Assembly (NCBI GenBank): GCA_002173095.1
Contig: NHBK01000009.1
Coordinates: forward strand, 434,001 to 498,000
DNA length: 64,000 bases
Direction: 5' to 3'
From: Hyphomonadaceae bacterium TMED5
GTDB taxonomy: Bacteria; Pseudomonadota; Alphaproteobacteria; Caulobacterales; Hyphomonadaceae
The notes under the pieces were generated by a model. The model was not told the origin of the DNA. It searched no databases and saw only the letters and a list, made by a program, of their open reading frames with translations. A program made the position numbers and the translations under genes. Of this stretch, positions 1 to 64,000 are shown one piece after another; position 1 is the first letter of the stretch, and every line of letters begins with the position of its first letter.

Positions 1-535
1 CCAATTCGCCGCCTTCGAGTGCCGCAAAACGGTCGCGAAGGTCGTCCGTCACACGCTTAAGGGTGAGACGGTCAACATTCCCATGAACGGCGATACCCAG
101 ATACTGGTCTTCCTGACGCCAGCGAGATACTTGCGCGGGAAAACTCGCCTGTGGCAGATTGCTGATCTGTGCAACGCGGCGTTCGACCTCATCGATGAAT
201 TTATCGATGTCATAGTCATTATAGGATTCCAGGTTCACATAACCGACGCCTTCGCGGGCCGTGCCGGTCATGCTTTTCAGGCCATCCATATCCGCCAGGA
301 CTTCTTCAAGTCGCGTGACGATCTGGTCCTCAATGTCATTTGGAGACGCGCCGGGCCATGAAATAGAGACCGAAGCACCGTTGAAACTTGCCGCCGGGAA
401 GACTTCGCGCTCAAGGCTGTTAAAGCCCATAATGCCGAAGACAATGGCGACAAACATCACCAGATTGGCGGCCACTGAGTTTTTGGCCCACCAGGCGACA
501 ATGCCCTTATGTTCGGTTTGGGATTCGGTGTTCAT
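1..535 (-). CDS. RND efflux permease, N-terminal part (cut by window edge)
   Basis: Inner-membrane proton/substrate antiporter subunit of a tripartite efflux pump. The reverse strand reads from ATG at 535 without a stop to base 1, about 178 residues. A first membrane segment lies near residues 20-40 (NLVMFVAIVFGIMGF), followed by the porter-domain opening typical of AcrB-family proteins (EREVFPAASF, then a PGASPNDIEDQI motif near residue 63). It is the third gene of a minus-strand operon behind the adaptor (61 bp upstream) and the outer-membrane factor. Substrate cannot be told. The C-terminal nine tenths lie outside the window. Confidence 0.9.
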   Translation of the reverse strand, partial: MNTESQTEHKGIVAWWAKNSVAANLVMFVAIVFGIMGFNSLEREVFPAASFNGASVSISWPGASPNDIEDQIVTRLEEVLADMDGLKSMTGTAREGVGYVNLESYNDYDIDKFIDEVERRVAQISNLPQASFPAQVSRWRQEDQYLGIAVHGNVDRLTLKRVTDDLRDRFAALEGGEL

Positions 536-595
536 GGTCGACCTGTGCTTTCCTGCTCTGTCGAGGCGAGCCATTCCTGGCCCGTTTGTTATGTT

Positions 596-1774
596 CTAGT
601 TATTCTCTGCGATGGTGATGTTCATGCCGTCAAACGGGGCCTGAATTGGCGAGAGAATGGCGAGGTCGCCGACTTCTGCGCCGTCATCGAAATATACAAA
701 TTCGCGGTTGGTATAGACCACATTCACTTCGTGAATGTGCATCTTGCTGTCTTCTGGTTCGGCCACGTAAATCAGATTTGATTCACGCAGCGCCGCACGT
801 GGCGCGACCATCACATCAGGGACGATTTCGCCTTCCACCGTTGCGGATACGAACAGACCCGGAGCTAGCGGAACGCCATCTGCCATGCCCTCACCAAACG
901 GGTCTTCAACGACCGTAATGGCAGAGATCATGCGGGTTTGTGTGTCCACAGCCGCCGATGTGCGCGTGATGCGACCGAGCCATTCGCGGCGCTGGCCAGC
1001 AACGTTTGCAGACAGGACGACAGTCGGGCCCGGGCGGTCAGCAGTTTCTTCGAATGCGAAGGACAAACCGAGGCGACCAAGCTCTGTATCGGTCAGTGGC
1101 AGAGCCACTTCGGCGATTTCAGTACCAAACATGCGGCCAAGTGATGTGCCCGTGCCGACATACTGACCGACATCAACTTCTTTAGACCGAATGCGGCCCT
1201 CAAATGGCGCACGGATAACAGTGCGTTCCAGAGCGAGTTCTGCATCACGCAGCTGCGACTGCGCCGCATCAAGAGCGGCCTGAGCTTCAGCCAACTGAGG
1301 CTCACGAAGCGCAAGCGCTGATGGTGTGCCTGTGCCAAGTTCTTCCCAGTCCTGACGGGCAAGTTCGCCTTCGGCTTGCTCTCGAATGAGCGCTTGCTGC
1401 GCGCTGGCTACTTGAGACTGAGCCCGCACGCGAGCGAGTTGATAGTCTGCGTCATCTATACGAACGAGCACATCGCCGCGGCGTACAAATCCACCATCGA
1501 TAAAGGCCGGAGACACATAAGCGATACGGCCTGAAATCTGAGGAGAGATCGCAATCTCCCGGCGTGGCTGGACTTCGCCTTGGCTTGAGACGGTCAGCTG
1601 AAGGTCGTCGCGGATGATTTCCTGTGTGAATACAGCAATACCGCGCGGCGCTTCATCAGCCTCTTCTGGCTTTGGCGACAGGGCGTTAAGCGCTAAAAAT
1701 CCGCCAACGCCCAACACTCCGATGATAACAAAAGGGGCGGCGATTGCGATGATTTTGCTGGCAGTGCTCATCAT
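596..1774 (-). CDS. RND efflux periplasmic adaptor (HlyD/AcrA family)
   Basis: Membrane fusion protein joining the inner-membrane pump to the outer-membrane channel. At 392 residues it has the usual family length. An N-terminal membrane anchor (residues 7-30) is followed by a lipoyl-like half motif (SPQISGRIAYVSP), a coiled-coil hairpin rich in Ala/Gln/Glu at about residues 110-180, the second lipoyl half (VIRAPFEGRI) and beta-barrel domains. Its start overlaps the stop of the outer-membrane factor gene by four bases (ATGA), so the two are translationally coupled. The first two codons are both ATG; either could be used. Confidence 0.92.
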   Translation of the reverse strand: MMSTASKIIAIAAPFVIIGVLGVGGFLALNALSPKPEEADEAPRGIAVFTQEIIRDDLQLTVSSQGEVQPRREIAISPQISGRIAYVSPAFIDGGFVRRGDVLVRIDDADYQLARVRAQSQVASAQQALIREQAEGELARQDWEELGTGTPSALALREPQLAEAQAALDAAQSQLRDAELALERTVIRAPFEGRIRSKEVDVGQYVGTGTSLGRMFGTEIAEVALPLTDTELGRLGLSFAFEETADRPGPTVVLSANVAGQRREWLGRITRTSAAVDTQTRMISAITVVEDPFGEGMADGVPLAPGLFVSATVEGEIVPDVMVAPRAALRESNLIYVAEPEDSKMHIHEVNVVYTNREFVYFDDGAEVGDLAILSPIQAPFDGMNITIAENN

Positions 1775-3195
1775 TCAGTTCCTTCGGATGGACTTTCGGC
1801 TGGGAGAATGTCTGCTGGCAGATCTCCCCCGAGTGCGAGATGAAATTGGACACGGTTCACGGCGCGCGATGTGCGGATGGAAATCAGGTTTCCTTCCGCT
1901 GTGATGCGGCGGGGTTGTGTGTCGATCAGGTTGAAAATTGTGGTCAGACCGTTCTGATACTGGCGCTCGGCAAGGCTTTCAGCCGCCAGCGCTTCTTCAT
2001 AAGCGCGCTGTTGAGCTTCGACCTGCAGGGCCAGATATTCATCGGCAGAAAGGGCGTCTTCGACTTCCTTCCACGCATTCAGAACCGTGGTGACATAGTT
2101 ATAGCCGGTCAGACGGGCTTGTGATTCCGCCGCTTCGATATTGGCCTGAAGAACACCGCCATTATAGAGCGGCGCTGACAGGGATGAGACGACCTGGCCT
2201 GCAATATATTCAGGGTCGAGAAGGTTCTCGATAATGTCTGATGTATTGAAGAGGTTCGCTGTCAGAGACAGGGACGGACGAAGGGCAAGGCGTGCCTGCT
2301 CAACGCGGAACCCGGCCGCAGCGATGCTCGCTTCAGCGGAGGCAATGTCCGGACGGCGCGCCAGAAGGCTGGTCGGTTCACCGGCGCCTGAAATTGGCGG
2401 CAAGACTGTTGGTGTTGTCAGGGCTTCAATCTCATTGGCTGGATAGCGGCCCAGAAGAATTTCGATCGCGCGTCGGGCGTTTCCGGTTTGCTGTTGGCGG
2501 GCAAACAGAGAGGCCTCAGCGGAGGCGAGCGTGCTGCGCGCAGTACGCACATCAAGCGCGTCGACCAGGCCGAACCCGTAGCGACGCTCAGTGAGTGAAA
2601 GAATGCGTTGGCGGGCAGAAACTGTTGCTTCTGCGAGTGCTTCCTGACGGACAGCATCAATCAGTTGAAGCCATGAGATCGCTGTGTTTCCGGCCAGAGA
2701 CAGGCGCGCTGCGGCAAAGTCAGCTTCGCTGGCGACCAGGTCAGCATCAGCTGCGGCGACACCTGCAGAGATCCGGCCCCAAAGGTCAACTTCCCAGCTG
2801 GCATTTGCGCCAATCCGATAGCTGACCGTATCAGAACGGTTCGGTGAACCTCCGATTTCCACAACTGAGCTAGTGCCTGTCGCGCTTCCGCTTGCGCCGA
2901 GCGATGGCAGGCTGTTGCCATATGTCGAACGGGCAGCAGCGCGAGCGGCTTCGACGCGGGCATAGCTTGCGCTGATGCCCGGATTGTTTGCAAGCGCTTC
3001 TTTGATGAGGTCCGTCATCAGCGGATCTTCAAATGTCGACACCCAGTCACCGATTGGCGGCACAGGCGCAGTTTCACCCTGTGCCCAGCTCGCAGGGCGT
3101 TCAGGTGAAGGCAGATTTACCGTTTCCGGTGCAGATTGCAGGCTTGCACACCCCGACAGTGCAACAGCGCCGACAAGCAAAAGCTGGGCTCGCAT
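1771..3195 (-). CDS. RND efflux outer-membrane lipoprotein (NodT family)
   Basis: Outer-membrane channel of the tripartite efflux system. Residues 1-16 form a lipoprotein signal with lipobox LSGC, so the mature protein would be acylated at Cys16. Two repeated OEP (TolC-like) halves follow: a long Ala-rich helical region around residues 80-230 and a second around 280-450. The length of 474 residues is typical for NodT-type factors. It is the promoter-proximal gene of the OMF-adaptor-permease operon; the 211 bp upstream are AT-rich and hold the divergent phoR start. No local repressor gene is visible beside it. Confidence 0.92.
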   Translation of the reverse strand: MRAQLLLVGAVALSGCASLQSAPETVNLPSPERPASWAQGETAPVPPIGDWVSTFEDPLMTDLIKEALANNPGISASYARVEAARAAARSTYGNSLPSLGASGSATGTSSVVEIGGSPNRSDTVSYRIGANASWEVDLWGRISAGVAAADADLVASEADFAAARLSLAGNTAISWLQLIDAVRQEALAEATVSARQRILSLTERRYGFGLVDALDVRTARSTLASAEASLFARQQQTGNARRAIEILLGRYPANEIEALTTPTVLPPISGAGEPTSLLARRPDIASAEASIAAAGFRVEQARLALRPSLSLTANLFNTSDIIENLLDPEYIAGQVVSSLSAPLYNGGVLQANIEAAESQARLTGYNYVTTVLNAWKEVEDALSADEYLALQVEAQQRAYEEALAAESLAERQYQNGLTTIFNLIDTQPRRITAEGNLISIRTSRAVNRVQFHLALGGDLPADILPAESPSEGTE

Positions 3196-3321
3196 AAGAT
3201 ACTCCGATTTGAGGTTCCGGGATAAAAGACGCGTTTTTGATTGTTAACAAAAAATTATCGCAAAACAATATGTACGAAAAATGTCCCACCAATCACTAAA
3301 CATACTTAGAAAAACAGCGTT

Positions 3322-3339
3322 TTGTCATGAAGCTGATAC
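3322..3339 (+). promoter_or_regulatory. possible Pho box upstream of phoR
   Basis: TTGTCAT, four bases, then CTGATAC: two heptamers at the 11-bp pitch of a PhoB site. The first matches the consensus CTGTCAT at six of seven positions, the second at only four. It lies about 70 bp before the phoR start, where autoregulation by PhoB would be expected. The weak second half keeps confidence low. Confidence 0.35.
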
Positions 3340-3406
3340 GTTCATCTGGGAAATAGAGTGATACCGTGCCAAAATCGCGACAGATGAAATCAGGCCGGAA
3401 AAGAAT

Positions 3407-4891
3407 TTGGGAAAAGAAATAACAAATTCGTCTGAAGATACCGGGGAGCCAACACGCTTCCTTGCTGAGCGTACGCGTCGGCGCGACTTTGTCGTGCTGG
3501 GGCTGATTGTGCTCGGAATTCTGGGCGTTTTGTTCATTTCAGGCACTCTGGATGTGAGTGAAGTCTTTACGGCTTTTCTGATTTTCTGCTTTGCCGGGCT
3601 GGCCTTTTATCTGTCGACGGAGCCGGATGCGCGTGGATATCAGGGCGAGCCGGTCAAGGCGGCAGGAACGGTTGCGCCTGATTCGGCAAAATCTGGTCCG
3701 GCGACCCGTCCGGGTGCATTTCGTGAAGAATTGCTGTCTGTGATCAGCGCTTATCCTGAGCCTGCACTCCTGACAGGCTTTGATGGTCGCATTGTCGCAA
3801 GCAATGAACTTGCGGCCGATGTGTTCCGGCTTCCGAGACATGGGATTGGGCTGGGATCTTCCATCATTCGCCGCCCCGATGTGCTGGCTGAGCTTGAGAA
3901 AATTTCCAAAGGGCTGATGCCGGACCCGCTCGAAATTGAGGTCACGGGCACGCCCGATCAGTATTTTCGGGTCAGTCTTCAACCTCTCACCCTGATGGGC
4001 GAGACGATGGTCCTCATTGCGCTTGATGAGTTGACAGAGCTTCGTCGGGCCGAGAAAGCCCGGGCCGACTTTCTGGCCAATGCGAGCCATGAGCTGCGCA
4101 CGCCGCTCACATCATTGGCTGGCTTTATCGAAACCATGCGTGGTCCGGCAAAAGATGACCCTGAATCCTGGGACCGGTTTCTGGAGATCATGTACGGCCA
4201 GACAGAGCGTATGCGCCGCCTGATCCATGACCTGCTCTCGCTGTCACGCATCGAGTTGAACGAGCATTTGCGTCCGAACCAGAAGGTCGATCTGGCGCTT
4301 GTCGTGGCCGAAGGCGTAGAGGCGCTCGTTCCGGTCGCACGGGATAAAGGCCTGGAGCTTGAGCTGATTCAGTCGGCGGAAACCGCGCCCATTTATGCTG
4401 TGCGCGATGAAATGGTGCAGGTGATCCAGAACCTCATCGATAACGCGCTCAAATATTCGCCCGACGGTACAGCCGTACGTGTTGAGGTGTCTGCGGGGCT
4501 CGATCTTGAACAGGCGCGAACCTTCGCAGGGCGTCGCTGGCCGAATGCAGCGCGTATTTCCATCGTGCAAAGCCGGCCTGACCCGAAAGCGCGTTTCGCC
4601 GTGTTCCGCGTCAGCGATGAGGGGCAGGGCATTGACCGCGAGCACCTGCCGCGACTGGGAGAGCGTTTCTATCGGGTAGATGAAGGCCGGGATCGCTCTG
4701 TCGGGGGTACAGGGCTGGGTCTTGCAATTGTAAAACACATCGTGGCTCGACATCGCGGTGGCCTGATGGTGGAAAGTGAGATGGGACGTGGATCAGCCTT
4801 TGGAATCTGGCTGCCACTTACATCTCAATCAAGTTCTGTTCCCGAACCTGTGCCACGAGATGAGGATAAAACTCTTCCGTCTCCGGACTGA
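3407..4891 (+). CDS. phoR: phosphate regulon sensor histidine kinase PhoR
   Basis: Membrane sensor kinase that phosphorylates PhoB under phosphate limitation. Two hydrophobic segments lie near residues 28-47 and 52-68, then a PAS-like domain (about 105-205), HisKA with the H-box SHELRTPLTSL (His228) and a HATPase domain with N-box NLIDNALKYSP and G-boxes DEGQGI and GGTGLGL. The frame upstream is closed by a TGA at 3359, and no in-frame ATG or GTG precedes TTG 3407, which has a GGAAAAG stretch before it. The start is therefore probably TTG. It is first in the phoR-pstCAB-phoU-phoB cluster, the order known from Caulobacter. Confidence 0.92.
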   Translation: MGKEITNSSEDTGEPTRFLAERTRRRDFVVLGLIVLGILGVLFISGTLDVSEVFTAFLIFCFAGLAFYLSTEPDARGYQGEPVKAAGTVAPDSAKSGPATRPGAFREELLSVISAYPEPALLTGFDGRIVASNELAADVFRLPRHGIGLGSSIIRRPDVLAELEKISKGLMPDPLEIEVTGTPDQYFRVSLQPLTLMGETMVLIALDELTELRRAEKARADFLANASHELRTPLTSLAGFIETMRGPAKDDPESWDRFLEIMYGQTERMRRLIHDLLSLSRIELNEHLRPNQKVDLALVVAEGVEALVPVARDKGLELELIQSAETAPIYAVRDEMVQVIQNLIDNALKYSPDGTAVRVEVSAGLDLEQARTFAGRRWPNAARISIVQSRPDPKARFAVFRVSDEGQGIDREHLPRLGERFYRVDEGRDRSVGGTGLGLAIVKHIVARHRGGLMVESEMGRGSAFGIWLPLTSQSSSVPEPVPRDEDKTLPSPD

Positions 4892-4913
4892 AATAAAACC
4901 GTCGTGTTTTATT
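4892..4913. repeat. inverted repeat in the phoR-pstC gap
   Basis: AATAAAAC and GTTTTATT are perfect 8-bp arms around a six-base loop (CGTCGT), starting immediately after the phoR stop codon. It could be a weak hairpin setting phoR and pstC transcript levels, or an operator; no long T run follows on either strand. Confidence 0.4.
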
Positions 4914-4951
4914 GATAGTGAAGTATTTTTCCCAGCCAGCAGTAAGTCTAT

Positions 4952-6178
4952 ATGCCAGCCATTCAGGATATCCTCGCAGCCGTCGCTGTCGTCGCATCAC
5001 TCGCGTTTCTCGCGGGTCGTACGCGTGCGATGACGCTTGCGCGGATTGAAGGCGTCCCGCTGACATCGCTGTCGGTCTATTATGGCTGGTATTGTACGCT
5101 TGGCTCGCTCCTGCCGACCTTTCTGGCGGGTGTGATTGGCTGGTTTCTGCCCATTTCCGATACGGCGCTCGGCGTTGCACTTCCTGTGATTGCGGTTGTC
5201 AGCGCGGTGGTGTGCGTGATGCAGATTTCGCCTGAACTGCATACACAGCGCCGGGTGGAAAAGCTGATCAAAGGCATGTTGCTGGCCAGCGGTGTGGTCG
5301 CCATTCTGACGACGCTTGGCATTGTGCTCTCGCTCATTTTCGAGACCGGGCAGTTCTTCCGGAGTGATCGCGTCAGTGTGCTGAATTTCTTCTTCGGCAC
5401 AGAGTGGAGCGCTCAGACATCTGCATCCTTCGGCGCACTTCCGCTCTTCTTCGGGACGTTTTTCGTTGCGGGCATTGCGATACTTGTCGCTGCGCCGATT
5501 GGCCTGTTTTCTGCGATTTATCTGTCAGAGTATGCCTCGCCGCGCAGCCGCGCGCTGATCAAGCCCGTGCTTGAAGTGCTGGCTGGCATTCCGACCGTGG
5601 TCTACGGCTTTTTCGCTATTCTGGTCGTTGCGCCATTGGTTCGCCAATTCGGTATGGCGCTGGACGATATTCTACGCCCGCTCAATGGCGGCGAGACGGT
5701 GATTGCGGCTCAACCGAAAAGCGCGCTGGCAGCAGGCCTCGTTATGGGTGTGATGATCATCCCGTTCATTTCATCCCTGTCTGATGATGTGCTGCGCACA
5801 GTACCCAGCAAGCTGAAGAATGGCGCGCTGGGGGTGGGCGCGACCCGCGCAGAAATGATGGCGGATATCGTTCTTCCGGTTGCGTTTCCCGGGCTTATGG
5901 CGGCACTTTTGCTGGCGATCAGCCGCGCCATTGGTGAGACCATGATTGTGGTTATGGCGGCAGGTGAACGCGCCAATCTCACGGTCAATCCGTTTGAGGA
6001 CATCACCACCGTCACCGTTCAAATTGTGGCGCTGATGACCGGCGACCCGGAATTCGACAATCCGCGCACGCTGTCAGCCTTCGCGCTGGGCGCGGTCTTG
6101 TTTGTTCTCACCTTAGTGTTCAATGCGTTTTCGCAATGGATCGTAGAACGTCAGAGGAAACGCTATGCCGGCCTCTGA
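4952..6178 (+). CDS. pstC: phosphate ABC transporter permease PstC
   Basis: One of two inner-membrane permeases of the high-affinity phosphate importer. At 408 residues it is longer than E. coli PstC (319) because of an extra N-terminal region with about four hydrophobic segments (residues 1-125). The permease core starts near FFFGTEWSA and contains the EYASPRSRALIKPVLEVLAGIP and GVGATRAEMMADIVLP (EAA-loop) motifs. ATG 4952 follows phoR by 60 bp. The gene overlaps pstA by 14 bp, so co-translation is likely. Confidence 0.95.
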   Translation: MPAIQDILAAVAVVASLAFLAGRTRAMTLARIEGVPLTSLSVYYGWYCTLGSLLPTFLAGVIGWFLPISDTALGVALPVIAVVSAVVCVMQISPELHTQRRVEKLIKGMLLASGVVAILTTLGIVLSLIFETGQFFRSDRVSVLNFFFGTEWSAQTSASFGALPLFFGTFFVAGIAILVAAPIGLFSAIYLSEYASPRSRALIKPVLEVLAGIPTVVYGFFAILVVAPLVRQFGMALDDILRPLNGGETVIAAQPKSALAAGLVMGVMIIPFISSLSDDVLRTVPSKLKNGALGVGATRAEMMADIVLPVAFPGLMAALLLAISRAIGETMIVVMAAGERANLTVNPFEDITTVTVQIVALMTGDPEFDNPRTLSAFALGAVLFVLTLVFNAFSQWIVERQRKRYAGL

Positions 6179-7901
6179 TCGCCTCACACCGACCCAGAAC
6201 AAAGCGTTTGCGCGTCGCATGAACCGGCGTCGCCGGGCCGATGCACGGTTCAAAATTTATGGCCAGGCCGCGGTGGTGATGGCGCTCTGCCTGCTGGTCA
6301 CGCTTCTTGTGTCGATTGGCCTTGAGGCGCGGTCGGCCTTTACCCGCCATGACCTGGCGCTGGATATGCATTTGTCCGGAACGGATTCGCGTACTCTGTA
6401 TGAAGACATCCGGTCCGACATTATTGGCCGTTTCGACCTCTCCGAAAATCGTGCAGGCCGGATTGAGCTGTCTGAAATGGTCAGCCGTCTCGCATCAGGT
6501 CCGATCTCTGATCAGCTGGAAGAGACGGGCGTTGATATGACCCGTAGCTACCGGGTGCAGGTTCCGCTGTTTGATGAGGGCGATCTCTATCTCAAAGGTC
6601 GCTCGACCGATGTTGAACGCTCACATATGGAAGCCAATCTGATCGGCGAGACCCTCTTATCCGGTCGGTTTGAACGCGATCTGGACCGTTTGCACTATTG
6701 GCAGCGCGAACAGATTGAACAATTGCGTCGTAATGAGCTTATGCCCGCTCATCGTATGTTTGCAGGTCTGACCAGGCAGCTCGCAAACGCGCCCGATGAT
6801 CGTTCCATCCGTATTCGTCTGGAGGGCGCAGAGCGCCGTGTGCGCCATCTGGAATCGCGGATTGAAGACCAGGAAGCGGCGCTTCTGGCCGATGAGCTGG
6901 AGCTAAATGACCAGATGCCGACAATTTTGCTGCGTCTGGAAAATGGCTGGGCGCGTGCGGTTTCTGTCAGTGCAGATCAGATCAGATTTGAATGGTTGTT
7001 GGAGGGCGCTGAAGGCCACGCGCAGGTCATGAACATGTTGCTGCTCTCCACGCCGGAATTGCAGCGCTCCATCTCTGATATTCAGATTGCAGCGATTGAG
7101 ACCTTCCGGACCAATGGCAATATCCGGTCCGTTTTTAACGGCAATTTGTTTGCGAATGGCGATTCTTCTGAATCAGAATTTGCGGGCGTTCTGTCCGGTA
7201 TGATCGGGTCGATCCTGATCATCATTGTGACCATGGCGCTGGCTGTGCCGGTGGGTATTGCCGCGGCGGTCTATCTGGAAGAGTTCGCGCCGCGCAATGC
7301 GCTGACGAGCTTCATTCAGGTGAATATCAACAATCTGGCTGCTGTGCCGTCCATTGTGTTTGGCCTTCTGGGCGCGGCGATTTTTGTAAATGGTGTCGTT
7401 ATTCCAATACCGTTTGTGGATCAGGCGCTGACACTTGGCGGCGGGCTGGGGCGTGGCTGGCCGCTGGTCGGCGGTATCGTGCTGGCGCTGATGACCATGC
7501 CGACCATTATCATTTCATCTCGGGCGGCTCTGGCCTCCGTGCCAAATTCTGTGCGTCAGGCCGCGCTGGCTGTTGGCGCGACGCGTCTCCAGACGATCAA
7601 CCACCATGTCTTGCCCATTGCTGCGCCCGGCATTCTGACGGGCTCGATCATTGGTCTGGCGCAGGCGCTGGGTGAGACAGCGCCGCTTTTGCTGATTGGC
7701 ATGGTGGCATTCATTGGTGAGCTACCGACCGGCGTGACGGATCGCTCAACGGCGCTTCCTGTTCTGATTTTTCAATGGTCTACCCGCGCAGAACGGGCCT
7801 GGGAACCAATGACGTCTGCGGCGATCATCATTCTGCTGCTTCTTTTGCTGGTCCTGAATGCGGTGGCTGTCTGGCTACGACTGAGGTATGAAAAACGATG
7901 A
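6165..7901 (+). CDS. pstA: phosphate ABC transporter permease PstA with large periplasmic insert
   Basis: Second permease of the Pst importer. It has 578 residues, nearly twice E. coli PstA, because about 280 residues follow the first membrane segment (near 28-48) before the permease core. That stretch is hydrophilic and includes a coiled-coil-like part near 150-240; it resembles the DUF3333 region seen in alphaproteobacterial PstA. The core carries the YLEEFAPRN and [17 protein letters not shown] motifs. ATG 6165 is preceded by AGAGGAAA. The gene overlaps pstC by 14 bp and pstB by four (ATGA). Confidence 0.95.
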
Positions 7902-8716
7902 GTGAGCCTATCCTCCCATCAGCCGAACCCGTGCACCGCGGTGATGAAACCGCAGGCCATAAGGTCAAAATTTCCGCGCGCAATGTGACGGTGACCTATG
8001 ATGATGCCGTGGCCATTAATGATGTCAGTCTGGAGATTCCAGATAAATCCGTCATGGCGTTTATCGGTCCGTCCGGGTGCGGAAAATCGACCATTTTGCG
8101 GTGCTTCAATCGAATGAATGACACGATTGAAAGTTGCCGCGTGCGCGGCGAAATTCTCATCGATGATGAGAGCATTCTTCAGAAACAGGTCGACCCGGTA
8201 AATCTGCGTGCGCGCGTAGGTATGGTGTTTCAGGACCCGAACCCGTTTCCGAAAACGGTGTTCGACAATATCGCTTACGGCCCGCGTATTCACGGGATTG
8301 CAGCATCGAAGAGCGATCTGGAAGAGATCGTCTCAAACAGTCTGCAACGTGCGGGCTTGTGGGATGAAGTGAAAGACAGTCTTCATCGACCCGGCACTTC
8401 ACTTTCGGGCGGTCAGCAGCAGCGTCTGGTGATTGCGCGCGCGATCGCCATCAACCCGGAAGTTATCCTCATGGATGAGCCGTGTTCAGCGCTGGATCCG
8501 ATTGCGACCGCACGTATCGAAGAGCTGATCGATGAATTGCGCGAGAATTACTGTATTGTGATCGTGACGCACTCCATGTCGCAAGCGGCGCGGATTTCGC
8601 AGAATACCGCATTTTTCGACCGTGGAGAGCTGATCGAAACCGGGACGACGGAACAGATTTTCACCAATCCGAGACAGTCACGCACGCATGACTATATCAC
8701 GGGTCGGTACGGGTAA
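7898..8716 (+). CDS. pstB: phosphate ABC transporter ATPase PstB
   Basis: Cytoplasmic ATPase that powers phosphate import and, with PhoU, feeds the phosphate signal to PhoR. Walker A is GPSGCGKST (about residue 57), the Q-loop lies in [10 protein letters not shown], the signature is LSGGQQQR, Walker B is [12 protein letters not shown] and the switch His is in IVTHSM. At 272 residues it has about 20 more at the N-terminus than E. coli PstB. Start overlaps the pstA stop. Confidence 0.97.
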
Positions 8717-8736
8717 GAGGATAAGGGAAAGTGATT

Positions 8737-9441
8737 GTGGCAACTAATCATACGCTTAAAGCCTTCACCAGTGAGCTAAACGCGCTGACCAGCGATGTGC
8801 TGCGCATGGGCGGCATGGCCGAGGCCATGATCGCTGACATGGCGACGGCCTTTGCGCGCGGCGATATGGAACTGGCTCAGCAGGTTATCGATCGCGACGC
8901 CGAAGTGGACGCGCTGGAAAGTCGTCTGGAACGCGAGATTATGCGTCTTCTGGCGCTGCGCCAGCCTGTCGCTCAGGACCTTCGGGGCATCATTGCGGCG
9001 CTTAAGGTTTCCAATGATCTGGAACGTGTTGGTGACCTCGCCAAGAATGTCTGTAAGCGGCTTCTCGCTATGGGCGAAGAACATGGCGCGATTGGTCAGA
9101 AAAGCGTTGAGCGCATGTCACGCGCTGTTCGTTTGCAGCTGAAAGCGGTGCTGGATGCGTATTCGACACAGAATGCGCAGGAAGCGATTGATGTCTGGCT
9201 GCACGATGAGGAAATCGACGAGCATTATAACAGCATGTTCCGCGAAGTCCTGACCTATATGATGGAAGACCCGCGCAAGATTAGCATGGGCGCCCATCTT
9301 CTTTTCATTGCGAAAAACCTCGAACGCATTGGCGATCATTGTACGAATATAGCAGAAGTTGTACATTTTTTCGTCACCGGCGAGGAGCTACCTTTAACCC
9401 GGCCACAGGCAACCGACCTCGGCCGTACCAGCGAAGCGTAA
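8737..9441 (+). CDS. phoU: phosphate transport regulator PhoU
   Basis: Negative regulator that links PstB to PhoR and keeps the Pho regulon off when phosphate is plentiful. About 234 residues with the two repeated PhoU helical bundles, each bearing the ERIGD/ERVGD metal-binding signature (NDLERVGDLAKN near 95, NLERIGDHCTNIAE near 198). Two GTG codons, at 8731 and 8737, can start it; AAGGG at 8723 is correctly spaced for 8737, and the family start (M-A-T-N-H-T) agrees. It lies 20 bp after pstB and 15 bp before phoB. Confidence 0.95.
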   Translation: MATNHTLKAFTSELNALTSDVLRMGGMAEAMIADMATAFARGDMELAQQVIDRDAEVDALESRLEREIMRLLALRQPVAQDLRGIIAALKVSNDLERVGDLAKNVCKRLLAMGEEHGAIGQKSVERMSRAVRLQLKAVLDAYSTQNAQEAIDVWLHDEEIDEHYNSMFREVLTYMMEDPRKISMGAHLLFIAKNLERIGDHCTNIAEVVHFFVTGEELPLTRPQATDLGRTSEA

Positions 9442-9456
9442 GTACGGGAAAAACAG

Positions 9457-10164
9457 ATGACACCCTATATTCTGATCGCCGAAGACGAAGATCCGGTCAT
9501 TGAGCTGCTTCGATACAATCTGGAACGCGAAGGCTATGAAGTCGGCGTGGCCAAGGATGGTGAAGAAGCGCTTGTCATGATGAAGGAGCGCGCGCCAGAC
9601 TTGCTATTGCTGGACTGGATGCTGCCGAAAGTGACTGGCATTGAGGTTTGCCGCCAGACGCGGAGCCGCTCTGAGACGCGCAATCTGCCAATCATTATGG
9701 TCACGGCACGTACCGAAGAATCTGACCGAATTCGCGGGCTGGACACAGGCGCAGATGACTATATCGCCAAGCCGTTCTCGACGACCGAGCTGATGGCCCG
9801 CATTCGCGCTGTTCTGCGTCGTATTCGTCCGGGTCTTGCTGAAGACGTACTGCGCTGCGCCGATATCGAAATCAATCGTGGCGCGCACACAGTGATGCGT
9901 GGTGGGCAGGAATTGCATCTTGGACCGACAGAGTTTCGACTTCTGGACTATCTGATGCAGCGTCCGGGCCGGGTCTTTTCCCGTGAGCAATTGCTGGATG
10001 CGGTCTGGGGCTCTGACGTTTATGTGGAAGCGCGCACGGTTGATGTTCACATTGGTCGCTTGCGCAAAGCGCTCAACAAATATTCCGAAATCGACCTGAT
10101 CCGCACGGTCCGGTCTGCAGGCTATTCTCTCGTGCCGCCGAAGGAAGATCAGTTCGTCGGCTAA
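9457..10164 (+). CDS. phoB: phosphate regulon response regulator PhoB
   Basis: DNA-binding response regulator phosphorylated by PhoR; activates phosphate-starvation genes. Receiver domain in residues 1-120 with acidic pair EDED, phosphoacceptor Asp in LLLLDWMLP, the Thr in IMVTAR and Lys in IAKPFS. The winged-helix (OmpR type) domain in residues 130-230 has the recognition helix region VYVEARTVDVHIGRLRKAL. 235 residues, normal length. Last gene of the phosphate cluster. Confidence 0.96.
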   Translation: MTPYILIAEDEDPVIELLRYNLEREGYEVGVAKDGEEALVMMKERAPDLLLLDWMLPKVTGIEVCRQTRSRSETRNLPIIMVTARTEESDRIRGLDTGADDYIAKPFSTTELMARIRAVLRRIRPGLAEDVLRCADIEINRGAHTVMRGGQELHLGPTEFRLLDYLMQRPGRVFSREQLLDAVWGSDVYVEARTVDVHIGRLRKALNKYSEIDLIRTVRSAGYSLVPPKEDQFVG

Positions 10165-10220
10165 GCGATCGGGAAATTCTCCCTTTCGTTCTACATTCAC
10201 GCTGAGCTAAACACATACAG

Positions 10221-11201
10221 ATGAAAGCATTTGTATGCGAAACGCTCAGTGACGACCTTTCAGGCGCAAGTCTGACAGAGATTGATCTTCCTGCATTGGC
10301 ACCCGGCGAAGTTGGCGTTCGCGTTCGCGCCGCCAGTCTCAACTATCCTGACATTCTCATGTGCCAGGGGCGGTATCAGTTCAAACCTGATCTGCCCTTT
10401 ACGGTTGGTATGGAGTTTGCCGGAGACGTTGTCGCTCTGGGCGATGGTGTGGATTCTCTCAAAATGGGTGACCGTGTCTGCGGCGGAATGAAAACCGGCG
10501 CATTCGCAGAATATGCAAGCGTGCCCGCATCTGCGCTGCGCCCTGTACCGGATGGGTTTGATTACGCCGAGGCGGCGGCTTTCGGTGCGGCTTATCTGAC
10601 GGCCTATGTGTCGCTTGTGCGGCGTGGCCGGCTGGAGGCGGGCGAAACACTTCTGGTGCACGGCGCCAGTGGCGGGGTAGGGCTTGCCAGTGTGCAAATG
10701 GGCAAGCTGTTGGGGGCAAGGGTGATTGCCACAACGGGCGTTGCCGAGAAGGCTGATGCCATTCGTGAAGCCGGCGCAGACCATGTCATCGTCATGGATT
10801 ACGGTTTTCGAGAAGAGGTGAAAGACCTCACAGACGGGCGCGGCGCGGACGTGATCTTCGACCCGATTGGCGGCGATGTGTTCGATGAATCGACACGCTG
10901 CATTGCCTTTGATGGCAGGCTTCTTGTGGTCGGCTTCATGTCCGGACGGATCGCTGATGTGAAGGCCAATATTCCACTGATCAAAGGGTTTTCAGTCGTT
11001 GGCGTGAGGGCCGGGGAATATGGTCGCCGCTTCCCTGAGAAAGGGCGCGAGAACATGCAGGCCATCTGGAAATGGGCCAATGCAGGGAAGCTGACGCCGC
11101 AAATTCATGCGCGTATTCCGCTTGCCGATATAACAAAGGCGCTCGACATGATGATATCGCGCGCCTTTGTTGGGAAAATCGTGATTGAGATGCCGGATTA
11201 A
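10221..11201 (+). CDS. zinc-independent NADPH:quinone oxidoreductase (MDR superfamily)
   Basis: Likely NADPH-dependent quinone or alkenal reductase. 326 residues with the GroES-like N-terminal domain (LNYPDILMCQGRYQ, VGMEFAGDVV) and a Rossmann nucleotide-binding domain opening with VHGASGGVGLASVQ near residue 148. The catalytic zinc cysteines of alcohol dehydrogenases are absent, which places it with the QOR/CurA branch. It stands alone after phoB, 56 bp downstream, and its stop overlaps the stop of the convergent receiver gene by four bases. Confidence 0.88.
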   Translation: MKAFVCETLSDDLSGASLTEIDLPALAPGEVGVRVRAASLNYPDILMCQGRYQFKPDLPFTVGMEFAGDVVALGDGVDSLKMGDRVCGGMKTGAFAEYASVPASALRPVPDGFDYAEAAAFGAAYLTAYVSLVRRGRLEAGETLLVHGASGGVGLASVQMGKLLGARVIATTGVAEKADAIREAGADHVIVMDYGFREEVKDLTDGRGADVIFDPIGGDVFDESTRCIAFDGRLLVVGFMSGRIADVKANIPLIKGFSVVGVRAGEYGRRFPEKGRENMQAIWKWANAGKLTPQIHARIPLADITKALDMMISRAFVGKIVIEMPD

Positions 11202-12226
11202 CGGGTGCCGGATCGCCGTTTGGGAGATGGGTCATCAAGGTCAACGTCCAGCCCGAGCTGTTCATTGATCTGGTTGAGCTCTTCCTCGCTATCCGGGCCT
11301 GCGCCGTCTTTGCGTTTTTGATAATGCGCCAGCTTTTTCTTTACAGCGAAGGTCATCAGGCTCGCAACTGATTTACGCGCCGAGCTATAGCTATCCGGCA
11401 GCACCGAGAGTTGGGTCAGTGCGTTTACGCCGGTTTCCAGTACGTGCGGCTCGATCTGGTGAGTGGAGCCTACGCCATCCAGATAAGCTTTGACGGCGGC
11501 TGCTGTCTGAAACAGAGGTTTGTCGTTCTTCTGTGTGGCCAGTTGCATGGTGCGTTGCGCGATCTCGCGAACATGCGCGACAAGACCCACACGTTCATCA
11601 GAAAGCTTGCTGCACGCGCCGCGCAATTCGGAAACCGCATCTGCCAGTTCATTCGCGCCGGTCACCTGCGGAATATCGCGATCTGCTTCCGGATCGAAAT
11701 CATCAAGGCGGCGACGGACACCATTGGAGGGGTCATCGAGAATGCGTCGGCGGCAAGGGCCAACATATCCCGGAGCAGCCACGAATGGCTGTGGGTTTTC
11801 GATAACTTTCTTCAGCTTTACACGCAATTGTGCAGAGGAAACGGGTCTTGCAACGAATTCATCTGCGCCAGCGTTTCTGACCTTCTGAATGTTCGACATG
11901 GTTGCCGCTGCGGACAGAAAGATGATCGGGCATTCGCAGATCAGCGCGTTTGGAAAACGACGTATCTCTTCCAGAATTGAAAGATCGATTTGCGTATCTG
12001 TTGCGTGGGCAACCAGAATCACATCGGCTTCGAATCCGTTCGGCGGTGTTTCGACGAAATGCTCCGGGCTTTGAACAAACACATGGCTGTTCGGAATGCC
12101 TATACCGCGCAGGACTTCCATGAGGACTGAGCGGGAATATCCGCTGTCTTCAAGAAGGAGTACGCGTGCTTCCTCCGGATCGAAGGGTTTGCCCTTCCTG
12201 GGCTGTGGCTCAACTTTCCCGGTCAT
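11198..12226 (-). CDS. degenerate receiver-domain protein with C-terminal helical region
   Basis: 342 residues. Residues 18-140 have the receiver fold pattern (RVLLLEDSGYSR acidic cluster, ADVILVAHA strand 3, IIFLSAA strand 4, DEFVARPVS strand 5), but the phosphoacceptor Asp is replaced within VAHA and the conserved Lys by Arg (ARP). It cannot be phosphorylated in the normal way. A YVGPCRRR signature follows near residue 155, then a long helical region without a recognised domain and a charged tail. Its start overlaps the stop of the paralogous gene upstream by four bases (ATGA), so the two are one operon. Function unknown; perhaps a stand-alone protein-interaction regulator. Confidence 0.85.
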   Translation of the reverse strand: MTGKVEPQPRKGKPFDPEEARVLLLEDSGYSRSVLMEVLRGIGIPNSHVFVQSPEHFVETPPNGFEADVILVAHATDTQIDLSILEEIRRFPNALICECPIIFLSAAATMSNIQKVRNAGADEFVARPVSSAQLRVKLKKVIENPQPFVAAPGYVGPCRRRILDDPSNGVRRRLDDFDPEADRDIPQVTGANELADAVSELRGACSKLSDERVGLVAHVREIAQRTMQLATQKNDKPLFQTAAAVKAYLDGVGSTHQIEPHVLETGVNALTQLSVLPDSYSSARKSVASLMTFAVKKKLAHYQKRKDGAGPDSEEELNQINEQLGLDVDLDDPSPKRRSGTR

Positions 12227-13116
12227 GCCGCTTCACGGAGTTTCCGCTGAACGATTTTCTGAAGGCCTTGTGCAATTTCAAAGCGTTCAGAGGCTGCTGT
12301 GCCCGTATGGCTGAGTAGCATGCGAATGGCGTTCATATGCGCCGTGATAACCTGAGACTGAAGTGCGCCGCTTGCGCCAACGCCTTCAATGTATCGAGCG
12401 ATACAGAGCGTCGCCATTTCAAGCGCATCGTCTTCTATTTTCTTTGCGATATCATTCGCTTCATGCGCGGTGTTGTAGAGCGTGCGGACGGCGCCGCGAT
12501 CACGTGGATCGATCGATTTAGCCAGCGCAGACAGACGGTCTGCGCACTGGATCAGCATGTTCTCATTGAATGCGCGGTCGACGAGCTGATCTGTGGCATC
12601 CAGCGGGTCTGACAAACGTTTCAGTGAGCCTTTATAGTCCAGATTGCGCTTACGACGGCGGCAGGGGCCGACATAATTCTTTCCCTCGATAAATGGGCGC
12701 GGGCGCATCAGAACTTCATCAAGGCGTTCTTTGATTGTTGCGTGCGAAATTGGTTTAGCGGCGAACTCATCAACGCCAGCCATACGCGCTTGTTTCACGG
12801 TTTCCAGGCGCGGGTCGCCCGTAACCATGATCACTGGAATACCGCGATCAGGTACGATGTCCTCGCGACGCATACGGAAGACCAGCTCTGTTCCTTGCAG
12901 GTCTGGAAGAAGGTTTTCCAGAATCAGAACGCGCGGCTGCCACACATTGATAGCTTCAAGAACTTCGGTTGCGTTTGCAGCAGAATAGACGCGCGTGAAC
13001 CCGAGGTTACGCAGAACTTCATTGATCATGGCGCGCGCATAGTGGTTTGACTCGCCGAGTACGATCGGAATGTGCGCCGGATTGTACCGATTTCCTTTGG
13101 CCTTTGGTGTGCTCAT
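12223..13116 (-). CDS. pseudo-receiver protein, paralogue of its neighbour
   Basis: 297 residues, same layout as the next gene: receiver-like domain (residues 14-135), YVGPCRRRKR signature near 148, helical C-terminal region. The normal phosphoacceptor position reads LILENLLPD, with Glu where Asp is expected, which may mimic the phosphorylated state; Thr (VMVTGD) and Lys (FAAKPI) are kept. It is the first gene of the two-gene operon; its upstream region (13117-13307) is shared with the divergent RHH/P-II gene. No output domain with known DNA-binding or enzymatic motifs is visible. Confidence 0.85.
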   Translation of the reverse strand: MSTPKAKGNRYNPAHIPIVLGESNHYARAMINEVLRNLGFTRVYSAANATEVLEAINVWQPRVLILENLLPDLQGTELVFRMRREDIVPDRGIPVIMVTGDPRLETVKQARMAGVDEFAAKPISHATIKERLDEVLMRPRPFIEGKNYVGPCRRRKRNLDYKGSLKRLSDPLDATDQLVDRAFNENMLIQCADRLSALAKSIDPRDRGAVRTLYNTAHEANDIAKKIEDDALEMATLCIARYIEGVGASGALQSQVITAHMNAIRMLLSHTGTAASERFEIAQGLQKIVQRKLREAA

Positions 13117-13266
13117 GACAGTCTACTCATAATTCTCACTGAGTATGGTTGTCTCAGAACATTCTGAAGATACCTGAACGAAGGCCTGTGAAATTTTAAG
13201 GAAATGCCAAAAGCGGCGAATAGACGCTGGCAACAGGGTTGCAAGTGCGAGCAAACATGTGTAACT

Positions 13267-13288
13267 TCAACAACATACTGATTGTTGA
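13267..13288. promoter_or_regulatory. inverted repeat upstream of the RHH/P-II gene, operator-like
   Basis: TCAACAA and TTGTTGA are perfect 7-bp arms around an 8-base spacer, ending 19 bp before the GTG start of the RHH/P-II fusion. Ribbon-helix-helix proteins commonly bind short inverted repeats at their own promoters, so autoregulation is a fair inference. Confidence 0.5.
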
Positions 13289-13307
13289 TTAAGTTAGAGA
13301 TTGCGCT

Positions 13308-13814
13308 GTGTCTGAAGCAGAAAAACTCGACCAGAGAATTCAGCTGGTTGCCTCCAAGGAATTTGGTCAGAAAGTCGATGCTTGGCGCCGCGAGCAGGAT
13401 GATTTGCCTTCTCGCTCCGAAGCTATCCGACGACTTGTTTACCTTGGTCTAGTCCATGATGAGGAACATCCAATGCGACTGATTACGGCGATTATCCGCC
13501 CGTTTAAATATGAATCTGTCCGTGAGGCGCTGTCTGATCTCGGCGTTACCGGCATTACTGCAACTCAGGTGACGGGCTTTGGGCGTCAGCGCGGCCAGAC
13601 CGAAATGTATCGCGGCGCAGAGTATGAAGTGAAAGAAATTCCGAAGGTTAAGGTCGAAGTGGCTGTGCCGTCTTCTCTTCTGGAAAGCGCGCTTCAGGTT
13701 ATTTCTCAGGCCGCAGAAACCGGTAAAATCGGCGATGGCAAAATCTTTGTGACCTCTCTGTCCGGTGCTGTACGTATCCGTACTGGCGAGCGCGACGAGA
13801 AGGCGCTGATCTGA
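13308..13814 (+). CDS. ribbon-helix-helix domain fused to a P-II nitrogen regulatory protein
   Basis: 168 residues in one open frame. Residues 8-50 look like a CopG/Arc-type ribbon-helix-helix DNA-binding domain (strand RIQLVAS, helices around FGQKVDAW and SRSEAIRRLVYLGL). Residues 56-168 are a full-length P-II (GlnB/GlnK) protein: start MRLITAIIRPFK, T-loop EMYRGAEYEV with the uridylylation Tyr at P-II position 51 (fusion residue 106), Gln39, Lys90, Arg101 and Arg103 all present. ATG 13473, the natural P-II start, has its own GAGGA seven bases upstream, so a free P-II may also be made. The GTG start has only a weak ribosome site. No amtB or glnA lies nearby. A separate RHH gene that lost its stop codon is the main alternative origin. 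Confidence 0.85.
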   Translation: MSEAEKLDQRIQLVASKEFGQKVDAWRREQDDLPSRSEAIRRLVYLGLVHDEEHPMRLITAIIRPFKYESVREALSDLGVTGITATQVTGFGRQRGQTEMYRGAEYEVKEIPKVKVEVAVPSSLLESALQVISQAAETGKIGDGKIFVTSLSGAVRIRTGERDEKALI

Positions 13815-14216
13815 TCAGCGCCGGAACGGAAAACTGACAAGGCGCCAGATTGCCCAGAGCGGGACAACAATCAGGGCGCCGATCAGGGCTGGCATCCATA
13901 TCTGCCGTAACAGCCATAATGCTGCGCTGAAAATATTCTGCCAGATTTGGTTCAGAACACTGAAAATAGTGATCTGCCCGGCTTCATTCGAAAAGCCACC
14001 CATCCGCACAATCAGGCCTACGACGATGCAGAGCACGATAATGTGCACGATCTGCATAGGCTTCACTGCAAACATGCGCGCGAGCATGGGCGGCTTGCGT
14101 GGCGGAGCATCGGTCGCAATCGGGGCTGTATTCTGAAGGGTTTCAGAGTGTGATCCCGGGGCTGGAGACGCCGTCGTGGCGCCGGGCGAATGATGCGTTT
14201 CGGTATCTCCGATCAT
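13815..14216 (-). CDS. small membrane protein, DUF6460-like
   Basis: 133 residues. The first 48 are hydrophilic and rich in Pro/Ala/Thr; residues 50-133 hold two hydrophobic segments (IVHIIVLCIVVGLIV near 55 and ALIGALIVVPLWAIW near 112) joined by a helical stretch. The pattern resembles the DUF6460 membrane domain common in Alphaproteobacteria; that match is from memory and only moderately certain. It is convergent with the P-II fusion (stops adjacent) and divergent from the MarR gene, sharing its palindromic operator region. Confidence 0.7.
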   Translation of the reverse strand: MIGDTETHHSPGATTASPAPGSHSETLQNTAPIATDAPPRKPPMLARMFAVKPMQIVHIIVLCIVVGLIVRMGGFSNEAGQITIFSVLNQIWQNIFSAALWLLRQIWMPALIGALIVVPLWAIWRLVSFPFRR

Positions 14217-14283
14217 GAATACTCCTCTTCGCAGTCAAATCTGCCATCTAACTCTGTCAGAAATATGCTCATTTGGCTGCGTT

Positions 14284-14320
14284 AAAACCATTTAGTTGAC
14301 AATATCAACTAAATGGTTTT
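14284..14320. promoter_or_regulatory. 37-bp perfect palindrome at the MarR start, probable operator
   Basis: Arms AAAACCATTTAGTTGA and its exact complement (16 bp each) flank CAATA. The right arm contains the ATG at 14313 of the MarR gene. The site lies between the divergent MarR and DUF6460-like genes, the classical position for MarR autoregulation. The arms are longer than most MarR sites. Confidence 0.7.
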
Positions 14321-14792
14321 GCGTGCACTCATGACGACTGCGGACACACATTCAGAACTCGACGCCCAGATCGAAGCGATCAGGCGGTTTAACCGCTTCT
14401 ATACGCGTGAGTTGGGGCTGTTGCGGAAAACCTTTCTTGAGACGTCCTGGACGCTCGGGGAAATGCGGGTTTTGTACGAAATTCGTGTGGCCCCCGGCAT
14501 ATCGGCGCGGGATATTTGCGAGAAGCTACATCTCGACCCGGCCTATCTGTCGCGACTGGTCGCACGGTTTGAGCTGAAGGATATGGTGCGCCGCCAGCAA
14601 TCAGAAAGCGATGCCCGACAGCTGGAGCTTTACCTCACACCGGCTGGCGAACAGCAGGTCGCAATCACCGATGAGCGCCAGCGTCAGTCGACAGCGCGAT
14701 TGCTGAAACGATTATCCGCCGAAGACCGGGCGAAGCTTACTCAGTCAATGACGCAGGTGATGCAGCTTTTATCCGCGCAGGAGGAGACGTGA
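14313..14792 (+). CDS. MarR family transcriptional regulator
   Basis: Winged-helix repressor, 159 residues. The MarR core spans about residues 40-150, with the recognition helix around LDPAYLSRLVARFE and the wing near RRQQSESDARQLELYLT. ATG 14313 lies inside the palindrome arm and ATG 14331 just after it; neither has a clear ribosome site, so the start is uncertain by six codons and a leaderless transcript is possible. Its stop overlaps the start of a GNAT gene (TGATG). MarR and GNAT often occur as one fused protein in other bacteria; here they are two coupled genes. Confidence 0.9.
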   Translation: MVLRALMTTADTHSELDAQIEAIRRFNRFYTRELGLLRKTFLETSWTLGEMRVLYEIRVAPGISARDICEKLHLDPAYLSRLVARFELKDMVRRQQSESDARQLELYLTPAGEQQVAITDERQRQSTARLLKRLSAEDRAKLTQSMTQVMQLLSAQEET

Positions 14793-15493
14793 TGAAGATC
14801 AACGCACTTGACCGCCCGGTCTGGAGCGCGCTGAGCGATCACCATAAGCATTTGGGCCAGAGCTACGGCCGGGCCAGACGATACCTCTATGACATCGAGC
14901 CGTTTGTGGTGTCTGAAGACCGCTCTCCAGATGCCATTGCGGATATGGTCCATTTGATTGAGCCGGGTGAAGAAGCATCGCTGGTCGAACCTGAACCGTT
15001 TCTGCCTCCGGAGGGCGTTACCGGTCAGACCCGCTCGATAACCCAGCTGGTTTGCGCTGGCATTCGGCCAAAACAAAGAGATATCCCTTTCAGGGAGCTG
15101 GGCGCATCAGATGCAGCACAGATGTATGATCTGGCGCATCTCACAAAACCCGGTCCGTTTCGCCGTCAGACCCACACGATTGGGCGGTTTATGGGGGTGT
15201 TTGATGGGGATCGACTTGTCGCCATGGGCGGAGAGCGCATGACATTTGGCGATTATACGGAAATTTCCGGTGTCTGTACGCATCCGGACTATCGTGGCCG
15301 GGGATATGGCGCTGCCCTGATTTCTGTTCTTGGCCAAAGGCTGGAAAAGGAAGGTCAGACACCTTTCCTGCATTCCAATTCGGACAATGAAATCGCGATG
15401 GGATTATATCAGTCGCTTGGGTTCCGCCCGCGTCGAGAGCTCTGGCATTGTATGTGGACCCGACCGGCGGCAGATAAACAAAGGGCTGCGTAA
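14792..15493 (+). CDS. GNAT family N-acetyltransferase
   Basis: About 233 residues. The acetyl-CoA-binding motif A is clear in the C-terminal half (VCTHPDYRGRGYGAALISVL, near residue 165), followed by HSNSDNEIAMGLYQSLGF, as in the FR47-like group. Substrate is not predictable. ATG 14792 is preferred over GTG 14789 because GAGGAG at 14781 is well placed and the codon overlaps the MarR stop. A strong terminator hairpin begins within the last codons. Confidence 0.88.
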   Translation: MKINALDRPVWSALSDHHKHLGQSYGRARRYLYDIEPFVVSEDRSPDAIADMVHLIEPGEEASLVEPEPFLPPEGVTGQTRSITQLVCAGIRPKQRDIPFRELGASDAAQMYDLAHLTKPGPFRRQTHTIGRFMGVFDGDRLVAMGGERMTFGDYTEISGVCTHPDYRGRGYGAALISVLGQRLEKEGQTPFLHSNSDNEIAMGLYQSLGFRPRRELWHCMWTRPAADKQRAA

Positions 15494-15507
15494 TACGCAG
15501 CCCTTTG
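15479..15507. terminator. terminator shared by convergent GNAT and MscS genes
   Basis: CAAAGGGCTGCG and CGCAGCCCTTTG form a perfect 12-bp stem around TAATA, which contains the GNAT stop codon. T-rich arms on both sides make it usable in either direction. Confidence 0.8.
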
Positions 15508-15533
15508 AGTGTCCCTGATGCTTGTTTTGTGCC

Positions 15534-16361
15534 TTAAGCCGCTTCGTCTTTTTTGACGATTGTTGTGTGCGGGTAAGGGATGGAAATGCCCTGCGCATCA
15601 AACGCTTTCTTGCCCTGTTCGATCATGTCGAATTTCAGGGGCCAGAAATCGCTGGCGTTACACCAGAGACGGCAGGTGATATCGACTGAGCTGTCGCCAA
15701 GGTTCGTCACGCGAACAAACGGCTCAGGATCTTTATGAATGCGCTCATCAGAGGCGATGAGGCCTTTCAGAATGTCGATGGCTTTATCCATATTGTCGTC
15801 ATAGTCGATGCCGAAAACTATATCGCAACGGCGGATGTTATAGCCAGAATAATTGGTGATGACGCCATCAATCGCCTGACCATTCGGGATCATGATTTTC
15901 ACATTATCTACGGTCGCGATGACCGTCTGGAACAGATTGATGTCCTTCACCGTGCCAGCCACGCCTGCGACGTCAATATAATCGCCAAGCTTGTATGGGC
16001 GGAACAGCATGATCATCACGCCAGACGCGATATTGCCGAGCGCGCCCTGCATGGACAGACCAATGGCAAGGGTGAGTGCGCCGAGAATGGCCGCGAAGCT
16101 TGCGATCTGAACGCCGAACACGCTGAGAACGGTAATCAGAACTGCGGCGGTGAGGCCCCAGCGTACGAGTGAGGCAAAGAAGCTGCCAATCGTATTGTCG
16201 ATTTTCTCGTTTTTATTGACCTGTGTGCGAACAATGCCAGCAACCCAACCGGCTATGCGCAGGCCAATAAGAAGAAGAGCAATCGCGCCAACGACTTTAA
16301 GTGCGCCGCTGACCACCCATGGGCTGTAAGTCTCCCACAGGAATTGAGGATCAAGATTCAT
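15534..16361 (-). CDS. small-conductance mechanosensitive channel, MscS family
   Basis: Inner-membrane channel that releases solutes on hypo-osmotic shock. 275 residues with three hydrophobic segments (about 15-40, 65-85, 88-110). The pore helix matches MscS (AIGLSMQGALGNIASGVMIMLFRPYKLGDYI), and the cytoplasmic beta domain follows (VMIPNGQ-like IMIPNGQAIDGVITNYS). Length is close to E. coli MscS (286). Monocistronic; a terminator separates it from the convergent GNAT gene. Confidence 0.94.
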   Translation of the reverse strand: MNLDPQFLWETYSPWVVSGALKVVGAIALLLIGLRIAGWVAGIVRTQVNKNEKIDNTIGSFFASLVRWGLTAAVLITVLSVFGVQIASFAAILGALTLAIGLSMQGALGNIASGVMIMLFRPYKLGDYIDVAGVAGTVKDINLFQTVIATVDNVKIMIPNGQAIDGVITNYSGYNIRRCDIVFGIDYDDNMDKAIDILKGLIASDERIHKDPEPFVRVTNLGDSSVDITCRLWCNASDFWPLKFDMIEQGKKAFDAQGISIPYPHTTIVKKDEAA

Positions 16362-16518
16362 AGAGGTCTCCCTTCCGTCTGCATTTCAGTGTTAACGCCA
16401 ATTTGTGACATTTGGCAAAGGCGAAGCTTTTATCTTTGCGTAAGAATTGAAGGGTTTGTGATGTGCCCTATTAATCTTGCCCGGTTATACTGCATGCCTG
16501 ATCGCCGGAGAGTTATGT

Positions 16519-17010
16519 ATGCGGTTGCTTGTGCTTGGCTTTGTGTGCCTCTTTCTGGGGGCAAGTGCATCCATCGGTTTTGCTGATGATGCAGGCCCGC
16601 AATCGCGTGCCGAGGGCATATATGCGCTACCCGCAACGCCGTTGAATAACGCGCCGGATTTTGAAACGCTTTCAGGCAATATCACTCTGTTGGTTCTGTT
16701 TCAGCCAAACTGCCCGTGGTGTGAACTTCAGTTCCGCACGCTGGAAGATTTCAAACAGAATCGCGCCTCCTGGCTTCAGGTCGCCGCTGTCTCGCGTTCG
16801 GGCAGTTTGTCTGCGCTTCTGCGTGAGCTGGATGATTATGATATCGAGTTTCCTGCCTATCAGAGCAGTGAAGAGCTTTTGCGCGGCCTCGTCTTCACGC
16901 CGGGAACGCCATGTCTTTATCTGATCGGTCCGGAAGGTGGGCTGGGGCAAACGGCGTGTGGTCGCCTCTCATCAGATGAACTGACCCGTTTCCTGATGGG
17001 GACCTATTAA
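16519..17010 (+). CDS. exported thioredoxin-like protein
   Basis: About 163 residues starting MRLLVLGFVCLFLG, a signal peptide with likely cleavage after SIGFA. A thioredoxin-fold CxxC motif is present (LFQPNCPWCELQF, near residue 68), and GTPCLYLIG may be a degenerate cis-Pro region. ATG 16519 has GGAGAG seven bases upstream, better than the start 42 bp earlier. Probably a periplasmic thiol-disulfide protein; partner unknown. Its stop overlaps the stop of the convergent DNA ligase gene. Confidence 0.75.
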   Translation: MRLLVLGFVCLFLGASASIGFADDAGPQSRAEGIYALPATPLNNAPDFETLSGNITLLVLFQPNCPWCELQFRTLEDFKQNRASWLQVAAVSRSGSLSALLRELDDYDIEFPAYQSSEELLRGLVFTPGTPCLYLIGPEGGLGQTACGRLSSDELTRFLMGTY

Positions 17011-18635
17011 GCGCTTTCGCTCAGAAAGACTTTCAGTCCATCTAAGGTTTCGGCCTCTGCGGCAGGTTTATCCCAGCGTATGCGATTAAAGCGCGGAAAG
17101 CGCATGGCGACACCGGATTTGTGTCGCGGTGAGGCCTGTAAGCCCTCAAAGGCGACTTCCACCACAAGGCCTTCCTCGCGTGTCGCTTTCACCATGCTGA
17201 CAGGGCCAAACCGGTCAATTGTGTTGGCGCGCACGAATTTATCAAGCTCTGCCAATTTTTCGTCAGTGAAGCCGAAATAGGCTTTGCCAACGGGGGTGAT
17301 TTCAAACCCGTCATCTACTTCTTTCCAGACCCCGAAAGTGAAGTCGGAAAACTTGCCAGATCGTCTGCCATGGCCGCGTTGGGCATACATGATGACGGCA
17401 TCGATCAGGAACGGGTCGCGTTTCCATTTGAACCAGGGGCCTTTCGGGCGGCCAGCCTCATAGACGGACTCCCAGCGTTTCAGCATGACGCCTTCGATTT
17501 CCGGCTCGGGCGGCGCATTGCGCAAGGCTTCCAGCGCCTGCGCGCTTTCTATCGGAATAAGCGGCGAGACATCGAAGCGGTGAGTGTCACTGGCGGCAAA
17601 CAGCGTCTCAAGTTTCAGGCGACGCTCTTTGAAACTGAGCGCGCGCAGATCCGTTTCACCAGACTGCAGAATGTCATAGGCCCGGATGAAGGCCGGGCTG
17701 TCGGTTAGCAGTTTCTTTGAGACGGTTTTGCGGTTCAGGCGTTTTTGCAAATCATTGAATGGCGCAACGCCGCCATCTTTTCGGCGAACCAGCAATTCAC
17801 CATCCAGAACCGCATCAAAATCCATCGCCTCCACCACATCCGGAAATGTGTGGGAGATATCGTCTCCGGTACGGGTATAGAGTCTGCGCTCGCCATTTTC
17901 GCTGACGGCCTGAACGCGGATGCCATCCCATTTCCATTCAGCGGCAAACGCCTCTGCCGTGATCATCTCCGGGTCTACGGCATCCGGATTGTCCCGGTCC
18001 TTCTTTGCGATAAGGGGGTGGGCGAGCATGACCGGGCGAAAGGCGCCGCTCATATCTGGTGCGGGTTTGTCTGCGTTTCCCTCGAGCCATGCAAAAAGGT
18101 CCAGATAGGGCGGTTCCAGCCCATGCCATATCTCTTCAATCCCGGTCACATCGACTGAGCCGAATTTGGCCAGCGCCTGTTTGGCCAGTCTTGCGGACAC
18201 GCCAATGCGCAGGCCGCCTGTGGCAAGCTTTAAGAATGCCCATCGTGCTGTAGGTGTCAACCTGTCCATCCAGTGACTGACGAGCGTTGGGATTTTGTCT
18301 TTCGGGGTATCGAGCAGAGTGTCGATAATCTCATTCAGGGGCGGAGAATAATTGGCGCCATGTGTGCCGGGCCAGACAAGGCTCACCGTTTCGGCAAGGT
18401 CGCCAACATAGTCATAAGACAGGGCAAACAGTTCTGCATCCATGCGCTCTTCAATAAGGGCGCGGATCATGGAGGGGCGGACAGATTTCAATTCCAGCTC
18501 GCCTGTGATGGCGGCAAGCGCCCAGCCGCGAGCGGGGTCTGGCGTGCGGGCGAAATAGTCACAAAGCAGCGTGATCTTTGCATTGCGTCCGGGCGTTAGA
18601 ATGAGGCTGTCGAGAAGCTGTGAGAAGGCCTGCAT
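17007..18635 (-). CDS. ATP-dependent DNA ligase of the Lhr-Lig-Exo-PdeM repair set
   Basis: 542 residues: N-terminal helical domain (1-200), nucleotidyltransferase domain with the KxDG motif EWKWDGIR (catalytic Lys about 235), downstream motifs DAVLDGELLV, GVMLKR and WFKWKR, and an OB-fold near 420-530. This is the bacterial ligase type known to sit with an MBL exonuclease, an Lhr-like helicase and a PdeM phosphoesterase. Here the exonuclease gene is 3 bp upstream, so lig and exo are one operon; the other two partners lie at 46.6 and 52.4 kb. Confidence 0.92.
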   Translation of the reverse strand: MQAFSQLLDSLILTPGRNAKITLLCDYFARTPDPARGWALAAITGELELKSVRPSMIRALIEERMDAELFALSYDYVGDLAETVSLVWPGTHGANYSPPLNEIIDTLLDTPKDKIPTLVSHWMDRLTPTARWAFLKLATGGLRIGVSARLAKQALAKFGSVDVTGIEEIWHGLEPPYLDLFAWLEGNADKPAPDMSGAFRPVMLAHPLIAKKDRDNPDAVDPEMITAEAFAAEWKWDGIRVQAVSENGERRLYTRTGDDISHTFPDVVEAMDFDAVLDGELLVRRKDGGVAPFNDLQKRLNRKTVSKKLLTDSPAFIRAYDILQSGETDLRALSFKERRLKLETLFAASDTHRFDVSPLIPIESAQALEALRNAPPEPEIEGVMLKRWESVYEAGRPKGPWFKWKRDPFLIDAVIMYAQRGHGRRSGKFSDFTFGVWKEVDDGFEITPVGKAYFGFTDEKLAELDKFVRANTIDRFGPVSMVKATREEGLVVEVAFEGLQASPRHKSGVAMRFPRFNRIRWDKPAAEAETLDGLKVFLSESA

Positions 18636-18638
18636 GGG

Positions 18639-19664
18639 TCAGCTCTCCTCATCATCATAGCCGACAAGGCGAAGCGGGCGGGCTTTATAGCCTTCCAGTT
18701 CGGCCCAGCGGCAAAGCGCATCTTCGCGGCCATGGGTGACCCATAATTCTTCCGGGTTTACGTCTTTTACCGTCTGGGTGAGTTCGCCCCAGTCGGCATG
18801 GTCTGAAATGATGAGCGGTAATTCCACGCCGCTCTGTTTGGCGCGCTGTCGGATGCGCATCCAGCCAGAACAGAAAACATCGAGCGGGTCGGGGAAGCGT
18901 TTTGACCATTTATCCCTGAAGGCAGATGGCGGGCCAAGAATGATCTTGCCCGCAAATTTGGCCTGTTCTTCCTTTGCGCGGCCTTTTTCCAGTGTGGCAG
19001 GCTCTAACGGGCCGAGCTTTACGCCATGGTCTTCATAAAGGTCGCAAAGCGCTTTCAGCGCGCCATGAATATAAATGGGCTCGCTATAGCCGGTTTCACG
19101 AATGAGACTGATGACGCGCTGTGCTTTGCCGAGCGCATAGGCTCCGACAAGATGTGCGCGGTCCGGGAAGACGTTCAGGCTATCCATCAACCGGGCGATT
19201 TCTCCGCGATCATCAGGATGATGGAAGACCGGCAGGGCAAAGGTCGCTTCTGAAATAAAGACATGGCAGGGCACAGGCTCAAACCGCGCGCAGGTCGGGT
19301 CCTGGCGGCGTTTATAATCGCCCGTGCAGACCATGCGCAGGCCTTTATATTCGACAACCGCCTGAGCAGAGCCCAGAACATGGCCGGCCGGTGCCAGCCA
19401 GACCTTTACGCCATTTTTATCGTTTACCTCACCCAGTTCCGCGGGCTGGCGCGTAGGTGTGAAAGTCTCACCATAGCGAGATGCCATAATGTTGATGGTT
19501 TCAGGGGTGGCGAGCACGGCGCCGTGGCCCGCGCGGGCATGGTCGGAATGGCCATGGGTTATGACGGCGCGATCGACGGCGCGAACCGGGTCGATGTAAA
19601 AGTCACCTGCCGGGCAATAAAGGCCCGCAGGAGTTGGCTTAAGTATCTGGTCCGGTCTTATCAT
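18639..19664 (-). CDS. ligase-associated metallo-beta-lactamase-fold exonuclease
   Basis: About 341 residues of the Artemis/SNM1-like group. The metal motif HGHSDHARAGH lies near residue 38, VCTGDYKR near 110 and ISDHADW near 285. Family knowledge: the Pseudomonas homologue is a 3'-exonuclease/phosphatase working with the adjacent ATP-dependent ligase. ATG 19664 (MIRPDQILKP) is preferred over an upstream TTG, which lacks a ribosome site. The next gene, the ligase, starts 3 bp after its stop. Confidence 0.92.
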   Translation of the reverse strand: MIRPDQILKPTPAGLYCPAGDFYIDPVRAVDRAVITHGHSDHARAGHGAVLATPETINIMASRYGETFTPTRQPAELGEVNDKNGVKVWLAPAGHVLGSAQAVVEYKGLRMVCTGDYKRRQDPTCARFEPVPCHVFISEATFALPVFHHPDDRGEIARLMDSLNVFPDRAHLVGAYALGKAQRVISLIRETGYSEPIYIHGALKALCDLYEDHGVKLGPLEPATLEKGRAKEEQAKFAGKIILGPPSAFRDKWSKRFPDPLDVFCSGWMRIRQRAKQSGVELPLIISDHADWGELTQTVKDVNPEELWVTHGREDALCRWAELEGYKARPLRLVGYDDEES

Positions 19665-19809
19665 TCCGCCAATAAAGATTCCTGTTTCTTTCAACTGTTG
19701 GGATGTTTTTCAAAAAGAGAGCGATAACTTTTTCTGGCTCGACTTGAGTGAAGTCCCCTGAGTTTGATATAGCTCACCTCAATAAAATAAAAATATGAGG
19801 GAGGAGGCG

Positions 19810-21888
19810 ATGGCCTTATCTAAACGTACCGCTTTGCTGGCCGCTAGCGCTGTATCAGCGTTTGCACTGGTTTCTTGTTCCGATTCTGGTGCTGAAATGC
19901 ATGGGCAGGCTGATCATGCCTCAATGTCTCATGCCGATCATACCGGACATTCGGGCATGACTATGGCGAGCGCCGAAACCCCTGTCGGCGGCGTTCCTGA
20001 CTATATCGACAATTTTCGGCTGATTGATCAGTTCGGCGAAAGCCATGAGCTGTATTACCATTCCGACGCGCCGGCTGTTGTCATCATGACCCATGGCGTG
20101 GGCTGCCCCATCGTTCGCGGCGCCGTGCCGGACTATGCGGATGTGCGCGATGAGTTCGAGGACGATGGCGTCGTCTTCTATATGATCAACTCAAACATTC
20201 AGGATGACCGGTCAGAAATCGCAGCCGATTCAGAAGAATTTGGAATTGATATCCCGGTTCTGGATGACGTGACCCAGCTGATCGGCGAATCCATGGGGTA
20301 TGACCGCACAGCGCAGGTCTATGTTCTGGACCCGGCGCAGGGATTTAAAGTGGTGTATTATGGCCCGCTGAATGACCGTCAGACCTATGAGCGTCAACGT
20401 AATGAGGCGAATAATCATTATGTGAGCGATGTGCTGACGGCTATGACGCATGGCGAAGACATCACCACAGAGGCGCCTGCTATTCGTGCGGGCTGTATGA
20501 TCAATTTCCCGGAGCGCCAGAACCATACGGAACACATGCAGATTTCCTATTCTGAGGAAATTGCGCCGCTTCTGCGCGATAACTGCGTTGAGTGTCACCA
20601 GGAGGGCGGCATCGGCCCATGGGCCATGACGGATTATGAAACCGTGCAGGGCTGGGCGCTGATGATCCGCGAAGTTATTCGTACCGATCGCATGCCGCCA
20701 TGGCATGCTGACCCGGAAATTGGCAGCTTTCATGGTGATCGGTCTCTCTCTCCGGATGAAATTCAGACACTGGTTCACTGGATTGAAGCTGGCGCGCCGC
20801 GAGGCGAGGGCGAAGACCCGCTGGCCGGACTCAATCTGCATGCTGAAGACTGGCCACTGGGTGAGCCGGATCTTATTCTGACGCTGCCAGCCTATACCGT
20901 ACCGGCCAATGGCGTGGTCGATTACGTCTACCCGGTCGTAGAAAACCCGCTGACGGAAGACAAATGGTTGCGCGCCACAACTATCCGGGCTGGTGCGCGC
21001 GAAGTCGTTCACCACGTCTTGTCTGGTTATATGTCTGAGGTGCCGGAAGATGGTCGTGGATCGACCGGCCTTTGGGAGTTTTCGACCGGTGGCTATGCGG
21101 TTGGCGCGGAATCCGTCATCCAGGCAGAAGGCTCTGGCGTGCCATTCCCGGCAGGCGGCGCCATTGGGTTCCAGACGCATTACACGCCGTATGGGCGCGA
21201 AGTCGAAGATGTCACGCAGATCGGGTTTTACTTTCAGGACCAGCCTGAACTCCTGAACCGGTCAGCAGTTATTCTGGATGCCAGTATTGAAATTCCGCCC
21301 GGCGCAGCGCGTCATACGGAAACCGCCTATATGGAATTCCCATATGACGCGGAACTTCTATACGCCTTCCCGCACGCACACTATCGCGGACACGCATCCA
21401 ATCTGCGTATTCGTTATCCGGATGGCAGTGAGGAAATGCTGCTGTCTCTGCCGCGTTATGACTTTAACTGGCAGCGTGCCTATGAGTGGGAAGAGCCGAT
21501 TACTATTCCGGCGGGCTCAAAGCTCATTGCCGAATATGTCTATGACAACTCCATGGCCAATGTGGCAAACCCTGATCCGGATGTGAATGTCACCTGGGGC
21601 GAGCAGAGCTTTGAAGAAATGCTTTATACGTCGCTCGCCTATCGCTGGGTTGGCGAGACGACGGATAATCGCCTGGATGCGCAGTCAGAGCATATGCAGG
21701 CCTCGCGCTTCTTTACGGCGATGGACGACAATATCGACGGCATGCTGACAGAAGACGAGCTTCGCGGCATTCTGGGCGAGCGTATGCGGGCTGGCTTTGA
21801 TCGTATGGATATGGATGGAGATGGCTCTGTCAGCATGGATGAGTATCTGACAATTCAGCGCATGCGTCAGGCCCGCGGCCAGCAATAG
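19810..21888 (+). CDS. multidomain lipoprotein: redoxin, cytochrome c, monooxygenase-like and EF-hand parts
   Basis: About 692 residues; ATG 19810 follows GGGAGGAGGCG. Lipoprotein signal ending ALVSC, then a His/Met-rich stretch (residues 28-55) that could bind copper. A peroxiredoxin/AhpC-like domain follows (about 60-225; single Cys in THGVGCPIV), then a c-type haem motif CVECH (near 256) with RMPPWH as possible Met ligand, a region like the C-terminal part of copper type II monooxygenases (HHVLSGY near 397, THYTPYG near 457), and two EF-hands at the end (DDNIDGMLTEDE, DMDGDGSVSMDE). Predicted cell-surface or periplasmic redox protein; reaction unknown. Related fusions are annotated in other bacteria as redoxin-family proteins. 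Confidence 0.8.
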   Translation: MALSKRTALLAASAVSAFALVSCSDSGAEMHGQADHASMSHADHTGHSGMTMASAETPVGGVPDYIDNFRLIDQFGESHELYYHSDAPAVVIMTHGVGCPIVRGAVPDYADVRDEFEDDGVVFYMINSNIQDDRSEIAADSEEFGIDIPVLDDVTQLIGESMGYDRTAQVYVLDPAQGFKVVYYGPLNDRQTYERQRNEANNHYVSDVLTAMTHGEDITTEAPAIRAGCMINFPERQNHTEHMQISYSEEIAPLLRDNCVECHQEGGIGPWAMTDYETVQGWALMIREVIRTDRMPPWHADPEIGSFHGDRSLSPDEIQTLVHWIEAGAPRGEGEDPLAGLNLHAEDWPLGEPDLILTLPAYTVPANGVVDYVYPVVENPLTEDKWLRATTIRAGAREVVHHVLSGYMSEVPEDGRGSTGLWEFSTGGYAVGAESVIQAEGSGVPFPAGGAIGFQTHYTPYGREVEDVTQIGFYFQDQPELLNRSAVILDASIEIPPGAARHTETAYMEFPYDAELLYAFPHAHYRGHASNLRIRYPDGSEEMLLSLPRYDFNWQRAYEWEEPITIPAGSKLIAEYVYDNSMANVANPDPDVNVTWGEQSFEEMLYTSLAYRWVGETTDNRLDAQSEHMQASRFFTAMDDNIDGMLTEDELRGILGERMRAGFDRMDMDGDGSVSMDEYLTIQRMRQARGQQ

Positions 21889-21909
21889 GTTCGCGCAGAA
21901 GTTTTAGAG

Positions 21910-21942
21910 AAGGGCGGTGTGAGTTTCATGCCGCCCTTTTTC
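21910..21942 (+). terminator. terminator after the redoxin/EF-hand gene
   Basis: AAGGGCGG and CCGCCCTT pair around a 13-base loop and are followed by a T run. Confidence 0.75.
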
Positions 21943-22336
21943 GTTTTTAAGGGCAGTTTTGCCTGCACTTCGAATGCTTTGAGGATTGTTCGGCGAGTTC
22001 TGTAAAACAGTGAAGTAAGACTGTTTCTTTGGCGCCCGGAAACTTGTCAACTAAGTGACATATTTCCTTAATAGATGAAATTTCATCAAAATTTTATCGA
22101 ATGTTTTAGCGGTTAAATTTGGCCAATACTCGGCATTGCGGTCGAATTACGGTGTAAAATCTTAACGAATCAGCAGAAAATTGCGACTTATCCACATTTT
22201 TTAGTTAAAATTCGTCCACTCTTCTGTTAACCATCGGTTTACCATTCATGACGGGTGAGTCATTATGGTTGAGTAAGCCCAAGGCCCAGAATGTGCCAAT
22301 TCCGCCGCGCGAGGGGCAGCGCGTAGGAGTATCGAA
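21943..22336 (+). promoter_or_regulatory. long AT-rich upstream region of the repeat protease
   Basis: About 390 bp with no gene, AT-rich compared with its surroundings. It holds a perfect DnaA box (TTATCCACA, 22188-22196) and, 30 bp further on, TTAACCAT at 22227-22234, which is also TTAA-N7-TTTA, one base off the full CtrA consensus. Nearer the gene a small hairpin (CGCGC/GCGCG, 22306-22323) precedes the TAGGAG ribosome site. DnaA and CtrA control is an inference from these matches. Confidence 0.5.
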
Positions 22337-25300
22337 ATGAAGTCTGTATTGTACTCTTCAGCTGCAATTGCGCAGATCATGCTGGTATCAGCAGCTCTCG
22401 CGCCGGCGCATGCTCAGGAGGTTTCAACTACCGAAATCACAGCATCCGATGAACGTTTGAACCCGCAATGGGGCAATCTGGATTCCTTCTGGGGAAACCT
22501 TGATAGCTTCTGGGGCAATCTGGACAGTTTCGAGGGCGAGGCGTCTGCTCAATGGGGTAATCTGGATTCCTTCTGGGGTAATCTCGACTCGTTCTGGGGC
22601 AACCTCGATAGCTTCTGGGGCAATCTCGACAGTTTCGAAGCCGAAGCCCAGTGGGGCAATCTCGACAGCTTTTGGGGGAATCTGGATTCTTTCTGGGGGA
22701 ACCTCGATAGCTTCTGGGGGAACCTCGACAGCTTTGATGGCGTGGTCGAAACCAATTGGGGCAATCTGGACAGCTTTGATGGCGAGACGACGCCTGAGTG
22801 GGGCAACCTTGATAGCTTCTGGGGCAATCTCGACAGTTTCTGGGGGAATCTGGATAGCTTTGAAGGCGACGCTGACGCAGTGGCGCTGTGGGGCAATCTC
22901 GATAGCTTCTGGGGTAACCTCGACAGTTTCTGGGGCAATCTCGACAGCTTCTATGTCGCGTTTTCTGTTCCTGAAGGCGAAGACCCTGAAACGTATTATG
23001 GTCTGTTAGACCCAAGCTGGGGCAATCTCGACAGCTTCTGGGGTAATCTGGACAGCTTTAACGGCAATCTCGACACCAGCTGGGGCAATCTCGACAGCTT
23101 CTGGGGTAATCTCGATAGCTTCTGGGGCAACCTTGATAGCTTCTGGGGTAATCTCGACAGTTTCTGGGGCAATCTCGATAGCTTCTGGGGCAATCTCGAT
23201 AGTTTCTGGGGCAATCTCGATAGCTTCGATGCGAACACGCAGGCTGATTATGATCAGCTGCTCTTCGACCTCGGCACGCTCTATAATATGAGCCAGGAGC
23301 AGTATGCTCCGCTCGTTGCGTTTTATACCGGCCAGGATTTCTGGTCTGGCTTCGCTCAGGAAATTTTTGAGCGCTATGGTATTGATCCATCCGATCCATC
23401 TTCGCTTGAAGGTCTGACGGCTGAGGAGCGATTCCGCTTTTATATCGACTGGCGCGATGGTCTGATGCAGTTCAACGGCATCGACCGCGTGGATCATTGG
23501 ATGCAGACCATTAACTGGTCTCCGGTTCTGACGCAGGATCACGATTACAATACACAGGCAGTGATCGGTCTTCTGGATTTCGGCATCACTGACGAAACGC
23601 TGCTGACCCATGACGTCATCTATAACGGCGGATATGAGACAGATTCTGAAGACACGCACGGCTCGGCTGTTGTCAGTCTTTTGATCGCGCCGCATGACGG
23701 CTTTGGTGTGATGGGTATCGCGCCAGACGCCAGCGTTGCGGCCTATAACCCGTTCGATGAGACCGGTACGGCCGGTTGGGAAGACGTTGAGACGGGTGTG
23801 AATGAACTCGTCGATAATGGCGCGCGTATCATCAACATGTCTCTTGGTGTGCCAGGTGCGATCCTTTCTGAGGAATGGGCTGGTATTCTGGGCGGTGTTG
23901 TCGCAGACCCTGAAGCGTCCGGTACGGTCTTCATTAAAGCGGCTGGCAATGATGGTGCTGTTCAGAGTGAAGACGTGCTCTGGGATAGTGCTGAAAGCCT
24001 CGAAAACCTGATTATTGTTGGCGCGATTGGCCTGGACGGTGAAATCGCTGAATGGTCCAACACGCCGGGTGATGCCTGTGCCATTATTGATGGTGAGTGC
24101 AATCCGCTCATGTACAACTTCATTGTTGCGCCGGGTGAATTCCTACTCGTGTCTGACGGAGATGGTGGCGTGACGCGTCACTCTGGTACGTCTTTCGCGG
24201 CGCCTCTGGTGTCCGGTACCGCCGCATTGATCCACGGCGCATGGCCATGGTGGAAAGATCATGGCGAAGAAACTGTCGACGTTATCCTTCAGACCGCAAC
24301 GGATCTGGGCGAAGAGGGTGTCGATGAGGTGTATGGCTGGGGTCTTCTCAATGTAGAAGCTGCGCTGTCTCCACTCGACTGGGAAAATCTCCGCTTCTAT
24401 TTTGACCGTAATGGTAATGGCCATGTGAATAGCGGCAAAAGCGCTGACTGGATCCGTCGTGCTTATATGCGGTCCGATGTTGTTCAGCTCGAAGACAATG
24501 GCGCTTATGTTGTTGCGCTTGAGGCTGTCGGTGACACCTTCCGTGACTTCCGCATTCCGCTGTCTACGCAACTGTATGGACAGGAATCTGTCGTGCGTCG
24601 TCTCGACAATGACCGCCTGTTCCAGCGCCACCTCCATCAGCGTTTTGTTGACTGGGCGACGGCTGGTTCCAGCTTTGGTGACGTTCAGAGCTATGAATCC
24701 CGTCTTGGTTTGAATGGTGACTGGGCGCTTGCCATGCACGCTGCGCCATATGCGCCGGGCACAGATGTTCGCGAAGGTCAGCTTCCATTCCAGACCGACC
24801 TGGTTCTGTCTGCTCCGGAAAGCCAGACTGAATTCCGCATTGGTCATGGTGATGGCGCTGCCCGCCTGAATGCCAGCCCGGTTTTCGGTTTCTATTCTGA
24901 CTTCAATGTCGAGACAGGTGGTGTGAACCCGCTGCTCGGATTGGCGTCTGGTGGTACTTACGCGTCCACGAGCTTTGCGATTAATGAGCGTCTCTCCATC
25001 ACGGCGAGCGTTACGGAAACCTCAGACGATCACTCCTATATTGATCCGATTACCGCTCAGCGCGTGTATGAAGACAATGGCATCACCGAGTTTGCCGCCA
25101 GCGCAGCGAATGTCTCCATGTCTTATGCGATGACAGACACTGTTCGCATTAGCATGGATTACACTCAGCTTCAGGAACGTGACAGTCTTCTGGGCGGTCA
25201 GGGCTCTGGCGTGTTCTCACTCGAAGGCGGTGCTGTCACGGATGCAGTGACCTTCGCATCTGACTTTGCTTTGCCAGCGAATTTCAGCCTCGCACTTTCT

Positions 25301-25717
25301 GCGACTATGGGTGAAACGCGCGCAACTGGCTTTGCAGATGGACCTCTGCGTCTGTCTGATGAAGGTGTGACGTCTTCAGCATTCGCGATTGGTCTGCGCC
25401 GCGATGGTCTGTTGTCAGATACGGACATTGTCCGGGTCACACTGGCCCAGCCTCTGCGTGTTGAAAGCGGTAGCTTTGAATATTCGGCGCTGGAAGTTAT
25501 TGACCGTGAAACCGGCGAACTTGGCATTGTGACCCAGAATTGGGGCATTGCTGATACAGGTCGCGACTTCAATGTCGAGCTCAGCTATGGCGCGCCGATT
25601 ATGGACGGTATGGCCGAAGTGTCAGCGTTCACGCGTGTTGAGGTCGATGAGCGTCCATCGGCGGGTCTCACAGAGCTGGAGCATGCTCTGGGTGCGCGTT
25701 TCGCAATTCGCTATTAA
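22337..25717 (+). CDS. S8 (subtilisin-like) protease with N-terminal WGNLDSF repeats and C-terminal barrel-like region
   Basis: 1126 residues. Signal peptide 1-26 (cut after AHAQ). Residues 45-297 carry 27 perfect WGNLDSF heptads plus one variant (NGNLDTS), in eight blocks of 1-7 copies split by short acidic linkers and one longer 22-residue linker. Residues about 400-660 form a subtilase domain with Asp414 (LLDFGI), His441 (DTHGSAV), Asn538 (AAGND) and Ser619 (GTSFAAP), so activity is likely. Residues about 760-1126 are rich in alternating beta-like strands and end FAIRY; a terminal aromatic residue suits an autotransporter-type outer-membrane barrel. Expected on the cell surface or released. 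Function of the repeats is unknown. Confidence 0.88.
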   Translation: MKSVLYSSAAIAQIMLVSAALAPAHAQEVSTTEITASDERLNPQWGNLDSFWGNLDSFWGNLDSFEGEASAQWGNLDSFWGNLDSFWGNLDSFWGNLDSFEAEAQWGNLDSFWGNLDSFWGNLDSFWGNLDSFDGVVETNWGNLDSFDGETTPEWGNLDSFWGNLDSFWGNLDSFEGDADAVALWGNLDSFWGNLDSFWGNLDSFYVAFSVPEGEDPETYYGLLDPSWGNLDSFWGNLDSFNGNLDTSWGNLDSFWGNLDSFWGNLDSFWGNLDSFWGNLDSFWGNLDSFWGNLDSFDANTQADYDQLLFDLGTLYNMSQEQYAPLVAFYTGQDFWSGFAQEIFERYGIDPSDPSSLEGLTAEERFRFYIDWRDGLMQFNGIDRVDHWMQTINWSPVLTQDHDYNTQAVIGLLDFGITDETLLTHDVIYNGGYETDSEDTHGSAVVSLLIAPHDGFGVMGIAPDASVAAYNPFDETGTAGWEDVETGVNELVDNGARIINMSLGVPGAILSEEWAGILGGVVADPEASGTVFIKAAGNDGAVQSEDVLWDSAESLENLIIVGAIGLDGEIAEWSNTPGDACAIIDGECNPLMYNFIVAPGEFLLVSDGDGGVTRHSGTSFAAPLVSGTAALIHGAWPWWKDHGEETVDVILQTATDLGEEGVDEVYGWGLLNVEAALSPLDWENLRFYFDRNGNGHVNSGKSADWIRRAYMRSDVVQLEDNGAYVVALEAVGDTFRDFRIPLSTQLYGQESVVRRLDNDRLFQRHLHQRFVDWATAGSSFGDVQSYESRLGLNGDWALAMHAAPYAPGTDVREGQLPFQTDLVLSAPESQTEFRIGHGDGAARLNASPVFGFYSDFNVETGGVNPLLGLASGGTYASTSFAINERLSITASVTETSDDHSYIDPITAQRVYEDNGITEFAASAANVSMSYAMTDTVRISMDYTQLQERDSLLGGQGSGVFSLEGGAVTDAVTFASDFALPANFSLALSATMGETRATGFADGPLRLSDEGVTSSAFAIGLRRDGLLSDTDIVRVTLAQPLRVESGSFEYSALEVIDRETGELGIVTQNWGIADTGRDFNVELSYGAPIMDGMAEVSAFTRVEVDERPSAGLTELEHALGARFAIRY
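22469..23227 (+). repeat. 21-bp tandem repeats encoding WGNLDSF
   Basis: 27 exact heptapeptide copies and one degenerate copy. The DNA units differ at synonymous sites (GGC/GGG/GGT, AAT/AAC, CTG/CTC/CTT, GAT/GAC, and Ser as TCC, TCG, TCT, AGC or AGT), so the peptide is conserved although the DNA has drifted. Longest uninterrupted run: seven copies at 23081-23227. Confidence 0.97.
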
Positions 25718-25771
25718 GTTGTATTGAAGTTTTGCTGACGTATTACGCAAGTAAAATTTGAATTCGCAGAG

Positions 25772-25799
25772 GGCCAGTGTTCAACAACACTGGCCTTTT
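25772..25799 (+). terminator. terminator after the repeat protease
   Basis: GGCCAGTGTT and AACACTGGCC form a perfect 10-bp stem with loop CAAC, followed by TTTTGTT. Confidence 0.9.
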
Positions 25800-25899
25800 G
25801 TTATTGACCCTTATGTCAAACACTCACACGATTTGTTTAGACAACGATATTTTTATGTTTGGGGAGTATAAACCCGCCTAATATCGGGAAGGACGTCTG

Positions 25900-28389
25900 A
25901 TGCTGACCAGGTTCAGGCAAATCATTGTTCTTGGCTGCCTGTTCACAACATTGGGCGGTGCTTCTGCCTATGCGCAGAATTCTGGTCCAATCCTTCCTTC
26001 CGAAACAGCACAATCAGAGAACTGGTCGGTTTTTGATCAGGATATTGCGGCGGCTAAAGACGCTATGCTTGGCGATCCGATGGAAGCCCTTCGCATGGCA
26101 CAGGAAGCTGAAGCGCACATTCCTCCGAATGCTGCTCTCGATGAGCGGTCCACGGCTCTGGCTACGACGCTATGGCTACAGGCTGAAGCCTTGGGGCGCA
26201 GCAATCAGGCCGATGAAGCCAGGCCTCTCGTCGAACAGGCGCTTGGTCTGATTGATGGAATTGAGCAAACGACGACACTTCGCGGTGATCTGTTGCTGGT
26301 GCAGGGGCGGATCGCTCATGCCGTAGGTGACACACAGCTGGCGTTTGAAAGCTTTCTCGGCGCCCATGAAGAGTTCCGCTTGCAGGGCGCACGGCGCGGT
26401 CAGGCCATTGCCCTCCAGAAAATTGGCGACATTTACAGCGATGCACGCGATTTCGAGCGCGCAATCTCCAACTATGATGAATCTATCCGGGTGTATGATC
26501 AGGAACCCGGCGTGAATATGGTGACCCAGAATAACCGCGCGAATGCGTTGCGCGGCCTGGAGCAGTATGACGAGGCAGAAGAGCATTATCGCGCGGCGCT
26601 GGATATCGCGCGGACCCTGAACTCGCCTTATCTCATTGCGCGTATTCTTACCAATATTGCGCATACTCAGGTGTTAAACGGCGATTTTGAAGATGCCGAG
26701 GCGACCGCTGATGAGGGGCTCGCCCTTTTCCCTGAAGGTCAAAGTTCTGGCTGGGAGCCCTTCTTATGGGGCGTGAAAGCGGAAGTCGCATTTGAGCGCG
26801 GCGATCTGATGAATGCGCGATTGTTTATTACGCGCACGTTTGAAGGGCAGGACCTTTCTGAAACACTTATGCCGTATCGCGAAATGCACGATACGGCGTA
26901 CAGGATCTATCAGTCGATTGGCCGGTCTGATCTGGCGCTGCCGCATTTGGAGGCGTTTAAGCGCCTTGGCGACGAGGCGCTGGGGCTGGCCGCGTCTGCC
27001 AATTCGGCCCTCATGGCTGCGCAGTTTGATTTTACCAATCAGGAGCTTGCCATTGAGCAGCTGGAGCGTGAGCAGCTCCAACAACAAATCCAGATTGCTG
27101 AGTCAGATGCGCGCCAGCGTTTGATCATCTTTGGTTTCACTGCAGCTGGTGCCTTGCTGATCTTTGCCTTCCTGATTGCGGGCTATGTTTCCATGCGCCG
27201 CAGCCGGGATGCGATTGGTCGGGTCAATGACCGTTTGAATGATACCAACCAGCAGCTTGAAAAAGCCAACCGTGCGAAGTCTGAATTCCTCGCCACGACG
27301 AGCCATGAAATCCGCACGCCACTCAACGGTATTCTGGGTATGTCGCAGGTCCTGTTGCAGGATAAGGCGCTGTCGCCAGAACTGCGCGACCGGATCAATG
27401 TCGTTCAATCTGCCGGTAAGTCCATGAAAGCGATCGTGGATGACCTGCTGGATGTGGCGAAAATTGAAACGGGCAAGGTCACCATCACTAAGGCGCGCTT
27501 CGATGTGCATGAGTTGTTCCGTGAAGTGGCAACGCTCTGGCAAGCCGAAGCCGAAACAAAACAGCTGACGCTGAGTATCGACCTTGATGATTGTCCGCAA
27601 TTCATCGTCACGGACGAACAGCGTCTGCGCCAGATCCTGTTCAACCTCCTGTCCAATGCGGTCAAATTTACAGAGACCGGAACAGTGTCGGTACGTGCCT
27701 GGGCGCATGAGGCCGAGGGCACGGACGATGTGTTCGCGTTGGAAGTGCGCGATACCGGTATCGGCATTGCTGAGGAAGAACAGGAGAATATCTTCAAGCC
27801 ATTCCATCAGGTTGATGGCGCCATGACGCGCAAATATGCAGGCACAGGGCTTGGTCTGTCGATTTGTGAGAATTTTGTAACTGCCCTTGGCGGGCAAATC
27901 AGCGTTGAAAGTTCACCGGGGCAAGGTTCCGTTTTTGCCGTGTCATTCCCGGTTGAGGGGATTGAGCGGCCTCAAGAGCTGGCTACTGAGCCTGAGGCAT
28001 CTGAAGCGCTAGCCTGGCACGAACTCACATCTGTTCATGATGCGAACGTTCTGATCTTTCAGGATGACTTCATGCAGAAAATGATTTTTGAAGCATACTT
28101 CAGTGATGAAGTGGCCAAAGCCTGCGTGACTGACAATGAAGACGATTTCCAGAAGGAAATTCAGTCGGGGATATACCATTTTGCCATTCGACCAGATGGT
28201 GAAGCCGGCCCTGCAGAGGCGGAAAATACGCGCCAGATTATTTGGAAAATTGAAGCAGCCAGAGGTGAAAATGACCCCGAGGAGTACGAACCGGAAAACA
28301 TCTTTTCTTTTGTGAAAGAGCTGGTTGATCAGTCGAAAACTTCAGCAGATTCAAATTCTCCACAGAATTCCTTGAATTCGGTAGCTTAG
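25900..28389 (+). CDS. sensor histidine kinase with periplasmic TPR region and pseudo-receiver tail
   Basis: 829 residues. Signal-like segment (1-25), then about 370 residues of TPR-type helical repeats (for example RRGQAIALQKIGDIYSDARD and EQYDEAEEHYRAALDIART), a membrane segment near 406-430, HisKA with SHEIRTPLNGILG (His469), and HATPase with NLLSNAVKFTE, DTGIGI and GTGLGLSI. Residues about 700-800 look like a receiver that has lost its phosphoacceptor (FQDDF acidic pair kept, FAIRPDG where strand 3 Asp should be). The TPR part probably senses a periplasmic protein. A single-domain response regulator follows after an intrinsic terminator. Confidence 0.88.
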   Translation: MLTRFRQIIVLGCLFTTLGGASAYAQNSGPILPSETAQSENWSVFDQDIAAAKDAMLGDPMEALRMAQEAEAHIPPNAALDERSTALATTLWLQAEALGRSNQADEARPLVEQALGLIDGIEQTTTLRGDLLLVQGRIAHAVGDTQLAFESFLGAHEEFRLQGARRGQAIALQKIGDIYSDARDFERAISNYDESIRVYDQEPGVNMVTQNNRANALRGLEQYDEAEEHYRAALDIARTLNSPYLIARILTNIAHTQVLNGDFEDAEATADEGLALFPEGQSSGWEPFLWGVKAEVAFERGDLMNARLFITRTFEGQDLSETLMPYREMHDTAYRIYQSIGRSDLALPHLEAFKRLGDEALGLAASANSALMAAQFDFTNQELAIEQLEREQLQQQIQIAESDARQRLIIFGFTAAGALLIFAFLIAGYVSMRRSRDAIGRVNDRLNDTNQQLEKANRAKSEFLATTSHEIRTPLNGILGMSQVLLQDKALSPELRDRINVVQSAGKSMKAIVDDLLDVAKIETGKVTITKARFDVHELFREVATLWQAEAETKQLTLSIDLDDCPQFIVTDEQRLRQILFNLLSNAVKFTETGTVSVRAWAHEAEGTDDVFALEVRDTGIGIAEEEQENIFKPFHQVDGAMTRKYAGTGLGLSICENFVTALGGQISVESSPGQGSVFAVSFPVEGIERPQELATEPEASEALAWHELTSVHDANVLIFQDDFMQKMIFEAYFSDEVAKACVTDNEDDFQKEIQSGIYHFAIRPDGEAGPAEAENTRQIIWKIEAARGENDPEEYEPENIFSFVKELVDQSKTSADSNSPQNSLNSVA

Positions 28390-28433
28390 CCCCGATAGCA
28401 TTAGTTTATTGGAAATAATGTGATACAACAAAA

Positions 28434-28458
28434 AAATCTGCCCGCAGATTTGGTTTTT
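28434..28458 (+). terminator. terminator between the TPR kinase and its response regulator
   Basis: AAATCTG and CAGATTT pair around CCCG, followed by GG and seven T. It ends 10 bases before the ATG of the response regulator, so either the regulator is transcribed by partial read-through or it has its own control. Confidence 0.75.
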
Positions 28459-28468
28459 TTACGTGCCC

Positions 28469-28846
28469 ATGAAAATTCTTTTCGTTGAAGACGATCCGAT
28501 GAATCGCAGAGTGGTGAAAGAAATGCTCACCGCCGCGAAAATCGAGATGCATGAGGCCGAGAACGGTCCCGTGGGTCTTCAGATGATTGAAGATGGCGAT
28601 TACGACCTGATCCTCATGGACCTTCGTATGCCGGGCATGGATGGTATGGAGGCCATACGCCACATTCGCGAACGCAGTGATGAGAAGGGTAAAATCCCGA
28701 TTATTGTGGTAACGGCTGATACGGCGCTGAACCTTCGTGGCCAATGTCTGGAACAAGGCGCGGATGAGTTCCTCATCAAGCCCGTCGAAGTGCGCGCGCT
28801 GTTTGAAACCATCGCTTACACGATTGCGAAGCATAAAAAGAAATAA
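28469..28846 (+). CDS. single-domain response regulator
   Basis: About 125 residues, a receiver domain only: acidic pair EDD (residues 7-9), phosphoacceptor Asp in LILMDLRMPGMDG (about 54), Thr in VVTADTA and Lys in FLIKPV. Resembles DivK/CpdR-like or phosphorelay receivers. GTG 28463 and ATG 28469 are both possible starts and neither has a clear ribosome site. It probably takes phosphate from the kinase 80 bp upstream, whose own C-terminal receiver is defective. Confidence 0.9.
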   Translation: MKILFVEDDPMNRRVVKEMLTAAKIEMHEAENGPVGLQMIEDGDYDLILMDLRMPGMDGMEAIRHIRERSDEKGKIPIIVVTADTALNLRGQCLEQGADEFLIKPVEVRALFETIAYTIAKHKKK

Positions 28847-28901
28847 CCGCCCCGCGGAGGATATCTCCCTTTTTCAGCCAGCACCGTCGGAGTAAATCAT
28901 C

Positions 28902-29435
28902 GTGATCAGACATTTTTTTCTAGCGGTCGCTTTTCTGGGGCTTGGTGTCGGCGCGACCGCAAATGCAGAAGTTGTCCGGTCGGCCGATGACGGGTTCCAG
29001 CTCCGGTTAGAGCGAACAAGTTCTGCCAGCGCCGATGAGACGTATGCTCGACTACTGGACATTGCCAGCTGGTGGCAGGGCTCCCACACTTATTCAGGTG
29101 ATGCCGCCAATCTCAGCCTTGAAGGCGACGAGGTGGGCTCTGTCTGGCTTGAAGAGTGGGACAATGGCAATGTTGAGCATGGCCATGTGATTGCCGCGCT
29201 CCAGCAGAATGGAAACTATCTCATTCGGTTTGAGGCGGCGCTTGGCCCACTTCAGAATATTGGCGTGAATGCCGTGCTGACCATTATGGTGGAAGGCAAT
29301 GGCACTCCGGGTGAGAGCAGACTCGTCTTTGAGTATTTTGTCACGGGCGCCAGCTTTCAGTCCCTGAGCGACATCGCGCCCGTCGTTGATGCCGTGCTCA
29401 CCACACAGATTGACCGGCTCGCATCTGCGTCCTGA
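28902..29435 (+). CDS. exported SRPBCC (START-like) family protein
   Basis: 177 residues from GTG 28902. Signal peptide ends near ATANA. The rest fits the SRPBCC/polyketide-cyclase-like fold: early acidic strand with ADETYARLLDIASWWQGSHTY, central strands, and a long C-terminal helix (SDIAPVVDAVLTTQIDRL). Such proteins bind hydrophobic ligands; ligand and role are unknown. A bidirectional terminator follows. Confidence 0.75.
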   Translation: MIRHFFLAVAFLGLGVGATANAEVVRSADDGFQLRLERTSSASADETYARLLDIASWWQGSHTYSGDAANLSLEGDEVGSVWLEEWDNGNVEHGHVIAALQQNGNYLIRFEAALGPLQNIGVNAVLTIMVEGNGTPGESRLVFEYFVTGASFQSLSDIAPVVDAVLTTQIDRLASAS

Positions 29436-29442
29436 CGTGAAA

Positions 29443-29472
29443 ACGCCCACCCGTTTATAGACGGGTGAGCGT
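29443..29472. terminator. bidirectional terminator between convergent genes
   Basis: ACGCcCACCCGT and ACGGGTGaGCGT pair around TTATAG (7-bp core, four more pairs past one mismatch); T-rich flank on the plus side and TTTTC on the minus side. Confidence 0.7.
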
Positions 29473-29482
29473 GTTTGGATGA

Positions 29483-29698
29483 CTACTCAGCAGCTTCCAC
29501 AACGCCCTCTTCAGGCATGAAGATGGCTTCGATGGACTGCTCGAAAAGGCGCGCAATTGCAAAGGCGAGAGGCAGGGACGGGTCGTACTTACCGGTCTCG
29601 ATCGCATTGATGGACTGACGGGACACACCAAGCTTTTCAGCAAGGTCAGCCTGGCTCCATTTCATTTCCGCGCGCAGGACGCGAAGGCGGTTTTCCAT
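29483..29698 (-). CDS. small XRE/Cro-type helix-turn-helix regulator
   Basis: 71 residues from ATG 29698. The helix-turn-helix covers most of the protein (MKWSQADLAEKLGVSRQSIN, then AIETGKYDPSLPLAFAIARLF), like the YozG/YgzD-type mini regulators. The ATG overlaps the stop codon of the membrane protein gene upstream (TAATG), which decides this start over one three codons earlier. A membrane protein plus XRE pair of this kind is common in bacteria, the regulator usually controlling its own operon. Confidence 0.9.
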   Translation of the reverse strand: MENRLRVLRAEMKWSQADLAEKLGVSRQSINAIETGKYDPSLPLAFAIARLFEQSIEAIFMPEEGVVEAAE

Positions 29699-30105
29699 TA
29701 TACACACGCCCCCTTACCACGAACGGCTTTGGTGATTCCGTAAGCAAAGAAGAAGCATGGCAGCAGCAGGAAGACCGGGAAGGTCGGAATGGCCTCATAA
29801 AGCTGAAGGAAGCCAATCAGGCCCGCTGCGCCTACGGTGACCAGCCCGGCAATCGCGAGCGATTCAAGCTGCATCAGGCGAGAAAATTCGTCTGTTTCCT
29901 GAACATAGCGCCATAGGAAAAAGAGGAAGCCGAAGATCGGCAGCGTTGTGCCCACAGCCATGACCAGTGGCAGCCAGTCAGGTGTAGTTTCGAGTGTACG
30001 CTGCAGATAAGCCCCGCCAAGGCAGGCTGCGGTGTAGATCCCCATCATGGGCCAGAACCAGTTCTGATAACGCCGCTTAGCCTGCTTGAACGTAAATTGT
30101 TTCAT
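29698..30105 (-). CDS. four-helix membrane protein paired with the XRE regulator
   Basis: 135 residues with four hydrophobic segments (about 17-33, 46-66, 84-103, 108-126) and a conserved-looking acidic loop (QETDEFSRLMQLESLAIAG) seen in many XRE-associated membrane proteins. AAGGAG lies correctly before ATG 30105. Function unknown; likely first gene of a two-gene operon with overlapping stop and start. Confidence 0.85.
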   Translation of the reverse strand: MKQFTFKQAKRRYQNWFWPMMGIYTAACLGGAYLQRTLETTPDWLPLVMAVGTTLPIFGFLFFLWRYVQETDEFSRLMQLESLAIAGLVTVGAAGLIGFLQLYEAIPTFPVFLLLPCFFFAYGITKAVRGKGACV

Positions 30106-30132
30106 TTGGTAATCTCCTTGCTAAGTGAAGCC

Positions 30133-30180
30133 GACATTATGTCAAGCAAACTTGTCTGTCAAGCGTAATTGTCATTATGT
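30133..30180 (-). promoter_or_regulatory. repeat-rich promoter region of the membrane/XRE operon
   Basis: Contains the 11-bp palindrome GACATTATGTC (30133-30143), a second copy of part of it (TCATTATGT, 30172-30180) and alternating CAAG/CTTG elements between. On the minus strand two TTGACA hexamers read towards the operon. Suggests binding sites for the small XRE protein at its own promoter. Confidence 0.45.
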
Positions 30181-30291
30181 AAAATTCACGCGACCTGGAA
30201 TTTAATCTGAGTTAAAACGTCACTGTTCTGGAACCGTTCATATTCGAAGGCGTTTTGTTCCCAGAATTTCAGATCACCAAAGGGGTCTCTT

Positions 30292-30945
30292 ATGAAAAAA
30301 ATTATCCTGGCCACTGCGGCAACCGCTCTGGTTCTTGCCGGCTGTGCAACCGAAGGTCCTAGCCGCCGCGTTCTGACTGGCGCAGGCATTGGCGCTGTCG
30401 CAGGCGGCGCGCTTGGTACGCTGGCAGGTGGCGATGATGGCCGTAACGCAGCTATTGGCGCTGTCGTTGGCGCGATCGCTGGTGGCGCAGTTGGCGATTA
30501 TATGGACCGTCAGGAAGCCCAGCTTCGTCAGCAAACAGCCGGTACAGGCATTGAGATTGAGCGCCAAGGCGACCAGATTTACATGTACACGCCGTCTGAC
30601 GTGACGTTCCAGCTGAACAGTGCAGCGATCCAGCCGCAATTCTACGGTACGCTGAATGATGTTGCTGCAACGCTGATCGACTTCCCGTCTACAGCCGTTG
30701 ATATTGTTGGCCACGCAAGTGCGGACGGTCCGGCAGATTACAATATGGATCTGTCTCAGCGTCGCGCGGTTTCCGTTTCCAACTATCTGACCAATCAGGG
30801 CCTGCGTCCTGTACGTCTGTCGGCTGTTGGTATGGGTGAAACTCAGCCGCTTCCAGGCATTAGCCCGGAAGACCCGCAGAACCGCCGTGTTGAGATTGTT
30901 CTCACCCCAATCGTAGAGGGGGGGCAGCAGGGCTATTACAACTAA
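30292..30945 (+). CDS. OmpA-family lipoprotein with glycine zipper
   Basis: 217 residues, YiaD-like. Lipobox LAGC (Cys18); Gly-rich zipper near 31-70 (GAGIGAVAGGALGTLAGG, GAVVGAIAGGAVGDYM); OmpA peptidoglycan-binding domain at 100-210 with HASADGPADYNMDLSQRRA and the Asp and Arg that hold diaminopimelate. Probably tethers the outer membrane to the cell wall. Monocistronic, with a strong terminator 23 bp after the stop. Confidence 0.93.
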   Translation: MKKIILATAATALVLAGCATEGPSRRVLTGAGIGAVAGGALGTLAGGDDGRNAAIGAVVGAIAGGAVGDYMDRQEAQLRQQTAGTGIEIERQGDQIYMYTPSDVTFQLNSAAIQPQFYGTLNDVAATLIDFPSTAVDIVGHASADGPADYNMDLSQRRAVSVSNYLTNQGLRPVRLSAVGMGETQPLPGISPEDPQNRRVEIVLTPIVEGGQQGYYN

Positions 30946-30967
30946 GCGCCACGCGCATAGATAAAAG

Positions 30968-31002
30968 AAAAGCCGGTGATCTGATGATCGCCGGCTTTTT
31001 TG
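30968..31002. terminator. terminator between OmpA lipoprotein and MFS genes
   Basis: AAAAGCCGG and CCGGCTTTT arms, with GAT/ATC continuing the stem, then six T; usable on both strands for the convergent genes. Confidence 0.9.
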
Positions 31003-31024
31003 TTTGGCATATGATTGGGTACTG

Positions 31025-32557
31025 TTAGCTCTGGCCAACCATGTCGCGTTTCAGGCCCATGGCAGACAGGGCAAAGAAGATGCCTGCGAAGGCATACATC
31101 ACTGTCAGCGTAAGCATGGATGCTGAGGTACTGGACTGGTTAGCTTCGAGACAGAACGCATATTGTTCCAGAGACAGCGGCGTTGAAATGCCCGCCAGAA
31201 CCTCAGACATTTGCATGTCGGTGAGGGCGGTTTCAGACGCACGCTGAGCAAAGGTGATCGCCTGTTGGCCCGCATCGCACATAGAGCGGTTGATGACATC
31301 CATATAGCCTGCCTCAGAGAGGCTGCCTTTAAACCAGAAGTCAGACACGATGCCCGCAAATGGAGGGCCAAGGCCGTAGCCGAGCAGGTTGATGACAAAC
31401 AGCATAATCGCTGTGGATGTCGCGCGTACGCGCATGGAAACAACGCCGGCAGCAATCGTGTATTGCGCTGCCAGATAGCCGTATTTGACCGCATTACCGA
31501 TGGCGAGGCCGATCACACACGCGATCATGTTCGTCGTGGTGAAGGCCATGCCGAAGAATGGCACGCAGAGCACCAGCCCGCCCGCTGACAGCCATGCGAT
31601 TGCGCTCGCTGACTTCATCTTGGAGGCGATATAGCCCAGCATGAATGTACCGATCGCGCCGCCCAGATAAGCTGGAACGTTGAACCAGACAGAGGCCTGA
31701 CCGGCGGTCAGGTCGAAAGTGCGCTGAATGTAAAGCGACTGGAAGGCGGAAATGGCATAACCACAAAAGGCTGCGCCCGTCGCGCCTGCACACATCCACC
31801 AATAAGACCGTTTAGAGAACAGCTCTTTCAGGCCTTCTGAGAAGGAGGCGCGCTCGCCCTTTACGGTGCCTGCTGGCTCAGAATAGCCGCGCGGTGGCTC
31901 TTTGACGGTGAAGTATAAAATCAGCGCGACGACGACACCCGGAATGCCCAGAACGAAGAAGGCAACGCGCCAGTTGAACATGTCGGTGATCGGACCCGCG
32001 ATGAGGTTTGCGACCAGCGTGCCGAGCGTTACGCCCATTGCGTAATAGCCCATGGCCGAGGAGCGTTTCTTCGGCGGATAATAGTCCGAGATTAGCGAGT
32101 TAGCAGGCGGCGTGCAGCCCGCTTCGCCAATGCCAACGCCAACCCGGCAGGCCAGTAGCACCCAGAAGCCGCCAATGACGACGCCAAAAATGGTGACTTC
32201 CATCGCGAGGCCACACAGCGCGGTCATAACAGACCAGAGCGCCACGCAGATAGAAATGATAATGACGCGGTTACGGCGCTCTGCGATACGGGCAATTGGA
32301 ATGCCGACAATTGTATAGAGCAGAGCAAAGCCAAGGCCTGTCAGCCAGCCAAAGGCGGTGTCCGAAATGCCCAGTTCGGCTTTAAGTGGCCGCGCCACAA
32401 CAGACAGAAGTGCCCGGTCAACAAAGTTCAGAATGTAGATGATGAGAAGCGCGTTCAGAACATAGGTACGATAGCCGAAAGAACCGAAGCCCTCATTCTC
32501 CCCCGATCGCACATTGTCCTGCTCACCCGCGCTGGATGCAGCGGTCGTATCAGTCAT
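31025..32557 (-). CDS. MFS transporter (spinster-like)
   Basis: 510 residues, about 12 membrane segments. The A-motif-like loop after segment 2 reads GIPIARIAERRNRVIII, and GIGEAGCTPPANSLISDYYPPKKRSS after segment 4 is characteristic of the spinster-like group common in Caulobacterales and sphingomonads. The periplasmic loop between segments 11 and 12 carries three Cys. Substrate unknown. GGGAGAA precedes ATG 32557. Stands alone. Confidence 0.9.
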   Translation of the reverse strand: MTDTTAASSAGEQDNVRSGENEGFGSFGYRTYVLNALLIIYILNFVDRALLSVVARPLKAELGISDTAFGWLTGLGFALLYTIVGIPIARIAERRNRVIIISICVALWSVMTALCGLAMEVTIFGVVIGGFWVLLACRVGVGIGEAGCTPPANSLISDYYPPKKRSSAMGYYAMGVTLGTLVANLIAGPITDMFNWRVAFFVLGIPGVVVALILYFTVKEPPRGYSEPAGTVKGERASFSEGLKELFSKRSYWWMCAGATGAAFCGYAISAFQSLYIQRTFDLTAGQASVWFNVPAYLGGAIGTFMLGYIASKMKSASAIAWLSAGGLVLCVPFFGMAFTTTNMIACVIGLAIGNAVKYGYLAAQYTIAAGVVSMRVRATSTAIMLFVINLLGYGLGPPFAGIVSDFWFKGSLSEAGYMDVINRSMCDAGQQAITFAQRASETALTDMQMSEVLAGISTPLSLEQYAFCLEANQSSTSASMLTLTVMYAFAGIFFALSAMGLKRDMVGQS

Positions 32558-32909
32558 GTTTTTTTTCTCCCTATGGCGGCAGCTAAGAGCATTTCGTTAC
32601 GGAAGGCCAGACGTTTTGCCTTCCGATTCAGACCGCTTTGCCAAATTGTTATCGAATATAGCCAACTTACTTGCGTATAGTTTGCTTTAGTCAAGCGAAA
32701 GCGGTACAGACGGGAAATAAATCCGAAAAACACACTCTCCTTGTGGACGAAGGAGGGGCACTATTCTACCGCCTGGTTTGTTCGGGGCGGGACAGTTTTT
32801 CGGGCACAACGGCAGAGCGGTAATCCTTCGGGTGCCCTTCTCATGCGCGTGAACGATGGCTGCGAAGGTTCGGATTATATGTACCAGCTTTCGTTCAGAG
32901 ATTTTTTCA
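32558..32909. other. intergenic region between divergent MFS and S9 peptidase genes
   Basis: 352 bp without a supported gene. It contains one perfect inverted repeat, CGGAAGGC and GCCTTCCG with a 10-base spacer (32600-32625), 43 bp before the MFS start and not followed by a T run, so it is more like an operator than a terminator. Nothing else stands out. Confidence 0.5.
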
Positions 32910-34844
32910 ATGTTCCGATTTTCCATTCTGGCCGCAGGTTTTATCGCGGCGAGCCTGATCCCTGCACATGCCCGGCCAACAATTGAAGAATATGCTGCGC
33001 GTCCTGAATATTCCGGCGCGGACCTCTCCCCGGACGGTACGATGCTATCGGTCGCGCACCGAATAGATGGCGAAGAGTTTCTCTGCATTCTTGATATCGC
33101 AGAGGTCACTGAACGCTGCATTGCGAATATGGGCATTTTACGAAATGTTGTGACGCATTTTTTGACGAATGAAGTGGTCGTTGTCTTCGCGCCTGAATGG
33201 ACAGGATATGTCGAAGGTAATTATCAGCGACAGACCACAAATGCCTTCGCGGTTTATCTCGATGATGGGGAAATGATTCCGCTTCCAGACCGTGCACGAG
33301 GCATGGCCAGACAGCGCGGGCAAGGCGACATCATCGCGTTCGACCCGGAAGAAGAAGTGGTCTATATGCCGCTTTACAGCAATTCCGGTGCAGGCGGCCT
33401 CAGCGTGTTTGAGGTGGCACTTCGCGATGGTGAGGGCCGCCGTCTGGTTGATGGCGACCGTTATACCATTGACTGGTTCGTGAATGCGCAGGGTGAACCC
33501 TATGCGCGTGAGAACTATGATGATTTCGAGGATATATACTGGATCGACGTGCCCGATGGTGATGGCTGGAGGACGATCTACCAGTCTGAAGAGCGGTTAA
33601 TTCCTTTCAGTGTGTCGGCCGTTACGGCTGACGGGCAAAGTCTCGTATTTCGTCGCAATGAAAACCCAGACGAGTATAGAGGCATTTTCTACATGTCGCT
33701 CACAGACGGTGCGATTACGGGCCCGCATTTCGTGGAGAATGAGCGACAGGTCGGTGCTGTCTGGACTGACGATTATCAGACCTTCATCGGTGTCAGTTAT
33801 TCCGGAATTCAACCCTCATATGACATGCTGGATGAAGGGCTCGACGCGGCACTGGTGCAGATACTGGACTTCTTTCCGTATGCCAGTGTGGGCCTTTATA
33901 AGTTAAGTGCAGATGGCAATCGCATACTCGTTCAGGTGACCGGTGACATCTATTCCGGCACTTATTTTGTCTACGATGTCAGCCGGGGAAGCTTCGTCTT
34001 CAGTCTGGCGCGCCGCCCTGTGATCGGGCGCGAAGACATGGCGCTCGTGGATTTTATTGAATATGGCGCAGATGATGGTCTTTGGATTTCCGCGCTTCTG
34101 ACCTTTCCGCCCGGATATGATCTGACAAATGCGGAAAACCTGCCAACGGTGGTCATGCCGCATGGCGGTCCAGAGAGCTATGACTCGATTGGCTATGACT
34201 GGATGGCGCAGGCTTTGGCCAATAATGGCTATCTTGTTTTTCAGCCAAACTTTCGTGGGTCATCTGGTTTTGGGGTTTCATTTGCATATGCGGGACGCGG
34301 CGAATGGGGCCGTGCCATGCAGGATGACATCACGAAGGGCGTAGAAATTCTTGCCAGTCAGGGATGGTCTGATCAGGAGCGTGTTTGCATCGCTGGCTGG
34401 AGCTATGGCGGATATGCCGCGCTTGCGGGCGGTGCGTTTACGGCCGAACTCTATAAATGTGTGGTGTCCATCGCAGGCGTGTCAGATCTCTATTATTTTC
34501 TGGAAAATATTCGCAGAGATCGCGGGGATGACAGCGGGAGCTATATCTACTGGTTCGAGCAGTTTGGCGAAAACGGAACGCGCACGGCCGACCTTTTGCC
34601 CATCTCTCCATATTACCACGCAGACGCGTTTCAGGCGCCTGTGCTGCTCATGCATGGCATGGATGACTCGATCGTTCCCATCCGCGAAAGCGAACGGATG
34701 GAAGATGCCCTGGACGATGCACACGCCGATGTTCGCCTGATCAAATTTCCGCGCCGGGGGCATGCAATCCTTGAAGAAGAGGATCAGGAGGAGGTTCTGC
34801 GTGAGATGCTGACTTTCTTTGATCAGCATATCGGGGGCGAATAA
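32910..34844 (+). CDS. exported S9 family peptidase (prolyl oligopeptidase type)
   Basis: About 644 residues from ATG 32910, giving signal peptide MFRFSILAAGFIAASLIPAHA. A beta-propeller-like N-terminal part (25-385) precedes an alpha/beta-hydrolase domain with the nucleophile in GWSYGGYAAL, Asp in HGMDDSIVP and His in RRGHAI. Expected to cut short peptides in the periplasm. An upstream in-frame ATG at 32856 would hide the signal peptide and is less likely. A shared terminator follows. Confidence 0.92.
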   Translation: MFRFSILAAGFIAASLIPAHARPTIEEYAARPEYSGADLSPDGTMLSVAHRIDGEEFLCILDIAEVTERCIANMGILRNVVTHFLTNEVVVVFAPEWTGYVEGNYQRQTTNAFAVYLDDGEMIPLPDRARGMARQRGQGDIIAFDPEEEVVYMPLYSNSGAGGLSVFEVALRDGEGRRLVDGDRYTIDWFVNAQGEPYARENYDDFEDIYWIDVPDGDGWRTIYQSEERLIPFSVSAVTADGQSLVFRRNENPDEYRGIFYMSLTDGAITGPHFVENERQVGAVWTDDYQTFIGVSYSGIQPSYDMLDEGLDAALVQILDFFPYASVGLYKLSADGNRILVQVTGDIYSGTYFVYDVSRGSFVFSLARRPVIGREDMALVDFIEYGADDGLWISALLTFPPGYDLTNAENLPTVVMPHGGPESYDSIGYDWMAQALANNGYLVFQPNFRGSSGFGVSFAYAGRGEWGRAMQDDITKGVEILASQGWSDQERVCIAGWSYGGYAALAGGAFTAELYKCVVSIAGVSDLYYFLENIRRDRGDDSGSYIYWFEQFGENGTRTADLLPISPYYHADAFQAPVLLMHGMDDSIVPIRESERMEDALDDAHADVRLIKFPRRGHAILEEEDQEEVLREMLTFFDQHIGGE

Positions 34845-34863
34845 TTCGGGGCGTTAGACGCAA

Positions 34864-34890
34864 AAAAGCCGGGCGTGGTGCCCGGCTTTT
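34864..34890. terminator. bidirectional terminator between S9 peptidase and fadJ-like genes
   Basis: AAAAGCCGGGC and GCCCGGCTTTT form a perfect 11-bp stem with loop GTGGT; A and T runs on both sides serve both convergent genes. Confidence 0.92.
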
Positions 34891-34910
34891 CTGTTTGGTG
34901 GGGCAGGGGC

Positions 34911-37139
34911 TTAAGCCGCTGCCTTTTCCTGTTTTGCAGGTGGGAAGCGGGAGTAAAGGCTCTCGCCTTTTTCCGCCATGTCGCGCAGCATTTGCGGCGG
35001 ACGGAAGCGCTCGCCATACGCATCTGCCAGACGGTCTGCTTCTTTGACGAAGGCCGGAATGCCCCATTTCAGGTCCATATATGACGCACAGCCACCTGTG
35101 TATGGCGCAAAGCCCCATGCCAGGATTGAGCCGATATCGGCATCACGAGCATCCGTGATGACGCCTTCTTCGAAGCAGCGTGCCACTTCAATGCACTGAC
35201 GGAAGAGCAGACGCTTGGTCAGTTCTTCTTTCAGCTCTGGTGGGCAGTCATCGACTTTTACTTCCATGCGGGCGTTGAGCTCTGGCCAGAGGCGGGTTGG
35301 TTTGCCGTCTTCGCCATACTCGTAATAGCCTTTGCCGGCTTTGCGGCCGAGACGACCTTTGTCTTCGACCAGCCATGCCAGGAACTGGCTGCGTGGGTCT
35401 TCATTGGCGTCCTGACCTGCCGCTTTCGCATATTGGCGGCCAATTTTGAGCGCTGTGTCGAGGCCGACAGAGTCGGACACTTCCAGCGGGCCCATAGGCA
35501 TACCGGCCTGACGGCCAATATTCTCGATCATGGCGGGCTTAATGCCCTCAATGACCATTTCCATGCCTTCCTGCGTGTAGGTGCCGAAGCAACGCGAGGT
35601 GTAGAAGCCGCGGAAGTCATTCACGACAATCGGGGTTTTTCTGATCTTCAGAACATAGTCGATCGTCTTGGCGAGGGTTTCCTCGGTCGTCTTGTCGCCG
35701 AGAATAATCTCGACAAGGCCCATACGCTCTACCGGTGAGAAGAAATGCACGCCGATATAGTTTTCCGGGCGGACAGATGCTTCTGCAAGGCCGGTGATTG
35801 GCAGGGTGGAGGTGTTAGAGCCCATAACAGCGGTGTCGCTGAGATGCTCTTCTGCCATTTTGGTGACTTTGGCTTTCAGCTCTGTGTCCTCAAACACGGC
35901 CTCAACCACAATGTCAGCGCCTTTGATAAGAGAATAGTCCGTGCTTGGCGTGATGTTCGCCAGAACTGCGTCGGCTTTCTCCTGGGTCATCTTACCGCGA
36001 GACACCTGTTTATCGAGAATGCGCTTGGAATAGGCTTTGCCTTTCTCTGCGCTCTCCTGAGAGATATCCAGCAGGACGGTCTCGATGCCCGCCATCGCCT
36101 GAACGTGAGCAATGCCCGCACCCATCAGGCCAGCGCCGAGTACGGCGGCTTTCTTCACTTCATATTTTGCAGGGGCCGCCGGGCGGGATGCGCCCTTGGA
36201 CAATTCCTGCATGGAGAGGAAGAGTGAGCGAATCATGCCCTTGGCTTCCGGACGCTGCTGGGTGTCGAGGAAGTAGCGTGTCTCAATGCGAAGGGCTGCG
36301 TCCATCGGTACCTGAGAGCCTTCATAGAGGCATTTCAGAATGTTCACTTGCGCCGGGTAATTGCCATAGGTTTTGGCCGCAATCATGGCATTACCCATGG
36401 TCGCAATCTGGCTGGCACCCGGATGCTGGTTTGGAATGCCACCCGGGAATTTGAATTTCTTCTCATCCCATGGCGCTTTTGCGTCCGGGTTAGCTTTGAC
36501 CCATGCTTTCGCACGGTCAACGAGTTCCGATGTTGGGGCTGTCTCGTTGACGACGCCCAGCTGTGCCGCCTTATCTAGGCGCATGGATTTACCTTCCAGA
36601 ATGTACTGGCTGGCTTCCATCAGGCCGATCAGGCGCGGCAGGCGTTGTGTGCCACCTGCGCCCGGCAGAAGACCGATTTTGGCTTCTGGCAGGCCCAACT
36701 GAAGTTTTGGGTTGTCATTCGCTGCGACGCGGTAATGACAGGCCAGCGCCAGTTCCAGACCGCCGCCAAGGGCAAGGCCATTAATGGCCGCTGCAACTGG
36801 CTTGCCGCAGGTTTCCAGCTGACGGAAAGTTTTGTTCAGCACGAATGCGCGGTCGAAAGCGCTTTTCAGTTTCGCCTGTTCGTCGAGATCGCCGCCTGCG
36901 CCGCCGCCAGCGGTTTCGTTCATTTCGCCAAGGTCAGCACCCGCGCAGAAGCCGGACGGCTTACCAGAGGTGATGACGAGGCCTTTAATGGCGTCATTGG
37001 ATGACACTTCGTTCGTCAGAGCGACAATGTCTTTAATGACCTGACCGGTGAGGGTGTTCATGGAACGCCCCGGGACGTCGAAGGTCGCCAGAGCGATACC
37101 GTCCGCGTCAATTTCAAATGAGAATGTTTCGAGATTCAT
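34911..37139 (-). CDS. fadJ: fatty-acid oxidation multifunctional enzyme (enoyl-CoA hydratase / 3-hydroxyacyl-CoA dehydrogenase)
   Basis: About 742 residues, alpha subunit of the beta-oxidation complex. Crotonase domain 1-190 (SGKPSGFCAGADL, ALGGGLELALACHYR, GLPEAKIGLLPGAGGTQRLP), NAD-binding dehydrogenase domain from about 310 (VLGAGLMGAGIA) with catalytic HFFSPVE, and a C-terminal dehydrogenase domain. ATG 37139 is chosen over 37148 because AAGGA then has normal spacing. Last gene of a five-gene beta-oxidation operon. The name fadJ versus fadB is by resemblance only. Confidence 0.92.
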   Translation of the reverse strand: MNLETFSFEIDADGIALATFDVPGRSMNTLTGQVIKDIVALTNEVSSNDAIKGLVITSGKPSGFCAGADLGEMNETAGGGAGGDLDEQAKLKSAFDRAFVLNKTFRQLETCGKPVAAAINGLALGGGLELALACHYRVAANDNPKLQLGLPEAKIGLLPGAGGTQRLPRLIGLMEASQYILEGKSMRLDKAAQLGVVNETAPTSELVDRAKAWVKANPDAKAPWDEKKFKFPGGIPNQHPGASQIATMGNAMIAAKTYGNYPAQVNILKCLYEGSQVPMDAALRIETRYFLDTQQRPEAKGMIRSLFLSMQELSKGASRPAAPAKYEVKKAAVLGAGLMGAGIAHVQAMAGIETVLLDISQESAEKGKAYSKRILDKQVSRGKMTQEKADAVLANITPSTDYSLIKGADIVVEAVFEDTELKAKVTKMAEEHLSDTAVMGSNTSTLPITGLAEASVRPENYIGVHFFSPVERMGLVEIILGDKTTEETLAKTIDYVLKIRKTPIVVNDFRGFYTSRCFGTYTQEGMEMVIEGIKPAMIENIGRQAGMPMGPLEVSDSVGLDTALKIGRQYAKAAGQDANEDPRSQFLAWLVEDKGRLGRKAGKGYYEYGEDGKPTRLWPELNARMEVKVDDCPPELKEELTKRLLFRQCIEVARCFEEGVITDARDADIGSILAWGFAPYTGGCASYMDLKWGIPAFVKEADRLADAYGERFRPPQMLRDMAEKGESLYSRFPPAKQEKAAA

Positions 37140-37159
37140 GTGTCTCATCCTTTGAAGCG

Positions 37160-37369
37160 CTAGGCTTCATCCTTCATATTTGTATCTTTGTCTGAGCGCT
37201 TCCCGCGTGTGAACGCGACGCTCAGGCCTGCTGAAAGCGCGACGCCAATGCCGATACCCATGCCCAGAAAGGCCGGATTATCATTCGCGGCCATCAGGCT
37301 GGTTCCAAGGGCAACCCCTGTTCCCAGTCCAAGCGGCAGCGACAAAGCATAGGCGGTCTTGCGATCCAT
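37160..37369 (-). CDS. small two-helix membrane protein in the fad operon
   Basis: 69 residues: hydrophobic segments near 6-25 (YALSLPLGLGTGVALG) and 31-50 (FLGMGIGIGVALSAGLSVAF), then a charged tail. ATG 37369 overlaps the thiolase stop (ATGA) and the gene ends 20 bp before fadJ, so it is translated within the operon. Not recognised; could help place the enzymes at the membrane, but nothing in the sequence shows this. Confidence 0.7.
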   Translation of the reverse strand: MDRKTAYALSLPLGLGTGVALGTSLMAANDNPAFLGMGIGIGVALSAGLSVAFTRGKRSDKDTNMKDEA

Positions 37370-38574
37370 CAGACGCGCTCGATAACGGTTGCTGTGCCCA
37401 TGCCTGCGCCAACGCAAAGCGTGACGAGCGCGGTTTCCTTGTCGGAACGCTCAAGCTCGTCAACCATGGTGCCGAGGATCATGCCGCCGGTCGCACCCAG
37501 TGGGTGGCCCATAGCAATCGCGCCGCCATTTACGTTGATCTTGTCATGGGAAATATCGTGCGCCTGCATGAAGCGCAGAACCACAGATGCGAAGGCTTCG
37601 TTCAGCTCATAAAGGTCGATGTCAGACGCTTCCATGCCGAGCTTTTTCAGCAGTTTGGAGGTCACGAATTCCGGGCCTGTCAGCATGATGCTTGGCTCAG
37701 AACCGATAGAGGCAAAGCCTTTAACCCGTGCGCGTGGCTTCAGGCCAAGCGCTTCGCCCATTTCCTTCGTGCCGAAGAGAACGCCGGATGCGCCGTCAAC
37801 AATACCAGAAGAGTTACCTGCGTGGTGTACGTGGTTGATCGCTTCGATTTCCGGATAGCGCTGTTTAACCACCTCATCAAAACCCATGCCACCAATACCG
37901 GCAAAGCTTGGGTTCAGGCCAGCAAGAGACTGCATGTCTGCATCCGGGCGCATATGCTCGTCATGGTCGAGAATGATCGCGCCCATCTGGTCCTTCACGG
38001 GGACAACAGATTTGGAGAAACGGCCTTCAGCCCAGGATTTTGCGGCGCGCTTCTGGCTTTCAACAGCATAAGCGTCAACGTCATCACGGGAGATGCCGTA
38101 TTTCGTGGCGATCAAGTCAGCTGAAATGCCCTGCGGCGCAAAATAGGTTTTGATCGCAACGCTTGGGTCAGATGGCCATGCGCCACCGTTGGAACCCATC
38201 GGTACGCGGGACATGGCTTCTACGCCACCGCCAATCGCCATATCGGCTTCACCGGTCATGACTTTTGCCGCTGCGATATTGCAGGCTTCCAGACCAGACG
38301 CGCAGAAGCGGTCCACCTGAACGCCAGCAACGCTTTCAGCGTATTCTGCGTTCAGAACGGCTGTGCGGGCGATATCGGAGCCTTGCTCGCCAATCGGTGC
38401 GACACAGCCAAGGATCACATCGTCTACTTTGGATGTGTCGAGGTCATTGCGGTCACGCAGCGCCTGAAGGGCCTGCGTTGCAAGGCTGAGCGATGTGATC
38501 TCATGCAGAGAACCGCTCGCCTTTCCTTTCCCGCGCGGTGTGCGTACCGCGTCAAAAATATATGCATCTGCCAT
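37369..38574 (-). CDS. acetyl-CoA C-acyltransferase (thiolase)
   Basis: 401 residues. Performs the last step of beta-oxidation. Active-site Cys in VDRFCASGLEACN (near 91), His in NVNGGAIAMGHPLGATG and the second Cys in TLCVGAGMG are all present. FadA-like beta subunit partner for the adjacent FadJ-type enzyme. Starts 23 bp after the thioesterase gene and overlaps the small membrane protein gene. Confidence 0.94.
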   Translation of the reverse strand: MADAYIFDAVRTPRGKGKASGSLHEITSLSLATQALQALRDRNDLDTSKVDDVILGCVAPIGEQGSDIARTAVLNAEYAESVAGVQVDRFCASGLEACNIAAAKVMTGEADMAIGGGVEAMSRVPMGSNGGAWPSDPSVAIKTYFAPQGISADLIATKYGISRDDVDAYAVESQKRAAKSWAEGRFSKSVVPVKDQMGAIILDHDEHMRPDADMQSLAGLNPSFAGIGGMGFDEVVKQRYPEIEAINHVHHAGNSSGIVDGASGVLFGTKEMGEALGLKPRARVKGFASIGSEPSIMLTGPEFVTSKLLKKLGMEASDIDLYELNEAFASVVLRFMQAHDISHDKINVNGGAIAMGHPLGATGGMILGTMVDELERSDKETALVTLCVGAGMGTATVIERV

Positions 38575-38597
38575 TTGGTTTTCTCCCTTTCGGATGC

Positions 38598-39032
38598 TTA
38601 TTCCGGCTTCGGAAATTTCATGATCATTGCGCTAGAAACAGAACGCACACACAGGCGCCCCTGTTCATCGAAAAGTTTGCCCTCAATATAGGCCACGCTC
38701 GCGCCGAGCCGTGTGACCTCCGCCTCGCAATAGACGGGAGCGAGTTTTACGGGCCGTAGAAAATGGGCGTGGATATCAATCGACGTTGTCATCTTCTGGC
38801 CTTCGGATTTTACCAGCACGGCCGGGCCCATTGTGTCGTCCAGCATGGCGATCAGAAAACCGCCCTGAACGACGCCTGCCGGGTTCAGAAACTCCGGACG
38901 CGGGGTGAATTTAATCCGGATCCAGCCGCGCTCGACATCTGCGTCCTGAAACTCGAACTGCAAATGCTTCGCCGCCGCAGGGGCGTCCTCGGAATTCGTC
39001 GCGAAAAACTCTGCCGGATTAAAGTCGGGCAT
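38598..39032 (-). CDS. PaaI-type hotdog thioesterase
   Basis: 144 residues with the single hotdog domain: GVVQGGFLIAMLDDTMGPA holds the conserved Gly and acidic catalytic residue, followed by TSIDIHAHFLRPV. Hydrolyses an acyl-CoA, perhaps freeing CoA from stalled intermediates. Lies 3 bp after the acyl-CoA dehydrogenase and 23 bp before the thiolase in the same operon. Confidence 0.88.
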   Translation of the reverse strand: MPDFNPAEFFATNSEDAPAAAKHLQFEFQDADVERGWIRIKFTPRPEFLNPAGVVQGGFLIAMLDDTMGPAVLVKSEGQKMTTSIDIHAHFLRPVKLAPVYCEAEVTRLGASVAYIEGKLFDEQGRLCVRSVSSAMIMKFPKPE

Positions 39033-39035
39033 GGA

Positions 39036-40202
39036 TTACATTGTCCTCGCAATCAGCATTTTCATGACTTCATTTGCGCCGCCATAAATGCGCTGGACAC
39101 GACTGTCTGCGTACATCTGGGCGATCGGATATTCATCCATATAACCATAGCCACCATGTAATTGCAGGCATTCATCGACAATTTTACATTGCAAATCGGA
39201 CACCCAGTATTTGGACATGCTGGCGGTGGCGGAATCGAGTTCGCCCTTGAGAAGCAGCTCGGTGCAATTATCGACAAAGACCTTCGCAACTGTCGCTTCG
39301 GTTTTGCATTCGGCGAGTTTGAACTGGGTGTTCTGGAAGTCCCAGATGGTTTTGCCGAAGGCTTTGCGCTGTTTCACATAATCAACGGTCACATGAATGG
39401 CGCGCTCAATCGTGGCCATGCCCTGAACGCCGATAATGTGACGCTCCTGCGGGAGCTTCTGCATGAGCTGGAAAAAGCCCTGGCCTTCCTTATCGCCAAG
39501 CACGGCGTCCGGTCCGAGCTGGACGTCATTGAAGAATAATTCTGAGGTGTCGGCGGCGTGCTGGCCAATCTTTTCAAGATTACGCCCGCGCTCAAACCCG
39601 TCTGCGCCTTCGGTTTCCACCAGCATGATGGAGACCCCTTTTGCACCTTCGCTCGGGTCGGTCTTTGCGCAGACCAGAATAAGGTTTGCGTTCTGGCCGT
39701 TTGAGATGAAGGTTTTAGAGCCATTCAGCACATAACCGTCCGCATTCTTTCTGGCGGTCGTTTTGATGTTCTGAAGGTCAGAGCCGGTACCCGGTTCGGT
39801 CATCGCAATGGCGGTGATGATCTTGCCCGTTGCGATTTTCGGAAGGTATTTCTGCTTCTGCTCTTCAGTGCCGAAGCTCTCAATATATGGCGCGATAATA
39901 CCGTTATGCAGGGTGACGCCGAAGCCATCTATGCCCTTCCAGCCCATCTGCTCAGCGATAATCGCTTCATGGCGAAAATCGCCTCCCATGCCGCCATAAT
40001 CTTCAGACACGGATGCGCCAAGAATGCCCATCTCACCGGCTTTGAGCCACATGTCTTTTGGAACAATCCCGTGCTTGCGCCATCGCTGGACGTGAGGGAT
40101 GCATTCCTTTTCGAAAAACTGGCCAATGGATTCTGAAAAGATCGAAATCTCTTCATCCTGACGCCAGCCCGCTTTCGGGTTGTCGAGAGGAGATTGCAGC
40201 AT
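39036..40202 (-). CDS. acyl-CoA dehydrogenase
   Basis: 388 residues, standard length for a short/medium or long-chain acyl-CoA dehydrogenase. Flavin and substrate motifs TEPGTGSDLQNIKTTA and GSKTFISNGQ are in the middle; the C-terminal signature CLQLHGGYGYMDEYPIAQMY and YGGANEVMKMLIAR close the domain. First gene of the five-gene operon ending with the FadJ-type enzyme. A MerR-type operator candidate lies 26 bp upstream. Confidence 0.93.
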   Translation of the reverse strand: MLQSPLDNPKAGWRQDEEISIFSESIGQFFEKECIPHVQRWRKHGIVPKDMWLKAGEMGILGASVSEDYGGMGGDFRHEAIIAEQMGWKGIDGFGVTLHNGIIAPYIESFGTEEQKQKYLPKIATGKIITAIAMTEPGTGSDLQNIKTTARKNADGYVLNGSKTFISNGQNANLILVCAKTDPSEGAKGVSIMLVETEGADGFERGRNLEKIGQHAADTSELFFNDVQLGPDAVLGDKEGQGFFQLMQKLPQERHIIGVQGMATIERAIHVTVDYVKQRKAFGKTIWDFQNTQFKLAECKTEATVAKVFVDNCTELLLKGELDSATASMSKYWVSDLQCKIVDECLQLHGGYGYMDEYPIAQMYADSRVQRIYGGANEVMKMLIARTM

Positions 40203-40227
40203 GGGGTTCCTCCGGTATTTTCTTATT

Positions 40228-40244
40228 TTACGTTAGCGTCAACG
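40228..40244. promoter_or_regulatory. MerR-type operator candidate upstream of the acyl-CoA operon
   Basis: TTACGTTAGCGTCAACG agrees at 14 of 17 positions with TTACGTATACGTCAACG, found at the MerR gene (42716-42732). Both resemble the ACGTNNACGT-like sites of the LiuR group of MerR regulators as I remember them. Confidence 0.6.
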
Positions 40245-40299
40245 ATATAGGAACTCTGGTGCCGCTTGTCGCCCCGTGACGTTGCGGAAAGCACATAAA

Positions 40300-40325
40300 A
40301 AAAGCCGCCCAAAGGAGCGGCTTTT
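40300..40325 (-). terminator. terminator after the second acyl-CoA dehydrogenase
   Basis: AAAAGCCGC and GCGGCTTTT arms with an 8-base loop; on the minus strand a run of T follows, fitting the end of the gene at 40345. Confidence 0.85.
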
Positions 40326-40344
40326 CGGGTTTGCGCGACGAGGC

Positions 40345-42129
40345 TTAGAAGTCTGCGGCGTCGAGCGCCATCATGCTCTCAGAGCCCGCTTTTAACATTT
40401 CCAGATGCGCGCCTGCTTTTGGCAACATGCGCTCAATGAAATAGCGGCCCGTCTTCAGCTTGTTGGCGTAATATGGATCAGACCCATCGTCTTTTTCGAG
40501 GGCCGTTTTCGCCATCATCGCCCACATATAGGCGAGTGCGGTGTAGCCAAACAGGTGCAGGAAGTCGGTAGAGGCAGCGGCCGCATTGTCGAAGTTCGAC
40601 AGGCCGTTCTGCATCAGCCAGGTTGTACCTTCTTCCAGTTGTTTCTTAGAGACACCGAGCGCGTCGAGATAGATTTTCATCTCTGCGGTTTCGGAATTCT
40701 CACCGATGAAGTCATCCATCTCCTTGAAGAAGGTGAAGATTGCGCGGCCGGAATCGGCGGCCAGTTTGCGGCCGACAAGGTCGAGCGCCTGAATGCCGTT
40801 CGTGCCTTCATAGATGAGGGCAATACGCGCATCGCGCAGATATTGCTCCACGCCCATTTCCTGGGTGTAGCCAATGCCGCCATGCAACTGCAGGCAATCT
40901 GAACAGGTCACGAAACCGCGGTCCGTCAGGAAGGCTTTCAGGACTGGCGTCATAAGAGCCATATAGTCGCCAGCTTTCTCGCGGACTCTCTCGTCCGGAG
41001 ATTTATGCAACAGGTCACCATAAAGGGCTGTCCAGTAGATGAAGGCGCGCGCACCTTCGACGAAAGCGCGGCTATCCATCAGCATGCGGCGCACATCCGG
41101 GTGGACGATGATTGGGTCAGCTGGCTTTTCCGGTGCGGCCGGGCCGGACAGGGCACGGCCCTGAACGCGGTCGCGCGCAAAGTCAGACGCGTTCTGATAA
41201 GCAATTTCGGCTTGTGCGAGGCCTTGCAGGCCAACACCAAGGCGCGCTTCATTCATCATGACGAACATGGTGCGCATGCCTTTATGCTCTTCGCCGACAA
41301 GCCAGCCTGTCGCTTCGTCATAGTTCATGACGCAGGTCGCATTGCCGTGAATGCCCATTTTCTCTTCCAGGCCACCACAGGAAAGCGAGTTGCGCTCGCC
41401 CGGTGTGCCATCGTCGTTTGGAATATGCTTCGGCACAACGAAGAGGGAGATGCCCTTAATGCCTTCCGGGCCGCCTTCAATGCGGGCCAGCACAAGGTGG
41501 ATAATGTTTTCTGAGAGGTCCTGTTCGCCGCCGGAAATCCAGATTTTCTGACCGGTGATTTTGTAAGACCCATCAGGCTGCGGAACGGCTTTGGTTTTGA
41601 TGAGGCCGAGATCCGTGCCGCACTGCGGTTCGGTCAGGTTCATCGTGCCGGACCATTTGCCGTTGATCATCTTGGTGACATAAGTCTGCTTCTGCTCTTC
41701 AGAGCCGCCGGCCAGCAGCGCCTGATAGGCGCCATGGGTCAGGCCCGGATACATGGAGAATGCCATGTTGGAAGAGCTTTGCATTTCGTTGATTGCAACG
41801 TTCAGAACGCTCGGCAGGCCCTGACCGCCATAGGTAGGGTCCGCAGACAGGGAGAGCCATTCGCTCTCAACCAACTGAGCGTAGGCTTCCGGGAAACCTT
41901 CCGGCGTTTTTACCGTAGCGTCAGAATTGCGCGTGCAGCCTTCCTTGTCGCCGGAATAGTTCAGCGGGAAGAGAACGTTCTCGGCAAACTTGGCGCCTTC
42001 TTCCAATACCTGGTCGATCAGATCGGTAGGGGCGTCGGAAAAGCCCGGAAGATTGTCATAGTTCTGAATGGAAAGGACGTCATGCAGAATGAATTGCATG
42101 TCGCGAACGGGTGCCTGATAGCGTGGCAT
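40345..42129 (-). CDS. acyl-CoA dehydrogenase with extra C-terminal domain (DmdC/FadE-like)
   Basis: 594 residues, longer than ordinary acyl-CoA dehydrogenases. Core motifs: LTEPQCGTDLGLIKTKA, KITGQKIWISGGEQDLSENI and QLHGGIGYTQEMGVEQYLRDARI with YEGTNGIQALDLVGRKL; a further helical domain of about 120 residues follows. The opening MPRYQAPVRDMQFIL is typical of the group often labelled 3-methylmercaptopropionyl-CoA dehydrogenase; the true substrate may be any medium or long acyl-CoA. It follows the MerR gene by 68 bp. Confidence 0.9.
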   Translation of the reverse strand: MPRYQAPVRDMQFILHDVLSIQNYDNLPGFSDAPTDLIDQVLEEGAKFAENVLFPLNYSGDKEGCTRNSDATVKTPEGFPEAYAQLVESEWLSLSADPTYGGQGLPSVLNVAINEMQSSSNMAFSMYPGLTHGAYQALLAGGSEEQKQTYVTKMINGKWSGTMNLTEPQCGTDLGLIKTKAVPQPDGSYKITGQKIWISGGEQDLSENIIHLVLARIEGGPEGIKGISLFVVPKHIPNDDGTPGERNSLSCGGLEEKMGIHGNATCVMNYDEATGWLVGEEHKGMRTMFVMMNEARLGVGLQGLAQAEIAYQNASDFARDRVQGRALSGPAAPEKPADPIIVHPDVRRMLMDSRAFVEGARAFIYWTALYGDLLHKSPDERVREKAGDYMALMTPVLKAFLTDRGFVTCSDCLQLHGGIGYTQEMGVEQYLRDARIALIYEGTNGIQALDLVGRKLAADSGRAIFTFFKEMDDFIGENSETAEMKIYLDALGVSKKQLEEGTTWLMQNGLSNFDNAAAASTDFLHLFGYTALAYMWAMMAKTALEKDDGSDPYYANKLKTGRYFIERMLPKAGAHLEMLKAGSESMMALDAADF

Positions 42130-42159
42130 AGGTCAGATCCTGTAATTACGTGTTCTGAT

Positions 42160-42191
42160 AAAAATGGTGAGCGCCAGAATGGTTCCGGCGC
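42160..42191 (-). terminator. terminator between merR and the acyl-CoA dehydrogenase gene
   Basis: GCGCC(A)GAA and TTC(C)GGCGC pair around TGG; on the minus strand the hairpin is followed by CACCATTTTT. Suggests that the dehydrogenase is at least partly transcribed separately. Confidence 0.6.
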
Positions 42192-42197
42192 TTCTGG

Positions 42198-42695
42198 TTA
42201 TTCAGCGGCTGCGTGGTCTTCGCCTTCGAGCCGGGCGCGAGCGACGGCGTCATAGGCGCGGGCGGCTTCAGATTCGTCTTCGGACGGGCCGATGCTGTCG
42301 AGTTTCTTCTCCAGCCAGTCCACGCCTTTGTGGAGCGCATCCAGCGCTTCGTCGATTTCAAGGCGTTGCTGATTAAGAACTTCGATCTGCTGTTTGTGCT
42401 TTTTGTAAGCGGCACGCAGCTGAGCGCGTTGATTATCTCCCAGATCATAAAGATCCAGAATCTCGCGGATATCATTGAGCGAGAAGCCCACTTTGCGTCC
42501 GGAGAGGATGAGTTTGAGGCGCGCGCGATCCCGGTTGGAATAAACGCGGTTCAGGCCCTCGCGGGCCGGTGAGAGCAGACCTTTGTCTTCATAGAAGCGA
42601 AGGGCGCGTGGCGTGACGCCGAATTCACGGGCCAGTTGGCTGATCGCATAGGTGCGTGAATCGACGGGCTTTCGGGTATCGTTTTCGCTGTTCAT
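42198..42695 (-). CDS. MerR family transcriptional regulator of fatty-acid genes
   Basis: About 165 residues. MerR helix-turn-helix with wing at 12-75 (YAISQLAREFGVTPRALRFY, YSNRDRARLKLIL), then a dimerising coiled coil. No cysteine cluster, so a metal sensor is unlikely; it fits the alphaproteobacterial MerR group tied to acyl-CoA catabolism. ATG 42695 is chosen because the operator-like site (42716-42732) then lies upstream; an in-frame ATG at 42716 is the alternative. Confidence 0.9.
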   Translation of the reverse strand: MNSENDTRKPVDSRTYAISQLAREFGVTPRALRFYEDKGLLSPAREGLNRVYSNRDRARLKLILSGRKVGFSLNDIREILDLYDLGDNQRAQLRAAYKKHKQQIEVLNQQRLEIDEALDALHKGVDWLEKKLDSIGPSEDESEAARAYDAVARARLEGEDHAAAE

Positions 42696-42715
42696 GGGGA
42701 TGAATATATCCCGCA

Positions 42716-42732
42716 TTACGTATACGTCAACG
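42716..42732. promoter_or_regulatory. MerR-type operator candidate at its own gene
   Basis: TTACGTATACGTCAACG, followed directly by TCAACA, gives tandem GTCAAC units. Closely matches the site before the acyl-CoA operon at 40228-40244. Confidence 0.6.
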
Positions 42733-42813
42733 TCAACAATTTCAGAAATCTATCGAGACTGTGGATTCACCTTTCAGTGGAGTTCATTGGAGTCGCTTGG
42801 ATTTTTACCAGTC

Positions 42814-42828
42814 TTAACTCTCCCTTAA
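42814..42828 (+). promoter_or_regulatory. CtrA box upstream of podJ
   Basis: TTAACTCTCCCTTAA fits the full CtrA consensus TTAA-N7-TTAA, with a C after the second half. It lies 64 bp before the podJ ATG. Two GANTC methylation sites (GATTC at 42764, GAGTC at 42790) are just upstream, matching CcrM/GcrA cell-cycle control known for podJ in Caulobacter. Confidence 0.75.
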
Positions 42829-42892
42829 CGCGAAGCATTGCTTTTAAGGTTTGAATTAATGGTGCGGTAATCCGTCAGAATGAGGTTTGACC

Positions 42893-45800
42893 ATGGCAAC
42901 GCGCGGCCCATGGAGTGTTAAAGGCATTGATGCCAAAGCTCGTGAAGCTGCTCTTCAGGCGGCACGTAGCGAAGGCGTGACGCTGGGCGATTACCTCAAT
43001 CGATTGTTGCTTGAATCGGACCAGCCAGGTGAAAACATGCCGTCTGCTCCTGAACAACAAACGCCATCTCCGTCCGCAAATGATGACCGACGCGCTCGGG
43101 TGGATGGTCAGGCGCTGGACGATCTGACGCGCCGCATCGAAGCCGCTGAGGCGCGCTCGCGCCTTGCAATTACGGGCATTGATCAGTCTGTAGTGCAGCT
43201 TCTCAGCCGTCTTGAAAACGCTGAAAAATCTCAGGCGGCTATGGAAGGCCGGCTCGATTTTGCAGCCGATGAAATTCAGCAGGCGCAGGACATGCTCAAG
43301 CGCCGTATCGACCAGATTGAAGCAGAAGATACGTCTCATCAGAGCCTGCGTGCGCTTCGGTCTCTGGAGCATGCGCTGGAAGGTCTGTCGTCACGGGTTG
43401 AAAAGGCCCGTATCGATGCTGAAGCACATAAAGCGCGCTCAGAAGAAAAGTTCACAGACATTGACGGGCGACTTGGGGAAGTCAGCGAGACCGTCACCTC
43501 CACGGTTGATAGTCTGAAGAATGATGTTGCCTCTTCCATCGAAGAGGCAAGCGCGCGTGTAGAGCGCACTGTTTCTGAAGCAACGGCGAGAACCGAAGGG
43601 ACTGCGCGTCATCTTGCAGAGCGCATGACGCAGGTCGAACTGGACGTTGCTGATGTGAACCGCAATGTCGGTGATACGCTCACGCAGGTCTCTCAGAGCG
43701 TTGAGCGTTTCGGCAATAATATCGCCGCTAGCGAAGAGCGCAGCGTCAAGGCGTTCGATCTGGTCTCCCGTCTGGAAGAGCAGGCGCGACACAATACAGA
43801 AGAGATTGACGAAAAGCTCAGCACGATCACAGAGCGTCTCAATAATGCAGAGACCTCAACAGATGCCGCGCTGGCAGGGCTGGAAAGCTCTGTGGCTCAG
43901 CTTGATGATCGCTTTGGGCAGTTTGCCGAAGATTTCGAGAATGAAGGCCTCGCAGGTATTCGTGCGGAGCTGGAAGAGCGCCTGCGTGGTGTGAAAGACG
44001 AGATGGCGCAAACCGTTCAGGATACGCGCGCCGATCTCGCAACACAGATCGAGGCTGCGACCTCTGTTTCGACCGAAGCTTTCTCTGAAATGAATACGGC
44101 TGTCTCTGAGATCAGCAAACGTATGCGCCGCACCGAAATGCGTCAGACGCAGGCGGTAGAGGCTATCGGCGAAGAAGTTGCGAGTTTCGCAGATAAACTC
44201 GACAAACGCGTCATGGCTGTGGAACAGCGCAATCAATCAGATCTGGCTGGCCCGATCCGTGATCAGATCAGCCAGCTGGCACAAACCTTCCATCGCCGGA
44301 TCAGTGAGCTTGAAGGGCGCGAAAATGCGCCATCACTTGAGCCGCTGACGCAGAAAATGAACCAGCTGGCGGATGCGCTGAGCGCCCGTGTTGAATCCTC
44401 TGAAGAGCGCAGCGCTAAAGCGATCCGCGACTTCACCGAACACGTCACCACGCTGACGAAAAATCTGCAGGCCCGGCAGGATGAAAGCATTGGACGTATC
44501 TCTGAAGAGATTAAAGCGTCTGAGGGTCGCCAACGCGACAATATGGATGAAGCGCTTGGCCGTGTAACAGACCGAATTTCTGCGGTTGAGGAAGCTGCTT
44601 CGTCCTCTATCAGCCCGATCCAGCGCGCTATGGCCTCTCTGGCTGAGCGACTTCAGGCGGTTGAAGAGTTCTCCAGCCCGGACGGCATGGCGCCGAAGAG
44701 CCAGGAGACCTATTCATTCGACAGCTTTGAGGCCCGTCTTGATGCGGCGGATCGCAAAACGGACGCTCCGGCACCCGCGCCGAAACCTGCTGCCGCCGAG
44801 CCTGCGCCTGCTGCGACGAGTGAGGCGGCTGCGCTTGCCAGCCTGACCATTCCGGAACCGGAAGAGGCTCCAAAATCAAAAGCTGAGTCCAAGCCTGCGC
44901 CTGTTGCTGCTGAAAGCGAAGACGATTTCGATCTCCCGTTTGATGAAGATTGGGACAATCCAAATCTCACTGACGACAAGCTGGATACGAAAGACTTTGA
45001 CGCTGACGATGGTTTCCTGGAGCCGATGGACCATGATGATGGGTTCGCGGCAGACGTGCCGGGCAGCGGTTTCGACCTGGACGATGCCGAGTATGACGAA
45101 ACCCGTTCGGACGACAATGTCAGAACACTTCCGGGCGATGCGCCTGCGGGGGATTATCTGTCTCGCGCGCGGGCTGCGGCTTTGGCGGCGCAAGACAATG
45201 GCAAATCCCGCCGCAAAGAAAATACATCTGGCGGCAATGGTGGCAAATCCTCCAAGATTCCACTCGTCGCAGCTGCCTCTGTCATAGCGCTGACGGCCGT
45301 TGGAACGGCTGGCTATATGATGATGCGCGGCAAGCAGGATACGGGTCTGAGCTATCTGGATGGCGCGAATGCGAGCGGGTCTGTTGATGGCTCTACGCCA
45401 CTCGTTCCATCTGAAGCTGGCGCAGACATGCTCAATGGCGAAATGTCTTCTGCTTTGCCAGAGGATGAGCTTGATGCCGGCATGATTGACGCGCCAAGTG
45501 CTGCTGAAATCGAAGCTGTCGAAGAGGCCCCTGTGCCTGCTGCGACGCGCCCGGCTCCATCGCCAACGCCAAGCGCTTCTGCACCTGCGCCTGCACCGGC
45601 ATCGACGCAGCGCGAAACCCAGCCGGCATCCAGTCAGCCTTCTATGGAAGAGGCGCGCCTTGAAACACCTGCGCCGAATACGGCTGAGGCGACCACGCGC
45701 GATCTCAATCGAAGCCAACTGGCTGATGCGTCACCAGCTATAAATGCGGGTTTGCCGCGTACACCGGTTAATGCGCAGACTTTAACGCCAAGCCCGGTTT

Positions 45801-46603
45801 CGCAATTCCAGGAAGGCATGCGCTTCATTGATGCTGGCCAGATCCGCGAAGGTGTTGTGCTTGTCCGCGCTGCTGCCGATTCAGGCCTCGCAATTGCGGA
45901 ATATCGCATGTCCAAGCTCTATGAGCGCGGGCAGGGCGTGCCACGTGATCTTGCGCAGTCCCGCGAATGGGTATCTCGCGCAGCTGAAGGCGGCAATGTG
46001 AACGCCATGCATGACCTCGCTGTGTTCTTTGCTGAAGGTGAGGGCGGGCCACAAAGCTATGCCGGTGCAGCCCAATGGTTCCGCGCCGCCGCTGAATACG
46101 GTCTTCTGGACAGCCAGTTCAATCTGGGTGTGCTCTATGAGCAGGGTCTGGGCGTCACGGCCAGCCCAGAAGATGCGCTGTATTGGTATGCTGTAGCCGA
46201 GCGCATGGGTGATTCCGGTGCCTCTGCCAATGTTTCCCAGCTCGCTGCAAGCTTGTCGCCAACGGTCGCGCAAAGCGTGCTTGATCGCGCCGCTGCGTTC
46301 ACGCCATCTCCGCGTGATGAGCTGGCCAATGGCATCTTCCCGGAACCTGCGCAGGCTGCGGTTGCGACCTCAAGCGCGCAAATCGGCGAGCTGTCTCTCA
46401 ATACTATGGTTCGCGATGCCCAAACCATGCTGAACGAGCTTGGCTATAATGCGGGCTTCCCGGATGGCCGGTTTGGCAATCAGACCCGCAGCGCGATTAT
46501 CGCCTTCCAGTCTGCAAATGGCTATCCGCAATCCGGTCAGGTCACGCCAACTCTGCTTCGCCAGATCGAGGCGGCAGCTGATGAAGCTGAAGGTATTTTC
46601 TAA
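42893..46603 (+). CDS. podJ: polar organelle development protein PodJ
   Basis: 1236 residues from ATG 42893 (TGAGG seven bases upstream). The N-terminus GPWSVKGIDAKAREAALQAARSEGVTLGDYLN-like motif (first 35 residues) is the PodJ hallmark. A long coiled coil fills about 50-590, followed by an acidic, Pro/Ala-rich linker, a single membrane segment near 788-810, a periplasmic Pro/Ala stretch, three Sel1-like repeats (about 975-1110) and a peptidoglycan-binding domain at the end (VRDAQTMLNELGYNAGFPDG). In Caulobacter PodJ scaffolds the new pole for pili and holdfast. This protein is longer than the 974-residue Caulobacter version, mainly in the coiled coil and linker. Confidence 0.88.
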   Translation: MATRGPWSVKGIDAKAREAALQAARSEGVTLGDYLNRLLLESDQPGENMPSAPEQQTPSPSANDDRRARVDGQALDDLTRRIEAAEARSRLAITGIDQSVVQLLSRLENAEKSQAAMEGRLDFAADEIQQAQDMLKRRIDQIEAEDTSHQSLRALRSLEHALEGLSSRVEKARIDAEAHKARSEEKFTDIDGRLGEVSETVTSTVDSLKNDVASSIEEASARVERTVSEATARTEGTARHLAERMTQVELDVADVNRNVGDTLTQVSQSVERFGNNIAASEERSVKAFDLVSRLEEQARHNTEEIDEKLSTITERLNNAETSTDAALAGLESSVAQLDDRFGQFAEDFENEGLAGIRAELEERLRGVKDEMAQTVQDTRADLATQIEAATSVSTEAFSEMNTAVSEISKRMRRTEMRQTQAVEAIGEEVASFADKLDKRVMAVEQRNQSDLAGPIRDQISQLAQTFHRRISELEGRENAPSLEPLTQKMNQLADALSARVESSEERSAKAIRDFTEHVTTLTKNLQARQDESIGRISEEIKASEGRQRDNMDEALGRVTDRISAVEEAASSSISPIQRAMASLAERLQAVEEFSSPDGMAPKSQETYSFDSFEARLDAADRKTDAPAPAPKPAAAEPAPAATSEAAALASLTIPEPEEAPKSKAESKPAPVAAESEDDFDLPFDEDWDNPNLTDDKLDTKDFDADDGFLEPMDHDDGFAADVPGSGFDLDDAEYDETRSDDNVRTLPGDAPAGDYLSRARAAALAAQDNGKSRRKENTSGGNGGKSSKIPLVAAASVIALTAVGTAGYMMMRGKQDTGLSYLDGANASGSVDGSTPLVPSEAGADMLNGEMSSALPEDELDAGMIDAPSAAEIEAVEEAPVPAATRPAPSPTPSASAPAPAPASTQRETQPASSQPSMEEARLETPAPNTAEATTRDLNRSQLADASPAINAGLPRTPVNAQTLTPSPVSQFQEGMRFIDAGQIREGVVLVRAAADSGLAIAEYRMSKLYERGQGVPRDLAQSREWVSRAAEGGNVNAMHDLAVFFAEGEGGPQSYAGAAQWFRAAAEYGLLDSQFNLGVLYEQGLGVTASPEDALYWYAVAERMGDSGASANVSQLAASLSPTVAQSVLDRAAAFTPSPRDELANGIFPEPAQAAVATSSAQIGELSLNTMVRDAQTMLNELGYNAGFPDGRFGNQTRSAIIAFQSANGYPQSGQVTPTLLRQIEAAADEAEGIF

Positions 46604-47292
46604 AGCCGCCAGCGGGCTTTTTGAAGCCTGTCTCCAACAAGTCTCGATGTCGGAATGGCATAGACGCGGTCTGTGCCTGTCATGAAGACTTTCATCCCCG
46701 TCGGAAAGAGTGGCTGATACACCGGCTCCAGCACATTCAGCCCGCCTGTGAAGGCGCCCATACTCGGTAGGATGAGGCTATTGCCATTGGTGATGAAACA
46801 CCGGCGACGTACCATTTTATTGCCGCGGCCCATCAGGCGCGCGCAGGGGTGCAAATGCCCTGAAATCTCGCCTGTTTCGCCGGTTGGCTCATGACGGAAG
46901 ATCAGTCGCCCAAGGCGAAATTCCTTACTCGGCGTGCCGCCCAGACCTTCAGGCGGGTCAGGGTCGTGATTACCCTCCACCCAAATCCAGTCCAGCTGAT
47001 GTGTCAGCGCGCAGATTGCCTCCCAGTCTTCAGCAGGAAGTCGCTCATGGGCGCGTGGGTCGTGAAAACTGTCGCCCAGTGAGATGACGCGTTCTGGCTT
47101 CAGCTCGCCAATCAACCGGCGGATCAGGGCGAGCGTGGTGCGCGTATCATACGGGGGCAAATGCTGTCCTGCGCGCGCAAATGAGGAGCCCTTCTCAAGG
47201 TGAAGGTCTGAGACGATGAGTGTCTTCTGCGCAGCCCACCACAAAGCGCCCTCTGCGAGGGGCTTTAAGTCATGTCCGCACAGCCTGATCAT
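46600..47292 (-). CDS. pdeM: ligase-associated phosphoesterase PdeM
   Basis: About 230 residues of the calcineurin-like fold: metal motifs DLHLEKG, GDSFHDP, EGNHDP and a late GHLHPCARL-type histidine motif. Member of the Lhr-Lig-Exo-PdeM DNA repair set. ATG 47292 (MIRLCGHDL) is preferred: the longer frame from 47433 runs through a strong terminator hairpin at 47387-47412. ATG 47334 is also possible. Its stop overlaps the end of podJ on the other strand. Confidence 0.9.
   Translation of the reverse strand: MIRLCGHDLKPLAEGALWWAAQKTLIVSDLHLEKGSSFARAGQHLPPYDTRTTLALIRRLIGELKPERVISLGDSFHDPRAHERLPAEDWEAICALTHQLDWIWVEGNHDPDPPEGLGGTPSKEFRLGRLIFRHEPTGETGEISGHLHPCARLMGRGNKMVRRRCFITNGNSLILPSMGAFTGGLNVLEPVYQPLFPTGMKVFMTGTDRVYAIPTSRLVGDRLQKARWRL
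46602..46622 (+). terminator. weak terminator at the end of podJ
   Basis: AAAGCC and GGCTTT arms with a 7-base loop, then further T. It lies inside the last codons of the convergent pdeM gene. Confidence 0.4.
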
Positions 47293-47605
47293 GGGGTGTG
47301 CGTCCTCATCGCTGGTTTGAAGGCGCGGTTGCATCTCTAAGAGGTGACCGGTTTCGATCGCACGGTCAAGAAAGCGGCGCAGAACGAAAACGGGGCCGGT
47401 AAACCGGCCCCGTGCTTCGACGGTCGGGATCACATTTCCCGCCCATGCGCACGCTACGGAAGGGGGTAGAGGCGCTACGAGGAGAGTTGCTCGAAAACTA
47501 CCTCTGGGCCGGAATTCCGCCGAAGCAATGGGTGTGTGAATGTGATTAGTCTGATCACTGCAATCAGCGCCAATTCAAAATACCGATAGCTGGTATGGAG
47601 AAATT
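47293..47605 (-). other. gap between pdeM and the LysR gene, with a strong minus-strand terminator
   Basis: CGGGGCCGG and CCGGCCCCG (47391-47412) pair perfectly around TAAA; on the minus strand TTTTCG follows. This would end the LysR transcript about 195 bases after its stop, leaving a long 3' untranslated part with no gene that I can recognise. A small RNA from this stretch is possible but not shown. Confidence 0.7.
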
Positions 47606-48538
47606 TTATGTCCCTGACGGGCGCGATTCAGGTCGGGATAAAATGAGCTGCGCAGTCAGCGATAACTCGTCTGCCAGAACCTGATAGGACTCGGCTAATG
47701 GTGAGGCCTGTCGCCAGCAGATAGCAATCTCGCGGACAGCTGAAGGGTGGTCCAGGCGCCGGACAATAAAGTCGGGGTCGCGGCGTGCCTCGGAAAAGGC
47801 ATAAAGGCTTGGCAGGAGCGCGATGCCCGCACCCATAACGGCCATTTGCCGGGCTGCATCGAGACTCGTGCCTTCATATTCAGAACTGATATAGGCGCCC
47901 GCCTCATTGGCAATAGCACGTACAATATCGCTCAGCTTGTGGCCCTGACCGAGGCTGAGGAGAGGCCGGTCGCGGATCTCGCTCAGGCTGACGGGTGCAT
48001 CTGACTGGCTGAGCGGGTCATCTGGCGCAGAGCAAATCCATAGCTCTTCGCGGAAAAGCGGGATGGAAACCACGTCTCTGTGTTCTCGTGCTGTAGAGAT
48101 AATTGTGTCGAGGCGGCCGGTCTGAAGGCCTTCTTCCAGATCGCTGGTGCGTTCCTCCCGGACGACGAGCCGAAGGTCCGGATAATTCTGGTGAAGCTGG
48201 CGCGCGGCAATGGGCAGAAGATAAGGTCCGATAGATGGAAGAACACCCAGATGGACGCGCCCGGATAATTCGCTGCCACTTTGTCGGGCAAGCGTTTTCA
48301 GCTCTTCAACTTCCCGAAGAATGACCCGCGCTCGCGGCACTAATTCCTGACCGACAGGCGTGAGGAGTGCGCCATGACGGCCCCTTTCGAACAGGGTAAT
48401 GCCAAGGCTGGCTTCCATTTCCACGATCTGAGCCGAGAGCGCAGACTGGCTCACATTGAGCTGTCTGGCTGCTTCGCCGAACCGTTTGGTTTCAGCGATG
48501 GCGAGAAAGTATTGCAGCTGTCGGAGTGTGGGTCTCAT
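47606..48538 (-). CDS. LysR family regulator, OxyR-like but lacking the redox cysteines
   Basis: 310 residues. HTH at 1-60 (QLQYFLAIAETKRFGEAARQLNVSQSALSAQI) and a substrate-binding domain that aligns along its length with OxyR (LLSLGQGHKLSD, TSLDAARQMAVMGAGIALLP). The two peroxide-sensing Cys of OxyR are replaced (GHCL to GHKL; the second by Ala), so it should not sense peroxide in the OxyR manner. It is divergent from nhaA, the position of NhaR in enterobacteria, so it may regulate the antiporter. Confidence 0.88.
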   Translation of the reverse strand: MRPTLRQLQYFLAIAETKRFGEAARQLNVSQSALSAQIVEMEASLGITLFERGRHGALLTPVGQELVPRARVILREVEELKTLARQSGSELSGRVHLGVLPSIGPYLLPIAARQLHQNYPDLRLVVREERTSDLEEGLQTGRLDTIISTAREHRDVVSIPLFREELWICSAPDDPLSQSDAPVSLSEIRDRPLLSLGQGHKLSDIVRAIANEAGAYISSEYEGTSLDAARQMAVMGAGIALLPSLYAFSEARRDPDFIVRRLDHPSAVREIAICWRQASPLAESYQVLADELSLTAQLILSRPESRPSGT

Positions 48539-48806
48539 TGATCGGTTTTTCTGATTAAAATCTCAGTTTCTTTCTATTTGAATTATATAAGTCTGTGACC
48601 CAAATTCACAATACACCCACCGTGTCTCCGGGGTCCCAGTTACTTCCTCCCGACCGAACCCCCGGAGACCATCTTGCGCATCCCTATTCGGGTGCAGGGT
48701 TGAGCACGGCGCCAATGCTCTGAATTTAAACGGAATACCTCGCGTCCCCTCGGGCGCGTGACAGTCGAACTGCGCGATTTTCTGAGCAAGGAGTATTGGA
48801 CGAACC
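48539..48806 (+). ncRNA. structured leader of nhaA, riboswitch-like
   Basis: 268 bp between LysR and nhaA. On the nhaA sense strand there are four hairpins in a row: GTCTCCGGGG with CCCCGGAGAC (perfect 10-bp stem, 48624-48669, 26-base loop), a bulged GCATCCC/GGGTGC hairpin (about 48677), GAGCA/TGCTC (about 48694-48712) and CGCGTCCC/GGGCGCG near 48740. The last is followed by AAGGAG at 48788 before ATG 48807. Conserved RNA motifs named nhaA-I and nhaA-II occur upstream of nhaA, nhaA-II in Caulobacterales, and nhaA-I binds lithium. I cannot confirm membership without a covariance model. Confidence 0.5.
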
Positions 48807-50027
48807 ATGAATGCGGTCATTCACAAGACACGACAATTTTTCAATTGGGAGCCCAGCGCCGGCCTGTTGCTGATCGCGGCTGCGCTTCTGGCTATTCTGG
48901 CAAACAATACCGCCGGAAGTTCCGGCTATATGGCCTTCCTGCAGACGCCGGTCGTCCTGCAGATCGGCGCACTGGAGCTGAATAAGCCGCTCGTGCTCTG
49001 GATCAATGATGGTCTGATGGCGATCTTCTTCTTCGTGATTGGTCTGGAGATCAAACGCGAAGTGCTTCAGGGCCAGCTCTCATCCTTTGATCGCGTGGTA
49101 CTGCCGCTGATCGCCGCAATTGGTGGCATGGTTGGCCCGTCGCTCATCTTCTATTTCATCAATGCAGGGTCGCCTGAGAATATTGATGGCTGGGCGATTC
49201 CCGCTGCGACCGATATTGCTTTTGCGCTCGGCATTCTGGCGCTTATGGGCAGCCGAATTCCGACCGCATTGAAGGTTCTTCTTCTGGCCATCGCGATCAT
49301 TGATGACCTTGGCGCGATCATGATTATCGCACTTTTCTATACAGAAGACCTGTCCGTCATGGCGCTTGGCTTTGCAGGTGCTGCGCTGGCGGGATTGTTC
49401 CTGCTTAACCGGTTCGGCGTGAAGAAAATTGCGCCGTATGTACTGCTTGGCCTCATTATGTGGGTGTGCGTGCTGAAATCCGGCGTACACGCGACATTGG
49501 CTGGTGTGATCACCGCGCTCTTCATCCCGATTGAGGGCCGCAAGGAAGACCATCATTCGCCGCTCCTGCGCCTTGAGCATGGTCTGCACCCATGGGTGAG
49601 CTTTCTCATCGTGCCGCTCTTTGCGTTTGCGAATGCGGGTGTGTCGCTGGCTGGTCTCTCGCTTGAAGACTTCCTGTCTCCGCTCGCACTTGGTGTGGCT
49701 GCAGGCCTCTTCTTCGGTAAGCAGATCGGTGTCTTCTTCTGCAGCTTCCTTGCTGTGAAGTTGCGCATGGCGCGCCTTCCGGAAGGCATCACCTGGCCGC
49801 AGCTTTATGGCCTGTCGCTGCTCACCGGCATTGGTTTCACTATGTCACTGTTTATTGGCACGCTCGCCTTCTCATCTCTTGAGATGATGAATGATGTGAG
49901 ACTGGGCGTGCTCTCTGGTTCAACGCTGTCTGCACTGTTTGGCGTTGGTGTGCTGATGCTTTCAACCCGGGCGCCGCTGGCAGAACCCAGACTTCCAGCC
50001 CGTATGGGCACTGCCAGCACGTCATAG
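48807..50027 (+). CDS. nhaA: Na+/H+ antiporter NhaA
   Basis: Inner-membrane sodium(lithium)/proton exchanger for pH and salt homeostasis. 406 residues, about 12 membrane segments. The ion-binding pair of Asp is in AIAIIDDLGAIMII (near 165), with ATDIAFALGILAL and GIGFTMSLFIGTLAF typical of the family. AAGGAG lies 13 bases before ATG, a rather long gap. A perfect terminator follows 27 bp after the stop. Confidence 0.96.
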   Translation: MNAVIHKTRQFFNWEPSAGLLLIAAALLAILANNTAGSSGYMAFLQTPVVLQIGALELNKPLVLWINDGLMAIFFFVIGLEIKREVLQGQLSSFDRVVLPLIAAIGGMVGPSLIFYFINAGSPENIDGWAIPAATDIAFALGILALMGSRIPTALKVLLLAIAIIDDLGAIMIIALFYTEDLSVMALGFAGAALAGLFLLNRFGVKKIAPYVLLGLIMWVCVLKSGVHATLAGVITALFIPIEGRKEDHHSPLLRLEHGLHPWVSFLIVPLFAFANAGVSLAGLSLEDFLSPLALGVAAGLFFGKQIGVFFCSFLAVKLRMARLPEGITWPQLYGLSLLTGIGFTMSLFIGTLAFSSLEMMNDVRLGVLSGSTLSALFGVGVLMLSTRAPLAEPRLPARMGTASTS

Positions 50028-50054
50028 CGTTCCCTCGTAACGTTATGACAGACT

Positions 50055-50082
50055 GGGGCGCCTTCGGGCGCCCCATTTTTTG
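50055..50082 (+). terminator. terminator after nhaA
   Basis: GGGGCGCC, TTCG tetraloop, GGCGCCCC, then ATTTTTTG. Confidence 0.95.
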
Positions 50083-50096
50083 TGTGGAAGGCGGGC

Positions 50097-50888
50097 TTAG
50101 CGACCTTTGAAGTTCGGTGCGCGCTTTTCAACGAAGGCACGCGCGCCTTCTTTATGGTCTTCAGACTCGCCGGTATAAATCTGCGTGAAGGCCTCGCGTT
50201 CCAGCATGGTCTGATAGTTCTCAGTCGATGCCAGGCGGACATTCTCTTTCATATAACGATAGGCGAGCTGTGCGCCGGATGCGATGCGGGTGGAGAGCTC
50301 TTCCACTGCGGCGTCAAATTCTTCAGCCAGTGCGATCTTGTTCACGAGCCCAAGGCGCAGGGCTTCATCGGCTGGCAGAATTTCTGACAGAAAGAGAAGT
50401 TCTTTGGCTTTGGCTTCGCCCAGTGCACGCACCAGCGGCCATGTAATGCCGAAATCGCCTGCAAAACCGACCTTTGCAAAGGCCGTCGTAAAGCGGGCTT
50501 TTGAAGATGCGATACGCAGGTCACAAGACAGCGCAATTGAGAAGCCAGCACCGGCCGCCACGCCGTTCACGGCGGCAATCGTAACCTTTGGCATGGAGTT
50601 CAGCAGGCCGGACATGCGGTGAATGCCCAGCTGGCGGTTTACTTTCTGCTCTGTGGTCTGGTCAGCGCCGCGACCTGCATTCATGGCTTTCACATCGCCG
50701 CCCGCACAGAAGGCGCGATCACCCGTGCCTGTGACGACCACGCAGCGGACTTCATCATCCTGCGCCAGCTCTTCCAGCAGTGGAATGCCGATTTCAAACG
50801 TCTCCTGAGACAGGGCATTCATCGCTTCCGGGCGATTGAATGTGATGGTGGCGATACCGTTCTTTTTCTCGAATAGCAGATCTGACAT
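50097..50888 (-). CDS. enoyl-CoA hydratase/isomerase family protein
   Basis: 263 residues of the crotonase fold: GDRAFCAGGDVKAM (oxyanion hole, near 63), AAVNGVAAGAGFSIALSCDL and AKVGFAGDFGITWPLVRALG. The Glu pair of true hydratases is not obvious: the second helix reads FAGDFG, so it may be an isomerase or another crotonase. Alone, convergent with nhaA. Confidence 0.9.
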   Translation of the reverse strand: MSDLLFEKKNGIATITFNRPEAMNALSQETFEIGIPLLEELAQDDEVRCVVVTGTGDRAFCAGGDVKAMNAGRGADQTTEQKVNRQLGIHRMSGLLNSMPKVTIAAVNGVAAGAGFSIALSCDLRIASSKARFTTAFAKVGFAGDFGITWPLVRALGEAKAKELLFLSEILPADEALRLGLVNKIALAEEFDAAVEELSTRIASGAQLAYRYMKENVRLASTENYQTMLEREAFTQIYTGESEDHKEGARAFVEKRAPNFKGR

Positions 50889-51040
50889 TTGGCGTTTCTC
50901 CCTTTTTGCAAAGAGAGATCGCCTGTCAGGCGCGAAAGGTCAATTTCACTCAAGGGCAATTCTACGGTGTTTCAGAAAAGGTTGAACTTAATTGGCGCTG
51001 ACCCGTTGGTTCCCCGATGTATCAAACCGGGAGTAAATCG

Positions 51041-52402
51041 TTGATCCTCAAACAGTTTAAGACGCCGGGCCTTCCGCATTTTTCCTATCTGATCGGTGCG
51101 GGCAAAGAGGCCGCTGTGATCGATCCGCAGATTGATCTCGAACAGTATTTGCAGCTCGCTCAGGATGAGGGGCTCGTCATTCGGCATATTTTCGAGACCC
51201 ATCGAAACGAGGATTTTGTCACCGGCGCGAAAAAGCTTTCCGATGTTACGGGCGCAAAAGTCTGGCACGGGCCGAACCCGGACGGGCCAATTGAGTATGC
51301 AGAGACCGCTGATGAGGGCACTGAGGTCGACATCGGCTCCCTCAAGCTGAAAGTGCTGAAGACGCCAGGTCATACAGACGACTCCATCTCCATCGCAATT
51401 TTCGACACTGAATATTCAGAAGGTGCGGTGGGCGTCTTCACGGGCGATGCCCTGTTTATTGGCGATGTTGGTCGCACAGACTTCTATGAGGGGCAGGAAA
51501 AAGAGAAAGCGGGGCTGCTCTATGATAGCCTTCAGAAGCTTATGGGCCTTGGTGATCAGGCTATCCTCTATCCGGCGCACGGTGCCGGGTCTGTGTGCGG
51601 CTCAGGCATGGCGGCGCGCGAGTTTTCGACTATTGGCCATGAACGCGCAAACAATCCGCGCCTTCAGCTTTCGCGAGACGAATTCGTGAAGGCCAAAGCC
51701 AGCGAGCACCATTATCAGCCTCCATACTTCCGGCTGATGGAAGAGCTTAACCTGCATGGTGGGCATGAGTGTGATGCGCCGGCCAGCATTCCGGTTTTGG
51801 GGCTGGCGCAGCTTTGCGAGACCAAGCCCGATGTGGTTCTGGATGTACGTGACCCGACCAGTCATCTGGGAGGACATATTTCAGGAAGCGTCTGTTTGCC
51901 GATTGGAATGATCGCTGCGTTTGGCGGCTGGTTTCTGAACGAGAAAACCAAGATCGGCCTCGTCGCTGAAAGCGCCGATCAGGCGCGGGATGCGGTGCGC
52001 CATCTCTGCCGGATTGGCTTTACCAATATTGTTGGCGCGGTGACGGGTGTGCTGGGCATGGCGTCGGGCGGTGCTGATACCGATTTTATTGCGACAGTGG
52101 ACACTGGCTCTGTCGCGAGCCGGGTGAGACAGTCGTCGGATAATTGGGTGCTTCTGGATGTACGCTCGATAGACGAGTTTGAGTCAGGCCATATTCAAGG
52201 CGCGCTGCATGCCTATGTTGGTGAAATTCTGAAAGACCCGGAGCGGTTCGTGACCCCGGAAGGGGTGACCGTGATGTGCGGGTCGGGTGCGCGTGCCAGC
52301 CTTGCGGCTTCGGCGCTTAAGGCGGCGGGGCAAAAAGGGCTGGATGTCTATGTCGGCTCGATTGGCGCCTGGCGGTCTGCTGGCAAGCCGGTGGTGTGTT
52401 AA
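51041..52402 (+). CDS. MBL-fold hydrolase fused to two rhodanese domains
   Basis: About 453 residues. The MBL part (1-245) resembles ETHE1 persulfide dioxygenases, but the first metal motif reads THRNEDF instead of HxHxDH; the later ligands TPGHTDD, GDALFIGDVGR and YPAHGAG are kept. Two rhodanese domains follow (about 265-350 and 365-450); only the second has a Cys in its loop (MCGSGARAS). Likely sulfane-sulfur metabolism. TTG 51041 has GGGAG seven bases upstream and matches the usual family start; ATG 51017 lacks a ribosome site. Its stop overlaps the convergent lhr stop. Confidence 0.88.
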   Translation: MILKQFKTPGLPHFSYLIGAGKEAAVIDPQIDLEQYLQLAQDEGLVIRHIFETHRNEDFVTGAKKLSDVTGAKVWHGPNPDGPIEYAETADEGTEVDIGSLKLKVLKTPGHTDDSISIAIFDTEYSEGAVGVFTGDALFIGDVGRTDFYEGQEKEKAGLLYDSLQKLMGLGDQAILYPAHGAGSVCGSGMAAREFSTIGHERANNPRLQLSRDEFVKAKASEHHYQPPYFRLMEELNLHGGHECDAPASIPVLGLAQLCETKPDVVLDVRDPTSHLGGHISGSVCLPIGMIAAFGGWFLNEKTKIGLVAESADQARDAVRHLCRIGFTNIVGAVTGVLGMASGGADTDFIATVDTGSVASRVRQSSDNWVLLDVRSIDEFESGHIQGALHAYVGEILKDPERFVTPEGVTVMCGSGARASLAASALKAAGQKGLDVYVGSIGAWRSAGKPVVC

Positions 52403-54942
52403 AACTCGCCCGGCACGTCATCGCCAAAGGCTTCGGCGAGAAGGTCTTCTTCGGCTTCCTTCAGAATGGCTTCAGCCGCTGAAACGCCTGCCACAGGTTC
52501 GCGGCCAACTTCCAGCATGACCGGCACGGCAAAGGGCGAAATACGCTCAAGCTTTGCATGCTGGACATGGCCTTTCACGCGGGTGAGCAGCGCGCCAAGT
52601 CGCAGAATATCCAGCTGGCCTTCTGCGGCCTCATCGCGTGCCGCCTGTAGCAGAATATGGTCCGGCTCATGGCTGCGTAGAACATCGTAAATGAGGTCGG
52701 TTGAGAAGGTGACCTGACGGCCGGTCTTCTCAGACCCTGGCTGGCGGCGATGGATAAGCCCGGCAATCTGCGCGCATTGGGTGAAGGTGCGCTTCATCAG
52801 AAAGCTCTCTTCCAGCCATTCTTCCAGATCATCGCCCAGCATGTCCTCATGATAGAGGTCATGCATTGAAAGCCCGCTCATATCCTCCAGCCCCCATATG
52901 GCCATAGCGTATTCGCTGGCGACAAAGCCAAGCGGGCGATAGCCCCAGCGTTCCAGCCTGCGGGTGAGTAGCATGCCGAGTGTCTGGTGCACGAGGCGTC
53001 CCTCAAACGGGTAGCAGACGAGGTAGAACCTTCCGGCGCGCGGGAAGGTTTCGACCAGCATTTTGTCTGCGCTGGGGATGAAGGATCGAAGCTTTTGAAT
53101 GCGTATCCATTCGGCCACCTGATCGGGTAGATGCGGCCAACTCGCTTCATCCTGAAGAAGTTTGCGCACGCGATCGGCCAGAAAGGTCGAAAGCGGAAAC
53201 TTGCCGCCCGCATAGTACGGAATGGCCGGTTCCGGGTCGCTGGAGCGCGTGGTGATTACATCGGTTTCGGCCATGCCTTCAAACCGCAGCACTTCTCCGG
53301 CGAAGAGGAAAGTGTCGCCCGCGGTGAGGGATTCCATGAAACCTTCTTCGATTTCGCCCAGTACACGTCCTGCGCGCCCACCTGCTGAACGGACCGTACC
53401 GTCAGGTGTGCGGCGCGGATTATTGACCAGCCGCACTTTCAGAACATTCGCTTCGATGATTGTGCCGACATTCAGCCGGTGCGCCTGTGCATCGCGCGCG
53501 GTGCGGGCATGCCATAGCCCGTCTTTAAGCTTCACAATGCGTTTGAAATTATCATAGGCGCGCAGGGCATAGCCGCCGGTCGCGACCAGATCGACCGTCT
53601 TCTCAAACGTTTGCCAGTCAATATGGGCGTAGGGCGCAACAGAGGTGATCTCTTCAAACAGGGCGTTCATCTCAAAGCCTTCACCGCAGGCCCGCCCCAT
53701 AATGTGTTGGGCCAGCACGTCCAGTCCGCCACGCACGCGGTCAGGCCCGTCCAGTTCGCGCGCATCGACGGCTTCTTTGGCGGCGCGGCATTCCAGCACT
53801 TCAAACCGATTGGTTGGCACCAGAAGCGCGCGAGAGGCCTCATCGAGACGGTGATTGGCGCGGCCTATGCGCTGGATCAGGCGGGAAGACCCCTTCGGCG
53901 CGCCCATCTGGATGACAAGGTCCACATCGCCCCAGTCAATACCAAGGTCCAGCGTGGAGGTGCAGACAACCGCTTTCAGCTTTCCGGCGGCCATGGCCGC
54001 CTCAACCTTGCGGCGTTGTTCAACGGCAAGGGAGCCATGGTGGAGTGCTATCGGCAGGGCATCCTCATTGGCTGTCCACAGCTCCTGAAACAAAAGCTCT
54101 GCCTGCGAGCGTGTGTTGACGAAGACCAGTGCAAGCCGGGCTTTTTTGATCTCCTCATAGACCTCTGGAATGGCAAACCGGCCGGAATGGCCCGACCATG
54201 GAATGCGCTCTTTTGAGACCAGAAGATTAATATCTGCGCTTACCCCGCCTGCCGCTGTGATGGTGGTCGCGCCGCCCATCCAGTCGGTCAGCTTTTGAGG
54301 CGACGCTACGGTGGCCGAAAGCCCTGTCAGGCGCAGATTGGGCGCCCAGCGGCGCAGGGTTGAAATCGCCAGCGATAGCAGGTCGCCGCGTTTGGTGGGC
54401 GCTATGGCGTGGATCTCATCAATGATCACGCATTTCAAATCTTCAAAGAACTCGCTTGCTCGATCGGAGGCGAGAAACAGCGCTAATTGTTCGGGTGTTG
54501 TCAGCAGAATATCTGGCGGATTGGCGCGTTGTCTCTGGCGTCTGGACTGGGGTGTGTCACCCGTTCGGGTCTCAATGCGCACATCCAATCCCATCTCCTC
54601 AACGGGTGTCAGAAGATTGCGATGCACATCGACGGCGAGCGCCTTTAACGGCGAAATATAGAGCGTGTGCAGGGCAGGGCGCTGCGAATTCCGCAAGGGA
54701 TTCTGGGTGGCAAGGTCGATCAGGCTTGGCAGGAAACCGGCAAGCGTTTTGCCCGCCCCGGTTGGCGCGATTAGAAGGCTACTCTCGTCGCGTCCTGCTG
54801 CCTCGACCAATGCCAGCTGATGCGCGCGCGGAGACCATCCGCGTGATGCGAACCAGTTTTCGAACCGGTCAGGGAGAAAAATGCGGGATGCGCCATCAGC
54901 CATGCTTGAGAACATAGCGTGAAAATTGCCCGCGTCATCCAT
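52399..54942 (-). CDS. lhr: ligase-associated Lhr-type DEXH helicase
   Basis: 847 residues. Superfamily 2 helicase core: Walker A IAPTGAGKTLAGF (near 58), DEIH motif VIIDEIHAIAP, motif III TGLSATV and motif VI QRIGRANHRLD; a winged-helix and Lhr-core region follow to the C-terminus. Shorter than E. coli Lhr (1538), as expected for the repair-associated type. ATP-dependent 3'-5' translocase acting with the ligase, exonuclease and PdeM coded elsewhere in the window. Start could also be at internal ATGs 9 or 13 codons later. Confidence 0.92.
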   Translation of the reverse strand: MDDAGNFHAMFSSMADGASRIFLPDRFENWFASRGWSPRAHQLALVEAAGRDESSLLIAPTGAGKTLAGFLPSLIDLATQNPLRNSQRPALHTLYISPLKALAVDVHRNLLTPVEEMGLDVRIETRTGDTPQSRRQRQRANPPDILLTTPEQLALFLASDRASEFFEDLKCVIIDEIHAIAPTKRGDLLSLAISTLRRWAPNLRLTGLSATVASPQKLTDWMGGATTITAAGGVSADINLLVSKERIPWSGHSGRFAIPEVYEEIKKARLALVFVNTRSQAELLFQELWTANEDALPIALHHGSLAVEQRRKVEAAMAAGKLKAVVCTSTLDLGIDWGDVDLVIQMGAPKGSSRLIQRIGRANHRLDEASRALLVPTNRFEVLECRAAKEAVDARELDGPDRVRGGLDVLAQHIMGRACGEGFEMNALFEEITSVAPYAHIDWQTFEKTVDLVATGGYALRAYDNFKRIVKLKDGLWHARTARDAQAHRLNVGTIIEANVLKVRLVNNPRRTPDGTVRSAGGRAGRVLGEIEEGFMESLTAGDTFLFAGEVLRFEGMAETDVITTRSSDPEPAIPYYAGGKFPLSTFLADRVRKLLQDEASWPHLPDQVAEWIRIQKLRSFIPSADKMLVETFPRAGRFYLVCYPFEGRLVHQTLGMLLTRRLERWGYRPLGFVASEYAMAIWGLEDMSGLSMHDLYHEDMLGDDLEEWLEESFLMKRTFTQCAQIAGLIHRRQPGSEKTGRQVTFSTDLIYDVLRSHEPDHILLQAARDEAAEGQLDILRLGALLTRVKGHVQHAKLERISPFAVPVMLEVGREPVAGVSAAEAILKEAEEDLLAEAFGDDVPGEF

Positions 54943-55003
54943 CCGTTCAATTCTGACAGAATTCTAATTTGCGTTTATTCCCGGATGTGTCTCGATTGCG
55001 TGT

Positions 55004-55696
55004 GTGTTCGGGAGATGTGTTCATGAAAAAAATCTGGTGGTAACGGCGCTTGCGAGCGCCGTGGCGTGTAGCGGTGTCGCGCAGGCAGATGAAAGCTGGC
55101 CTGACCTGTTCCGCGAGGCTGTCGGCGATTTTGATGGGCAGGATGAAGCTCACCGGTATGATATGTCGGTGGTGAGCGGGGATGGCGATATGCTGTTCAG
55201 ATATTCCTTCGACCCAATGCAGGCTACGCCTTTGCAGATAGAAGAGCGGTCTGAAGAGATCAGCGAGGAAGACATTCTGGAAGGTCTGTCTGATGATGAA
55301 GGCGATATCTGGTGCGATGGCATGCAGGAACAGGTTCTGGGGAATGTCGCGCTTGTTTCAGAAGATGAGGCGACCGCCACCTTTACTTATACGCCAACCA
55401 CGCGCCCGGATGCCGACTCCATGGAACGGCAAGTTGTTGAACGTACGGTGGCGACGGCGGTCGTGGATAAAGCGACACGACAAATTTCAAGCTTCAGCTA
55501 TCATCTGCCGCAATCCTTCAAGCCGATCATCGTTGCGCGTGTTCATACGTTCGACCTCAATGGTACATGCGTGGCGGGCCCGTCCGGACGCCGGTTTATC
55601 TCCGAAATGACGGTATCAATAGATATTTCAGCTATGGGGTCGCGTCACACCGAGACCACTATTCAACGCGTCGAAAATGTCGAAGCGGTGCGCTGA
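55004..55696 (+). CDS. exported protein of unknown function with start region out of frame (A7 run)
   Basis: The long frame begins at GTG 55004 without a ribosome site. A proper site (GGGAGA, 55010-55015) and ATG lie at 55023, but ATG is followed by seven A and that frame stops after MKKIWW. With eight A it would read MKKNLVVTALASAVACSG, then VAQA and DES, a complete signal peptide in frame with the remaining 205 residues. So the gene is either frame-shifted, corrected by slippage on the A run, or there is a sequence error. The mature part is acidic with a few Cys and no domain I recognise. Confidence 0.65.
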   Translation: MFGRCVHEKNLVVTALASAVACSGVAQADESWPDLFREAVGDFDGQDEAHRYDMSVVSGDGDMLFRYSFDPMQATPLQIEERSEEISEEDILEGLSDDEGDIWCDGMQEQVLGNVALVSEDEATATFTYTPTTRPDADSMERQVVERTVATAVVDKATRQISSFSYHLPQSFKPIIVARVHTFDLNGTCVAGPSGRRFISEMTVSIDISAMGSRHTETTIQRVENVEAVR

Positions 55697-56125
55697 TTAT
55701 TCTGCCGGATAATACCAGACGCGCTGGATCAGATCGTCTCTGATTTCATAGACGGCGAGGGCAGATTGGGAACGCTCCTCGCCATTTGTAGCGCTCCAGT
55801 GCGCGGTCTCAATGACAGACACAAAACTGCCATTCTGGCTCCAGCCTGAAAGCGTGCTCCTCGTGCCGCCGGAACGCATATAGCTTTCAAGCTGTGTGGT
55901 GAGGTCTTCTTTGCCATCGGCCATCAGCGCTGTCTCGCCGCCCTCGACGGCAAGCCATTGAATGGTCTCGCTCATGAGGGCGCTCATCGCTTCGAGGTCA
56001 GCCTGATTGTACGCCTCGGTATAGTTCTCAATGATAACTTGCTCATCTGAGGGCCGGGGCTGAGTGCAGGCGGTCAGAGCGCAGATGAAAAAGGCGAGTG
56101 AGCCGATCTGCCATAATGGTTTCAT
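55697..56125 (-). CDS. SnoaL/NTF2-like lipoprotein
   Basis: About 142 residues from ATG 56125: signal MKPLWQIGSLAFFICALTAC with lipobox LTAC, then an NTF2-like domain (EQVIIENYTEAYNQADLEAMSALMSETIQW, followed by strands ending IQRVWYYP). Role unknown; such domains bind small ligands or act as enzymes. Convergent with the preceding exported protein gene, stops adjacent; divergent from kdsB. Confidence 0.78.
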   Translation of the reverse strand: MKPLWQIGSLAFFICALTACTQPRPSDEQVIIENYTEAYNQADLEAMSALMSETIQWLAVEGGETALMADGKEDLTTQLESYMRSGGTRSTLSGWSQNGSFVSVIETAHWSATNGEERSQSALAVYEIRDDLIQRVWYYPAE

Positions 56126-56234
56126 GTCGCGCCCCCGGTTTGCCGCTTCATCGCGGTTCAACGGAAATTGACACAGGGCGCCGGAGTGACGCAAGTGAGG
56201 GGCAGCTCTCATCAAAGCCCTATGGGGTCCTTCA

Positions 56235-57035
56235 ATGCGCACACTTATCGTCGTTCCCGCCCGTTACGGGTCTACCCGTTTTCCCGGAAAGCCACTCGCT
56301 GAGATTGCTGGCAGGTCTATGGTGTTGCGCGTAGCGGATGCGGCAAAGGCGGCAGCGGACATTATTGGTGATGCGGGGTTTGTGGTCGCGACAGATGATG
56401 CGCGCATTAAATCTCATTGCGAAGCTGAAGGCGTGCCTGTCGTCATGACGCCGGAAGATGTGGCTACCGGAACAGACCGGGCGCTGGCCGCTGTGTCTGC
56501 TTTGGGCGTGGAGCCTGAAGTCGTGATCAATCTACAGGGTGATGCGCCGTTTACGCCGCCAGAAATGGTGGCTCAGGTGGGCCGCGCCGCGCTCGACTTT
56601 GGCGATGATGCTGCAACACCGGTTGTGCGCCTGTCCTGGAAGGCGCTGGATGATCTGCGCGAGCATAAAAAACTCGCGCCATTTTCAGGTACGACCTGTA
56701 TTTGCGGGACGGATGGGCGCGCGCTCTGGTTCTCCAAAAACGTTATTCCAGCCATGCGTAAGGAAGAAAAACTGCGCGTGACGAGCGGCTTGTCGCCAGT
56801 TCTGCGTCATATCGGGCTTTATGCCTATTCACTCACCGCGCTGAAACGTTTCGCCTCTATGCCGGAAGCCCATTATGAGGCGCTGGAAGGGTTGGAGCAG
56901 CTGCGTATGCTGGAAGCCGGGATGAGCATTCGCGTGGTCGAAGTGCCCCCGCCTGAGGTCAGTATTTCTGGTGTGGATACGCCGGAAGATCTGGCGCTTG
57001 CAGAACGTATTCTGAAAGAAAAAGGCCTCGTCTGA
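56235..57035 (+). CDS. kdsB: 3-deoxy-manno-octulosonate cytidylyltransferase
   Basis: Makes CMP-KDO for the inner core of lipopolysaccharide. 266 residues with the nucleotide-binding start IVVPARYGSTRFPGKPLAEI, the VATDDARI and INLQGDAPFT motifs, and the end GVDTPEDLALAERIL, all diagnostic for KdsB. Independent gene, with the iron permease gene converging on it 4 bp after its stop. Confidence 0.95.
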   Translation: MRTLIVVPARYGSTRFPGKPLAEIAGRSMVLRVADAAKAAADIIGDAGFVVATDDARIKSHCEAEGVPVVMTPEDVATGTDRALAAVSALGVEPEVVINLQGDAPFTPPEMVAQVGRAALDFGDDAATPVVRLSWKALDDLREHKKLAPFSGTTCICGTDGRALWFSKNVIPAMRKEEKLRVTSGLSPVLRHIGLYAYSLTALKRFASMPEAHYEALEGLEQLRMLEAGMSIRVVEVPPPEVSISGVDTPEDLALAERILKEKGLV

Positions 57036-57039
57036 GGGG

Positions 57040-58719
57040 CTAAGATTTCAGCGATGCGCGGTTCAGAAGCGCAACCGGGATAAGACCAATCAGAACCAGA
57101 GCCAGCGCCGCAACGGAAGCTTCTGCGAGGCGTTCATCGGATGCGAGGCGGTAAACCTGCGTCGCCAGTGTCTCGAAGTTGAAGGGGCGCAGGAGCAGCG
57201 TTGCAGGCAGTTCCCGCATAGTGTCGATGAAGACGAGAAGTCCTGCAGAATAAAGCGCAGGCTTAAGCCCCGGCAGGTGAACTTCGAACACAATCCGAGA
57301 GAGGCGCGAGCCGAGCGTACGTGCAGCCTCATCCATGGCGCGTGGAATAGCGCCCACGGCTGGCTCAACCGTGTTGTAGGACACGGTCAGGAAGCGGATC
57401 ACATAGGCATAAACCAGCGTGATGATTGTGCCGGTGAGGAAGAGGCCCGGATTCCAGCCAAAATGCTCCTGAAAGGCACGGGCAATCGTTTTGTCGATCG
57501 TCGTCATAGGCAGGAGAAGACCTACAGCCAGCAGCGTGCCCGGCAGGGCATAGCCCAGCGTGGCGAGGCGCGTCGCGGCGCCTGTAACCCGGTGCTTGTC
57601 GTTCCGGCTGCGTCCGCGTTGCGCATAGGCCAGCACCAGAGATAAAGCGAGTGTGATGATGGCCGCTGTGACCGACAGGGACACGCTGTGAACGGCATAG
57701 TCGATGATCTCTGGCATACCATTTCGCGCGACATCACCTGCGGCGAGCCAGATCAGGCGGGCAACCGGCGCGATAAAGCCAATGAAGACCGGAAGAAGAC
57801 AGCCGACAAAGGCGAGAGTCTGAATGAGTTTGCCCGGGCGCATGCGCGTGACGAGCGTATCGCGGGCAATGTCATTTGAGGTGTGGGACGGCCGGAAACG
57901 CTGTTCGGCGAACAGCAATATGGCCACGATCAACAGAAGAAAGCCCGCCAGACGCAGGGCCGAAACCGGGTCGCCCATGCCATACCAGGCCCGGTAAATG
58001 CCGGTCGAGAAGGTGGTGACGCCGAAATAGTCAGAGACACCAAAGTCTGCTGCCGTTTCCATGAGGGTCAGCGCAAGGCCGCCCAGAATGGCCGGGCGTG
58101 CGGCTGGTAAGGCGACGCTCCAAAAGGCGCGCAGAGGTGATGCGCCGAGTGAACGGGCCGCAGCAAATCGGGTTTGCGACTGGTTCAGAAAGGCGCTGCG
58201 GGCGAGCAGATAGACATAAGGGTAGAGCACAAAGGCCAGTACAATCCCTGCGCCCTCAAGCGTGCGGATGGGCGGGAAGAAATATTCATGCGCCTCCCAG
58301 CCGGTCAGGCTGCGCAGGAAGGATTGCACAGGCCCTGCAAAGTCCAGAAGGTCAGTATAGACATAGCCGATAATATAGGCCGGTGATGCAAGCGGCAGGA
58401 CAAGCATCCATTCAAGTGTGCGCCTGCCGGGGAATTCAAGGCTGGTCACCAGCCATGCGGCGCCCGTGCCCACCAGCGTCGTCAAAACGCCGACCCACAT
58501 CAGCACGGCGAGCGTGGTGAAGAGATAATCCAGCAGCACAGTCTCGGTGATGTGCGTCCAGGTGCCATCGCTTTCGCCGAAAGCGCCAATCACGACGCCA
58601 ATAATCGGCAGAATAAGCAGTGCAGAAAAAATAATTAGCGCAGCCGCCAGCAAAGCCTTTCGCAGGTGTTTCTGCGGCTCTGTGGTTGTTTTTATTGGAA
58701 TGGCTTTTGACGCGCTCAT
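57040..58719 (-). CDS. ferric iron ABC transporter permease (two fused permease halves)
   Basis: 559 residues, about 12 membrane segments, FbpB/SfuB type. Each half carries an EAA loop: AARSLGASPLRAFWSVALP (near 190) and AARTLGSRLSRIVFEVHLP (near 460). Works with the divergent ATPase gene only 39 bp away and the binding protein after it. The permease is normally downstream of the binding protein; here it is on the opposite strand. Confidence 0.93.
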   Translation of the reverse strand: MSASKAIPIKTTTEPQKHLRKALLAAALIIFSALLILPIIGVVIGAFGESDGTWTHITETVLLDYLFTTLAVLMWVGVLTTLVGTGAAWLVTSLEFPGRRTLEWMLVLPLASPAYIIGYVYTDLLDFAGPVQSFLRSLTGWEAHEYFFPPIRTLEGAGIVLAFVLYPYVYLLARSAFLNQSQTRFAAARSLGASPLRAFWSVALPAARPAILGGLALTLMETAADFGVSDYFGVTTFSTGIYRAWYGMGDPVSALRLAGFLLLIVAILLFAEQRFRPSHTSNDIARDTLVTRMRPGKLIQTLAFVGCLLPVFIGFIAPVARLIWLAAGDVARNGMPEIIDYAVHSVSLSVTAAIITLALSLVLAYAQRGRSRNDKHRVTGAATRLATLGYALPGTLLAVGLLLPMTTIDKTIARAFQEHFGWNPGLFLTGTIITLVYAYVIRFLTVSYNTVEPAVGAIPRAMDEAARTLGSRLSRIVFEVHLPGLKPALYSAGLLVFIDTMRELPATLLLRPFNFETLATQVYRLASDERLAEASVAALALVLIGLIPVALLNRASLKS

Positions 58720-58758
58720 TTTCTCGCTCTAGACCGTGCTCTCCGAATAGTCAAAGTA

Positions 58759-59823
58759 ATGCTTATGACACTCATTCTCGATAATGTTAGCCATTCCTAT
58801 GGGGACGCCCCGACCTTCCGTGATCTTTCGCTGGCTGTAGCGAAGGGAGAGGTTGTTTCACTTCTCGGTCCTTCGGGATGCGGTAAGACGACCCTGCTGC
58901 GCCTTGTCGCGGGGCTGGAGCGTCTGAAGGGTGGTGAGATCAGCCTTGAAGGCGAGGTCATTGCATCTGCTGCTTACCATCCGGCACCCGAAAAACGCCC
59001 TGTTGGTCTGGTGTTTCAGGAGCACGCCCTGTTCCCGAATATGAGCGTTGCGGACAATATCGAGTTTGGCCTCAAATCACTTGCGCCGGCAGAGCGCCAT
59101 CAGCGCCGTGGCGCGCTGCTCGAAATGGTCGGCCTGTCTGGATATGATGATCGAAAGCCCGGCACGCTGTCTGGCGGCCAGCAGCAACGTGTGGCGCTTG
59201 CCCGCGCACTTGCGCCAGCGCCTGCGGTCATGCTGCTCGATGAGCCTTATGCCAGCGTCGACATTATGCTCCGGCGTGAGCTGCGTGAGGCGGCGCGTCT
59301 TCTGCTCAAAGAAGCCGAAAGCGCTTCCATTCTTGTGACGCACGACCCGGAAGAAGCGTTGGAGATGTCCGACAAGATTGCCGTCATGGCGAAGGGGCAG
59401 ATTCTTCAGCTAGGCACGCCGGATGAGGTGATCAACACGCCGGTTGATGTAGAAGTCGCAGGCCTGTTCGGCGATGCGCAGCGTCTGATGGGGCATATGG
59501 AAGGCGATGAATTCGTGACCGATGGCGGTCGTTTCTCGCTGAGCAAGACAGACTTGCGCCCGGAAGCAGATGCGCTGGTTTCTGATCTGATCATCCGCCC
59601 ATCGGGTGTCCGGTTTGAACCCTCGCAAACGGGTGACTGGGTCGTGCGCGATGTGCGTTATCGCAGCACGGGCCGGGTTATTTTCGTTTCTCCGGTGGAT
59701 AAGCCGGGCATTCATTATGTGCGCGTAGATGCCGAAATGGATGAGCTGCCGGAACGTGGCGTAAGAGGAAATCTGAGCCTTCGTCGGCGCAATGCCTTCC
59801 TCTTTGCTAAAAAGTCGCAATGA
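58759..59823 (+). CDS. ferric iron ABC transporter ATPase
   Basis: 354 residues, FbpC type. Walker A GPSGCGKTTLLR (near 40), signature [15 protein letters not shown], Walker B VMLLDEPYASVD, switch His in ILVTHDPEEAL, and a C-terminal TOBE-like regulatory domain of about 120 residues. ATG 58759 or 58765 may start it; neither has a strong ribosome site. The binding protein gene follows after 62 bp. Confidence 0.93.
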   Translation: MLMTLILDNVSHSYGDAPTFRDLSLAVAKGEVVSLLGPSGCGKTTLLRLVAGLERLKGGEISLEGEVIASAAYHPAPEKRPVGLVFQEHALFPNMSVADNIEFGLKSLAPAERHQRRGALLEMVGLSGYDDRKPGTLSGGQQQRVALARALAPAPAVMLLDEPYASVDIMLRRELREAARLLLKEAESASILVTHDPEEALEMSDKIAVMAKGQILQLGTPDEVINTPVDVEVAGLFGDAQRLMGHMEGDEFVTDGGRFSLSKTDLRPEADALVSDLIIRPSGVRFEPSQTGDWVVRDVRYRSTGRVIFVSPVDKPGIHYVRVDAEMDELPERGVRGNLSLRRRNAFLFAKKSQ

Positions 59824-59829
59824 ACGCTC

Positions 59830-59872
59830 TTGAGAATGAATTGCGGAAGCCCTAGGTAAGAACCGTTCTCAA
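59830..59872. repeat. inverted repeat between iron ATPase and binding protein genes
   Basis: TTGAGAA (59830-59836) and TTCTCAA (59866-59872), 29 bases apart, lie between the two genes. Could be an operator for iron control or an mRNA hairpin; no T run follows. Confidence 0.4.
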
Positions 59873-59885
59873 AAGGGAGACCGCA

Positions 59886-60950
59886 TTGGCTTACCGTTCA
59901 TTCCTTCCCGTTATTCTTTCTCTTGGCCTTGTCGCCTGTGGTGGCAGCAGCACAGAGGAGCCGTCGGGAAGTGCGAGCGCAGCGCCGCCTCAGGATGCGG
60001 GCTTCGTCAATGTCTACTCCGCACGTCACTATGACAGCGATAAAGCACTCTATGAGCAGTTTGAGCAGGAAACCGGCATTCAGGTGAACCTTCTCGAAGG
60101 TGAATCCGAACAGCTGATTCAGCGTCTTGTGAACGAGGCGGAATTCTCTCCGGCTGATCTTCTCATCACGGTGGATGCGGGCCGTTTATGGCGCGCTGTC
60201 GAAAACGATGTGTTCCAGCCGCTGGATGATGAACTGCTTCAGTCCCGCGTGCCTGAAGAATTTCGTGATGGAGACGGTCTCTGGTACGGCTTCACCAAGC
60301 GTGCGCGGGTCATCGTGTACAATAAGTCTGAAGGCCTGCCGGAAGGTCTGGAGACGTATGAAGATCTGGCGGACCCGGCATTCCAGGGCCAGATTTGCAT
60401 GCGCTCGTCTTCCAATATTTATAACATCTCGCTGCTGGCCTCTATGGTAGAGCGTGACGGTGAAGACGCGGCTCAGGAATGGGCTGAGGGCGTGGTCGCA
60501 AACTTTGCGCGCCCGCCACAAGGCAATGATACATCCATTCTGCGCTCGATTGCAGCGGGTGAGTGCAGCATCAGCCTTGCCAACACCTATTATATCGCCC
60601 GCTTTGCGGCGTCCGATAATCCGGAGCTGCGCGAAGTCTATGACAATATCGGCATTATCTTCCCGAACCAGGGCACATCCGGCACACATGTGAATGTGTC
60701 TGGCGGCGGCTTGACCCAATATGCAAGCAATCGTGAGAATGCGATCGCGCTGCTGCACTTCCTGACCCGTCCGGATATTCAGCAGGCCTTCTCTGCGGGT
60801 AATAACGAATACCCGATCAACCTTGAGGCTGAGACGGCCCCACAGGTGACAGCACTCGGCTCGTTTGAAGAGGATGATCTGCACGTCACCGCGCTTGGTA
60901 CCAATCAGGCCACAGCCGTTCGCGTCTTTGACCGGGCAGGCTGGCGCTAA
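59886..60950 (+). CDS. ferric iron-binding lipoprotein of ABC transporter
   Basis: 354 residues from TTG 59886, with GGGAG seven bases upstream. Lipobox LVAC, then a class D substrate-binding fold: VNVYSARHYDSDKALYEQF at the start, YNKSEGLPEGLETYEDLADP, and the iron-binding Tyr pair in LANTYYIARF (near 237). Captures ferric iron in the periplasm for the neighbouring ATPase and permease. A hairpin about 30 bp after the stop probably ends transcription. Confidence 0.93.
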   Translation: MAYRSFLPVILSLGLVACGGSSTEEPSGSASAAPPQDAGFVNVYSARHYDSDKALYEQFEQETGIQVNLLEGESEQLIQRLVNEAEFSPADLLITVDAGRLWRAVENDVFQPLDDELLQSRVPEEFRDGDGLWYGFTKRARVIVYNKSEGLPEGLETYEDLADPAFQGQICMRSSSNIYNISLLASMVERDGEDAAQEWAEGVVANFARPPQGNDTSILRSIAAGECSISLANTYYIARFAASDNPELREVYDNIGIIFPNQGTSGTHVNVSGGGLTQYASNRENAIALLHFLTRPDIQQAFSAGNNEYPINLEAETAPQVTALGSFEEDDLHVTALGTNQATAVRVFDRAGWR

Positions 60951-60978
60951 GTCGTTTCATCATCGTTGAGTTTTGACG

Positions 60979-61004
60979 CGCCGCGGACTGTATGGTCTGC
61001 GGCG
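60979..61004 (+). terminator. probable terminator after the iron-binding protein gene
   Basis: CGCCGCGGAC and GTCTGCGGCG pair (one G-T) around TGTATG; only a short T-rich stretch follows. Confidence 0.5.
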
Positions 61005-61179
61005 TGTTGCGTTTCCGGTCAGATGATTGCGGAAATCATGTTCAATGCGTCAGTTTCTGACCAATTTGCAGCATTGTTCTTCAAGACGGGAACTGAGGCG
61101 AGGAATGGCGGGTTGTGTGGTTGACCGGAAAGGTCTGGTCCGCAAAGTAGTCACTCCCTTTGAGTAAACGGAGCCCTGT

Positions 61180-62805
61180 TTGGCTGATATCTTCACAACG
61201 TCTTCGCCGAATGAATGGTGGCGCGGTGCCACGTTTTATCAGATTTATCCGCGCAGTTTTCAGGATACGACGGGTAATGGCGTTGGTGACCTCAAGGGAA
61301 TTACCGAGCGTTTGGAATATGTTGCGTCCCTGAATGTGGATGCGATCTGGCTGTCGCCCTTTTTCACATCGCCCATGAAGGACTTTGGATATGACGTGTC
61401 TGATTATTGTGACGTCGATCCGATTTTCGGCACGCTGGAAGACTTTGACAATTTGCTGGCCCGCGCAAAAGAGCTGGGCCTGAAAGTCATTATTGATCAG
61501 GTGTATTCTCACACATCTGACCAGCATAACTGGTTTCAGGAGAGCCGGAAAAACCGGACCAATTATCAGGCAGACTGGTATATCTGGGCCGATGCCAAGC
61601 CCGATGGTTCGCCGCCAAACAATTGGCAGGCTTATTTTGGCGGCTCCTCCTGGCAATGGGATTCCAGCCGCAAACAATATTTCATGCATAACTTTCTGAG
61701 CTCCCAACCGGACCTCAATCTGCATCATCCGCGCGTGCAGGATGCGCTGATGGATGTCACGCGCTTCTGGCTGGATCGCGGCGTGGATGGCTTCCGTCTG
61801 GATGTGGTGAATTGCTTCATGCATGACCCAGAATTGCGCGATAACCCGCCATCTGGCCGCCCGATCGAAGACGTCGTGCGCAGCTTCGATATGCAGGACC
61901 ATATTTACAGCGAAACCCACCATGAGACGGTGAACTTCCTCACGCGTATGCGCTGGGTGCTGGATAGCTATGAAGGCAATAAGTTCACGGTCGCTGAGGT
62001 TTCCAGCCCTGATCCGTTCAAATTTCAGCGCGAATATACCTCCGGGCATTCACGGCTGAACACGTCTTACAATTTCGACTTTCTGTATCTGGATCATCTG
62101 ACGGGCTGGTCTGTGTCCAACTCGCTATCCAGCTGGGAAGGGGACCCGGCTCATGGCTGGCCAAGCTGGGCCTTTTCAAACCATGATGCGCCTCGCGCAC
62201 TCTCGCGCTGGTCGGAGGGCATGAATACCATTCTTCATGCCAAGCTTTATCTGATGCTGCTGCTCAGCATGCGTGGCACGGTGTTCATGTATCAGGGCGA
62301 GGAATTAGGGCTGCCCACGGGCAATGTGCCATTTGAGTTTCTGCAAGACCCTGAAGCCATTGAGAACTGGCCGCATACGCTTGGCCGCGATGGTGCGCGT
62401 ACGCCATTCCCATGGTCGTCGACCGAAGATTATGCAGGCTTCAGCAAGGTTGAGCCCTGGCTTCCAGTGGACCCGGCGCACGCAGCCCTGGCGCCTGATG
62501 TGCAGGAAGCGGATGAGGATTCCACACTGGTCTTTGCCCGCGAGGCGATCCGTCTTCGCCGTGATGTGGCACCGATCCGGATTGGCGACCTGGCTTTCAT
62601 CACGGCAGAAGAATACCTCATCGCCTATAAGCGCATTGAGGGTGATGAGACCATTTTGTGCGTCTACAATCTGTCGAACCGGCCATTGGAATATGACTTC
62701 GACCTGCCGAAAGAGCGCGAACTCATTCTTTCCAATATCGGCTTCGAACCGGCCAATATCGAAAATGAGATACCGGCACTTACGGGCTATTGGTGGAAGA
62801 TCTGA
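61180..62805 (+). CDS. alpha-glucosidase, glycoside hydrolase family 13
   Basis: 541 residues from TTG 61180 (ACGGAG six bases upstream). Opening WWRGATFYQIYPRSFQD and IDQVYSHTSDQHNWF are typical; catalytic residues are Asp208 (GFRLDVVN), Glu273 (VAEVSS) and Asp336 (SNHDAPR). No signal peptide, so it acts in the cytoplasm on maltose-type or alpha-1,6 oligosaccharides. No sugar transporter or regulator is adjacent. Confidence 0.93.
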   Translation: MADIFTTSSPNEWWRGATFYQIYPRSFQDTTGNGVGDLKGITERLEYVASLNVDAIWLSPFFTSPMKDFGYDVSDYCDVDPIFGTLEDFDNLLARAKELGLKVIIDQVYSHTSDQHNWFQESRKNRTNYQADWYIWADAKPDGSPPNNWQAYFGGSSWQWDSSRKQYFMHNFLSSQPDLNLHHPRVQDALMDVTRFWLDRGVDGFRLDVVNCFMHDPELRDNPPSGRPIEDVVRSFDMQDHIYSETHHETVNFLTRMRWVLDSYEGNKFTVAEVSSPDPFKFQREYTSGHSRLNTSYNFDFLYLDHLTGWSVSNSLSSWEGDPAHGWPSWAFSNHDAPRALSRWSEGMNTILHAKLYLMLLLSMRGTVFMYQGEELGLPTGNVPFEFLQDPEAIENWPHTLGRDGARTPFPWSSTEDYAGFSKVEPWLPVDPAHAALAPDVQEADEDSTLVFAREAIRLRRDVAPIRIGDLAFITAEEYLIAYKRIEGDETILCVYNLSNRPLEYDFDLPKERELILSNIGFEPANIENEIPALTGYWWKI

Positions 62806-62886
62806 TTATCGCTTTCAGGCTGAGCTGCCCTTATCGTGCTCAAAGGTCGCGTTGACGTTTCACGGGCAAACCGTCATCTGAGCGCT

Positions 62887-63261
62887 ATGAGCAAAGTTTC
62901 TCCTATCTCGGCAGGCCTTTCAGAGCGCTGCCCGAATTGCGGTCAGGGCCGGGTTTTTCGCGGCTATCTGAAGTTCAAAAATCGCTGTGAGGCCTGCGGG
63001 CAGGACTTCACGCAATCAGATACCGCAGACGGCCCGGCATTCTTCGTCGGTTTCATCGTTCTGATCTTCTTTGCGCCGTTCGGATTTATCATTCCGATGG
63101 CCGATCAGCCGCTCTGGTGGAAGATCCTTCTAATGTTCATCCTCGTCATAGTGACCATTGTGGCGAGCCTCATTCTGCTGCCGAAAGCCAAGTCCCTGAT
63201 GATGGCCTTACAGGTCGCTAATCAGGCCAAACAGGCAGAGCTGAAGGGTGATGAAGACTAG
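62887..63261 (+). CDS. DUF983 family membrane protein
   Basis: About 124 residues from ATG 62887. Zinc-ribbon-like start (CPNCGQGRVFRGYLKFKNRC, then EACG) followed by two membrane segments (FFVGFIVLIFFAPFGFIIP, then ILLMFILVIVTIVASLILLP) and a charged tail. Widespread in Alphaproteobacteria; function unknown. A GTG 51 bp upstream is less likely. Confidence 0.88.
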   Translation: MSKVSPISAGLSERCPNCGQGRVFRGYLKFKNRCEACGQDFTQSDTADGPAFFVGFIVLIFFAPFGFIIPMADQPLWWKILLMFILVIVTIVASLILLPKAKSLMMALQVANQAKQAELKGDED

Positions 63262-63368
63262 TCGGTCATTCTGCGGACCTGCCGATAAGCTGACTAAAAT
63301 GGTTGACTATTCCCTGTTCTGATGAAGAGTGTACCTGACTATCATTAAATATAGATCGGGGAATCGTC

Positions 63369-63803
63369 GTGAAATTCAGACTAGCTCTTTCAGCCCTTGT
63401 TTTTGCGCTGGCGGGACCAGTTCATGCAGATGACTGGACGGGCGATGCAGACCTTGGCGCCACTGTTTTCAATACGCAGTGCCAGACCTGCCATTATGTG
63501 CAGACAGAAGACGGCACTTTGCTGGCCGGTCGTGTGAGCCCGATCGGGCCTAATCTGTTTGGCAGTGCGGGTGGTGTGGCTGGAAGCTCCGACTTTGCGC
63601 GCTATTCCACGCCTATTCAGGCCGCAAATACAGCGGGTCTTGTCTGGGATGAGGCCAATCTGGTGGCGTTTCTCGACTCGCCAACCGGGTTTCTAACCGA
63701 AGCAACGGGGGCTGCTGGCCGGTCCGGTATGCCAATGGGCGCGCGTACAGAGGCAGATGCACTGAATGTGGCGGCCTATCTGGCCTCGCTCACCGGCGAA
63801 TAG
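63369..63803 (+). CDS. periplasmic c-type cytochrome
   Basis: 144 residues from GTG 63369 with GGGGAA upstream. Signal peptide cut after PVHA; haem site CQTCH (near 37), with the Met ligand probably in GRSGMPMGA near 120. Class I cytochrome c of the c2/c556 size; donor and acceptor unknown. Confidence 0.88.
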   Translation: MKFRLALSALVFALAGPVHADDWTGDADLGATVFNTQCQTCHYVQTEDGTLLAGRVSPIGPNLFGSAGGVAGSSDFARYSTPIQAANTAGLVWDEANLVAFLDSPTGFLTEATGAAGRSGMPMGARTEADALNVAAYLASLTGE

Positions 63804-63816
63804 GCCGAGCGCGAAA

Positions 63817-63839
63817 GGGCCGCCCGGATAGAGCGGCCC
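63817..63839. terminator. hairpin between cytochrome c and thioesterase-like genes
   Basis: GGGCCGC and GCGGCCC arms with a 9-base loop between two convergent genes. On the minus strand TTTCGC follows; the plus side has no T run. Confidence 0.5.
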
Positions 63840-63846
63840 AATAGCT

Positions 63847-64000
63847 TCAATTTGCTTTCACTTTGAATTCGCGATTGACCACCTGCCAGCTGCCCAGGAA
63901 GTGGCTGACAGGCTTGCCGTCCTCGCGATGGATTGTGGTTTCGATCAGCGCTGTTCTGCGGGTCTGTTCGGTGACGCGCGTTTCAACGCGATAGGTCTGG
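63847..64000 (-). CDS. acyl-CoA thioesterase-like protein, C-terminal end (cut by window edge)
   Basis: The minus strand reads 50 codons from the window edge to TGA at 63847-63849: YRVETRVTEQTRRTALIETT, HREDGKPVSHFLGSWQVVNR, EFKVKAN. The strand pattern fits the end of a hotdog thioesterase. The rest lies outside the window. Confidence 0.55.
   Translation of the reverse strand, partial: QTYRVETRVTEQTRRTALIETTIHREDGKPVSHFLGSWQVVNREFKVKAN

Follow-up and report, generated by a model that had tools for sequence, protein, structure and literature searches.

A heptad-repeat subtilase and its neighboring TPR sensor kinase as a candidate peptide signaling pair in Alphaproteobacteria

In Gram-positive bacteria, systems such as AgrCD and ComCDE join a peptide signal to a linked kinase and regulator; pherotypes switch, and both the signal and the sensor region are hypervariable. 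In fungi, secreted precursors of the alpha-factor type carry several copies of the peptide with spacers between them and are cut by the subtilisin-like protease Kex2. To our knowledge, peptide signaling of the type considered here is not known in Gram-negative bacteria. The fungal pheromone precursor genes are treated in PMC10182648. For Phr precursors, as many as 8 copies of a single pheromone have been reported (PMC11343458), and a passage of the same paper cites processing of the CSF pheromone by subtilisin, Epr, and Vpr. In a passage of PMC10075063, peptide signaling through TPR receptors is described for Bacillota, and the signals of Pseudomonadota are considered to be small molecules that enzymes produce.

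Here, we analyzed a stretch of 64,000 nucleotides (the window) from the genome of a Ponticaulis-like alphaproteobacterium, in which a subtilase headed by a heptad array is followed by a sensor kinase. We judge the chances to be slightly better than even that such genes represent an undescribed class of peptide pheromone in Gram-negative Alphaproteobacteria, in which a self-maturing multi-copy precursor would be read by a TPR sensor kinase and many mutually exclusive "languages" would come about through joint replacement of array and sensor. None of the PMC papers searched, a set without subscription papers and preprints, describes the heptad or the gene pair.

The heptad array and the protein that carries it

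The array lies near the N terminus of a large protein with the following features, numbered by window position.

22337..25717, + strand: repeat-subtilase ORF of 1126 aa, comprising signal peptide, heptad array, helical domain, S8 protease, and beta-rich C-terminal domain
22337..22414, + strand: predicted Sec signal peptide, residues 1-26 (...APAHA|Q), from the sequence; hydrophobic window at residues 3-22, with homologue N termini alike
22469..23227, + strand: 27 WGNLDSF units, grouped into 8 blocks by linkers made of degenerate units, from the sequence; proposed multi-copy ligand
23228..23542, + strand: helical domain separating the array from the protease and ending at residue 402, from the AlphaFold2 (AF2) model; good confidence from about residue 275
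23561..24376, + strand: S8 subtilase domain, residues 409-680, with motifs LLDFG, THGSAV, and GTSFAAP (Asp/His/Ser)
24386..25714, + strand: C-terminal domain, ending ...ARFAIRY; the stretch from residue 874 onward to the C terminus has ~12-13 long beta strands (DSSP of the AF2 model)

A preliminary description of this DNA had counted 27 perfect WGNLDSF heptads at 22469-23227, in blocks of 1-7, and a recount returned the same numbers, with block sizes of 3, 4, 4, 1, 3, 3, 2, and 7. The synonymous codon scatter that it reported, with Ser as both TCN and AGY, is also borne out: 21 of the 27 copies are distinct as DNA (mean 3.35 differences per 21 nt), AGY encodes Ser in 23 copies and TCN in the other 4, and all four Gly codons are in use. 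Its view that selection at the protein level holds the heptad was, in our judgment, right. Its short linkers do separate the blocks, but they proved to be 5-22 aa long and mostly of about 7 aa with Gly at position 2 (EGEASAQ, DGVVETN, NGNLDTS), which marks them as degenerate units. In the whole genome (3.55 Mb, 27 contigs), no further WGNLDSF copy was found outside the array.

The domain neighboring the array is a subtilase, as had been proposed. The S8 domain is the only Pfam match of the protein (PF00082, residues 430-669, E=1.3e-33), the AlphaFold2 model, built from 39 sequences, contains the subtilisin fold (Z ~31.9 to subtilisins), and the triad D414, H441, and S619 is invariant in these 39 sequences. 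By fold and by its Asp/His/Ser triad, then, the repeat-subtilase is a member of peptidase family S8. In the model, the last 3-4 heptad units are drawn as helix at the edge of the helical domain. The C-terminal domain, which has no Pfam match and no PDB sequence match, is suspected from the model to be an autotransporter-like outer-membrane barrel, comparable to the 12-stranded one at the C terminus of type Va autotransporters; a match to the autotransporter family PF03797 is absent in all 39 members, and the EprS model is far below the cut-off. Also in the window, positions 19795-21888 encode a 697-aa secreted protein with AhpC-TSA/redoxin, cytochrome-like, copper monooxygenase C-terminal-like, and EF-hand matches; this protein is duplicated upstream of the array gene in genomes G001, G004, and G006.

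The preliminary description had asked whether homologues lack the repeat in this position or whether the repeats vary freely. We found no full-length homologue without an array, and units are uniform within most arrays and differ between species. In a k-mer count that assumed no motif, each of the 86 homologues whose N-terminal region could be read had a recurrent string (at least 4 residues, at least 3 times). The genus of the window species has WGNLDSF, WGNLDTF, WGSLDTF, and WGDLESF; Maricaulis has GGDINPF (23 copies), Croceibacterium TGFIRAF and TGYIRAF, Sphingomonas quercus WGSVSPF, and Pacificimonas aurantium YGFIIPV (30 copies). Other units are WGEIYAF (G015), WRDIEAF (G026), and DLHIDPL (G048, at least 29 copies), and FWGD-type repeats, mentioned in the preliminary description, do occur in relatives. 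Mixed units occur inside single arrays in Maricaulis and Erythrobacter. One genome, G012, has a second repeat-subtilase (L041, on contig C5) with ~25 [YW]GDISPF units and no kinase nearby, its kinase lying beside the other copy.

The most variable unit positions are 1, 3, and 5, and position 6 is P, A, S, or T in 98%; the conservation of positions 2, 4, and 7 is partly set by the search pattern. At 62 of the 86 loci, the top recurrent string contains [ILV]-x-[PAST]-[FLV], and the Gly-less units DLHIDPL and WRDIEAF still have this pattern in their last four residues. Subtilisins have a P4-P1 preference for which Ala-Ala-Pro-Phe (AAPF) is the textbook substrate, and the end of the unit, as read from the sequences, resembles it.

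The neighboring sensor kinase and its variation with the array

Downstream of the repeat-subtilase are the following features.

25900..28389, + strand: sensor histidine kinase of 829 aa, with signal peptide, TPR sensor, TM at ~406-433, HisKA, HATPase_c, and a degenerate C-terminal region
26026..26724, + strand: TPR segment, residues 43-275, replaced jointly with the heptad in congeners and tracking it over 86 loci; proposed peptide-binding domain
26725..27084, + strand: membrane-proximal TPR segment, residues 276-395, with no tracking of the heptad
28463..28846, + strand: single-domain, CheY-like response regulator, lying downstream of the kinase both in the window and in many relatives

The gene that follows the repeat-subtilase encodes a sensor histidine kinase with HisKA and HATPase_c domains (PF00512, 2.4e-19; PF02518, 1.9e-30) and the H-box SHEIRTP at 468, a partner that the preliminary description had not noticed. 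Its TPR domain, which lies between the signal peptide and the TM, is predicted by position to face the periplasm. The closest Foldseek matches of the TPR model (mean pLDDT 91.5) are TPR superhelices that hold linear peptides, with LGN/Pins-Inscuteable as the best and RapH, Rap-CSF, and phi3T Rap with its pheromone among them, and the TPR profile also matches Rap and kinesin light chain. As modeled, the sensor resembles the peptide-binding type of TPR fold found in Rap and LGN.

In nearly all homologues the TPR kinase gene comes directly after the repeat-subtilase, usually with a receiver next, while the other neighbors differ. The pair is found in Hyphomonadaceae, Maricaulaceae, Parvularculaceae, Caulobacteraceae, and sphingomonads. 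Of 47 named loci, nearly all retain it, and those that do not are mostly contig-truncated. In G015 it is unlinked, with 0.6 Mb between the two genes. The WGEIYAF subtilase gene of this single-contig genome (L045, G015:C1:2353000-2367000) is split over several reading frames, either by decay or by sequencing error. Among 61 relatives, sensor and repeat-subtilase share exactly the same 14 genomes, G015 being one of them. All 27 subtilase-bearing genomes of the Maricaulis family (137 genomes) have the sensor, and 3 more have the sensor only; orphan sensors occur at a contig edge in G922 and as a kinase without an array in G925 and G960. In sphingomonads (398 genomes) the sensor is present in 29/29 subtilase genomes, and a sensor relative is present in 28 further genomes that have no subtilase. 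A repeat-subtilase, then, implies the sensor, and the reverse is true in part only. Most of the examined subtilase-less sphingomonad relatives stand beside an EAL-domain gene. TPR-kinase relatives lie directly behind such genes (c-di-GMP phosphodiesterase-like) at L221, L222, L224, L225, L227, L228, L232, L238, L239, and L244.

The array can also occur without the protease. Two Pacificimonas-like genomes have, as the kinase's partner, a short, predicted-secreted protein composed of a signal peptide and repeats. The repeat gene of G599 lies immediately upstream of the kinase; its product starts with a signal peptide, continues with YGDIIPLNAKG and (YGDIIPLTAEG)n, and reads ...AEGYGDIIPLNA-stop on the far side of an assembly gap. 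In G445, (YGEIIPLTASNG)n precedes one of the kinase copies, which lies where contig C5 ends, and the end of contig C1 holds an array start that comprises a signal peptide and 11 or more units; the repeat gene is probably split between these two contigs. No protease domain is seen in either repeat protein, the arrays being broken by the assembly gap and by the contig ends, respectively. The two sets of repeats differ by D versus E, uniformly in all units. Since these protease-less proteins stand beside the kinase, the array is separable from the protease and tied to the kinase. A small repeat propeptide adjoining the receptor gene is found in these two relatives only; the precursor in the window is a 1126-aa protease. 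Three TPR kinases are encoded in G445, along with a stand-alone YGEIIPL repeat protein, and the subtilase of this genome (L081/L172) combines two unit types, RGVVDPF and YGEIIPL, in one array.

Joint change of array and sensor is clearest between G001, with 29 copies of WGNLDTF, and G006, with 30 of WGNLDSF. After the array the two subtilases are 98% identical in amino acids (third-base identity 0.82), and yet all 29 units of the former have T and all 30 of the latter have S. Synonymous identity of corresponding copies is 0.54, and the 78 matches compare with 74.0 +/- 5.4 for shuffled copies; for G004 versus G006, which share WGNLDSF, it is 0.76. A stepwise S-to-T change with synonymous orthology retained was not seen, and the loss of this orthology indicates that the array was replaced or recombined. 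Simple expansion of a DNA repeat is rejected as well: copies differ at synonymous sites and those of G001 and G006 align no better than shuffled ones, so that recent slippage alone does not account for the uniform peptides. Along 8.5 kb, G001 and G006 are divergent only at the array (nucleotide identity 0.75-0.85) and at kinase residues ~41-270 (0.63-0.81; amino acid identity 0.65-0.85), compared with 0.85-0.98 elsewhere. Between G004 and G006 there is no divergence island at either place. Since the array retains its block layout and its linkers, the likely route of the switch is allelic replacement by recombination. A third mosaic island (L051/L052) covers kinase residues ~681-800 (window ~27940-28300), in the degenerate C-terminal region; there G004 and G006 have amino acid identities of 0.50-0.79, with the rest 90-100% identical, independently of the heptad.

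A second, weaker co-switch is seen in Croceibacterium, where TGFIRAF and TGYIRAF go with a TPR identity of 0.68 against 0.89 for S8. Among close pairs (S8 identity >=0.85 and C-terminal identity >=0.80, leaving out L067 with its truncated array), TPR 43-275 identity is 0.78-0.99 where the unit core is the same (n=18) and 0.68-0.72 where the unit differs (3 pairs, two of which share G001).

Over the 86 loci, unit distance correlates with TPR 43-275 distance when protease, C-terminal, and membrane-proximal TPR distances are controlled for (partial Mantel r = 0.335; 0/500 permutations), a permutation that leaves some shared ancestry in place. Unit distance is not significantly correlated with TPR 276-395 (r = -0.09) or, over all pairs, with the C-terminal domain (r = 0.02), which among close pairs gives a weak signal (r=0.14, p=0.03). 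When the nearest locus by TPR and the nearest by protease are compared, the unit is closer to the TPR neighbor in 21 cases and to the protease neighbor in 9, with 12 ties; the rows are non-independent. Charge complementarity was tried and rejected as an account of this matching: G-x-I-R-[AST]-F units go with TPR Asp174/Glu215 in the expected direction, with two origins on the protease tree, which is too few, and the YGNLRPF and YGIIRPF units (L102, L156) have no such acidic residues. In these sequence comparisons the array and the TPR sensor are strongly supported as a specific, jointly evolving ligand-receptor pair, in which binding itself is what we infer. The joint change of peptide and kinase sensor between species suggests a peptide "language" of signal plus receptor.

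The candidate ligand and the alternatives

We regard it as fairly probable that the array, fused to its own protease, is the precursor of a peptide ligand present in many copies, which a species-matched TPR kinase senses in a pheromone-like manner; cleavage, release, and cell-to-cell signaling of the unit peptide are what we infer. The repeat-subtilase would be exported through its signal peptide, and the fused subtilase or another protease would cut after unit residue 7; the unit end [ILV]4-x5-[PAST]6-[FLV]7 fits the subtilisin P4-P1 preference. Where units are contiguous, free WGNLDSF heptapeptides would result; where a linker intervenes, the product would be extended at its N terminus and unchanged at its C terminus. 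Candidate ligands for the TPR domain are WGNLDSF and the 14-mer EGEASAQWGNLDSF. The peptide may bind the concave face or groove of the exported TPR superhelix (kinase residues ~43-275) and in doing so alter kinase activity and phosphotransfer to the adjacent receiver. High copy number would raise the yield of one peptide, each copy of which must match the receptor, and this would account for identical peptides with scrambled codons and for all copies switching jointly with the receptor. The outcome would be a species- or strain-specific, pherotype-like signal. Several observations sit less easily with the released peptide. If the C-terminal domain is a barrel and exports the N terminus, a peptide of ~840 Da must re-enter the periplasm to reach the TPR domain; specificity must be loose in the mixed arrays of Maricaulis and Erythrobacter; L060 and L062 have a TPR identity of only 0.78 despite a common unit; and the sphingomonads have kinase relatives without any repeat protein, most of those examined being next to an EAL-domain gene.

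The main rival, which we consider unlikely though worth serious weight, is a tethered, cell-intrinsic ligand: unreleased units in the periplasm would bind the TPR domain, binding would end upon export or tail cleavage, and the kinase would monitor its own cell's secretion or surface activity. This accounts equally for linkage and co-evolution, requires no re-import, and suits the beta-strand-rich, possibly barrel-forming C terminus. The two relatives in which only a secreted repeat protein, with neither protease nor C-terminal domain, stands beside the kinase speak against it, and there would be little reason for an assembly sensor to have 20-45 copies of a species-specific unit.

Kin recognition, in which units displayed on the surface, or carried on shed protein, are read by the TPR kinase of neighboring cells of the same type, is improbable. 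Pherotype-like allele replacement between near-identical congeners and the possible autotransporter architecture would fit it, but an intact surface protein cannot reach the predicted periplasmic TPR domain without processing.

More doubtful still is a structural repeat, a beta-solenoid or adhesive passenger with units kept uniform for stacking, for which the period of 7 and the partial retention of Gly at position 2 in the linkers could be cited. Both forms had been put forward in the preliminary description. The solenoid, along with an amyloid reading, is rejected since residues 1-272 have no confident fold (AlphaFold2 pLDDT <50, no solenoid), and the adhesin is likewise not supported; for the structural repeat in either form, it also counts against it that the unit changes with the TPR segment of the adjacent kinase and not with the C-terminal domain of the repeat-subtilase itself. 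Its third suggestion, a pro-region or pseudo-substrate controlling the subtilase, is scarcely tenable: the array is N-terminal to the protease and its unit end is similar to a subtilisin substrate, but a helical domain intervenes, proteins that differ in their units have proteases 98% identical to each other, the heptad co-varies with the kinase TPR sensor rather than with the protease, and in two relatives the repeats occur without a protease.

Comparison with known systems

If the multi-copy ligand and its kinase are a real pair, Gram-negative bacteria own a peptide language that is widespread in marine and soil genera, among them Maricaulis, Erythrobacter, Sphingomonas, Caulobacter, and Phenylobacterium. 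The predicted ligands can be read from the genome and synthesized, and cognate and non-cognate peptides are therefore testable at once.

Parts of this arrangement have counterparts elsewhere. Subtilase autotransporters of the NalP, SphB1, and EprS type likewise have an S8 passenger and a strand-rich C-terminal domain; unlike the present family, they have no repeat array and no kinase partner. LGN/Pins, the best structural match of the sensor, binds extended peptides in the groove of its TPR domain, but it is a eukaryotic cell-polarity adaptor without a kinase, and the likeness is one of fold only. Fungal alpha-factor precursors share with the array a multi-copy, spaced design and a subtilisin-like protease, but in these eukaryotic systems the protease (Kex2) is separate and the receptor is a GPCR. 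AgrCD and ComCDE have the peptide signal, the linked kinase and regulator, and the allele switching in common with the present pair, and differ in their membrane-spanning sensors without TPR and in their small, single-copy precursors without a fused protease.

The nearest relation is to the RRNPPA systems, and to Rap-Phr in particular. As is proposed here, the gene for a secreted precursor lies beside that of a TPR receptor, the peptide is short and linear, and pairs are species-specific; Rap structures match the TPR model of the present kinase. However, the RRNPPA receptor is a cytoplasmic protein of 250-500 aa, whereas here it is a membrane kinase of 829 aa that has a single TM (406-433) and a TPR domain predicted to be exported; the precursor here is fused to its own subtilase and a C-terminal beta domain and carries 5-45 copies; and RRNPPA systems are found in Bacillota, the present pair in Alphaproteobacteria. 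For two reasons the present pair is not a member of RRNPPA, although it would work like Rap-Phr: its receptor sits in the membrane as a kinase that exposes its TPR domain outside the cytoplasm, and its precursor is normally a protease.
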